Positions 1 to 40,814 of a DNA stretch of 40,814 nucleotides are shown piece after piece; position 1 is the first letter of the stretch; each line of letters starts with the position of its first letter. The notes under the pieces are model-generated. The model was not told the DNA's origin, made no database searches, and saw nothing but the letters and a program-made list of their open reading frames with translations. A program made the translations under genes and the position numbers. The stretch comes from Rhodospirillaceae bacterium (GTDB taxonomy: Bacteria > Pseudomonadota > Alphaproteobacteria > UBA6615). The stretch covers positions 1 to 40,814 of the forward strand of contig PASR01000016.1 in assembly GCA_002713365.1 (NCBI GenBank), in the 5' to 3' direction.

Positions 1-53
1 GATATCTGTAAGTAACTTTGATGATGCACCGGGGTGATTCCACGCAGCTTCAT
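1..53 (-). CDS. 5' end of an unidentified protein (partial)
   Basis: An ATG at 53-51 on the minus strand is preceded by GAGGT about five bases upstream and opens a frame that stays open to the window edge. The 17 visible residues begin MKLRGITPVHHQSY. There is no signal peptide or recognisable motif in so short a stretch, and I do not identify the family. If real, it is divergent from the AhpD-like gene at 261 and shares the 207-bp AT-rich region between them. The case rests on the ribosome binding site and the divergent layout only. Confidence 0.4.
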   Translation of the reverse strand, partial: MKLRGITPVHHQSYLQI

Positions 54-260
54 GGTGACCTCGTGATTGTATAAATAAATTTAAATGCAATTGGCGTTTC
101 ATAGAAAACATATTACAGAAAAGTAAATATTGGTAAACATTCGTTTGCAGTAACGCTTGGCATCATTGTATCCTATAATTATTTTATAAATACCATCTCG
201 TATCTATATCGAAATAATTTCATATATCATCGCAATAACTATAATAAGAAAGGAATATAA

Positions 261-890
261 ATGGCACTGTTACCTATGATATCTGATGAAGAGGCAGGAC
301 CTGAAGCTCAAGTCGTATTTAAACATTCAATAAAAATGTTTGGTAGAGTTGCTAACGCACTTCGCGTTGCAGCCCATTCACCTAAACTAGCACAGTCAAT
401 ATATGGCTTCGCCATGGCAGCTCTTCGTCAAGAAATCACCGAGGCCCTAGATGTTCGTACTAAAACACTAGTGATATTAAAGACCTCAATGTTAAACGGG
501 TGTAAATACTGAATTTCTCATAATGTAACGCTCGGTCGAGGGTTAGGTTTCGAAGAAGAGTTAATTTCTGCCATCGAGGGCGACTTCATAAATTCAAATA
601 AATTTACAGCAGCTGAGAAAGCAGCAATTAAATGGGCAGAAATATTAACTGAGAAGACCTACCGTGGTGAAAATCCGCAAGCGATGCCCGAGCTAAAAAA
701 ACATTATACTCATGAGCAAATAATCGAAATTACTATGGTTTCTTGTATGTTCAATTTTTGGAATCGTTTTACTGATAGCCTCCAAATAGATATTGAAGAT
801 TCACCCGTTATGGGTAAATTTTCTAAGTCCAAAAAACTTAAGAAAACTGATTACATTTCGTTTATGTGTGATTGCTGGTGGAATAAGTAA
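261..890 (+). CDS. AhpD/carboxymuconolactone decarboxylase-like probable selenoprotein (CxxU, TGA at 510-512)
   Basis: This is a single frame of 209 residues interrupted only by TGA at codon 84. The flanking sequence reads NGCKY-(TGA)-ISHN, so the stop sits exactly at the second cysteine of the CxxC...H redox motif of AhpD-like and carboxymuconolactone decarboxylase proteins (Cys81, Sec84, His87). The frame continues with normal family sequence to TAA at 888-890, with no frameshift or other stop. A hairpin resembling a bacterial SECIS lies at 526-545. Members of the family act as alkylhydroperoxidases or thiol reductases, and Sec-containing AhpD-like proteins have been reported in marine metagenomes. 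AAGGAATATAA precedes the ATG. Neither SelA/B/D nor tRNA-Sec is in the window, so their presence elsewhere is assumed. The alternative is a nonsense mutation or sequence error. A standard gene caller would report two fragments, 261-512 and 684-890. Confidence 0.8.
526..545 (+). promoter_or_regulatory. Candidate bacterial SECIS hairpin
   Basis: Downstream of the TGA at 510-512, UAAC (526-529) pairs with GUUA (542-545) and CUC (531-533) with GAG (538-540), separated by one G/G mismatch (530/541). The loop is GGUC (534-537). Known bacterial SECIS elements are short hairpins just after the UGA, with a small loop starting with G, often GGU, about 16-37 nt from the UGA. Here 21 nt separate UGA from the loop. 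The hairpin is inside the coding sequence, as expected in bacteria. Hand-folded; no energy was calculated. Confidence 0.65.
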
Positions 891-951
891 AATATATAAT
901 TATACTGATTAAAAATACTTCTTAAATAGCAAACCCAAGAGATTAATCATA

Positions 952-2574
952 ATGATAGAAACTTTTGATTATGTTATTATAGGAGCAGGATCAGCCGGGT
1001 GTGTTTTAGCAAATAGATTATCCGCCAGTGGCGCCACTGTTTGCCTTTTAGAAGCAGGGCCACGCGATCGCAACCCTTTCATACATATTCCGGCCGGGTT
1101 TATAAAAACGCTAGTAAACCCAAATTTAAACTGGCTCTATAAAACAGAACCCGGCTTAGGAACTGCCGGACGGAGTATTGCTACACCGCGTGGAAAAACA
1201 CTAGGAGGGTCTAGTTCAATAAACGGCCATATTTATAATCGAGGACAGCAATTAGATTTTAATACATGGGGACAACTAGGTAATCGTGGTTGGAGTTTTG
1301 AAGAGGTTGTGCCTTATTTTAAGAAAAGTGAACGGCGAATTGGCTATGGGGATGATAAATTTCGTGGGCGAAATGGTGAACTATTAGTTACAGACGTTAC
1401 TGAGCCCGATCAGGTTAGTGATGCATTTATTAAAGGGGTAGTTAATCTTGGAATTCCTTTAAGTCAGGACTACAACGGAGCCATACAAGAGGGCGTAAAC
1501 TACTTTCAACGCACAATTTTCTCCGGCCGACGCATCAGCGCAGCAAAGGCATTTTTAGAGCCGGCACATAAGCGGAAGAATCTAAAAATTTTAACCAACA
1601 GACATGTTACAGAAATAATTTTTGATAAACGCACCGCCATAGGCGTTAAATACTTATTAGGAGGCGTTGAACAAGAAATACACGCCCGCAAAGAGGTTCT
1701 GCTTTCCGCCGGCGCAATTGCTTCACCGCAACTACTTCAAGTATCAGGGGTCGGCAATCCTGACTTGCTAAATAAAATAGGTGTTTCAACCATATGTGCA
1801 TTGCCAGGTGTCGGCGAAAATCTCTCAGATCACTATGGTGTCAGACTTGCTGCTCGCGTTCGAGGTGTACAGACAATTAATGAACGCACTAGAGGCTTAA
1901 GGCTAGCTGCCGAATTAACAAATTACCTAGTATTTCGCAAAGGGGTCCTGGCTCAATCACCAGGAGTGGTATTAGCCCTCTGCAAATCCAATAAAGTATA
2001 TGACAGGCCCGACCTACAAGTAATTTTTGCTCCGGCAAGTTACAAGGAAGATGCTGCTTATAAACTTGATAACTTCCCCGGCATAACTATTGGTTCATGG
2101 CCTATGCGCCCTGAAAGTAGAGGATATGTACATGCCCTTAGCAGAAACATGAAAGACAAACCATTGATACAGCCTAATTACCTGAAGGCCGAAGCAGATC
2201 AACAACTTTTGCTTTCAGGTATGAAGTTATCTCGACAAATGCTTCAAACGCCTGAACTAGCAAAGTGGTATCAGGAAGAGACCACTCCAGGCAAAAGCCT
2301 CCAAGGTGATGATGAACTTCTCGATTATGCCCGAAAACACGGAACTACAATTTTTCACCTGATGGGAACCTGTAAAATGGGTCCTTCTTATGACCAAAAT
2401 GCAGTAGTTAATGATGAACTAAAGATACACGGGCTAGACGGAATAAGGGTTGTCGACACTTCCATAATTCCAACGGCACACTCTGCCAATACAAATGCGG
2501 TCACAATAATGATTGCAGAAAAAGCCTCTGATATGATTTTAGGCAACCAGCCTCTACCAGCCGTCACACTTTAG
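952..2574 (+). CDS. GMC family FAD-dependent oxidoreductase (choline/alcohol dehydrogenase-like)
   Basis: This 540-residue flavoprotein oxidises an alcohol to an aldehyde or ketone using FAD. The N-terminal dinucleotide-binding motif GAGSAGC (from residue 11) and the GMC signature around RGKTLGGSSSING are clear. The C-terminal region carries FHLMGTCKMG, with the likely catalytic His, and SANTNAVTIMIAEKAS, with the second active-site position. Length and layout match choline dehydrogenase-like proteins, which cover many substrates, so BetA is not claimed. No signal peptide is seen, so it is probably cytoplasmic. It starts 61 bp after the AhpD-like selenoprotein on the same strand and may be cotranscribed. 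The substrate is unknown; the neighbours point to a catabolic role. Confidence 0.88.
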   Translation: MIETFDYVIIGAGSAGCVLANRLSASGATVCLLEAGPRDRNPFIHIPAGFIKTLVNPNLNWLYKTEPGLGTAGRSIATPRGKTLGGSSSINGHIYNRGQQLDFNTWGQLGNRGWSFEEVVPYFKKSERRIGYGDDKFRGRNGELLVTDVTEPDQVSDAFIKGVVNLGIPLSQDYNGAIQEGVNYFQRTIFSGRRISAAKAFLEPAHKRKNLKILTNRHVTEIIFDKRTAIGVKYLLGGVEQEIHARKEVLLSAGAIASPQLLQVSGVGNPDLLNKIGVSTICALPGVGENLSDHYGVRLAARVRGVQTINERTRGLRLAAELTNYLVFRKGVLAQSPGVVLALCKSNKVYDRPDLQVIFAPASYKEDAAYKLDNFPGITIGSWPMRPESRGYVHALSRNMKDKPLIQPNYLKAEADQQLLLSGMKLSRQMLQTPELAKWYQEETTPGKSLQGDDELLDYARKHGTTIFHLMGTCKMGPSYDQNAVVNDELKIHGLDGIRVVDTSIIPTAHSANTNAVTIMIAEKASDMILGNQPLPAVTL

Positions 2575-2613
2575 ACTAAAGTTAAGTCTACCCTACAAAA
2601 GAAATTTAGAGCC

Positions 2614-3036
2614 TTATTTATCGCTTTCCATATTCTTAACAGCCTTGTCATAACTTAATTCTGCATCTTGAGAGGCCTGGCCAGCAATTGCGTTATAATC
2701 CTGCTGTAAATCTCCAGTTCCAGTAGGGCTTTTTACAGTAAAAAAGACAGCAGGCCCATCAATGGCCCTACTTCTATGATTAACATTTCGAGGAATATGA
2801 ATTATATCTCCTCTTTCAACGATCTTCTCTTCATCACCCAATATGTAATGTAACTTGCCTTCCAAAATTAAGGTCCATTGTTCTTCATTGGGGTGCATGT
2901 GAAGGCCCGACCCTTCGCCCTCCGGTTTTGTTACCACTCCCGCCTTCATGTATTCACCCGCAGCCTCTTGTAAAATCATGTTTGGGTTTTCATCTGGATT
3001 TCTTTTTGACATTTCTTTTACAACATAAAAAGGCAT
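2614..3036 (-). CDS. Cupin domain protein
   Basis: A small single-domain cupin of 140 residues. The first cupin motif is seen as GLHMHPNEEQWTLILEG, with two His and a Glu as likely metal ligands. The second is GDIIHIPRNVNHRSRAI, with a further His. Such proteins are metal-dependent dioxygenases, isomerases or sensors of small molecules, and the substrate cannot be deduced. I start at the ATG at 3036, because GAGGAG lies seven bases upstream; an upstream TTG at 3051 would place that Shine-Dalgarno sequence inside the gene. It converges on the GMC oxidoreductase (39 bp between stops) and diverges from the Mo-hydroxylase operon. Confidence 0.8.
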   Translation of the reverse strand: MPFYVVKEMSKRNPDENPNMILQEAAGEYMKAGVVTKPEGEGSGLHMHPNEEQWTLILEGKLHYILGDEEKIVERGDIIHIPRNVNHRSRAIDGPAVFFTVKSPTGTGDLQQDYNAIAGQASQDAELSYDKAVKNMESDK

Positions 3037-3346
3037 TAAAATTCTCCTCAAAAATAACCTATTATTATTTTAAAATTAATTAAAAATATTATAGTATTTG
3101 ATAATTTTACTTTTTAAATACACAGTTCAGGACTTCAATAAAAGAACTTAACAGCTTATTTTTATATACACTATAAATAAAATAAATTGCTTAATTGATA
3201 ATAAATATAAAAATACAACCAAAACCTTTTGTAATATACCTAACTTAATGTAAATATTTACTTTAGGGGCTATTCCAATGGGGCCATCCCATGTAACCTT
3301 GAGAGCCTAAGAGAATCAGGTATAGATAACGCCACAGGAAAGCAAT
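3037..3346. other. AT-rich divergent intergenic region before the Mo-hydroxylase operon
   Basis: About 310 bp with no credible gene on either strand. It must hold the divergent promoters of the cupin and Mo-hydroxylase genes. The only structure I see is a 5-bp hairpin, ATGGG/CCCAT (3278-3282 with 3288-3292, loop GCCAT), in the probable 5' leader of the operon. I do not recognise a riboswitch. Confidence 0.4.
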
Positions 3347-4216
3347 ATGACTAATATACAGTACCTAGCTCCAACTACACTTGATGAGGCAGTAAGCCTC
3401 TATGCCGCGGCTGCTGGCTCAGCTCGTATCCTAGCAGGTGGAACAGATCTTCTTGTGCAGCTGCGGTCAGGAATGATAAACCCAGGTATAATAATAGATA
3501 TAAAAAAAATCAAAGAGCTAAATAGCATAGAACAAAAAGCTGACGGCAGTTTCGTAGTTGGCGCATCAGTATCAGGCACCCAACTAGCTAAACACTCAAG
3601 CTTTGGAAAAACTTGGCCTGGTGTCCTTGAAGCATTGAACCTAATAGGTTCTACACAGGTACAGGGTAGAGCATCTCTTGGAGGTAATCTATGCAATGGT
3701 TCTCCTGCTGGCGACAGTATACCAGCTCTGATAGCTGCGGAAGCTACTGTCAATATACAAGGGCCTAATGGCAGCCGCCAACTAGCTGTAAAAGACGTCC
3801 TATCTGGCCCCGGCAGCACTAACCTATCTCAAGATGAAATTGCGGTAAATTTTATATTCCCAACTCGCCAATTAGGCTCAGGTGATGCGTATTTACGAAT
3901 GATACCAAGAACCGAAATGGATATTGCTGTAGTTGGTTGCGGTGTAAATTTGACCCTTGAAAATAATATATGCACCTCAGCAACAGTTGGACTAGGCGCA
4001 GTAGCACCAGTTGTTTTAGAGGTTGAAGCAGCCGCAGAAGCACTTGTTGGTAATAAAATCGAAGAAGAAACCTTAGAAAGAGCTGCTGAAGCTTGTCGGG
4101 CTGTTTGCAACCCCATTGATGACAAGAGAGGGACAATTGCTTACCGCACAAAAGTAGCAGGAGTTTTAATGAAAAGAGCCGCGACAATTGCAAGTCAACG
4201 CGCAGAAGGAGCCTAA
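3347..4216 (+). CDS. Molybdenum hydroxylase, FAD-binding medium subunit
   Basis: This 289-residue FAD subunit belongs to the xanthine dehydrogenase/CO dehydrogenase superfamily and passes electrons from the 2Fe-2S subunit to the final acceptor. The two FAD motifs are present: AGGTDLLVQLRSG near residue 30 and GRASLGGNLCNGSPAGDS near residue 107, which contacts the FAD diphosphate. Length is typical of CoxM or HcrB-type subunits. It is first in the order medium-small-large, the layout of bacterial three-gene hydroxylases, with three bases to the next gene. The general role is certain; the substrate of the complex is not. Confidence 0.9.
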   Translation: MTNIQYLAPTTLDEAVSLYAAAAGSARILAGGTDLLVQLRSGMINPGIIIDIKKIKELNSIEQKADGSFVVGASVSGTQLAKHSSFGKTWPGVLEALNLIGSTQVQGRASLGGNLCNGSPAGDSIPALIAAEATVNIQGPNGSRQLAVKDVLSGPGSTNLSQDEIAVNFIFPTRQLGSGDAYLRMIPRTEMDIAVVGCGVNLTLENNICTSATVGLGAVAPVVLEVEAAAEALVGNKIEEETLERAAEACRAVCNPIDDKRGTIAYRTKVAGVLMKRAATIASQRAEGA

Positions 4217-4219
4217 AAT

Positions 4220-4699
4220 ATGGCTAAAATGCATGTTTCTACTACTATAAATGGTGAGCCAGAGGAGTTTCTCTGCGAACCCAACGAAACTATGTTAGAT
4301 GTATTACGGGATCGTCTAAACCTAACGGGCTCTAAAGAAGGCTGTGGATCAGGAGATTGCGGAGCCTGCAGTATAATGCTGAACGACACTTTAGTTTGCT
4401 CCTGCCTCATGCTTGGTGCCGAGGCAGAAGGAGCAGAGATAAAAACAATAGAAGGTATGGCTGACGGGCTCAGCCTTCATCCATTACAGCAAAAGTTTCT
4501 TGAATCTGCCGCACTGCAATGCGGGATTTGTACTCCAGGAATGTTAGTTGCTGCCAAGGCACTTCTTGATGAAAACCCTGATCCTACAGAAACTGAGGTT
4601 AGATTCTGGCTAGCAGGTAATCTCTGCCGCTGCACGGGATATGATAAAATAGTAAGGGCAGTACTAGATACCGCAGAAGAAATTCGAGGGAAAGCATAA
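4220..4699 (+). CDS. Molybdenum hydroxylase, 2Fe-2S small subunit
   Basis: The 159-residue iron-sulfur subunit has two [2Fe-2S] domains. The plant-ferredoxin-like N-terminal domain shows GCGSGDCGACSIML plus a later Cys. The C-terminal helical domain shows CGICTPGML and CRCTGYDK. It moves electrons from the molybdenum centre to FAD. Length is normal. Its stop TAA overlaps the ATG of the large subunit by one base (TAATG), implying translational coupling in one operon. Confidence 0.93.
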   Translation: MAKMHVSTTINGEPEEFLCEPNETMLDVLRDRLNLTGSKEGCGSGDCGACSIMLNDTLVCSCLMLGAEAEGAEIKTIEGMADGLSLHPLQQKFLESAALQCGICTPGMLVAAKALLDENPDPTETEVRFWLAGNLCRCTGYDKIVRAVLDTAEEIRGKA

Positions 4700-6942
4700 T
4701 GAACAAAAATAAATGGATTGGGGAACGCACAATTCGCCCGGACGGAGCAGATAAGGTTACAGGGCGCGCTAGTTTTGCAGCTGACACTACAATGCCCGGG
4801 ATGATTTGGGGGAGTGTATTACGTAGCCCTCACCCTCACGCAAGTATTGTTAATATAGATATAACTAAAGCCGCCTCGCTCCCGGGTGTTAAGGCGATAG
4901 TTACAGCAAAAGATATTGTGGACTTTCCTTTTGATACTCCCGCTCCTCTAGGAATTCAAGATATGCGATGGATGACTAGAAACGTAATGGCACGAGAAAA
5001 AGCTCTTTTTCACGGACATCCTGTTGCTGCAGTAGCCGCTACATCAGAAGAAATTGCTGCCGAAGCATGTAAACTAATTGAAGTTAATTATGAAGTACTA
5101 CCATGGGTTATTGAGCTTGAAGAAGCCATTAAACCAAATGCACCAATTCTACATAATATTTTAGAATTTGACGGTAAGCCATCAAATATTGCAGGAACAC
5201 TAGAACATAAAAAAGGAGATATAGAACTCGGCTTTCAAGAAGCAGATACAATAATAGAACGCAGCTTTACTACTCGACCAGTCCATCAAGGTTATATTGA
5301 ACCTCATGCTTGCCTAGTAAGCGTTACCGCTGATGGAAAAGCTACTATTTGGAGTTCTAGTCAAGGGCAGTTTATGGTCCGTGCCATGACTTCCATGCTT
5401 ACGGGAATACCTCAAAGCGACATTAGAGCCATCCCTGCCGAAATTGGCGGAGGGTTTGGAGGTAAAACTATAATATACCTGGAACCTATTGCAACTGTGC
5501 TAGCACAAAAATCAGGTCACCCAGTTAAAATGGTTATGAGTAGAGAAGACGTTATGAGGGCAACAGGCCCAACGTCTGGGTCAATGAGTAAAGTAAAAAT
5601 TGGCGCGAAAAAAGACGGAACAATAGTTTCTGTTCAAGGAACTTTTTACTTACAAGCTGGTTGTCTACCTGGTTCTCCAATTAGGGGGGCAGCGGGCTGC
5701 GCATTTGCGCCTTATGATATACCCAATGTTCATTCTCTCGGTTATGACGTTGTCTCAAATAGATCAAAAGTTGCAGCTTATAGAGCGCCTGGAGCACCGA
5801 TTGGTGCTTTCGCAGTTGAGTCCGTTCTTGATGAAATTGCAGAAGAAATTGGCATGGATCCATTGGCTCTAAGGCTAAAAAACGCAGCGAGAGAAGGAAC
5901 AAAGGCCGCGCATGGGCCAGTTTACCCCCGTATGGGCTACGCCGAAACTCTCGAAGCAGCTATAGAACACCCTCATAACAAAGTAGCTCTAGGAAACCTT
6001 CAAGGTAGAGGCGTTGCAAGTGGATTTTGGTTCAATGCTGGAGGAGAGTCTAGCGCCCAGGTTAATGTCACAGAAGATGGAAATGTAGTTGTAACAACTG
6101 GCCATCCAGATGTTGGCGGTTCACGCGCTTCAATTGCTAACATTACGGCTGAGCTACTTGGAATTGACTATCAACGTGTATCAGTACTTATCGGAGATAC
6201 TGCTACTATAGGTTATAGCAATCTTACTGGTGGTAGTCGGGTGTTATTTGCTTCCGGCATGGCCGTGACAGATTCTACTGAAAAAGTTATAAAATCACTC
6301 CGCGAGCGTGCTGCTATTATATGGGATATTGATCCTGATGCAGTTACCTGGGAAGAAGGTGAGGCGCGACCAGCAGGGGCTAATGCAGGAATGTTTGAAC
6401 CGCTATCACTGGAAGATATTGCTGACAGGGCCACTGAAACTGGCGGACCAATAGGGGCAGGAGCTCAGTTAAATACTGCGGGAGCAGAGGGAGGTTTTGC
6501 CACACATATATGTGATGTTGAAGTAGATATTGAGCTAGGCATCGTTAGGATACTGCGGTACACCTCTTTTCAAGATGTAGGCCGAGCAGTCCATCCCAGC
6601 TATGTTGAAGGGCAAATGCAGGGGGGTGTAGCACAAGGAATTGGCTGGGCTCTAAATGAAGAATACATATATAATAAGGACGGTATAGTTGATAACCCCG
6701 GCTTTCTTGATTATAGAATGCCAGTTTGTTCCGACCTCCCGATGCTAGACACTGTAATGATTGAAATACCTAACCCCAAACACCCTCAAGGCGTTCGTGG
6801 AGTAGGTGAGGTTCCTCTAGTGCCGCCTTTAGCAGCAATCCGAAATGCTATCTATAATGCTCTTGGAATTCGATTCTACAGCCTTCCGATGTCTCCGCCT
6901 GTAGTTTTAGAGGCCTTGGATATTTCTCAAGCAGCTGAGTAA
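4699..6942 (+). CDS. Molybdenum hydroxylase, Mo-cofactor-binding large subunit
   Basis: This 747-residue catalytic subunit hydroxylates its substrate with water-derived oxygen at a molybdopterin centre. Visible family motifs include EIGGGFGGKT near residue 248, QGGVAQGIGWAL in the C-terminal half, and GVRGVGEVPLVPP near residue 700, where the Glu of GVGE is the expected general base. The active-site loop reads AYRAPGAP near residue 358. It lacks the AYRCSFR signature of true (form I) CO dehydrogenase and the AYRGAGR of form II, so a CoxL call is not supported. It is closer in type to hydroxylases of aromatic or N-heterocyclic compounds or of CoA thioesters. No Moco insertion chaperone (XdhC/CoxF type) lies next to it. 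Confidence 0.9.
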   Translation: MNKNKWIGERTIRPDGADKVTGRASFAADTTMPGMIWGSVLRSPHPHASIVNIDITKAASLPGVKAIVTAKDIVDFPFDTPAPLGIQDMRWMTRNVMAREKALFHGHPVAAVAATSEEIAAEACKLIEVNYEVLPWVIELEEAIKPNAPILHNILEFDGKPSNIAGTLEHKKGDIELGFQEADTIIERSFTTRPVHQGYIEPHACLVSVTADGKATIWSSSQGQFMVRAMTSMLTGIPQSDIRAIPAEIGGGFGGKTIIYLEPIATVLAQKSGHPVKMVMSREDVMRATGPTSGSMSKVKIGAKKDGTIVSVQGTFYLQAGCLPGSPIRGAAGCAFAPYDIPNVHSLGYDVVSNRSKVAAYRAPGAPIGAFAVESVLDEIAEEIGMDPLALRLKNAAREGTKAAHGPVYPRMGYAETLEAAIEHPHNKVALGNLQGRGVASGFWFNAGGESSAQVNVTEDGNVVVTTGHPDVGGSRASIANITAELLGIDYQRVSVLIGDTATIGYSNLTGGSRVLFASGMAVTDSTEKVIKSLRERAAIIWDIDPDAVTWEEGEARPAGANAGMFEPLSLEDIADRATETGGPIGAGAQLNTAGAEGGFATHICDVEVDIELGIVRILRYTSFQDVGRAVHPSYVEGQMQGGVAQGIGWALNEEYIYNKDGIVDNPGFLDYRMPVCSDLPMLDTVMIEIPNPKHPQGVRGVGEVPLVPPLAAIRNAIYNALGIRFYSLPMSPPVVLEALDISQAAE

Positions 6943-7234
6943 GGTAAGTTGAACCAGTCTTAAAAATGATTAAGCCATAGCTACTATATATAAAGCACTA
7001 ACTCTATAGTTTTACATTGATAGATTAGCTATAAGATTGGTCTATCACTGCACTTGCGGATCAAAAAAATGGGTTCGGTTTGTTGTGTTAAGGAACCTAT
7101 AGTGGGCAATTTATTCATCTGGAATAAAATAATCCACGTGTTTTCTATAAATAACTTTAAGTATTATGGCTAAAAATTAGTCCTATAAAAAGCTTACTTC
7201 CAATAAAGATATTTACCGTATAGGAGAAAATTTT
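6943..7234. other. Intergenic gap with no gene seen
   Basis: A 292-bp AT-rich gap between the Mo-hydroxylase operon and the HAD gene. I see no coding frame with a ribosome binding site and no U-tailed terminator. A weak 7-bp inverted repeat, TGATAGA (7018-7024) with TCTATCA (7041-7047), is the only structure noted. The last bases, TAGGAGAAAATTTT, are the Shine-Dalgarno region of the HAD gene. Confidence 0.4.
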
Positions 7235-7966
7235 ATGGGACCTTCAGTATCTAAAAATCTAAAAAAAGACATAAAACTTTTAATGTTCGACCAATACGGC
7301 ACACTTGTTGATATTCAAAAAGGATTAACTGATATGGTGACACCCTTCCTTCAAACAAAAGGATGGAAAGGAAACCCTAATCAATTAGTTACCTGGTGGA
7401 GAAGAACTCATTTCGAAGACTCTATGATTGATTCACTCATAGACAGTGGACACACCACCTATAGAAAAATTGGAGAAAGAGCAGTAAGTCATGTTCTCAA
7501 AAGAGCCAATATTGATGTTACTCAAACAGAAATTGCATGGCTTGTCTCTCAGATAGAAAAACTAAAACCATTTCCAGATGTAATAACGAATTTGCAACGC
7601 CTAAATACAGAATACAAGCTTTCTATATTATCCAATGGTGATAGAGATATGCTGAAAGCCTCAAAAAAATATATTGATTTTAATTTTGATGCAACTATAT
7701 CCGTCGAGGAAGCAGGTGCATTCAAACCACACAAAAATACTTATTCAAAAGCAGAAGAAATAATAAATAACAAATATAAAAACATAAAAAGAAAAAACAT
7801 TCTTTTTGTAGCTAATCATGCCTTCGATTGCATAGGAGCAAAAGCTTGGGGTTTTAAAACCGCCTTTATAGACCGAAGGCAGAGACCTTTTGGAAGTAGC
7901 CCTCACCAACCAGATTTAATCGTTAAAAATTTTCATGAATTAGCAAATAGTCTCGTCGGAAATTAA
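7235..7966 (+). CDS. HAD-superfamily hydrolase, type II haloacid dehalogenase-like
   Basis: A 243-residue HAD protein. Motif I is MFDQYGTLVD, with Asp19 as nucleophile and the aromatic Tyr and Thr-Leu typical of L-2-haloacid dehalogenases (usual form DAYGTLFD). Motif II is SILSNGD, motif III is the Lys in GAFKPHKNTY, and the acidic motif IV region reads FVANHAFDCIGAKAWGF, like the family's V(S/A)xNxxDxxGA. It probably removes halide or phosphate from a small carboxylate. A good ribosome binding site (TAGGAG) precedes the ATG. It stands alone between two intergenic gaps. Dehalogenase versus phosphatase activity cannot be settled from sequence. Confidence 0.8.
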   Translation: MGPSVSKNLKKDIKLLMFDQYGTLVDIQKGLTDMVTPFLQTKGWKGNPNQLVTWWRRTHFEDSMIDSLIDSGHTTYRKIGERAVSHVLKRANIDVTQTEIAWLVSQIEKLKPFPDVITNLQRLNTEYKLSILSNGDRDMLKASKKYIDFNFDATISVEEAGAFKPHKNTYSKAEEIINNKYKNIKRKNILFVANHAFDCIGAKAWGFKTAFIDRRQRPFGSSPHQPDLIVKNFHELANSLVGN

Positions 7967-8035
7967 ATTCCAACTAATCACTTATGTTGACAATCAAAAA
8001 ACACTGGACTTCGATACAGATCTACTAATCCGTCT

Positions 8036-8257
8036 CTAATTACGCCAAAATGATTTAGTTAAAGCTTCGTCATTGGAATTAGTAATAGAAGGATAACTAT
8101 TATTCAAACCTAGACCAATAGAGTTTGCATACTGTTTTCTAATATTGGTTCTTCGATTTGTTCGCCTGAGAGACAAAGTATTCACTTCAGGTAGACAAAT
8201 TGCAAAACACACACCAAACCAAGCACTAAAAATAAGCAAATATTGCCACCAAGACAT
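8036..8257 (-). CDS. Small single-pass membrane protein of unknown function
   Basis: A 73-residue frame with a perfect GGAGG seven bases before the ATG, the main reason to accept it. Residues about 4-22 (WWQYLLIFSAWFGVCFAICL) form a hydrophobic helix. A basic stretch, LRRTNRRTNIRK, follows, then a polar tail ending SFWRN. This fits a small inner-membrane protein with its tail in the cytoplasm. I recognise no family. It lies downstream of the SDR pair on the same strand, about 95 bp away, and converges on the HAD gene. Confidence 0.5.
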   Translation of the reverse strand: MSWWQYLLIFSAWFGVCFAICLPEVNTLSLRRTNRRTNIRKQYANSIGLGLNNSYPSITNSNDEALTKSFWRN

Positions 8258-8352
8258 CGCGCAACCTCCAAAGATTTTATAAACCTATTAATCTTATTAA
8301 TTATAAAATATTTTATCAAGAATTTTGCATGCAAACTTAGTTCACTTTCTAG

Positions 8353-9126
8353 TTAGCCTGTCCAGTTACCGCCATTAACATCTAGTGTTGCTCCAGTGGT
8401 AAAAGCCGCCCCTGGTGTGCACAAATACCAAATAGCATGAGCCTGTTCAGCCGCTAATCCAAGACGGCCCACTGGTATCCCTCTTGCCGTCGCGGCTAAA
8501 CGTTCTTCACTGTGTCTTTCTGCCCGCGGTGTGCGAGTTGTACCGGGAGCTATGGCATTAACGGTTATTCCAAAAGGCGCTAGTTGCATAGCTAAAGCTC
8601 GCGTGAAACCTAAAACACCCGCTTCCATAGTTGAATACTGTATCGCAGCATCAACGCGACCACGCCTACCCGTGGTAGAGGACATATTAACGATACGTCC
8701 ATAACCGTTTTTCTTCATCAACGGCACTAAAGCTTTTGTCATCAAAAATTTTGAGGTGATATTCCAAGAATAACTATGATTCAGGGCCTCAATTGTTACA
8801 CCTTCTATCGGGGGCGCCTCGAGCCAACCTCCGGCTATATTACATAAAATATCAGCACGACCCCAACGTTCTTGGATCACTTTGCTAATTTCTAAAACTT
8901 GGTCTTCATTAGCACAGTCACAAGCGAGAAAATGAGCTTCATGACCAGATTCACGTAGTCTGTCGATCAATTTCTCTCCTTTCGCAACTACTCGTCCAAG
9001 GGCAATAGTCGTGGCTCCTTCAAATGCAAAGCGCTCTGTACAAGCCCCACCTATGCCAGCAGTACCTCCGGTAACTACCGCAACTTGTCCCTTGATTGAG
9101 GTCAAATGTTTAAAGTTATTTGTCAT
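8353..9126 (-). CDS. SDR family oxidoreductase with YxxxE instead of YxxxK
   Basis: A 257-residue short-chain dehydrogenase/reductase fold. It has the cofactor motif TGGTAGIG (residues 19-26), NIAGG at 96-100, the structural Asn in WNIT (122), MSS for the catalytic Ser at about 149-150, and Tyr164 in QYSTMEAG. The position four after Tyr, normally the catalytic Lys, is Glu168 (codon GAA). It ends in LDVNGGNWTG like its neighbour at 9137-9898, about half identical by eye, so the two are tandem paralogues; ten bases separate them. Without the Lys, ordinary NAD(P)(H) redox chemistry is doubtful: it may be a divergent or non-redox SDR, or a partner subunit of its paralogue. Confidence 0.85.
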   Translation of the reverse strand: MTNNFKHLTSIKGQVAVVTGGTAGIGGACTERFAFEGATTIALGRVVAKGEKLIDRLRESGHEAHFLACDCANEDQVLEISKVIQERWGRADILCNIAGGWLEAPPIEGVTIEALNHSYSWNITSKFLMTKALVPLMKKNGYGRIVNMSSTTGRRGRVDAAIQYSTMEAGVLGFTRALAMQLAPFGITVNAIAPGTTRTPRAERHSEERLAATARGIPVGRLGLAAEQAHAIWYLCTPGAAFTTGATLDVNGGNWTG

Positions 9127-9136
9127 AAGAAGTTAC

Positions 9137-9898
9137 TTAGCCCGTCCAATTGCCGCCATTAACATCGAGTACCGCGCCTGTAGTAAAAGCCGCACCAGGC
9201 GTACAAAGATACCAGATCGCATGGGCTAATTCTTCTGGTTTTCCCATGCGACCAACTGGAATTGACTTTTCACGCTCAGCTAAAATTTCTGGTGGATGCC
9301 GTCTTACCCTAGGTGTTAGTACGAGGCCTGGCGCAATTGCGTTTATAGTAATTCCGAAGGGCGCAAGCTCCACGGCTAAACGTCGTGTCATACCAAGGAT
9401 GGCAGCTTCATTTGTCGAGTACTCAATCGAAGAACCATTGCGGGCTGTGCGACCAGCCACAGATGAAATATTAACGATACGGCCGTAATTATTGCTTTTC
9501 ATAACCGGTACTAATTCACGTGTAATCAGAAATTTTGCAGTAACATTCCAATCAAAATTATGACGCATGTCGGCATTTGAGACTTCTTCTAGTGGCGGTG
9601 CATCAATAAAACCTCCTGCCGTATTAACAAGTATATCTACCCGCCCCAAATTATCAATAATAGTGCGGGTTGCGTGTTTGACTTCGGATTCATCTGCGCA
9701 TTCAGCCATAATAAACATAGCCTCACCACCAGCCTCTGATATCTTCTTAACTACCGCGTCACCCTTCTCCTTAGTTCTGCCTATTACTACAACTTTAGCT
9801 CCTTCGGCTCCAAATCGCAGAGCCGTCGCTTCTCCCATTCCTGCAGTGCCACCCGTAACGACGGCAACCTGTCCTTTAATCGATGTCAATGATTCCAT
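9137..9898 (-). CDS. SDR family oxidoreductase, tandem paralogue, also YxxxE
   Basis: A 253-residue SDR, first gene of the minus-strand pair. The motifs are TGGTAGMG, NTAGG, Asn118 in WNVT, ISS (Ser145/146), and Tyr160 in EYSTNEAA, with Glu164 where Lys is expected. The C-terminal block TPGAAFTTGA...LDVNGGNWTG is nearly identical to the paralogue. The residue after the first glycine motif's acidic/basic loop reads IGRTKEKG, suggesting NADP rather than NAD (inference). AGAGGTATAAT precedes the ATG. It is divergent from the VOC gene; the 117-bp gap must contain both promoters. Confidence 0.86.
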   Translation of the reverse strand: MESLTSIKGQVAVVTGGTAGMGEATALRFGAEGAKVVVIGRTKEKGDAVVKKISEAGGEAMFIMAECADESEVKHATRTIIDNLGRVDILVNTAGGFIDAPPLEEVSNADMRHNFDWNVTAKFLITRELVPVMKSNNYGRIVNISSVAGRTARNGSSIEYSTNEAAILGMTRRLAVELAPFGITINAIAPGLVLTPRVRRHPPEILAEREKSIPVGRMGKPEELAHAIWYLCTPGAAFTTGAVLDVNGGNWTG

Positions 9899-10015
9899 AT
9901 TATACCTCTATACTTATGCAATAATTTACTCTTGGTGAGTTATAGCAAGCAATATATCTTTATAATTTGTATTAATGAATAATAGACTTTAACAAACATA
10001 TTTGTGGAAAATAAA

Positions 10016-10459
10016 ATGGTAAAAAATAAAGCACGCGCGCTTGGCATTAATCATATTGTTCTTGAAGTAGATGACCTTGATAAGGCTTTAACCTTTTACG
10101 GAAAAATTTTTGAATTTAATCTGCGTGGTAGAAACGATAATAACGCGTTCATTGATATGGGAGACCAATTTATCCAACTTAGACTCGGCCGCACACAAGA
10201 GCCTGACGGCGCACGACATTTTGGGTTTGTTGTCGATAACCGAGAAGCAGTTAAACAAGCGCTAGATGAAATGGGTGTTCAGATGCTAGAGCATCGTATG
10301 AATTTTCATGACCCTTGGGGTAACAGGGTTGAGGTTGTTTCCTATGAAGACATTCAGTTTACAAAAGCACCCAATATAATGAGAGGAATGGGGGTAAAAA
10401 ATTTGGAAAAGACCCCATCAGCCATCAAAGAGCTCGCCAAAAAAAATATGGCGCCATAA
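10016..10459 (+). CDS. VOC (glyoxalase/bleomycin resistance/dioxygenase) family protein
   Basis: A 147-residue vicinal-oxygen-chelate protein with two beta-alpha-beta-beta-beta modules. The first begins LGINHIVLEVDDLDKALTFY, with His as a metal ligand. The second contains ARHFGFVV and FHDPWGNRVEVVSYED, with the last ligand Glu. VOC enzymes cover glyoxalases, epimerases, extradiol dioxygenases and resistance proteins, so a catabolic role is plausible but the reaction is open. I choose the ATG at 10016, which has TGGAAA just upstream; an in-frame GTG at 10004 would add four residues. It is divergent from the SDR pair. Confidence 0.82.
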   Translation: MVKNKARALGINHIVLEVDDLDKALTFYGKIFEFNLRGRNDNNAFIDMGDQFIQLRLGRTQEPDGARHFGFVVDNREAVKQALDEMGVQMLEHRMNFHDPWGNRVEVVSYEDIQFTKAPNIMRGMGVKNLEKTPSAIKELAKKNMAP

Positions 10460-10616
10460 TCACTCTTTACTAGCAAGTATTAATTATTTTTCGTTTTATG
10501 ATGACATAATATCTCTAAGATTTATTCTGAATTATATTTATTTTCTAGTTAATTCTCTTAAACTTTTTAGTCTAAATCTAAAAACAAAGTATGGACAATC
10601 TAATCAGCTAACCCCA

Positions 10617-10641
10617 TTGTTATTTCTAATAAAAATAACAA
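10617..10641. repeat. 9-bp perfect inverted repeat, possible operator
   Basis: TTGTTATTT (10617-10625) and AAATAACAA (10633-10641) form a perfect dyad with a 7-base spacer, 33 bp before the ATG of the GlcG/HbpS-like gene. There is no U-run, so it is not an obvious terminator. It could be a regulator binding site in the leader of the 10.7-15.2 kb gene series. Confidence 0.35.
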
Positions 10642-10674
10642 ACATAAAATCGTTTATAAATAGAGAGTAAAAAT

Positions 10675-11115
10675 ATGTCATTTGCATCTTCTCGCCGCCT
10701 TACAACAGACGGTGCTAAACTCATGCTGAAGGCAGCTATCGCTAAGGCTGAAGCCATAGGAATACCTGTCACAGTCGCGATAGTAGACGGCGGCGGTCAC
10801 ATGCTAGTCTTAGAACGCATGGACGGTGGACGTTTTCACACCGTACACTCGTCAACAACCAAGGCTGTAACTGCAGCATCTAATATGAGACCCACAACAA
10901 CTAAAGGAGCTCAAGGACAAGATTTAGACACATTGCATGCCATTGGTCTTTCTTTGGCTGCGGGTACAGATAGATGGACTGCAATGGAAGGCGGCTTTCC
11001 AATCATGATTGAAGGAGAGTGTGCTGGGGGGATAGGCGTTAGTGGAGGAGATTGGCAACAAGATCAAGATGTTGCTACAGCCGCAGTAGACGCAGTCGGA
11101 GCAACAACAATGTAA
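10675..11115 (+). CDS. GlcG/HbpS (DUF336) family heme-binding-like protein
   Basis: A 146-residue protein with the full DUF336 layout. The N-terminal helix has LMLKAAIAKAEAIGIPVTVA, then VDGGGHMLVLERMDGG, HSSTTKAVTAAS and a glycine-rich end with GGFPIMIEGECAGGIGVSGGD. The family includes GlcG, beside glycolate oxidation genes, and HbpS, a heme-binding sensor component; members are common next to catabolic oxidoreductases. Function here is not known. It is 34 bp upstream of the TctC gene and likely heads the same transcript. AGAGAG lies before the ATG. Confidence 0.82.
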   Translation: MSFASSRRLTTDGAKLMLKAAIAKAEAIGIPVTVAIVDGGGHMLVLERMDGGRFHTVHSSTTKAVTAASNMRPTTTKGAQGQDLDTLHAIGLSLAAGTDRWTAMEGGFPIMIEGECAGGIGVSGGDWQQDQDVATAAVDAVGATTM

Positions 11116-11149
11116 TAAATTTTAACAAAACTCAACTAAGGGAGAAGTT

Positions 11150-12109
11150 ATGAGTATTATTAATTTTACATCTAAGTGCTTACTAACAATAGGGCTAATC
11201 ACTGCTGCAACCACAGCAGTGGCCTTTCCAGAAAAACCAATAGAGTTTGTAATTCCTTTCGGGGCTGGAGGCGGAGCAGATATAGAAGGCCGTCTACTCG
11301 CACAGGAAATGGCTAAAGTTTTAGGGGTGCCCGTAACACCCGTAAACCGCAAGGGGGGTGGAGGAGCAATAGCATACACCCACACTAAAAATGCAAAACC
11401 CGATGGATACACCATAGCGTGGAATTCTACGTCAGTTTTGACAACAACCAACCTGGGCAATACAGATTTTTCATATGATGCGATGGACCATGTTGGTAGA
11501 GTAGAGTTTCAACCGCAACCTTTTGCAGTAAAATCAAGCTCAAAATGGAAAACTTTTGCTGACTTTGTTTCTGATTGTAAGTCTTCTCCAGGAAAACTAA
11601 AAGTAGCTAACTCTGGTACAGGCAGTGCTACCCATACAGCCGCTATAGCACTGATGAACGCCGTAGGGTGTAAAGTTATACATTTACCAAAAGGTATTAA
11701 GGGGCGTAACAAATCAGTTCTTAATGGAGAGGCTGATGCAATGATTGCGCCTTTAACTGGAGCCGTAAATTTAACAAAAGCCGGTAAAATAAGATTATTG
11801 GTAATGCCTACAGATGTAAGAAACGACGTTTTTCCGGACATACCAACAGCTAAAGAATTGGGTTATAATGCTTCACTAGATCTATTTCGTGGACTTTCGG
11901 TCCCACCGAACACACCAGAGAAAATTAAATCCATTCTTGCTGATGCTATGGCTAAAGCAGCTAATTCAAAACCCTTTTTAGCTTTAGCTAAAAAGAAGGG
12001 GTTTAAAGTTTCAACACTTGGCCATAAAGAATTCAGTGCATTACTTTCACGTGAAGACAAGAAAGTTAAAACTATTTTTGCAAGTGCGGGATTATTAAAT
12101 AAAAAATAA
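11150..12109 (+). CDS. Tripartite tricarboxylate transporter substrate-binding protein (TctC/Bug family)
   Basis: A 319-residue periplasmic binding protein. A signal peptide covers about residues 1-25, with cleavage likely near TAVA-FPEKP. The Bug-family start EKPIEFVIPFGAGGGADIEGR follows, the glycine-rich loop that holds the carboxylate of the ligand. It delivers a carboxylic acid to the TctAB membrane unit encoded next. AAGGGAGAAGTT before the ATG is a good ribosome binding site. A strong hairpin with a T-tract follows the stop, which would make this protein more abundant than the membrane subunits. The ligand could be an aromatic or dicarboxylic acid; sequence does not say. Confidence 0.9.
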   Translation: MSIINFTSKCLLTIGLITAATTAVAFPEKPIEFVIPFGAGGGADIEGRLLAQEMAKVLGVPVTPVNRKGGGGAIAYTHTKNAKPDGYTIAWNSTSVLTTTNLGNTDFSYDAMDHVGRVEFQPQPFAVKSSSKWKTFADFVSDCKSSPGKLKVANSGTGSATHTAAIALMNAVGCKVIHLPKGIKGRNKSVLNGEADAMIAPLTGAVNLTKAGKIRLLVMPTDVRNDVFPDIPTAKELGYNASLDLFRGLSVPPNTPEKIKSILADAMAKAANSKPFLALAKKKGFKVSTLGHKEFSALLSREDKKVKTIFASAGLLNKK

Positions 12110-12119
12110 AAATACTTAC

Positions 12120-12157
12120 GGGACTGTTCTTAAGAAAGAACAGTCCCCTTTTATTTT
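12120..12157 (+). terminator. Intrinsic terminator or attenuator between tctC and tctB
   Basis: A perfect 12-bp stem, GGGACTGTTCTT (12120-12131) with AAGAACAGTCCC (12136-12147), has a 4-base loop and is followed by TTTTATTTTTAT. It sits inside the transporter operon, between the binding protein and TctB, and probably limits read-through so that TctC is made in excess. Confidence 0.88.
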
Positions 12158-12204
12158 TATCGATAAGTTTCATCATGCATATTTCTTAATTGAAAGAGAG
12201 TCTT

Positions 12205-12687
12205 ATGCGACGGAAGAATATTATAGCCGCCGTAGCAATAATTTTATTAACCGTAGTATATGCTACTCTAACAGCTCAACTGCCTACTAGGAGTCTTCCT
12301 GATACTCCGGGACCAACTTTTTTCCCGTGGGTAAATATATTTTTACTTCTAGTTTTATCAATTTCATTATTAATAAGTTCTATTTTTACTGTAAAAACAG
12401 TTGAAAACAGTGATGAGTTCCATGAAGGACCACGCAAAACCAAATCTACAGTTATAGCTTTTATAAGCTTTATTTTATATCTTATTTTATTGCCAAGTAT
12501 AGGTTTTGTGATGGCAACAATTCCATTTTTTGCAGCCATGATGGTCTTATTTTCTGAAAAAAGATTCCTGCAAATTATAATCGGCTCAATAACCTTCACA
12601 GTATTTTTCTATATTTTATTTCGATATGGCTTTAATATATTTTTGCCCACTGGTAATTGGCAAAACCTACTAGGGGCTTTTTCTTAA
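12205..12687 (+). CDS. Tripartite tricarboxylate transporter small membrane subunit TctB
   Basis: A 160-residue membrane protein with about four hydrophobic helices: residues about 5-22, 37-60, 82-100 and a C-terminal pair. The PGPTFFPWV motif near the first loop is usual for TctB. It is the small permease subunit working with TctA and TctC. I use the ATG at 12205, preceded by GAAAGAGAG; a TTG at 12190 would swallow that site. Its stop overlaps the TctA start by one base (TAATG). Confidence 0.85.
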   Translation: MRRKNIIAAVAIILLTVVYATLTAQLPTRSLPDTPGPTFFPWVNIFLLLVLSISLLISSIFTVKTVENSDEFHEGPRKTKSTVIAFISFILYLILLPSIGFVMATIPFFAAMMVLFSEKRFLQIIIGSITFTVFFYILFRYGFNIFLPTGNWQNLLGAFS

Positions 12688-14177
12688 TGAACCCCGATAT
12701 TTTAATTGGCATTAGTCAAGCAACAGGAATTATAGTTCTATTTTCTTCCTGTATAGGGGTTCTTATTGGTCTTACAGTAGGAATGATCCCAGGATTAACT
12801 ATAAGCACTGGAATCATTGTTCTTCTTCCTATTACCTTCGTGTTACCTCCTGATGTTTCTATTGCTCTTTTGCTTGGTTTGTATGTTGGTGGCATGACTG
12901 GAGGCAGTTTCTCGGCAATTCTTCTAAACATTCCAGGAACTCCTTCCGCCTCGGCCACAGCTATAGATGGTTACCCCCTCGCAGTCCGAGGTGATGCTGG
13001 TAGAGCTTTAGGAATAGCAATCACTGCTAGTTTTATTGGTGGGGTTGTTAGCTTTCTATTTCTTTTATTTATAGCACCAATATTAGCAAACTTTGCCCTT
13101 CATTTTCGAACGGAGGATATGTTTTCTATTCTTCTTTTCGGCCTTACAATAATTTGTAGCTTCGCGACAAAATCCTTAATTAAAGGCCTACTTTCCGCTG
13201 TTATTGGTTTGAGTATTGTAACTATAGGACAAGATCCTGTTATGGGAACCCAGAGGTTTACATTTGGACAAGTGAACCTTATGGCAGGCATCCATTTTCT
13301 AACAGCTATGATTGGTCTATTCGCCATACCTCAGCTGATCAGCAATATAAATAGTAATAATAATGCTAAAGGCCGTGTTAAAGAAAAATTATCCTCTATC
13401 ATTCCTAACAGATTAGACTTTAAAAAAATTAGATCACCAATTGCGATCGGGTCTACCATTGGTGCATTTTTAGGAACATTACCAGGTGCTGGAGGACCAA
13501 TTGCTGCATTCATAAGTTATGATTACGCTAAAAGGCTTTCAAAAAACCCGGAAGAATTTAATAAGGGAGCTATTGAAGGGGTAGCTGCTCCAGAATCAGC
13601 CAATAATGCAGTAACGGGCGGGGCACTTATTCCGATGATGACTCTTGGGATACCGGGAGACCCTGTTACAGCAATATTAATAGGTGCACTAATTGTACAC
13701 GGATTAGCGCCAGGGCCGCTGATGTTTCTTGAGCGTGCTGATTTTGCATACGGAGTAATATTTTCATTTTTTTGGGCCAATATATTTAATTTTTGTATAG
13801 CAATTTTATCTGTAAAATACCTAGTGAAGGTATTGGCCACTCCCACTTATTTATTGATGCCGTGTTTGGCTGTTCTTTGCGTTATAGGAAGTTTTGCACT
13901 TAGAAATAATTTCTTTGATGTATACATAATGCTAATTTTTGGTTTGATTGGTATTTTTATGAAATGGCTCGACATGCCCATTGTTCCATTACTTTTAGCA
14001 CTAGTCTTAGGATCACAATTCGAAGAAAATTTAAGGGTGGCTTTAACAGCTTCTCAGGGAGATGTCTCGGTTTTCGTGAATTCACCTATAAGCCTTAGTT
14101 TTATAATTTTATCATTAATATCAGTTATCTGGTCGCTAAGGACCGCTCGCAAAAAAAAGCGGTCTATACGCGCCTAA
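12687..14177 (+). CDS. Tripartite tricarboxylate transporter large permease TctA
   Basis: The 496-residue permease has 10-12 hydrophobic segments. It shows the duplicated TctA signatures GMIPGLTISTG near the N-terminus and GTLPGAGGPIAAFISY in the second half, along with LLNIPGTPSASATAIDGYP and GAIEGVAAPESANNA. It carries the carboxylate using a cation gradient. The ATG at 12687 overlaps the TctB stop, so translation is probably coupled; a TTG at 12657 inside TctB is unlikely. The C-terminal tail is basic (RTARKKKRSIRA), fitting a cytoplasmic end. Confidence 0.92.
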   Translation: MNPDILIGISQATGIIVLFSSCIGVLIGLTVGMIPGLTISTGIIVLLPITFVLPPDVSIALLLGLYVGGMTGGSFSAILLNIPGTPSASATAIDGYPLAVRGDAGRALGIAITASFIGGVVSFLFLLFIAPILANFALHFRTEDMFSILLFGLTIICSFATKSLIKGLLSAVIGLSIVTIGQDPVMGTQRFTFGQVNLMAGIHFLTAMIGLFAIPQLISNINSNNNAKGRVKEKLSSIIPNRLDFKKIRSPIAIGSTIGAFLGTLPGAGGPIAAFISYDYAKRLSKNPEEFNKGAIEGVAAPESANNAVTGGALIPMMTLGIPGDPVTAILIGALIVHGLAPGPLMFLERADFAYGVIFSFFWANIFNFCIAILSVKYLVKVLATPTYLLMPCLAVLCVIGSFALRNNFFDVYIMLIFGLIGIFMKWLDMPIVPLLLALVLGSQFEENLRVALTASQGDVSVFVNSPISLSFIILSLISVIWSLRTARKKKRSIRA

Positions 14178-14194
14178 AGTAAGGAGAACATCTA

Positions 14195-15205
14195 ATGGTT
14201 TCTACCCCCTTTAAAGTAGCATCAATAGGACTTGGTTGGTGGTCGGACGTACTTGCAGAAGCAGTAGGTCGATCAAACGGGGGCATCGAAATTACTTCTT
14301 GCTTCACACGTTCACCAGATAAACGAGAAAAATTCTCCAAAAAATTTGACTGTCGCAACGCTTCAAGCCTTGAGGAAATATTAGATGATCCAAGTATTGA
14401 TGGAATAATTAACACTACTCCTAACCACGCCCATCTAGAGACAACTAGAGCAGCTGCAAAAGCTGGAAAACATGTTTTCCTAGATAAACCTATAGCCAAC
14501 AACATATCTGATGCCAAGGCAATTACCAAAGTATGCAAAGAAGAGGGTATAATACTTAGTGTAGGCTATCAAAGAAGAAGAGAAAGCCACTTTAGGTGGA
14601 TAAAAAGTAATATTGATAGTGGAAACTTTGGTACTCTAGTTCAAGCAGAAGCTAATATTAGTCGAGATCGTGAAGGAAAATTTGAACTAGATCACTGGCG
14701 CTATACTGCGGAGGGTATGCCTGGGGGAGTAATGCTACAGATAGGACTTCATTATGTGGACGTATTAATGATGCTGTTAGGCCCAATTAAATATGTTTCA
14801 GGAATGGCATCACAATTAGTACTACCAGGAGATAACCCCGATGTTGGTACGCTATTAATGCAACACGAAAATGGGGCTATCTCATCTCTGTCCACAAGTT
14901 ACGCATCTGCCTCCGAATATTATCTTTTTAATATTTATGGAAAAAAAATGTCTGCTTACTATAATTTATTTGACGGTCTTAGAGCTTTAAAACAAGGAGA
15001 TAAAAATCAAATGTCTGTCGAAAATAGTGAAGTAGATACCATACTAGAACAACTCAATGAATGGGCGAACGCCTATAAAAATAAATGTTTAATTGAGGTT
15101 GGCGGGGAAAGTGCCACAAACTCTCTTGCGGTAGTGCTAGCCGGCATAAAATCAGTTAAAGACAAAAGGCAAGTAGAAGTTGCTGAAATTATTAACTCAT
15201 CCTAA
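14195..15205 (+). CDS. Gfo/Idh/MocA family NAD(P)-dependent oxidoreductase
   Basis: A 336-residue two-domain dehydrogenase. The Rossmann half begins VASIGLGWWSDVLAEAVG and contains NTTPNHAHLETTRAAAKAG and the family's EKP-like motif as FLDKPIAN. The C-terminal substrate domain has GGVMLQIGLHYVDVLMML, with the His used in catalysis. Substrates are usually sugars or cyclitols, but the neighbours suggest a carboxylate catabolite. It starts 17 bp after TctA behind TAAGGAG and is probably the last gene of that operon; a terminator follows. Confidence 0.87.
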   Translation: MVSTPFKVASIGLGWWSDVLAEAVGRSNGGIEITSCFTRSPDKREKFSKKFDCRNASSLEEILDDPSIDGIINTTPNHAHLETTRAAAKAGKHVFLDKPIANNISDAKAITKVCKEEGIILSVGYQRRRESHFRWIKSNIDSGNFGTLVQAEANISRDREGKFELDHWRYTAEGMPGGVMLQIGLHYVDVLMMLLGPIKYVSGMASQLVLPGDNPDVGTLLMQHENGAISSLSTSYASASEYYLFNIYGKKMSAYYNLFDGLRALKQGDKNQMSVENSEVDTILEQLNEWANAYKNKCLIEVGGESATNSLAVVLAGIKSVKDKRQVEVAEIINSS

Positions 15206-15264
15206 TATTATGAAGCGGCGCCCAGCTCTAATATTTACAAAAAACATTTAATGTTGCCGTATAA

Positions 15265-15297
15265 AAAAAGACCCTCTGAGTTATAGTAGGGTCTTTT
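15265..15297. terminator. Bidirectional intrinsic terminator
   Basis: AAAAAGACCCT (15265-15275) pairs with AGGGTCTTTT (15288-15297) around a 12-base loop, with T-runs on both strands. It separates the Gfo/Idh/MocA gene from the convergent hypothetical gene ending at 15333 and can serve both. Confidence 0.85.
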
Positions 15298-15332
15298 TAA
15301 GTGAGTAAACTAATTGTAATACAATTTGTTTA

Positions 15333-15734
15333 TTATGAAATTTCCCAGATCTCCCATTCTGCATTTCCGCTAGCATCAACTTCCCATGTATACATGCAAG
15401 CCGCTCCATTAAGACTGGAAAGTGAAGGGGCTACAGTTTCAAAATAAACTGAACCTTTAAAGGAAAAACCGCCGTCACTTGTTGGCTTTCCTATTCCAGT
15501 TGCCTTAAATGTAGCAACACCATCTTGAGCCATTATAATTCCTGCATTACATTCCCCATAAAAAGCACCGTGTGCCCTCATAACAGAGCTATATGTTGCC
15601 ATACTACTAACTTCAGTTCCCGCTAGCATACCTTGTCCATTAGCCGACGTCTCAATAGTTGGCATTCCGTTTTCTGCAGCGAGAGCCTTGTTTGTACAGG
15701 TTGCTGTAAGCGAACCCACTTTGTTTTCTAACAT
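15333..15734 (-). CDS. Hypothetical protein, probable small beta-barrel
   Basis: A 133-residue protein that I do not recognise. It is rich in Gly, Ser, Thr and aromatic residues in alternating patterns, for example ATFKATGIGKPTSDGGFSFKG and ACMYTWEVDASGNAEWEIWE, which suggests an antiparallel beta-barrel of the lipocalin or allene-oxide-cyclase-like type (inference only). No signal peptide or membrane helix is seen. Four cysteines are spread through it. AAGGAAATTTAAAC precedes the ATG. It is flanked by the shared terminator on one side and the flavin monooxygenase, on the same strand, 143 bp upstream. Confidence 0.6.
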   Translation of the reverse strand: MLENKVGSLTATCTNKALAAENGMPTIETSANGQGMLAGTEVSSMATYSSVMRAHGAFYGECNAGIIMAQDGVATFKATGIGKPTSDGGFSFKGSVYFETVAPSLSSLNGAACMYTWEVDASGNAEWEIWEIS

Positions 15735-15877
15735 GTTTAAATTTCCTTCTATATCTACGTATTAATTTTTCAGATAATCATAATATTATATATTTTGTAA
15801 TTTTATGACAATTTAACGAACATTGGTAAGCTATATTAATAGACAAGGCTATTAACTGCTTTCGCAGTATTATGAGA

Positions 15878-17062
15878 CTAGACTAATAAGCCATCTGATT
15901 CTATTCCGAGAGATATCTTTCCGTATGTGGTACCAGCAACATCCCAGTTTAATGCCAAATGAGCACTAATCGCATTTATATCTCGAAAATTTCTTTGCAT
16001 CTCGTTTTCTAAAAATATTCCTTTGCCTCCAGCCGCAGTAAACAGTCGATTGACAGCTCGTCTACACAACATAACCATATAAGCCATATCTCTTCTGCAA
16101 CGAGCTCTTTGTTCTATTGTCAGCTCTTTTTTATTGTACATTGCTGTCATTGCGTCTTGGCAATCACGCTTCATTAACATTTTTGCACAATCGATCTCTG
16201 CTGACGCTTCAGCAACATGCATCTGCATTGTACTATGATTGCTCAAACTGACACCACCTGTGCCTTTTTGCATTCTTAAAAAATCAATATGAGTTTTTAA
16301 ACAGCTTTCGGCCACTCCAACGGATGGCGCCGCAAGCATAAAGGGAATAACACCAGTACGAGGAAGACAGAATAGAGGGGAAACTTTATTTTCTATACGC
16401 CTAGCTGAGCCATCATTAGTCTCTTTACAAGAAAACGTTCGGTGATCAGGTACATATGCGTTTTCAATAACTATGTTTTTAGAGCCTGTACCCGCTAACC
16501 CCATAACCTGCCAATTATCGTCTATTTTTACATCTATTTTTGGAACCAAGCAAAACGATGGGCTAACTAGGTCGCTTGAGTGCTCTGGTAACATTACTAC
16601 CACCATTAACCAATCTGCATGATCACATCCACTCGACCAACCCCACGTTCCACTTAGTTGCCAACCACCATCAGTTCGCTCAACCTCTCCTGAAGGTGTA
16701 AAACCAGCAGAGACAAGGGCATTAGGATTATCACCCCAAATATCTTCCGCAGCTTTAGAGTTAAACATTCCTATTGTGATAGCGTGATCATTAAAAACGC
16801 CACAGACCCATGCAGTAGATGCGCAGCCTCTCGCTATTCTTGATATGGCCTCAACAGACTGATCAAATGGAAGCTCATGGCCACCTAAATATTTAGGCTG
16901 TCCTATGCGGGTTAAACCAGATTCTCGTAAATCTAAAATAGTCTCTTCGGAAATCGAACGTGCTGATTCTGTTTTTGCAGAACGTTTTTGTAAAATTGGT
17001 ACCAGAGCTTCTGCCGCTCCTACAGCATCATAATCTATACTTTTAAATACGGGTACGGACAT
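15878..17062 (-). CDS. Acyl-CoA dehydrogenase-fold flavin-dependent monooxygenase (HsaA-like)
   Basis: A 394-residue protein of the acyl-CoA-dehydrogenase fold, of the two-component (group D) aromatic monooxygenase kind such as HsaA. Visible features are GCASTAWVCGVFNDH, GGWQLSGTWGWSSGCDHADW and GLAGTGSKNIVIENAYVPDH, all usual in this group, and a C-terminal helical domain with AAGGKGIF. It would hydroxylate an aromatic or related substrate with reduced flavin from a separate reductase, which is not in the window. The ATG at 17062 gives the family's usual length; an upstream TTG at 17101 would add 13 residues with no homology seen. Confidence 0.83.
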   Translation of the reverse strand: MSVPVFKSIDYDAVGAAEALVPILQKRSAKTESARSISEETILDLRESGLTRIGQPKYLGGHELPFDQSVEAISRIARGCASTAWVCGVFNDHAITIGMFNSKAAEDIWGDNPNALVSAGFTPSGEVERTDGGWQLSGTWGWSSGCDHADWLMVVVMLPEHSSDLVSPSFCLVPKIDVKIDDNWQVMGLAGTGSKNIVIENAYVPDHRTFSCKETNDGSARRIENKVSPLFCLPRTGVIPFMLAAPSVGVAESCLKTHIDFLRMQKGTGGVSLSNHSTMQMHVAEASAEIDCAKMLMKRDCQDAMTAMYNKKELTIEQRARCRRDMAYMVMLCRRAVNRLFTAAGGKGIFLENEMQRNFRDINAISAHLALNWDVAGTTYGKISLGIESDGLLV

Positions 17063-17253
17063 GTTTAAACCCAGGTTAATTAAATAACTTTTTAATAACA
17101 AATTTTATGGAGCACTTAACTTAATTATATGTGTTTTCATGTTATAGTCACTTATCGAGTATGACACTATGAGTGTTATGGGTATACAGAAAATATCCAG
17201 AGAGTTGTAGGTTTATTTTTGAAACAATCTACAAAGTTTTGGAGGCTACATAA

Positions 17254-17463
17254 ATGAAGTTTATGCTGATTATCCTAATCACTATGGGTTCGCCTGTGAT
17301 TGGTGAAGAACAGAAAACCTTTGAATTGCGTATTCCCCAAGAAAGTAAAGAAATGTGTTTGAAATCTGCAAGGGTATTCAAGTTCTCGCTACCTGTCATT
17401 TCTATGCAAACAAGGTGTGTTCGAAGCAAAACCAACGAAGAACCAAAGTTAGAACAAACTTAA
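17254..17463 (+). CDS. Small exported protein, unknown function
   Basis: A 69-residue frame with GGAGG seven bases before its ATG. Residues 1-17 are a short hydrophobic signal peptide (MKFMLIILITMGSPVIG), with likely cleavage before EEQKTF. The mature part is about 50 residues, with two Cys that could form a disulfide, and ends in a polar Glu/Lys-rich tail. I recognise no family. It lies between the divergent monooxygenase and the tRNA. Weak dyad sequence with T-runs follows at about 17510-17532. Confidence 0.5.
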   Translation: MKFMLIILITMGSPVIGEEQKTFELRIPQESKEMCLKSARVFKFSLPVISMQTRCVRSKTNEEPKLEQT

Positions 17464-17600
17464 TAATGGAGAGAAAAAGTTCTAAAATTGTTTTTCAACC
17501 CAAGAATTAAAAAAACTTCTGAAGCTTTTTTTATCGATTTAATTGGTTCACAATCGTTATAAAAAGAAAATTAAGCACTCAGATAATCAATCATTAGTTC

Positions 17601-17629
17601 TTGAATTATAACTGTAGTAAGTTTAATGA
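17601..17629 (+). promoter_or_regulatory. Possible promoter of the tRNA-Thr gene
   Basis: TTGAAT (17601-17606) and TAATGA (17624-17629) are separated by 17 bp and end 14 bp before the tRNA. The -35 is a fair match and the -10 is weak. Proposed only because a promoter is needed here. Confidence 0.3.
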
Positions 17630-17643
17630 TGTGAAAGTAGTGA

Positions 17644-17939
17644 GCCGCATTAGCTCAGTTGGTAGAGCACATCATTCGTAGTTTCAAATTGCGTCCTTAT
17701 TGGGAAACCTTTAGGTGAAAACTCATCAAATTCGGGGAAACCTGTCAAATGGCAATCCCGAGCCAAGTTCCTTATAAAAGGAAAAGGTGTAGAGACTTGA
17801 CGGTGAGTATCTAACCCAACTTCGGTTGGTATGATAAAGGGAAAGTCCAGCGCACGAACACTTCCTCACAGAAGTGGCAATGAAAGTTGTAGTGTGATGA
17901 ATGATGGGGTCGGGTGTTCAAATCACCCATGCGGCACCA
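17644..17939 (+). tRNA. tRNA-Thr(CGU), split by a group I intron
   Basis: Removing 17680-17899 leaves a normal 76-base tRNA. The acceptor arm GCCGCAT (17644-17650) pairs perfectly with ATGCGGC (17929-17935), the discriminator is A, and CCA is encoded (17937-17939). The D arm is GCTC/GAGC with AGTTGGTA. The anticodon stem is CATCA/TGATG with loop TTCGTAA, giving anticodon CGT for threonine codon ACG. The T arm is GGGTG-TTCAAAT-CACCC. The exons are 17644-17679 and 17900-17939. E. coli tRNA-Thr(CGU) has the same anticodon loop. Tools that do not model introns here would miss the gene. Confidence 0.95.
17680..17899 (+). ncRNA. Group I self-splicing intron in the tRNA-Thr anticodon loop
   Basis: The 220-nt intron lies between tRNA positions 36 and 37, follows a U and ends in G, as group I introns require. 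Hand folding gives P1, CGU (17677-17679) with GCG (17691-17693), with U.G at the splice site. P10 is AUU (17688-17690) with 3' exon AAU. P2 has a GAAA loop (17704-17707). P3 is 17721-17727 with 17802-17808. P4 is 17731-17736 with 17757-17762. The P6 extension is 17768-17773 with 17778-17783. P7, the guanosine site, is GACUU (17794-17798) with AAGUC (17843-17847). P8 has a UUCG loop (17821-17824) and P9 is 17859-17864 with 17871-17876. The core strongly resembles the Azoarcus tRNA-Ile intron (IC3). No endonuclease gene is inside. Confidence 0.93.
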
Positions 17940-18027
17940 CTACCTTACCTTTAGACCACCCCTCCGCATTACAATTCAGATGTTCTAAAGGGTAATATTA
18001 ATTCTAGACGTAATAATTTTATAAACG

Positions 18028-19434
18028 CTATTTTAATCTAGATATTATTTCAGGTTCAATAACCGCAGATGAAGAGTCTATTTCTGGTTTTTTCTCAGCT
18101 AATTTGGACCCAAGAGGTAAGTCAGATGGAATTATGGCTCGATGAGCGCGTGGCGGCTGTTTCCAGAGTTGAGTAGCAAATGAATCACAATTCAAACACA
18201 TAGATGCCCAATCATCAGCTACAGTCCCACATTTAGAACATACCCATGTTCTATCTGCTTCAGCTTCAGTAGAGCGATCTATCCATCTACGGGCTGCTAT
18301 ATCATCCTCAGCTCCTAACTCTGCAAGTCTTGCCCACAATCGAAATACACGAGCAGTCGGACTAAGGCGTTCCAGAGCCTCTAGCTGTTGCTTTGTCTCC
18401 CCCCAAAGGCTAGCGGCCAGCGCAGCCTCCGCAATAGCAAATCTACTATCTGGATGGTCACGATTATCTTTTGTAAGCTGAACAACTGAGCGGTAACGAT
18501 CAAGCTCAGAAACATCACCAACTATTTCAAGGTAAGCTTGACACAGCGATGGATGAGGCTCTAAGCGCCAACTTCGTTCAATGATTTTTCTAGAATGTCT
18601 TTTCTTACCCTCCTTAGAAAGTAAGTTCGCGAGCAATACAGTCGCTGCTGAGTTAGTAGGATCTAGATTATAGGCTTTTCTAACCTGCTCAAAAGCCTGA
18701 GATAATTTATTATCATGAATAGACAAACGAGCACGCTCTGTTAATAAGACAGCCTGTTGATATCGTCCTTTCTCTACTGACATCCTCTTATGACGCTGTG
18801 CCTCTTCAACTAATAACTGCGCCTCTCTCCAACGGCCTTCCTTTGTATGCAATGAAACCAAAGTTTCCAATACCCAAGCTGCCGAAGGCTGTAAGAAGTA
18901 TGCACGCTGTGAATACTTAAGTGCACTAGCGTCATCACTGTCACGAAGAGCTTGTAAAATAAGACCTCGTAGCCCCAAAAACTCAGTCTCTGAACGATCA
19001 AGCATTTTCTCAAAATACTGTCTGGCTGCAATTTCATCGCCATCAAGCTGTGCTGCTTGCGCAGATAAAAGTAGCGTTAATGAAGGTTCTTTTAATAAAG
19101 AATCAACTTTACGAGCCAGTTTTTTTGCCACTCTAGCATCGCCCGCTGCTACTGCAGCTAACCCATCTGTTAAAGCTCTATAACCCTTAGCTTCAAGTCG
19201 ATAACGTCTTGACCTTAATATTTCTCGGGGTTGTCTTTTTATCCATTTCCATAAAATATATAAAGTAGATAGAAAAATCACAGTAATTAAAATAGCCAAA
19301 GCCATCACACCGAATGAGGTCTCGAGTTCCCACCCCTGCCACTCAATAAATACTTCACCAGGTCTATCCAGAAACCAAATCACTACTGCAACTGCTACAG
19401 CCACTTCTGTAAAAAATACTACCGTGCGCCACAT
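18028..19434 (-). CDS. hemY: HemY-like membrane TPR protein with C-terminal zinc ribbon
   Basis: A 468-residue protein of the HemY N-terminal-domain family. Two membrane helices (about residues 5-22 and 42-63) are followed by a long helical region of TPR-like repeats (about 90-380). A rubredoxin-like C-terminal zinc ribbon has Cys399, 402, 413 and 416. The bacterial family clusters with heme genes and is thought to scaffold late tetrapyrrole synthesis at the membrane; it is unrelated to HemY protoporphyrinogen oxidase of Bacillus. Its ATG overlaps the stop of the Mic60-like gene by one base, so it is translationally coupled at the end of the hemC-hemD-mic60-hemY series. Confidence 0.88.
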   Translation of the reverse strand: MWRTVVFFTEVAVAVAVVIWFLDRPGEVFIEWQGWELETSFGVMALAILITVIFLSTLYILWKWIKRQPREILRSRRYRLEAKGYRALTDGLAAVAAGDARVAKKLARKVDSLLKEPSLTLLLSAQAAQLDGDEIAARQYFEKMLDRSETEFLGLRGLILQALRDSDDASALKYSQRAYFLQPSAAWVLETLVSLHTKEGRWREAQLLVEEAQRHKRMSVEKGRYQQAVLLTERARLSIHDNKLSQAFEQVRKAYNLDPTNSAATVLLANLLSKEGKKRHSRKIIERSWRLEPHPSLCQAYLEIVGDVSELDRYRSVVQLTKDNRDHPDSRFAIAEAALAASLWGETKQQLEALERLSPTARVFRLWARLAELGAEDDIAARRWIDRSTEAEADRTWVCSKCGTVADDWASMCLNCDSFATQLWKQPPRAHRAIIPSDLPLGSKLAEKKPEIDSSSAVIEPEIISRLK

Positions 19435-20726
19435 TACAAATTACCATCATTTGATTGTAGTCTTGCTATAGCTATTTCTTCTAACTGGTTTAAAGCCAGT
19501 TGTACGTTTACATAATGCGAGGCATTCTTTAGCCAAACTATTGATGCCCTCTCGCCCTCCCCTAATAATTGATTTAGCTCTGAAATAGCCCCTTCTATGT
19601 CACCTCTATCTACTTTAGTTTCAGCGCGATCCAATAAAGCCTGAAAAGAATCACCAACCAGCTCTTCACCGGATCTCTTTATAACTATCAAGCTGTTCAA
19701 TCTTCTTAGAATCTTATCATCCCAACTTGAGTCTTTGTCTCTTAAATTAGATTTATGCAACTCCCGTTTCATAGTTGCGAAACTATTTTTTAGTTCTAAA
19801 GGTGTTGGCGTTTTATCTAAAGAATATTTTTCTAATAGATCCAAATATGGCAGTATTTTACTATCTGATTGAAATAATTTACGTAAATTTATTATAATTT
19901 CATTGTAGGGATCACCAGATTTAATATACTGCCTCAATAATTTCACTAAAATCATCAACCGCGGGCCATCAATTAGGTCTCTGAATGCGTCGGATGAATT
20001 ATTGTTACCTATTATCGCCGGCCTTTTTTCTAATTCGTATATTTTATTCTTCAATGATAATAACTCTAATTTAGATATCTCAGCCTGGTCATTATATTTT
20101 TCATAGATTTTATTTATTTTATTTTCTAGGTTCTTTAAATTATTTAGAAGATCTTCTGCAGTTTCTGCCGATACGAATTCAGCAGACATTTGACCAGATA
20201 TAACTGTAATATCTGATTTAATACTGGATATTTCGTCCATAATACTTTTTCGAAAGGACGCTAAATCATTTTTTATAGGAGATAATTCTAGCTTATTTAG
20301 ACGCTTATTCACTTTCATAATATCAGCAGCCAAGTTCAGCTCGGTTTTGTTGCCACCATCAGACCAAAAAAGCCAGCCTGCGCAGCCTAGCCCAATAATT
20401 AATGCAATAAATGAAATAAAAAAAACCAATCTATTCGATTGGCTTCTACCGACATAAGTTTGAGAAGGAATAACTGACCCTTTCTCGTGAAGAAATTCTT
20501 CTTCTCTTTCTTCGATATTTGTTTTTTTAGGAGTTAACTCTAAATTATAATTTTTAGCGGCCTCCAAAATATCCCCCATTCTATTCTGGGGTATCGTCTG
20601 TCGCTGTTTCCACCCTTGTACTGTGCTCACTGGGACGCCCAATTTTTGAGCCATGGGGCGAATCCCACCAAACTTACTTATAATAAATTCAGTGTCAAAC
20701 GCGCTAATATCTTTTATATTATCCAT
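19434..20726 (-). CDS. Mic60/mitofilin-like inner-membrane protein with N-terminal HTH-like domain
   Basis: 430 residues in three parts. Residues about 12-45 (SKFGGIRPMAQKLGVPVSTVQGW) form a helix-turn-helix-like domain of the kind seen on many alphaproteobacterial homologues. One membrane helix follows at about 100-122. A long coiled coil (about 135-245) then leads to a C-terminal helical domain like that of mitofilin. Alphaproteobacterial Mic60 shapes intracytoplasmic membranes and is encoded beside hemY, exactly as here. The identification rests on architecture and neighbourhood, as the sequence itself diverges fast. Three GCGTACG sites precede it. The cytoplasmic HTH could bind DNA or be a protein-contact module; this is open. 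Confidence 0.8.
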   Translation of the reverse strand: MDNIKDISAFDTEFIISKFGGIRPMAQKLGVPVSTVQGWKQRQTIPQNRMGDILEAAKNYNLELTPKKTNIEEREEEFLHEKGSVIPSQTYVGRSQSNRLVFFISFIALIIGLGCAGWLFWSDGGNKTELNLAADIMKVNKRLNKLELSPIKNDLASFRKSIMDEISSIKSDITVISGQMSAEFVSAETAEDLLNNLKNLENKINKIYEKYNDQAEISKLELLSLKNKIYELEKRPAIIGNNNSSDAFRDLIDGPRLMILVKLLRQYIKSGDPYNEIIINLRKLFQSDSKILPYLDLLEKYSLDKTPTPLELKNSFATMKRELHKSNLRDKDSSWDDKILRRLNSLIVIKRSGEELVGDSFQALLDRAETKVDRGDIEGAISELNQLLGEGERASIVWLKNASHYVNVQLALNQLEEIAIARLQSNDGNL

Positions 20727-20746
20727 GTATGTACCAACGTTATTTC

Positions 20747-20829
20747 CGTACGCTTATACAAGTACAGATTAGTTTTTACTATATATAGCATGTTTTTTTG
20801 CGTACGTAACTGTTTTTATAGCGTACGTA
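20747..20829. promoter_or_regulatory. Cluster of three GCGTACG sites upstream of mic60
   Basis: CGTACG palindromes occur at 20747-20752, 20801-20806 and 20822-20827. Two are in identical GCGTACGTA context (20800-20808 and 20821-20829), exactly 21 bp or two helical turns apart. The third is GCGTACG on the other strand, 54 bp away. They fill the 104-bp gap between hemD and mic60, so they look like operator sites for the mic60-hemY transcript. Confidence 0.45.
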
Positions 20830-20830
20830 T

Positions 20831-21553
20831 CTAGGAGTTAACAAACAATGATATTAATGAGGCCTGGTTAGGCATTGGCGCAACAATAACATTAGCAAAT
20901 TTGATAGACAGTGCACTCGCTACATTAGAACTCAAGCAATAGGCCGAAATATTGTGGCAGTTTTGTTCGAGTTTGGATTCTTTAATTAATTTAGAGAAAA
21001 GGGAAGCACTAAGAGGAGAATAAAATAAAATATCAGTGATTGAGTCATTTAATAAAGCAGAATACGCCGCATCTGGAAGTGTACTCACTTCTTTTACTTC
21101 ATAAAGCGTACTGCTTATAATTTTGTAACCTTCATGAATTAAATCACCAACTAGATTTCCAGCTACATTACTTCCGCAGGCGTGAACAATTGTTCCTTTA
21201 TCTGGTAGCAGTTCTTGTCTTATTAATTCAGTAAGGTCTTTAATGCTTCCATTGGCACTAGACACCACAGAAAACCCATCCTTCTTAGCTATTTTTGCAC
21301 TAGCATCGCCAACAGCAAAAATAGGGATTTCCCGGCTACTTACGGCGCTGGCTAGAGCCCTAGAACCATTTAAGCTCGTTACCAAAATGGCCTGCACGCC
21401 TGATAAATCAATCTCAGCCCTAAAATTATGGTTAATTGTTAGTAAGGGTGTAATTAACGAATCAATCTCATGATTTTTCAATAATGCCGCTGTTTCATAG
21501 GCGTCATGAATTGGCCGAGTTATTAGTACCCTATTTTGAGCGCTTAAAGTCAC
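20831..21553 (-). CDS. hemD: Uroporphyrinogen-III synthase
   Basis: A 240-residue cytoplasmic enzyme that closes hydroxymethylbilane with inversion of ring D to give uroporphyrinogen III. The family is poorly conserved, but the start VLITRPIHDAYETAALLK, the central SLNGSRALA and AVGDASAKIAKKDGF, and the near-C-terminal FYSPLSASLFSKLI are typical. Its start overlaps the hemC stop by four bases (ATGA), so the two steps of the pathway are translationally coupled. Confidence 0.9.
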   Translation of the reverse strand: MTLSAQNRVLITRPIHDAYETAALLKNHEIDSLITPLLTINHNFRAEIDLSGVQAILVTSLNGSRALASAVSSREIPIFAVGDASAKIAKKDGFSVVSSANGSIKDLTELIRQELLPDKGTIVHACGSNVAGNLVGDLIHEGYKIISSTLYEVKEVSTLPDAAYSALLNDSITDILFYSPLSASLFSKLIKESKLEQNCHNISAYCLSSNVASALSIKFANVIVAPMPNQASLISLFVNS

Positions 21554-22470
21554 ATCAATTCTTCAAAAAATTTGGGCCCTGCCAGTTTTCGTAATTCATC
21601 ACCAACAATTTGGCCTAAAAGAACGGGTTCATGAATTTTTCCGACATAAGCAAAACTTTTTAATCCACTACCATCTGGCCAAACTAGCATTCCACTAAGG
21701 TTTATATTGTCACGTTCAATAATTGCTAACCCTCCAATTGGAGTTCTGCAACTACCATCGAGTGCCTCCAACATAGATCTCTCAGCCGCAACACATATTG
21801 ATGTGGGAACATGATTAATTGGAGCTAAGAAATTAGCTGTATTAATATCAGACAACCGACGTTGGATGCCGATAACACCCTGCGAAACAGCTGGAAGAAA
21901 CTCCGTTGGCTGCAATGGTGCATCAATTCTATCTTCTTGCCCTATCCTTTTCAGGCCAGCAATTGCGAGTATCATTGCATCAATTTTACCAGCATCCAGC
22001 TTTTTAAGTCGTGTATCGATATTGCCCCGCAATAATGATATTTGTACATCAGGTCGAATAGAAAGCAACTGAGCGCTCCGACGTATTGATGAAGTGCCTA
22101 TGCGCGCGCCCTTAGGTAATCTATTGATAGACTTTGCGCCCAGCAAGGCATCTCGAGGATCTTCTCGCTTCAAAAAACAATCAATAACTAAATCTCCCGG
22201 AATCTTGGTTTCAACATCCTTCATAGAATGGACAGCTATATCAATTTCATCATCCATTAACGCTTGTTCGATCTCCTTAGTGAACAAACCTTTTCCTCCA
22301 ATATCTGCTAATAACCTATTAGTGATTTGGTCACCGGTCGTTTTTATTGTAATAAGCTCTGGCATTTGTAATTCTGGGTTGGCTTGAACCAATTGCTTAC
22401 GCACCTGATTAGCTTGAACTATAGCTAGAGGGCTGCCACGAGTACCGATTCGAATATGCTTTTGCTTCAT
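21550..22470 (-). CDS. hemC: Hydroxymethylbilane synthase (porphobilinogen deaminase)
   Basis: A 306-residue cytoplasmic enzyme joining four porphobilinogen units into hydroxymethylbilane. It has the N-terminal RIGTRGSPLAIVQA, KDVETKIP, the phosphate-binding RIGTSSIRRSAQL and LRGNIDTRLKKL. The dipyrromethane cofactor attaches to Cys241 in LDGSCRTPIGG, matching Cys242 of E. coli. Length is normal. It is the first gene of the minus-strand heme group and divergent from tsaD across 106 bp. Confidence 0.97.
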   Translation of the reverse strand: MKQKHIRIGTRGSPLAIVQANQVRKQLVQANPELQMPELITIKTTGDQITNRLLADIGGKGLFTKEIEQALMDDEIDIAVHSMKDVETKIPGDLVIDCFLKREDPRDALLGAKSINRLPKGARIGTSSIRRSAQLLSIRPDVQISLLRGNIDTRLKKLDAGKIDAMILAIAGLKRIGQEDRIDAPLQPTEFLPAVSQGVIGIQRRLSDINTANFLAPINHVPTSICVAAERSMLEALDGSCRTPIGGLAIIERDNINLSGMLVWPDGSGLKSFAYVGKIHEPVLLGQIVGDELRKLAGPKFFEELM

Positions 22471-22576
22471 AGCTAGGTCATAAACCTCGAAGAAGTAGAT
22501 GAAAAGATAATATTTCTTAGATACAATATAAGACTTTTCCTAGTACCTAAGCTTTTTTAAGGATATATCGCTAAAA

Positions 22577-23605
22577 ATGATTATTCTAGGTATAGAAACA
22601 AGCTGTGATGAAACAGCCGCAGCGGTGGTCGGGGATGATAGAAGCATTTACTCAAATATCATCTTAACGCAGCTCAAAGAGCATAGGCCCTACGGTGGAG
22701 TAGTGCCTGAAATTGCTGCAAGAGCACATCTTGATTATTTAGATGACGTTATTCGTGAAGCCTTAATTAATTCTGGCAAGGATTTAGAGTCGTTAGATGG
22801 TGTAGCAGTTACTGGCGGACCCGGATTGATTGGTGGAGTAACTGTAGGAGTAATGACAGCAAAAGCAATTTCTGCTGTGCACAATTTACCTTTCATTGCT
22901 GTTAATCACCTAGAAGGCCATGCCCTAACAGCCAGACTAACAAATGATGTAAAATTCCCTTATCTACTTTTATTAGTATCTGGCGGCCATTGCCAGCTTC
23001 TGGTTGTAGAAGATGTTGGTAAATATGTTCGTTTGGGTACAACCATAGATGACGCTATCGGAGAAGCATTTGATAAAACTGCCAAGTTACTTAGTCTGGG
23101 CTATCCCGGCGGGCCTGCGTTAGAAGCTGCAGCCAAGAAAGGTGACCCTAATCGTTTTAAACTACCAAAGCCATTATTTGGTCGCCCCGGCTGTGACTTT
23201 TCATTTTCAGGGCTAAAAACAGCTGTTCGCAATACTGTGTATAAATTTCCAGATGGTCAATTATCACCTATTGATGCAGCAGATCTAGCTGCGTCTTTCC
23301 AAACTTCAGTTGGGGATGTTATTACCGATAGGTGCAATAATGCACTGGATTCATTTCTAAAAACATACACCATAGATAATCCCCAACTGATTGTTGCAGG
23401 AGGAGTTGCTGCAAATTTATATTTAAGATCGTGTATAGAAAAATTATGTGATCGGAGAAATATCCAAATGATTGCCCCTCCCCGAAAACTGTGCACTGAT
23501 AATGCCGCCATGATAGCTTGGGCCGGGCTAGAAAACTTACGCCGTGGTATAAATAGCAATCTAGATTTTGCACCACGGCCTCGTTGGCCACTGGATGGGT
23601 TATAA
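22577..23605 (+). CDS. tsaD: tRNA N6-adenosine threonylcarbamoyltransferase TsaD
   Basis: A 342-residue enzyme that transfers threonylcarbamoyl to A37 of ANN-decoding tRNAs, working with TsaB, TsaC and TsaE. The ASKHA ATPase start [18 protein letters not shown], the metal ligands His111 and His115 in NHLEGH, the loop [19 protein letters not shown] and the C-terminal [10 protein letters not shown] are all present. The divergent hemC and downstream gpsA form a common alphaproteobacterial arrangement. Its target position, tRNA A37, is the first base of the 3' exon in the intron-split tRNA-Thr of this window. Confidence 0.97.
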
Positions 23606-23760
23606 AAAAGAAATGTTTAGGCTATAAACTCACGCTCACAAAATAGCTCAAACGAAGAGGAAGATATACTGCATAACAAAATAAGGTAATAAATTATAGC
23701 TTATTTAGTGAAATGATAACAAATTTTTATAAACATATATTGTCTTGAGCCGAGGGTGGT

Positions 23761-24759
23761 ATGCATAGTTTTGGGATTATTGGGGCCGGTGCCTGGGGTA
23801 CAGCCTTAGCGACAGTTATAAAGAGAGCTGGACATGATGTTACAATGCTTGCGCACGAGCGTAGTGTAGTAGAATCAATAAACTCAAAACATTTAAATAA
23901 TGATTTTTTACCAGGCATCAAATTAGACCCAGAAATTTACGCAACACAAAGTTATGAAGATATAATTAACAAAGATATAATATTGTTAGCCGCACCCGCA
24001 CAATTTATTCGCGATATTCTCACCCCTATCTCTTCTCGTTTAGCGGCTGCACAACCGCTGGTAATTTGTTCTAAGGGCATTGAGCAAAAAACAGGAAAAC
24101 TATTAAGTGAGGTTGTCTCTGAAATTTCTCCAAATAGTGTTACTGCGGTATTATCTGGTCCAACATTTGCAGACGAAGTGGCTAAGGGCCTACCAACTGC
24201 TATAACCCTTGCCTGCTAGAATATAGTTGAAGCAGAGAAACTAGCCAAAATTATAGGAACAACCACCTTCAGGCCTTATACTTCCAACGATATACTTGGC
24301 GCCCAGATTGGGGGAGCTATTAAAAATGTTATTGCCATAGCCTGCGGTATTGTAGATGGCCGAGGATTAGGACAAAACGCACGCGCAGCAATAATAGCTC
24401 GCGGATTAGCAGAAATGGGAAGATTCGGGGCCGCCCTTAACTCTAATCCGGAGACTCTTATGGGCCTCTCTGGTCTTGGCGATCTAACTCTAACTTGCAC
24501 CTCTGAAGCCTCCAGAAACTACACAGTTGGAAAAAGGCTTGGCAAAGGCACTGCCAAAACAAAGATAATAGACAACCGTATCTCCATTGCTGAGGGCGTA
24601 CATACAGCACCGGCTGTAATAACTCGGGCTAATTCTCTTGGAGTTGAAATGCCAATCTGTAGTGCTGTCAAAACAATACTGCATGATAATGGGGACCTCG
24701 ATATTACAATATCTAATGTACTCTCCAGGCCTTTTAGATTGGAAACTCAAACTCGCTAG
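23761..24759 (+). pseudogene. gpsA: Glycerol-3-phosphate dehydrogenase GpsA with in-frame TAG at codon 153
   Basis: Read through TAG at 24217-24219, this is a full 332-residue NAD(P)-dependent sn-glycerol-3-phosphate dehydrogenase, which makes the backbone of phospholipids. The first part has GAGAWGTALA and SGPTFADEVAKGLPTAITLAC. After the TAG the same frame continues with the catalytic Lys in GGAIKNVIAIACG, GRGLGQNARAAIIARG and GLSGLGDLTLTC, and ends at its own TAG. No frameshift or decay is visible, and one base change (for example to GAG, CAG or AAG) would restore it. GpsA is usually essential, so a sequencing or assembly error or a very recent mutation is most likely; suppression of the amber codon is possible but not supported. 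Confidence 0.85.
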
Positions 24760-24870
24760 AATTAAATCATCTCAATATTATGTATTTTAAAATAATATTT
24801 AAATAATATTTTATTTCCATATATTATATTATGCAGAGTATAGATCTGTACAAATAAGAGGTAAAAACCT

Positions 24871-25278
24871 ATGGCTTATTGGTTATTTAAATCCGAACCC
24901 AGCACATGGTCTTGGAATGATCATGTAAAAAAGGGAGTAGAACACTGGGACGGTGTTCGTAATTATCAAGCTAATAATAATATGAAAGCAATGAAAGTTG
25001 GCGATTTAGGTTTTTTTTATCATTCTGTTAATGAAAAGCAGATTGTTGGAGTAGTTGAAGTGGTTTGTGAGCACTATCCAGATCACACAGATAAAACCGG
25101 TCGTTTCGGAATGGTTGATTTAAAAGCTGTGAAGCAGGTAACCACACCAGCAACCCTCAGCCAAATCAAAGCAAACCCAAAGTTATCAGAAATGGTTTTA
25201 GTTAAAAACTCACGCCTTTCAGTACAGCCCGTTAGCAAAAGTGAATGGAATGAGGTTTGCCGTATGGTTGGAATATAA
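24871..25278 (+). CDS. EVE domain-containing protein
   Basis: A 135-residue single EVE domain, a PUA-like fold thought to bind modified bases in RNA or DNA. The start YWLFKSEPSTWSW, then GVRNYQANNNMKAMKVGD and GVVEVVCEHYPD, are the family's hallmark blocks, including the Trp/Asn/Arg residues lining the pocket. Length is normal for the stand-alone form, which is common after gpsA in alphaproteobacteria. AAGAGG lies nine bases before the ATG. The ligand is unknown. Confidence 0.92.
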   Translation: MAYWLFKSEPSTWSWNDHVKKGVEHWDGVRNYQANNNMKAMKVGDLGFFYHSVNEKQIVGVVEVVCEHYPDHTDKTGRFGMVDLKAVKQVTTPATLSQIKANPKLSEMVLVKNSRLSVQPVSKSEWNEVCRMVGI

Positions 25279-25339
25279 GGGCTCTAAAAATAGGCATGAT
25301 ACTGACAACTGTTATATATAATTTAATTGAGCAGCGTAA

Positions 25340-25726
25340 ATGATAGACAATGATACCAACAAACCTAAAATGAGGGGTAATCGCCGTGTTATTTGTCATG
25401 TCTCTGATATTTCCGAGGCAGGAAAAGGACTTTCATTAAATAATATTATAAAAGACGAACCAGACCGCAAACTTGACCTTTTCTTAGTAACTAATGGAAA
25501 CGATGTTCATGGATATTTCAATATATGCCCCCATCAAGGCGTTCCCCTTGATTTAAAGCCAGACACGTTCCTAGATGTTGAAAGAAATTTCATACAATGC
25601 TCAACCCATAGTGCCAAGTTTCAAAAGCATGATGGACTATGTGTGTCCGGACCATGTACGGGGTCAAAACTTATGAAATTACCAATAACAGTTGATAGCG
25701 ACGGCGCTGTTTTATTAGGAAGTTAA
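25340..25726 (+). CDS. Rieske [2Fe-2S] domain protein
   Basis: A 128-residue stand-alone Rieske ferredoxin-like protein. The cluster ligands are in CPHQG (Cys63, His65) and CSTHSA (Cys87, His90), followed by the Rieske ending HDGLCVSGPC and a final strand. Such proteins carry electrons to oxygenases or other redox enzymes, or are of unknown role. No oxygenase is adjacent. It follows the EVE gene by 61 bp and precedes acs. Confidence 0.88.
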   Translation: MIDNDTNKPKMRGNRRVICHVSDISEAGKGLSLNNIIKDEPDRKLDLFLVTNGNDVHGYFNICPHQGVPLDLKPDTFLDVERNFIQCSTHSAKFQKHDGLCVSGPCTGSKLMKLPITVDSDGAVLLGS

Positions 25727-25856
25727 TTATATACTAATGCTCTTATTAGTTGATATTGTGAATCGATAATTATTTATAAATAATAATGAAAGTACGATGG
25801 GTTTATGGAACCCAAAAATTTGATTAGTAGGCCAATATGAAGGGAGATATTGCCCA

Positions 25857-27803
25857 ATGTTTCGCGATAAATTTCCAGTACCGCAAGAATGGGCCGACCG
25901 TGCCTGGCTTGATAATAGTGCCTATAAAGACATGTACGAAAGCTCAGTTACCGAAAAAGAAGAGTTCTGGGCTGAACAGGGAAAAAGAATCGATTGGATA
26001 AAACCTTACACGAAAGTGAAAGACACTTCGTTTAATGAAGATAACTTGCACGTTAAGTGGTTTTATGATGGCGTATTAAACCCTTCAGCTAATTGTCTTG
26101 ATAGACACCTCGAAAAGAGAGGCGATGAGGTAGCAATAATTTGGGAAGGGGATGATCCTAAAGAAGATGATAAAATTACATACTCTGACCTTTATCAACG
26201 AGTATGCCGTTTTGCGAACGGTCTTAAATCCCTGGGCGTGAAAAAAGGAGATAGAGTAACTATATATCTACCAATGATACCTGAAATTGCTATTTCTATG
26301 CTAGCCTGTGCACGTATCGGCGCAATACATTCGGTAATTTTTGGAGGATTTTCCCCTGAGTCTATATCTGGCCGAATACAAGACTGCGAATCCACATACA
26401 TTATAACCTCTGATGAGGGAGTACGTGGCGGGCGTAAAATTCCCCTCAAAAAAAATGTTGACCAAGCAATCGAAAGATTGGGGCCCAACCAAATTAATAA
26501 CGTTATAGTGGTCAATAGAACTGGGGAAAGTATAGATTGGTTTAAAGAACGCGACATCTGGTACCATGATTTGATCGAAGATCAGCCAACTGACTGTGAA
26601 CCAGAGCCAATGAACGCAGAAGACCCGCTATTTATCCTCTACACTTCTGGTTCAACAGGTAAACCCAAAGGTGTGTTGCATACAGCAGGTGGGTACTTAG
26701 TGTATGCCTCAATGACACATCAATATGTTTTTGATTACCATGAAGGCGATATATATTGGTGCACCGCTGATTGTGGGTGGATAACCGGACATAGCTATAT
26801 TGTTTATGGTCCATTGTCCAATGGAGCTACTACACTAATATTTGAAGGTTTACCGAATTACCCAAACGCTTCTAGGCATTGGGAAATTTGTGATAAACAT
26901 CAGGTAAACATTTACTATACTGCGCCCACAGCCATAAGAGCACTTATGAGAGAAGGTAATGAGCCAGTAAACAAAACATCACGCAAATCAATTCGACTTC
27001 TAGGCACTGTGGGAGAACCTATAAACCCAGAAGCATGGCATTGGTATCATGAAGTGGTAGGGGATGGACGCTGCCCAATAGTTGACACTTGGTGGCAAAC
27101 TGAGACGGGGGGGATTCTATTAACCCCACTACCTGGAGCAACAACTTTAAAACCAGGATCAGCTACTAGGCCTTTTTTTGGTATTGAGCCAATTATTGTT
27201 GATAACGATGGTAACGTTCTAGAAGGGGCTTGTGAGGGTATATTATGTATTAAGGATAGCTGGCCTGGACAGATGAGAACAGTATATGGGGACCACCAAC
27301 GTTTTATAGATACTTATTTCAAGTCCTACCCGGGTCTGTTCTTCACAGGAGACGGTTGCCGTCGTGATGAAGATGGTTATTACTGGATAACTGGGCGTGT
27401 TGACGATGTAATTAATGTATCAGGTCATCGCTTGGGAACAGCCGAAGTTGAGAGCGCTCTTGTTGAACATGACGATGTAGCAGAAGCTGCAGTTGTAGGT
27501 TACCCCCATGACATTAAAGGACAAGGTATCTATGCATATGTAACGCTAAAACTAGGCATCGAGACCACTCAGGACCTCCACAAAGAATTAATTAGCTTTG
27601 TGCGCAATGAGATTGGCCCAATCGCTACACCAGACTTACTACAATGGGCACCTAGTCTACCCAAGACTAGGTCGGGAAAGATTATGAGGCGGATTTTACG
27701 CAAAATAGCCGCAAATGAGCATGACCAACTAGGCGACACTTCCACATTAGCAGATCCAACAGTGGTAGATGACTTAATAGATAATCGTCAAAATAGGAAT
27801 TAA
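25857..27803 (+). CDS. acs: Acetyl-CoA synthetase
   Basis: A 648-residue cytoplasmic AMP-forming enzyme that activates acetate to acetyl-CoA. The P-loop [34 protein letters not shown], the hinge region [18 protein letters not shown] and the C-terminal Lys608 in RSGKIMRR, the lysine normally controlled by acetylation, are all present. Length matches Acs (about 650). GGGAG lies upstream of the ATG, and a small GGGTT/AACCC hairpin (25799-25813) sits in the leader. Close acyl-CoA synthetases for propionate are possible, but the length and motifs favour acetate. Confidence 0.95.
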
Positions 27804-27835
27804 TGAAAGCTCATTATCATACTAATGAATATATA

Positions 27836-28135
27836 TTAAAAATCGACACAACGGCCGTCGCGTTCCCAATCCCCATATCGAGTTGGTTCAGGTCCCTTAG
27901 GGCCACCAACCTCTTTAATGTGTGCTTTTTCTTGAGGTTGTTCAGCATTGATAATTGTTTTGTTTTCAGTAGGTTCCACTTTTGGTTTGATAGGTGTTTT
28001 ATCTTTCGACAAAGGGTGATGCTCTCTAAATCCACTGCTTTTTTGAGACGGCCCTTGGAACAGTAATTTTTCTAATTTAGATTTTATTTCTTTCATATAT
28101 ATAATATGGTGGGAACACTTCATTTTTTCCAACAT
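27836..28135 (-). CDS. DUF1674/SDHAF4-like succinate dehydrogenase assembly factor
   Basis: The C-terminal end, GGPKGPEPTRYGDWERDG followed by RCVDF, is the signature of DUF1674, the family of mitochondrial SDHAF4, which helps load FAD-bearing SdhA into succinate dehydrogenase. The rest of the 99 residues is Lys/Pro/Glu-rich and disordered. The start is uncertain: ATGs at 28135, 28123 and 28096 are in frame, and the last gives 86 residues. It converges on acs, 32 bp between stops, and diverges from gcrA over 230 bp. An overlapping plus-strand frame here is not real. Confidence 0.85.
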   Translation of the reverse strand: MLEKMKCSHHIIYMKEIKSKLEKLLFQGPSQKSSGFREHHPLSKDKTPIKPKVEPTENKTIINAEQPQEKAHIKEVGGPKGPEPTRYGDWERDGRCVDF

Positions 28136-28365
28136 TATTTGAAAATAATGAGTAAAAAGCAGTTTATAAACTTTCTAGTTAGGTTATTTAACTAAAATAT
28201 ACACAATATAGTGTTCTATTAACAAAAAAAACTACATTTCGTGCCTTATACACTATTTTGTGCTATTGCTCACACAACCCACATGATCTAGTCTATCTAT
28301 AGCTAAATAACTTAACTTTTAGCTGTTTATAAATTTTTGACCTTTTTATCAGAGGGTAAATTAAA

Positions 28366-28839
28366 ATGGCTTGGACAGATGATAGGGTAGAAAAACTTAG
28401 GGAACTTTGGACAAAAGGACTAAGTGCTAGTCAAATCGCAGTTCAATTAGGCGGCGTAAGCAGAAATGCCGTTATTGGAAAGGCGCACCGCCTAGGTTTA
28501 GAAGGACGGCCCTCTCCAATACGTGGCGGTGGCAGTTCTCGTAGCAAGCGAAATCGGGCAATTAGCCGAGCGCTGGAAGCCAGAGCGCTACGAGGTACAA
28601 TGGCTGATGAGGAAATAGGTGGTGAACCAGTCATGCCCCCTCATGGGCAAAAGAACATGGAGAGGCCGCTAGCTCCACCAGCAAGACCAGTCAGTGATGT
28701 AAAAGAGTGTCTTTGGCCCATAGGGGATCCCAGCGATCCTGGGTTTAGTTTTTGTGGAGCAGAAACCTCACCTGGAAGACCATACTGTGCTGCTCATTGC
28801 GCAATGGCTTATATAAGAAAGGATCGAACAGCTGCCTGA
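28366..28839 (+). CDS. gcrA: Cell-cycle transcription regulator GcrA
   Basis: A 157-residue GcrA family protein. The N-terminal MAWTDDRVEKLRELWTKG and SASQIAVQLGGVSRNAVIGK form the DNA-binding domain, and the C-terminal half has the Cys/His-bearing CLWPIGDPSDPGFSFCG and RPYCAAHCAMAY that bind sigma-70. In Caulobacter it activates genes with CcrM-methylated GANTC sites; I saw no GANTC in its own 230-bp upstream region. The family is confined to alphaproteobacteria and supports the taxonomic call. GAGGG precedes the ATG. Confidence 0.96.
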   Translation: MAWTDDRVEKLRELWTKGLSASQIAVQLGGVSRNAVIGKAHRLGLEGRPSPIRGGGSSRSKRNRAISRALEARALRGTMADEEIGGEPVMPPHGQKNMERPLAPPARPVSDVKECLWPIGDPSDPGFSFCGAETSPGRPYCAAHCAMAYIRKDRTAA

Positions 28840-28899
28840 TTCTGGGTTACTATTTGTTCAACACCACAGCAAAACAGGCATAAGATAAAGCCTATAAAA

Positions 28900-30225
28900 T
28901 TGATAAAATCTAAAAACAAAATAGTTCCAGATGCACGTAAAGTAGCTTCTGATATTTTGGGTGCAGTACTTGATAGAAAAATACCGTTAGATACAGTCCT
29001 CTCACATTCGCATGCTTTAAAAAATCTCTCCTCACGAGAGAGAGCTTTCGCCAGGCTATTAGTGATGACAGTGCTAAGAAGACGGGGCCAAATAGACGCT
29101 GCACTAGATGAAAAACTAGCGAGAAAACTATCAAAGCATAAAAACCAAATTCGTAATACTTTACGACTTGGGGTGGCACAACTATCCTTTCTTGAAACGC
29201 CTGCTCATGCTGCTGTTAACGGTAGTGTTAAACTAATCAGTGAAAATGGTAACAAGGGTTTTACTGGTCTTGTAAACGCCGTGTTACGCACAATTGATAG
29301 GGAAGGTGCTAAAGCATTATCCGATACCACAGAGGCCAAGAAGAAAAATTTGCCGGAGTGGTTACTTGAAAGCTGGCAAAAAGCTTATGGAGATGAAATA
29401 ACTATTTCAATTTTAGAAGCCCACCTTAAAGAACCGCCAATCGATCTTACCCTTTCTAGTGGTTCTTCACCTGAAGAGTGGGCAAATATGTTGGAGGCTA
29501 AAGTACTTCCCGGGGGCTCTTTGCGAAAAAATTCTGCGGGTAAAATTACTGAATTAGAGGGTTTTAATGAAGGAAAATGGTGGGTTCAAGATGTCGCTGC
29601 TTCATTACCGGCAAGATTATTTGGAAACTTAACAAACCGTAATATTATAGATTTGTGCGCTGCTCCTGGTGGAAAAACAGCTCAACTTGCCTCTGCGGGA
29701 GCAAATGTTATTGCAATTGACATATCATCTGAGCGCTTACGTTTAGTTCAACAAAATATGAATCGACTAGGGCTGTCTATTAAAACCGTATGTGCAGATG
29801 CAAGAAAGTATAAACCACCAAAACCAGTTGACGCCGTCCTTCTGGATGCACCCTGTTCAGCCACTGGAACAATTCGGCGTCATCCAGACATTCCGTGGCT
29901 TAAGAAAAAAGAGGATTTAATAAAAACATCTTTATTGCAAAAAGAGCTATTAAACTCCGGTATCTCGATGCTGGTCTCAGGAGGTATATTAGTCTACGCC
30001 GTTTGCTCTCTGCAACCTGAAGAAGGTAAAGAGCTTATAGAGTCTTTTATACAGGAAAAAAGTAACATAGTTCGTTCATCAATTAATATTAATGAATTAC
30101 CAGATCTTGAAAAATTATCTGAAAAAATTATTAGTCCCTGCGGCGACATACGCACATTGCCCTGCCATTTTTATAAAAATGGGGGTATGGATGGTTTTTA
30201 TATAGCTAGGCTTCAAAAATTATAA
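28900..30225 (+). CDS. rsmB: 16S rRNA (cytosine-967-C5) methyltransferase RsmB
   Basis: A 441-residue enzyme that uses SAM to methylate C967 of 16S rRNA. An N-terminal NusB-like RNA-binding domain (about 1-140) is followed by a NOL1/NOP2/Sun methyltransferase domain. Motif I is CAAPGGKTAQLA, motif IV DAPCSATGTIRRHP with one catalytic Cys, and motif VI YAVCSLQPEEG with the nucleophilic Cys. The start is a TTG at 28900; no ATG lies between the gcrA stop and it, and the next Met is well inside the domain. It follows gcrA by 60 bp. Confidence 0.92.
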   Translation: MIKSKNKIVPDARKVASDILGAVLDRKIPLDTVLSHSHALKNLSSRERAFARLLVMTVLRRRGQIDAALDEKLARKLSKHKNQIRNTLRLGVAQLSFLETPAHAAVNGSVKLISENGNKGFTGLVNAVLRTIDREGAKALSDTTEAKKKNLPEWLLESWQKAYGDEITISILEAHLKEPPIDLTLSSGSSPEEWANMLEAKVLPGGSLRKNSAGKITELEGFNEGKWWVQDVAASLPARLFGNLTNRNIIDLCAAPGGKTAQLASAGANVIAIDISSERLRLVQQNMNRLGLSIKTVCADARKYKPPKPVDAVLLDAPCSATGTIRRHPDIPWLKKKEDLIKTSLLQKELLNSGISMLVSGGILVYAVCSLQPEEGKELIESFIQEKSNIVRSSININELPDLEKLSEKIISPCGDIRTLPCHFYKNGGMDGFYIARLQKL

Positions 30226-30293
30226 ACCAAAAATAACTAGTCATAATCACTATAGCCTTGCGGCGCAGAGCTTAAATCGGGTACCAAGGTTTC

Positions 30294-30989
30294 ATGGTCA
30301 ATTCGCTCTCTCCGCGCATAGCACCCTCAATCCTTGCTGCCGATTTCGCAAATCTCGGCAAGGAAATCACGGCCATTGACATAGCCGGAGCGGATTGGGT
30401 CCACATAGACGTAATGGATGGCCATTTTGTTCCGAATATTACTATTGGGCCAGCCGTTATTAAATCGCTTAGGCACTACACCGAATTACCATTTGATGTT
30501 CATCTAATGATTTCTCCTGTTGATCCCATGATTGAGGCTTTTGCTGAAGCTGGTGCTGATACTATCTCCGTTCATCCTGAATCAGGTCCCAATTTACACC
30601 GCACTCTGCAAACCATACGGAACTTAAAAAAACGTGCGGGAATAGTATTAAATCCAGCGACACCAATAAATAACATTGATCAAGTTATCGATATTGTGGA
30701 CCTTATTTTGGTAATGACTGTAAACCCTGGTTTTGGTGGTCAGAAATTCATCTCAAGCCAACTAAATAAAATCAGGTCTATTAGAAAAATAATAGATCAG
30801 CACGTTAGTAAAGGCGGCGCTTCCATAGATTTAGAGGTCGATGGGGGAATAGATGCAAAAACCTCAAAACTAGCTATACAGGCAGGGGCAGATGCCCTAG
30901 TAGCTGGAACCGCAGTCTTTAGCGGGGGGCCAGATTGTTATGCTGAAAATATTAATTCCCTAAGGGGTAATTCGGCTAATTATCAATGA
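30294..30989 (+). CDS. rpe: Ribulose-phosphate 3-epimerase
   Basis: A 231-residue TIM-barrel metalloenzyme interconverting ribulose 5-phosphate and xylulose 5-phosphate. IAPSILAADFANLG, HIDVMDGHFVPNITIGP with metal-binding His and Asp, DVHLMI, MTVNPGFGGQKF and VDGGI with the second catalytic Asp are all clear. Its stop overlaps the next gene by four bases (ATGA). Confidence 0.97.
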   Translation: MVNSLSPRIAPSILAADFANLGKEITAIDIAGADWVHIDVMDGHFVPNITIGPAVIKSLRHYTELPFDVHLMISPVDPMIEAFAEAGADTISVHPESGPNLHRTLQTIRNLKKRAGIVLNPATPINNIDQVIDIVDLILVMTVNPGFGGQKFISSQLNKIRSIRKIIDQHVSKGGASIDLEVDGGIDAKTSKLAIQAGADALVAGTAVFSGGPDCYAENINSLRGNSANYQ

Positions 30990-32635
30990 GTATCGCTCTT
31001 ATAGAGAACTGGCACTATAACGCAAGCAAGCTGCTCTACTCTGCTCCAGGCTACCATTTTAGTCTGTTAGTAAGAGCTCCGGACGACCTTAAAATCGTTC
31101 CGCCCGACGCCTGGCCAGGAAATGCTGAAAAAGGGGCAACCATCCTTAATGGAGAATTTAGTTTCTTTGGTGAATCTGTACGTGGTGGCTTATTAACATG
31201 GCGTCCTACTGATATGAGTGATGCATGGTTAGCAGAACTTCATGGATTTGATTGGTTACGTGACCTAAGAGCTTTAGGGGGAGACGGACCTAGGAGAAAA
31301 GCACGTGACCTTGTTGAAGATTGGCTTTTAAAACAATCAAGCTGGCATGATATAGCTTGGCGCCCGGATGTAATTGGAAACAGGTTATATTCGTGGCTTG
31401 GACAACATGATTTTTTCTGCGCCTCCGCTGATGATGAATACCAACATAACTATCTCGTTAGCCTAGTACGGCAAGCTAAACACTTATCTAGAGCACTCCC
31501 TCGTGGTGTTAATAGAGATGATATGATTCTGGCCACTAAAGGTCTTATAGCCGCCGGTCTATCAATCTCTGGGCATGAATCGTGGGTATCTCAGGGACTA
31601 AAACTGCTGGAGCGCGCCTGCACACAACAGATTCTTCCCGATGGTGGACATGTATCACGAAACCCAACAATCCAAGCATACGTTCTTCGACATCTGGTAG
31701 ATATCCGGAGCTGTTTGTTAGCTGCCAAAAGAGAGGTTCCAAATTTTTTAATAGCGGCAATAGAACGTACGGCTCCATTTTTGAGAATGCTTCGACATAA
31801 CGACGGAGGACCCGCTTTATTCAACGGTGCCAAAGAGACCCCAGGCTGGTTAATTGATATGCTACTTGCCCAAGCAAACTCTCGGGGGCGGGCCCCAACA
31901 TCAGCACCTCATTCAGGATTCGAGCGTATCGTAGCAAACCGTACAACTATAATTATGGACACCGGCTATCCTGCAGATAATAATTCACATGCCAGCACCC
32001 TAGCGATGGAAATGTCAAATGGACGAGAAAGGATTATAGTTAACTGCGGAGCACGTACGGGACCGAGTGAGTCCTGGGCACAAGTACAAAGATCGACAGC
32101 TGCGCATTCAACTATGATAGTTGACGATACAAATTCTTCGGACATTTTGAATGGTAAGAAATACAACCGGCGGCCAAGTAAAGTTATTATTGATCGAAAT
32201 GAAACACAAGGAAAAATATGGATTAACTCAAGCCATGATGGCTACGGCCCTATATTAGGAGTCACACATCAACGTAGATTATACGTTGATTCAAGTGGAG
32301 ATGATATAAGAGGGGAAGATACAATTTTTCTGGACAGCTATGGCAAAAGACAACCACATGGATATGTCGTTAGGTTTCATTTACATCCTAGTGTTCAAGT
32401 GTCGCTAGTTCAAAACGGTAAGACTGCTTTACTACGGCCCCCAAGTGGAGTGGGATGGAGACTAATTGCAGAGGGAGGTGTTTTATCCTTGTCTGAAAGT
32501 GTTTATCTAGGCAGTAACGATGAAATTAGGCGTAGTGAACAAATTGTAGTATCAGGTGTTTTTGAACCACCTGATAAAAACGGAGCGATCGCCCGGGTGG
32601 TTTGGGCCCTGAAGAAAGTTCCCAAAAAACCTTAA
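30986..32635 (+). CDS. Heparinase II/III family protein
   Basis: A 549-residue protein with an N-terminal alpha/alpha toroid (about 60-300, including LPDGGHVSRNPTIQAYVLRHL) and a C-terminal beta-rich heparinase II/III domain (about 315-540, with ERIIVNCGARTGPSESWAQ and HSTMIVDDTNSSDI). The family cleaves acidic polysaccharides by elimination. Many alphaproteobacteria have a cytoplasmic copy next to rsmB and purH with no proven substrate, and this one also lacks a signal peptide. It is translationally coupled to rpe and followed by two polysaccharide genes. Confidence 0.88.
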   Translation: MSIALIENWHYNASKLLYSAPGYHFSLLVRAPDDLKIVPPDAWPGNAEKGATILNGEFSFFGESVRGGLLTWRPTDMSDAWLAELHGFDWLRDLRALGGDGPRRKARDLVEDWLLKQSSWHDIAWRPDVIGNRLYSWLGQHDFFCASADDEYQHNYLVSLVRQAKHLSRALPRGVNRDDMILATKGLIAAGLSISGHESWVSQGLKLLERACTQQILPDGGHVSRNPTIQAYVLRHLVDIRSCLLAAKREVPNFLIAAIERTAPFLRMLRHNDGGPALFNGAKETPGWLIDMLLAQANSRGRAPTSAPHSGFERIVANRTTIIMDTGYPADNNSHASTLAMEMSNGRERIIVNCGARTGPSESWAQVQRSTAAHSTMIVDDTNSSDILNGKKYNRRPSKVIIDRNETQGKIWINSSHDGYGPILGVTHQRRLYVDSSGDDIRGEDTIFLDSYGKRQPHGYVVRFHLHPSVQVSLVQNGKTALLRPPSGVGWRLIAEGGVLSLSESVYLGSNDEIRRSEQIVVSGVFEPPDKNGAIARVVWALKKVPKKP

Positions 32636-32681
32636 TCTACGTAAACATATTGTAAACCACCTTAGCATCTCGAAAGATCCA

Positions 32682-33722
32682 ATGACCGGTTTATACATAG
32701 CAATAATAGCCTTGTTTGTTGGTGTTATTAGTTGGTTTTTAGTCGGACGCGTTCGTTTCTATTTATTAAAATATCAACTACTTGATCACCCAAATGAACG
32801 TAGCTCACATACAAAACCTACAACGCATGGAGCTGGTATAGGTATTATCTTCGTTCTATTACCAATTTGGATATTAATAACATTCCTGTTTCCACAGCAA
32901 AGCCAAGTAGGTGAGATGTCAAGGTGGCTAATTCCCGCCCTCACATTATTGCTGGCGACTATTTCCTTTCTTGACGATCTAAGAGGCTTATCGCAATTAA
33001 CGCGACTACTAATGCACGCAGGAGCAGTAATTACTGCGGCACAGTTGATACCTGGACCAATATTTATAAGTTTTTTATACCCCGCTCTAGATATCTTTCT
33101 AATTACTTTATGCTGGGTTTGGTTTGTAAATTTATTTAATTTTATGGACGGGATAGATGGCATGGCGGGAGTTGAAACTATTGCAATAACATTAGGCATA
33201 TACGCAATAGGATTAGTTTTTATACCTCATTCTTCTATTTATGGCCAAAATTTAGTTATCGCAGCTGCAATGATAGGTTTTTTAATATGGAACTGGAGTC
33301 CAGCAAAAATATTTTTGGGTGATGTCGGCAGCATACCATTAGGGTTTTTAATTGGGTGGCATTTATTCAATTTAGCTGCAAGTGGTTTCTGGATGGCGGC
33401 ACTAATTTTACCACTTTACTATATTACCGATTCTTCATTAACTTTATTAAGGAGACTTTTGAGTGGAAAATCAATATGGGAGGCACATAAAGAACATTTT
33501 TATCAATTTGCAGTAAAAAATGGGCGAACCCATTCTTCTGTAGTAAGAGGTGTTATGCTAACAAACGTGCTTTTAATAATACTAGCATTTTTTTCTGCCT
33601 ACCCAAAATTACCAGCTTTTATTTCTTGGCTAATACTACTTACAGCATGCTTAATAGTAGCCCTTTTAATATTGTGGATGTTATATGGCAAAGAAAAAAA
33701 ATCAACTAAATCTGTCCTATGA
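32682..33722 (+). CDS. Glycosyltransferase family 4 (WecA/MraY-like undecaprenyl-phosphate sugar-1-phosphate transferase)
   Basis: A 346-residue polytopic inner-membrane protein with about 10-11 helices. Catalytic motifs are FLDDLRGLSQLTR (Asp pair near residue 104), NLFNFMDGIDGMAG near 155 and FLGDVGSIPLGFLIGW near 215. An HxxH-like EAHKEHFYQ near 270 is also usual. It would start O-antigen or exopolysaccharide synthesis by loading a sugar phosphate on undecaprenyl phosphate. Together with the epimerase/dehydratase that follows, it forms a two-gene sugar module. Confidence 0.9.
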   Translation: MTGLYIAIIALFVGVISWFLVGRVRFYLLKYQLLDHPNERSSHTKPTTHGAGIGIIFVLLPIWILITFLFPQQSQVGEMSRWLIPALTLLLATISFLDDLRGLSQLTRLLMHAGAVITAAQLIPGPIFISFLYPALDIFLITLCWVWFVNLFNFMDGIDGMAGVETIAITLGIYAIGLVFIPHSSIYGQNLVIAAAMIGFLIWNWSPAKIFLGDVGSIPLGFLIGWHLFNLAASGFWMAALILPLYYITDSSLTLLRRLLSGKSIWEAHKEHFYQFAVKNGRTHSSVVRGVMLTNVLLIILAFFSAYPKLPAFISWLILLTACLIVALLILWMLYGKEKKSTKSVL

Positions 33723-33736
33723 AAATAGAGCAAACA

Positions 33737-33755
33737 CAACCCCTAATTTGGGTTG
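33737..33755. repeat. Small hairpin between the GT4 and dehydratase genes
   Basis: CAACCC (33737-33742) pairs with GGGTTG (33750-33755) around a 7-base loop. There is no T-run on the plus strand, so it may be a weak attenuator or RNA-processing hairpin rather than a terminator. Confidence 0.35.
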
Positions 33756-33793
33756 ATCAAACTAAACGGTGACGCTGAGTAAAAAAATTGGCC

Positions 33794-35701
33794 ATGAAAC
33801 TATCAAAATTAATTTCTAACCGAAGACAATCAGTTTATGCCCATGATATCTTTATGGCAGCAATATCGTTTGTCCTTACTTTGCTTTTACGAATGGGCGA
33901 AGCAATATATAATCTTCCGTTAAGTTTTTTTATACAAGGCACTATATGTTTTACAATAATAGCTGCTTGTGCATTTTGGTACATGGGCCTTTACCGTGGT
34001 ATTTGGAGATACGCATCAATTAACGATGCAATTCAAATAACTAAGGCCGTAACAGTTACTGTTTTCATTTTTTTACCAGTAATGTTTTTGTGGAGTAGGG
34101 CTGAATTTCTACCCAGGTCATTTCCCATTATTAATTGGTTTGTGTTAATTGCACTCCTTGCCGGCCCCAGATTCATATTTCGCCTGCTGAAAGACAGGCA
34201 TTTCGATTTTGTGCTTGAGTCAAATAGTACAGAAGGCATACCCGTGCTCCTCGTTGGAGCAGGGGATGCTGCTGAAACATTTATCAGAGAAATCGCGCGC
34301 GAACGAATCGCTACTTATAGAATTGCCGGTGTTCTAGATGAAAAAGGAAGCCGTGTAGGTCGACATATACATAACGTCCCTGTACTAGGTACCCCAGATA
34401 ACTTATCAGAAGTAATAAGTCAGTTAGCAAACAAAAATATTCATCTGCAAAGACTGGTAGTTACTAAGCAGGAGCTTAGTCCAACGCTCTTGAATAAGCT
34501 TTTAGATATAGCAGAAAAAAATGGTATGACCTTATCGCGACTACCAAGGCTTACCGAATTTCAGCAAGGTTCTGCAGATAGGCTAGAAGTAAGACCTATA
34601 GACGTTGAGGACCTACTAGGTCGCCCACAAGCAAACCTAGACAAACCTGCAATGAAGCATTTGATAGCTGGAAAAAGAGTCCTTATTACTGGAGCAGGCG
34701 GTACTATTGGGGCTGAACTAACACGACAAGTTTCAGACTTAGAACCTGACTTATTGATATTAACCGATAATAGTGAGTTTAATTTATACTCTATTGACCT
34801 TGAAATAAGTCATCGCAAGCCAAATCAAAACCGAAGTATGCGCCTAGCCAACGTCCAAGAAAAATCTCAAATGGAAGCTATATTTAGTGAGTTCAAACCC
34901 GAGTTGGTTTTTCACGCGGCCGCACTAAAACATGTTCCGATTGTAGAAAACCACCCTTGTGAAGGTGTGCTCACTAATGTCGAAGGGTCTAGGGTAGTAG
35001 CTGATCTATGTTCTCTTCATTCAGTAAATGGTATGGTACTAATTTCTACCGATAAGGCAGTAAACCCAACCAGTGTTATGGGTACCACAAAAAGAATCGC
35101 CGAGAGTTATTGCCAAGCCCTTGACTCAATTAATCTAGAAAAAAATGAAAACCAGCTTTGTCGTTTTATAACTGTCCGGTTCGGTAACGTTTTAGGGTCT
35201 ACTGGTTCAGTAGTGCCACTATTTGAAAAACAGTTAGCCCAGGGTGGACCGTTAACCGTTACAGACCCCAATATTACAAGGTATTTTATGACGACAAGAG
35301 AAGCTGTAGAATTAGTATTACAAGCTTCAGTCATGGGTATAAAAGAACGAAAAACCGCAGGCGATATATTCATACTCGATATGGGTAAGCCTGTCCGTAT
35401 TTTAGACCTTGCTGAACAAGTAATCCGTTTGGCGGGGAAAAAGCCTTACGAAGATATTAACATTATATTTACTGGGCTTCGTCCTGGTGAAAAACTGTAT
35501 GAAGAGCTATTTCATGACACCGAGGAAACCCAGCCCACAACAAATCCCTCAATTCTTCTAGCCCCCCAAAGAAATACAGAACTAAAAGAACTTTCCTTAT
35601 CTATAGACGAACTTACATCCATAGCTCGCACGACAGATGATGAAAGCTGTAGAAAAATATTAAAACGCATAGTTCCAGAATATACCTCTAATAAAACCTA
35701 A
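33794..35701 (+). CDS. Membrane-bound UDP-sugar 4,6-dehydratase (CapD/WbpM/PglF-like)
   Basis: A 635-residue protein. Four N-terminal membrane helices (about 15-125) lead to a first Rossmann domain (PVLLVGAGDAAE, about 148-290) and a catalytic SDR domain starting VLITGAGGTIGAEL near 300. The active site reads STDKAVNPTSVMGTTKR, with the Ser-Met-Lys variant triad known for WbpM and PglF instead of Ser-Tyr-Lys. It would make UDP-4-keto-6-deoxy sugars for surface glycans. The start is the ATG at 33794, since the TTG two codons before it has no better ribosome site. Confidence 0.9.
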   Translation: MKLSKLISNRRQSVYAHDIFMAAISFVLTLLLRMGEAIYNLPLSFFIQGTICFTIIAACAFWYMGLYRGIWRYASINDAIQITKAVTVTVFIFLPVMFLWSRAEFLPRSFPIINWFVLIALLAGPRFIFRLLKDRHFDFVLESNSTEGIPVLLVGAGDAAETFIREIARERIATYRIAGVLDEKGSRVGRHIHNVPVLGTPDNLSEVISQLANKNIHLQRLVVTKQELSPTLLNKLLDIAEKNGMTLSRLPRLTEFQQGSADRLEVRPIDVEDLLGRPQANLDKPAMKHLIAGKRVLITGAGGTIGAELTRQVSDLEPDLLILTDNSEFNLYSIDLEISHRKPNQNRSMRLANVQEKSQMEAIFSEFKPELVFHAAALKHVPIVENHPCEGVLTNVEGSRVVADLCSLHSVNGMVLISTDKAVNPTSVMGTTKRIAESYCQALDSINLEKNENQLCRFITVRFGNVLGSTGSVVPLFEKQLAQGGPLTVTDPNITRYFMTTREAVELVLQASVMGIKERKTAGDIFILDMGKPVRILDLAEQVIRLAGKKPYEDINIIFTGLRPGEKLYEELFHDTEETQPTTNPSILLAPQRNTELKELSLSIDELTSIARTTDDESCRKILKRIVPEYTSNKT

Positions 35702-35757
35702 TATTTTAATTATAGAAAAACATTACTAAACCAATATAAAGAGAAAGCTGTTTCAAC

Positions 35758-37341
35758 GTGCCAATAGAGAACAAAAATTTAATTAGAAGAGCACTTATTT
35801 CTGTATCTGATAAATCAGGGATTGTGGAGCTTAGCAAAGTTCTAGCAGAAAATAATATTGAAATAATATCCACAGGCGGCTCTGCTAAAACACTTCGTGA
35901 AGCTGGTATTCAGGTATTAGAAGTTTCTAAATATACGGCTTTCCCGGAAATTATGGCAGGCAGGGTTAAAACTTTGCACCCTAAAATTCACGGCGGTATT
36001 CTTGCTCGACGTAGTCATGACGAAGATAATGCAGCTATGGTAGAACATGGGATCGATGCCATCGACCTAGTTATAGTTAATTTATATCCTTTCGAAAAAA
36101 CCGTAGAGGCCAACAATGACTATGAAACCTGCGTAGAAAATATTGACATAGGTGGTCCTTCTCTAATCAGAGCTGCGGCTAAAAACCATAAGTCAGTTAC
36201 AGTCGTTACGGATCCAGATGACTATAATGATCTAATATCTGCTATAAAGGATGATTGTTGCACGTCCTTAGAATATAGAACCCGCCTAGCAGCCAAGGCA
36301 TACGCGCGAACAGCTAGTTATGATAGCTCTATAACAAGTTGGTTTAGTAAATCGAATGATAAAGATTTACCGCATGGTTTTACCTCAGCCGGCGTTCGGA
36401 AAAAATTACTTAGATATGGAGAAAACCCTCACCAGCGCGCTGCATTATATATTGGAGGATCGAGCAGGCCCGGAGTTGCCACAGCCAAGCAGATCCAGGG
36501 TAAAGACCTTAGTTATAATAACCTAGGCGACGCCGACGCCGCTTTTGAACTTATCGCAGAATTTGATGAACCATCTATTGCAATAATAAAACACGCTAAT
36601 CCATGTGGAGTTGCTACGAATACCAACCTGGTAAAAGCTTATAGAGAAGCGCAAGCCTGCGATCCGGTAAGTGCTTTCGGCGGTATAGTTGCATCAAATC
36701 GCAATATCGATAAAGAACTCGCAACCGTAATTACAGAAATTTTTACTGAAGTAGTCATAGCTCCTAATGTAGACGAAGATGCTAAGAAAATTTTTTCTAA
36801 AAAAGAAAATTTACGTCTTCTTATTACAGACACTATGCCATCACCCTTAAATAACGGGCTTCAAACAAAACCCATCGCTGGTGGATTTTTAGTACAAGAA
36901 TATGATAAAGGCCAAATAAGAGCAGATAATCTGCAGGTTGTTACAAAAAGAGAACCTAGTAAAACAGAAATAGCAGACTTACTGTTTGCTTTTTCTGTAT
37001 GTAAGCACGTCAAATCGAACGCAATAATATATGTACGTGATAAAGCAACAGTAGGTATAGGTGCTGGACAGATGAGCAGAGTAGACTCGGCAAGAATTGC
37101 TGCCTGGAAAGCACTTGCGGCGGCGGAAAAATTAGGTGAAACCAAGCCCAAGACAATTGGATCATCTGTCGCATCAGATGCTTTTTTTCCTTTTCCAGAT
37201 GGCTTATTAGCAACCATAGAAGCCGGAGCAACATCAGTTATTCAGCCAGGGGGTTCGGTAAGAGATGATGAGGTAATTTCAGCAGCAGATGAAGCTGGAA
37301 TAGCCATGGTTTTCACTGGAATTCGGCATTTTAAACACTAA
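35758..37341 (+). CDS. purH: Bifunctional AICAR formyltransferase/IMP cyclohydrolase
   Basis: A 527-residue enzyme of the last two steps of IMP synthesis. The N-terminal cyclohydrolase part has [26 protein letters not shown] and [18 protein letters not shown]. The formyltransferase part has the catalytic [19 protein letters not shown] and the C-terminal [12 protein letters not shown]. The start codon is GTG at 35758, with AAGAGAAAG upstream. The 36-bp convergent gap to the MFS gene holds no clear terminator. Confidence 0.97.
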
Positions 37342-37377
37342 ATTTTTTATGGATTTTATCTAAAATATTTCTATGTC

Positions 37378-38673
37378 TCAAACCTTAATATCTTCAGCAG
37401 GACCTTTAACAGTTAACATAAGAAAAGCGCCAATAATTAGGAAGGGTAGAATAGTTGCTAATGCTAGGCGCTGACTGCCGTATGTGAGCGCTACAAAACT
37501 AACCAACCACGGCCCAACAAATGCCGTCGCTTTTCCCGAAAAAGCATACAGCCCAAACATTTGACTTGATTTTTCAGGTGCCGAAATACGGACCATCATA
37601 GAGCGACTTGCCGACTGTACAGGTCCAAAAAACATTCCTAAACCTGCTCCTAAAATCCAGAACCAGAAAGAGCTTTCAATTATTAATAAAGGGATCCCAA
37701 AAATAATAATAAAAAACAAACTAAACAAAATAGTGAGTTTGGAGCCAATCAAGTCATCAATTCTACTAAAAGCAAAAGCCCCAATCCCTGAAGTCATATT
37801 CAGAAGCAAACCAAAAATAATAACCTCTTTAATGCTCATACCGAATGTACCAGCTGCATATAACCCACCAAATGCAAAGAGAGTGTTTATACCATCCGTA
37901 TACAACATCCTGGCCAAGAGAAACCGAGCAAGCTGAGAATTTTTAGGCAAGGTGAGCAATGTATTTAACAATGCCCTAAGGCCACTAATAATTATGGATT
38001 TAGATGGCAATTTTCTCGGTTTTTCATCTGATGTCCAAATAAATATAGGCAAACTAAATACTGACAACCACAAGGCCACAAATGGGCCTGATATTCGTAT
38101 ATGTTCAGCATCAACCTTATCTAAACCGAAAGGGGGGATATCTACCTGAACAAACCAAAATAATACTATTGTTAAACAAGTTAAGCCCCCAAAATAACCT
38201 AGCCCCCACGCCATTCCAGAAATGCGACCAATATATCTAGAGGGAGCCAGGGTGGGTAACATACCGTTATAAAAAACAAATCCAAGCTCAGAGAAAACTA
38301 AAGTTATTCCAACTAGCCATAATAGTAATTCAGAATCCTCAGGATCCGGCCTTATAAACCATAGTAGCAAAGATCCTATTACTAAAAATACCGTAAATAT
38401 TGCTAACCAAGGTTTCCGACGATAGCCTGCATCAACTATTGCACCAAGAACGGGAGCACTAAATGCAATAATAAGTGCTGCAAAACCAGTCATAACACCC
38501 CATTGTGCTGTTGCAATGGTTGCATCAGCAGCCACTGCGTTAACAAAATAAGCAGGTATTACAAAAGTAATTATAACTGTAGGATATGAAGAGTTGGCCC
38601 AATCAAACAAACACCACGAAAATATTGAGCGACGAGAATAAAATTTAGAATGGTCCGAACTAATCTCTTTCAT
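37378..38673 (-). CDS. MFS transporter, UMF1/Atg22-like
   Basis: A 431-residue polytopic protein with about 12 hydrophobic helices. The N-terminal SWCLFDWANSSYPTVIITFVI is the hallmark of the UMF1/Atg22-type major facilitator group, whose eukaryotic relatives export amino acids from vacuoles. The A-like motif between helices 2 and 3 reads GAIVDAGYRRKPW. The bacterial substrate is unknown. It converges on purH and lies 49 bp downstream of the DMT gene on the same strand, so the two may be cotranscribed. Confidence 0.86.
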   Translation of the reverse strand: MKEISSDHSKFYSRRSIFSWCLFDWANSSYPTVIITFVIPAYFVNAVAADATIATAQWGVMTGFAALIIAFSAPVLGAIVDAGYRRKPWLAIFTVFLVIGSLLLWFIRPDPEDSELLLWLVGITLVFSELGFVFYNGMLPTLAPSRYIGRISGMAWGLGYFGGLTCLTIVLFWFVQVDIPPFGLDKVDAEHIRISGPFVALWLSVFSLPIFIWTSDEKPRKLPSKSIIISGLRALLNTLLTLPKNSQLARFLLARMLYTDGINTLFAFGGLYAAGTFGMSIKEVIIFGLLLNMTSGIGAFAFSRIDDLIGSKLTILFSLFFIIIFGIPLLIIESSFWFWILGAGLGMFFGPVQSASRSMMVRISAPEKSSQMFGLYAFSGKATAFVGPWLVSFVALTYGSQRLALATILPFLIIGAFLMLTVKGPAEDIKV

Positions 38674-38722
38674 GCAAAAAGCACATACCGATACTTAGTT
38701 CATAGGTCAAATTAGATTTCCA

Positions 38723-39637
38723 CTAGACGCGCTTAACTTGTGAATACCAATTTGTAATAAAGACGCCCAATAGAACCATTAAAAAACCTGCCATCATCAT
38801 TGGAGTTAGCGGTTCGTCTAATAAAAGTGATCCCAAAATAAGCGCAACAAACGGATTCATAGGAAGAGCAATAGCAACTAAGGTTGGCGTTGTATGGCGC
38901 AGGGCCCATAACCAAAGCATATAGGAGATCGCAGCTCCAAAAAGACCTATATATGCAGCGGCCAACCATCCATTAACAGATAGATTCGCTTCAAAAGTTG
39001 GTACACCCAGAAACTGGGCCAATATAAAAAGCAATATTGTTCCGGGCAGCACCCCAGCAACAGCTACAACAAGCGGTTCATGCAACCGCAACCAGCGACT
39101 TGACCAAACATTAAATACAGCAGTTATAAAAGCGCCTAATAGCACAATAGAATCTCCAACCCAAGCATCCGAGGGGGACGTGGAAGAGGACTGCCATAAA
39201 GCTACAATAACCCCTGACGTAGCTATAAAAATCCCTAACACTTTGTATATGGTTAAAGACTCCGCTCGAAATAAAACAGATAAGACCAATGTCAAAAAGG
39301 GCATAGTCATATATGTCATCGCGGCTCTACCAGATGTGGTATAAGTTAAGGCCGTAGCAAATACGACCTGCAAACCACAAAAAAATATTGATCCCATTGC
39401 AGCAATAATTACTAATTGAGAAAAAGTAGGCCAACGTCTAATCACTATGAACGCTATAGGTGTTAAAATAATTGCAGCGCCAGCGTTACGCAAAAACGCG
39501 ATCGTTATGGGATCTGTTTCAGTGACTAAAAACCGCATAGCCACAAAAGAGGACCCCCCAAATGAGGTTGATAAACAAGCGGCTAGCGCAGCCCAAATTG
39601 CTAACCTCTGGATACCCATTTTGGTGTCTTGTGACAT
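38723..39637 (-). CDS. EamA/DMT-family transporter
   Basis: A 304-residue protein with ten hydrophobic helices and the internal duplication of EamA domains, about residues 12-140 and 158-295. The first repeat has STSFGGSSFVAMRFLV and FLRNAGAAIILTP, and the second ends LLLDEPLTPMMMAGFLMVLLG, a typical EamA C-terminal block. Such carriers usually export amino acids or metabolites; the substrate is unknown. No strong Shine-Dalgarno precedes the ATG, so a start at Met7 is possible. Confidence 0.88.
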   Translation of the reverse strand: MSQDTKMGIQRLAIWAALAACLSTSFGGSSFVAMRFLVTETDPITIAFLRNAGAAIILTPIAFIVIRRWPTFSQLVIIAAMGSIFFCGLQVVFATALTYTTSGRAAMTYMTMPFLTLVLSVLFRAESLTIYKVLGIFIATSGVIVALWQSSSTSPSDAWVGDSIVLLGAFITAVFNVWSSRWLRLHEPLVVAVAGVLPGTILLFILAQFLGVPTFEANLSVNGWLAAAYIGLFGAAISYMLWLWALRHTTPTLVAIALPMNPFVALILGSLLLDEPLTPMMMAGFLMVLLGVFITNWYSQVKRV

Positions 39638-39749
39638 TACTGCATTACACTTAATTAGATCAGCACAAATAGGTGACTATATAAAAATGTAGTTTTTATT
39701 GAAAACTATATAATGCCAAAATGTTTTTATTAAAAAATTGTCATCTAAA

Positions 39750-39779
39750 TAAAAAGGGGTGGCAAAAAAGCCACCCCTT
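39750..39779 (-). terminator. Intrinsic terminator after the solute-binding protein gene
   Basis: On the minus strand AAGGGGTGGC (39779-39770) pairs with GCCACCCCTT (39763-39754) around a 6-base loop and runs into TTTTTATTTA. It lies 43 bp past the stop of the ABC solute-binding gene and is correctly oriented for it. Confidence 0.88.
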
Positions 39780-39821
39780 CTAATATAGGCGAAAAGCCCA
39801 AATATATTATAAGCTCCCCAA

Positions 39822-40814
39822 TTAAGCTGTATCAACTGATGGGAAAAGTGCCTTATAAGAAGTAAGCTCTTCTTTAAGCTTTTTCTTACCAATCCGACGT
39901 ACTGTCCGTTTCCATGCAGCCTCAGTATCTTTAACTACATCACCAGCTTTCTTATCGCCAGTATAGGCCTCTGAGATAGCTCGTTTGAGTTCAGTTTCAA
40001 ACTCAAGTAGACCAGTTAGATATATAGCTGGCGTTGTAACTTTCAGATTTCGATTGATAGCTTCCATACCTCCTGCGGTATAGGTATTGAAAGGCTTCGA
40101 ACCAGGCTTAAAGTGATCTACATGCCATGGATCATGGAACGTATTCACTGGATCACCAACTATTTCCGCACTATTTTGTGCAGTAGCTAGATACATAGCC
40201 AGATGGGCCATTTGTGCTTTTCGTGGACTATGTTTATTTACCACAATAGACACAACTGGACCAGAGAAAGACCTGTGAACAAGCTTCCCTGAGAATTCTG
40301 ATCCCGGTACCAAACCATAATTCCACATACCCGCTGTCTTTGACTTAGCTGGATTTTCCGCTAGAGCAATAATTCCATCCCAGTATTGGCATGAAAATGC
40401 ATTACCGTTAATGATCCTTGGTATCATCTGCGGAGTGCCCCAACCAGCCGCTTCTGGATGAGAGGCAGATTTTACATTGAGAAATGTCTGAACCGCGTAT
40501 TCCCCAGCGTCATTATTTAACGTTGGGTTCATATCGTCGTCAAACGGGAACCCTCCAGCACTGTAGAAATACATATAGAACCAAGCAAGGCTCGATCCGC
40601 GATCTCTTAGATTGGCTGAACCCCAAAGGTTATCATCTGGGCGTGTAAAGAAGTTCATGAGCTCCAGTTCTTCTTCCCACGTTTTTGGCCAAGTCATTTC
40701 ACGGCCATGCTTATCCGCAAATGCTTTGCGTTCGTCAGGATTCTCCATTAGATCCTTACGTATAAACTGGACGTGAACATTGCCATCCGTTGGGATACCG
40801 TAAGTCTTACCTTT
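39822..40814 (-). CDS. ABC transporter extracellular solute-binding protein, family 1 (partial, N-terminus missing)
   Basis: The last 330 residues of a sugar-type periplasmic binding protein; the frame is open to the window edge, so the start and signal peptide lie outside. The visible part begins KGKTYGIPTDGNVHVQFIRK, the usual position about 130 residues into such proteins. It continues with MTWPKTWEEELELMNFFTR, a WGSANLRDRG region and aromatic-rich segments such as SSLAWFYMYFYSAGGFPFDDD that line sugar-binding clefts. The ligand is unknown. The permease and ATPase genes are not in the window. An ATG at 40748 inside the frame is not the true start. Confidence 0.88.
   Translation of the reverse strand, partial: KGKTYGIPTDGNVHVQFIRKDLMENPDERKAFADKHGREMTWPKTWEEELELMNFFTRPDDNLWGSANLRDRGSSLAWFYMYFYSAGGFPFDDDMNPTLNNDAGEYAVQTFLNVKSASHPEAAGWGTPQMIPRIINGNAFSCQYWDGIIALAENPAKSKTAGMWNYGLVPGSEFSGKLVHRSFSGPVVSIVVNKHSPRKAQMAHLAMYLATAQNSAEIVGDPVNTFHDPWHVDHFKPGSKPFNTYTAGGMEAINRNLKVTTPAIYLTGLLEFETELKRAISEAYTGDKKAGDVVKDTEAAWKRTVRRIGKKKLKEELTSYKALFPSVDTA

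Follow-up and report, generated by a model that had tools for sequence, protein, structure and literature searches.

The only tRNA-Thr(CGU) gene of an alphaproteobacterial genome is, very probably, split after U36 by a recently acquired, ORF-less, IC3-like group I intron that would self-splice to give a normal tRNA-Thr and that would have arrived by transfer. The gene lies in a window (the whole stretch of DNA that was analysed) of 40,814 nucleotides, positions 1-40,814 on the forward strand of contig PASR01000016.1 from Rhodospirillaceae bacterium GCA_002713365.1, a 2.5 Mb, 100%-complete draft genome.

Host tRNA gene and surroundings

ARAGORN in intron mode identified a single tRNA in the window, tRNA-Thr(CGU), which spans 17644-17939 and whose bases 36 and 37 are separated by an intron of 220 nt; in default mode, with introns off, the scan of the window returned zero tRNA. 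This is the intron-aware search that the first-pass annotation had called for, and the insertion point is the one given there. The joined exons (CATTCGTAATG) are by themselves called as a normal 76-nt tRNA-Thr(CGU) with a perfect cloverleaf and CCA, as had been read from the letters. U17679 precedes the 5' splice site and pairs with G17691 of the guide, and G17899 closes the intron, in agreement with the U and the terminal G that had been pointed out; the site reads ATTCGT^AATGAT and the guide ATTGCG (Table 1).

Genome-wide, ARAGORN called 39 distinct tRNAs among the RF00005 matches, and the other Thr tRNAs were only UGU and GGU. A second, intact CGU gene was sought among these matches and none was found, which confirmed the interrupted gene as the only one with this anticodon and ruled out that it is a dead duplicate of an intact gene. 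In addition, the RF00028 search of the host genome yielded no group I intron besides this one. The gene adjoins hemY, near hemC-hemD-tsaD, and the uninterrupted gene is placed likewise in many alphaproteobacteria; no promoter match better than chance was found beside it. The nearest named match in the tsaD search was an ALOHA alphaproteobacterial MAG, whose name points to a marine source; identity to it is 82% for acs and 62% for hemY.

Table 1. Exons, intron and predicted structural elements of the tRNA-Thr(CGU) gene (positions in the window).
Feature	Position	Strand	Basis
5' exon, bases 1-36, terminating in anticodon CGU	17644-17679	+	ARAGORN intron mode
Group I intron, 220 nt, no ORF, final G	17680-17899	+	RF00028, 62.1 bits; custom model R1 (this intron among its 28 training rows), 128.4 bits at 17717-17854
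3' exon, bases 37-76, CCA encoded	17900-17939	+	ARAGORN
Internal guide GCG, pairs with anticodon CGU 17677-17679 as exon part of P1, U.G at splice site	17691-17693	+	sequence
P1 extension, intron nt 17680-17683 with 17687-17690		+	sequence
AUU, can pair with AAU 17900-17902 of 3' exon as P10	17688-17690	+	sequence
P2 region, imperfect stem, GAAA loop	17695-17715	+	sequence by eye
P3 5' strand, partner 17802-17808	17721-17727	+	compensatory change in 4 of 7 pairs; outermost A-U pair not general
P4 17732-17737/17756-17761; P5 17741-17742/17751-17752	17732-17761	+	100% paired; compensatory G-C/U-A/C-G
P6 17763-17764/17786-17787; P6a 17768-17773/17778-17783	17763-17787	+	alignment; 3 of 6 P6a pairs counted
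P7 17792-17798/17843-17848, bulged A; encloses P3 3' strand and P8	17792-17848	+	100% paired; double changes in two pairs
P8 17809-17811/17833-17835; distal hairpin CCAAC-UUCG-GUUGG	17809-17835	+	base: alignment; distal part: by eye and fold
P9 region, hairpin 17859-17876; second hairpin 17877-17890, GAAA loop	17859-17890	+	minimum-energy fold

Group I core and predicted splicing

The insert had been taken for a group I intron with a complete core, and both parts of this claim stood. It matches RF00028 (Intron_gpI) at 17674-17858 with 62.1 bits (E 1.5e-13), above the Rfam gathering score of 50, and P3 to P8 are backed by compensatory change. Specifically, in alignment A1, which comprises 28 related intron cores, P3, P4, P5, P6, P6a, P7 and P8 make up 29 pairs with 96.6% of cells paired, the P3/P7 pseudoknot included. 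Both sides had changed in 14 pairs, double-change cells numbered 119 as against 31.8 in shuffles, the covariation score was reached by no shuffle, and sliding the partners by 1-3 columns lowered the pairing to 27-47%. A chance insert is excluded because of the Rfam E-value and this covariation; together with the ARAGORN rebuild of the tRNA, they also rule out a mis-called gene.

Reading of the sequence bore out a P1 with three exon base pairs (CGU/GCG) and a P10 (AAU/AUU). GAAA loops are seen by eye at L2 and L9, the IC3 places for GNRA contacts with receptors in P8 and P5, and P7 would, by homology, house the guanosine site. The minimum-energy fold of the intron showed no extra stability relative to shuffles (z -1.01), which is not unusual for pseudoknotted ribozymes but lends the structure no support. 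Neither a homing endonuclease gene nor an ORF of at least 120 aa was found inside the intron; at 220 nt, it has no room for such an endonuclease gene. The core is homologous to those of other bacterial tRNA introns (alignment A1; blastn 76% to Arg(CCU) and Leu(UAA) introns). As judged from its sequence, the intron is of the ORF-less, IC3-like, small bacterial tRNA kind.

Such an intron probably self-splices, by a mechanism that we infer from its family. The precursor would fold with P1 and P10 holding the exons, guanosine bound in P7 would attack the bond between U36 and the intron, the freed CGU end would in turn attack behind the terminal G, releasing a normal CCA-bearing tRNA-Thr. It is very improbable that the intron splices poorly or never and that the gene is silent, with tRNA-Thr(UGU) reading ACG by wobble: tRNA-Thr(UGU) is indeed present in the genome and, of the Thr codons, ACG is used least (49/480 in 20 window ORFs), but the gene has kept all core helices, the splice-site U and G and complete exons including CCA, and the anticodon stem still pairs despite its change from the congeners.

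Empty site in relatives

Two congeners (G001 and G002) carry the same tRNA without the intron at 97% identity, and no group I intron was detected in either genome by RF00028. One G-C pair of their anticodon stem is a matched U-A pair in the window, where the arm pairs across the intron; this change may reflect continued selection on the tRNA or, alternatively, co-conversion with the intron. Among 24 genomes of the window's order, such introns were found in only two others, hosted by Lys(CUU) and Leu(UAA) tRNAs, and none was found in tRNA-Thr(CGU) of the other 23. The survey of related tRNA-Thr(CGU) genes that had been proposed at the outset thus suggests that the intron was gained in, or has rarely been kept by, the host lineage, because the congeners are empty and the other introns of the order sit elsewhere. 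In a separate observation, when the loci of two congeners (L129, L130) were compared with window positions 17644-18028, 0 of 10 window neighbour proteins matched within 1.5 kb, so the tRNA-Thr(CGU) locus has probably been rearranged within the genus.

Related introns in bacteria

Across 385 sampled genomes of the class, RF00028 was positive in 31 and R1 in 50, and R1 was positive in 41 of 398 genomes of the phylum; RF00028, a general family, under-reports introns of the tRNA kind. The host tRNAs called were Leu(UAA), Arg(CCU), Lys(CUU), Lys(UUU), Thr(GGU), Met(CAU), Leu(CAA) and others, as assigned automatically and by manual reading, with L172, L175, L488, L240, L289, L512 and L544 doubtful. 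Two further interrupted Thr(CGU) genes were found in G250 (L526, 231 nt) and G147 (L527, 235 nt), both of another family, f125, and seven genomes of the class carry an intron in Thr(GGU) (G098, G111, G146, G198, G293, G307 and G384). With these other alphaproteobacterial cases, the Thr(CGU) intron of the window is not unique.

The guide pairs with the anticodon in 28 distinct introns inserted after U36 (CCU/GGG, GGU/GCC, CGU/GCG, CAU/GUG); guides in these introns were picked by complementarity, and the match serves as a consistency check and not as an independent test. For L527, the search chose GUG, although an aligned GCG is also present. Intron movement through re-pairing of P1 would be consistent with this agreement between host and guide.

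Two other bacterial loci showed unusual settings. First, at L164 (minus strand) and L004, which belong to two genomes of different families and carry nearly identical introns, the intron-bearing tRNA-Lys(CUU) is directly preceded by the 5' half of tRNA-Lys in a second, truncated copy, an arrangement that resembles the border of an integrated element. Second, no tRNA host was found for a group I intron at L160 (G234; 73.8 bits), and its host may be a protein gene.

Phage introns and origin

The core pattern occurred in at least 120 IMG/VR stretches, most of those classified being tRNA genes, and tRNA genes with this intron family were present on more than 80 viral contigs. The phage hosts (IMG/VR loci L214-L333 and L454-L461) were Leu(UAA) in 61 cases, followed by Arg(UCU), Lys(UUU), Lys(CUU), Thr(UGU), Asn(GUU), Met(CAU) and others. 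Phage Thr(CGU) introns were sought with a loose viral pattern, which gave chance matches only, among the matches listed, so that such introns may still exist in phages; a search with the phage-type core pattern gave zero matches. A capsid gene hosts the intron in Pelagibacter phage HTVC120P and in an uncultured Autographiviridae phage. With the HTVC120P intron removed, its flanks are in frame (...ATFPVMGRTVAAY...) at CCCCGT^AATGGG, the guide being ATTGCG, and the central letters CGT^AATG and the guide are common to this site and the tRNA-Thr(CGU) site. One capsid region of an uncultured Autographiviridae phage (L211, KT997847.1) contains two introns, at 1485-1665 and 2194-2374 (78.0 and 76.9 bits), and its pieces were annotated by the submitters as separate capsid proteins.

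By identity, the cores nearest to that of the window are those of phage tRNA-Arg(UCU) introns (L261, 81%; L269, 80%), followed by Leu(UAA) L003 and Arg(CCU) L188, both at 78%. Trees grouped the window intron with L261 and L269 (support 94/99 and 98/97), on 132 columns and with bootstraps not settled. A specific Azoarcus/Agrobacterium source, as first proposed, was thus not upheld. Arrival by transfer from a related intron is probable, and carriage by phages is plausible.

Two other histories were weighed against this one. The window intron and the two f125 Thr(CGU) introns could represent one old insertion lost by most lineages, as opposed to separate arrivals, a reading that we consider unlikely though quite conceivable. 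Site and host are identical, L526 has the P1-P2 segment closest to that of the window intron (28/37, with GCGTCC and GGTGAAAA in common), and the AU test did not reject a single clade (p 0.141); yet the cores are strongly different, the tree places the f125 introns beside introns of phage capsid genes and of a phage tRNA-Asn, and no such intron was found in tRNA-Thr(CGU) of the other 23 genomes of the order. Arg(CCU) is among the known hosts of bacterial tRNA group I introns, and derivation from such an intron would need one base in the site (ATTCCT^AAT to ATTCGT^AAT) and a guide change from GGG to GCG. Within the class, blastn ranks the Arg(CCU) intron L188 first (76% over 41-220), L188 and the window intron have the 3' end TAGTGTGATG in common, and their pairing was not rejected (AU p 0.363), but the core is closer to the phage Arg(UCU) introns, and we regard this source as unlikely. 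A clade with the capsid introns was not rejected either (p 0.32).

Transfer from a related intron remains our preferred account of the arrival. A wider scheme is doubtful and offered tentatively: phages, marine and other, would be the main carriers of the family, re-seeding the tRNA genes of bacteria at any site that matches the guide, and the intron that entered the Thr(CGU) site would have had a guide suited to the capsid CGT^AATG as well as to the anticodon loop, so that passage between phage protein gene and host tRNA would be possible.

Comparison with known systems

No Thr host was named in the literature searched: the listed titles and abstracts on tRNA-Thr contained no bacterial Thr intron, most subscription papers being outside this scope. 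tRNAscan-SE 2.0 names fMet and Ile2 as intron hosts and leaves Thr unnamed (PMC8450103); a cyanobacterial survey names Leu and fMet from earlier work, Thr again being unnamed (PMC5733544). According to a 2014 review of bacterial group I introns, every phage intron then known sat in protein genes (PMC3984707), and one paper cites a private communication to the effect that invasion of tRNAs is frequent. Thr(CGU) is a host not found in the literature searched, and the element itself is of a known kind.

Thr(CGU) joins the few bacterial tRNAs for which splicing by a ribozyme would be required, and tRNA finders run with intron mode off lose such genes. Furthermore, the survey suggests that many anticodon loops of bacteria and phages are occupied, with the guide fitting the anticodon; this broad occupation is more interesting than the single Thr(CGU) case, and host change by ORF-less group I introns, an old question, becomes testable.

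The known bacterial tRNA group I introns, in Leu(UAA), fMet, Ile(CAU) and Arg(CCU) (Azoarcus, Anabaena, Synechocystis, Agrobacterium), are alike in being small and ORF-less or nearly so. They share with the window intron a position after U in the anticodon loop, a P1 with about three exon pairs, a terminal G and GAAA loops, whereas the host, Thr(CGU), sets the window intron apart. With respect to Rfam, the window intron matches RF00028 above its gathering score, although the model misses many of the tRNA kind. The introns in phage tRNA-Arg(UCU) (L261, L269), huge-phage tRNA-Leu(UAA) (L212) and pelagiphage capsid genes (L210, L211) belong to the same core family in different host genes, and the pelagiphage capsid introns carry guide ATTGCG, with CGT^AATG as the site of L210.
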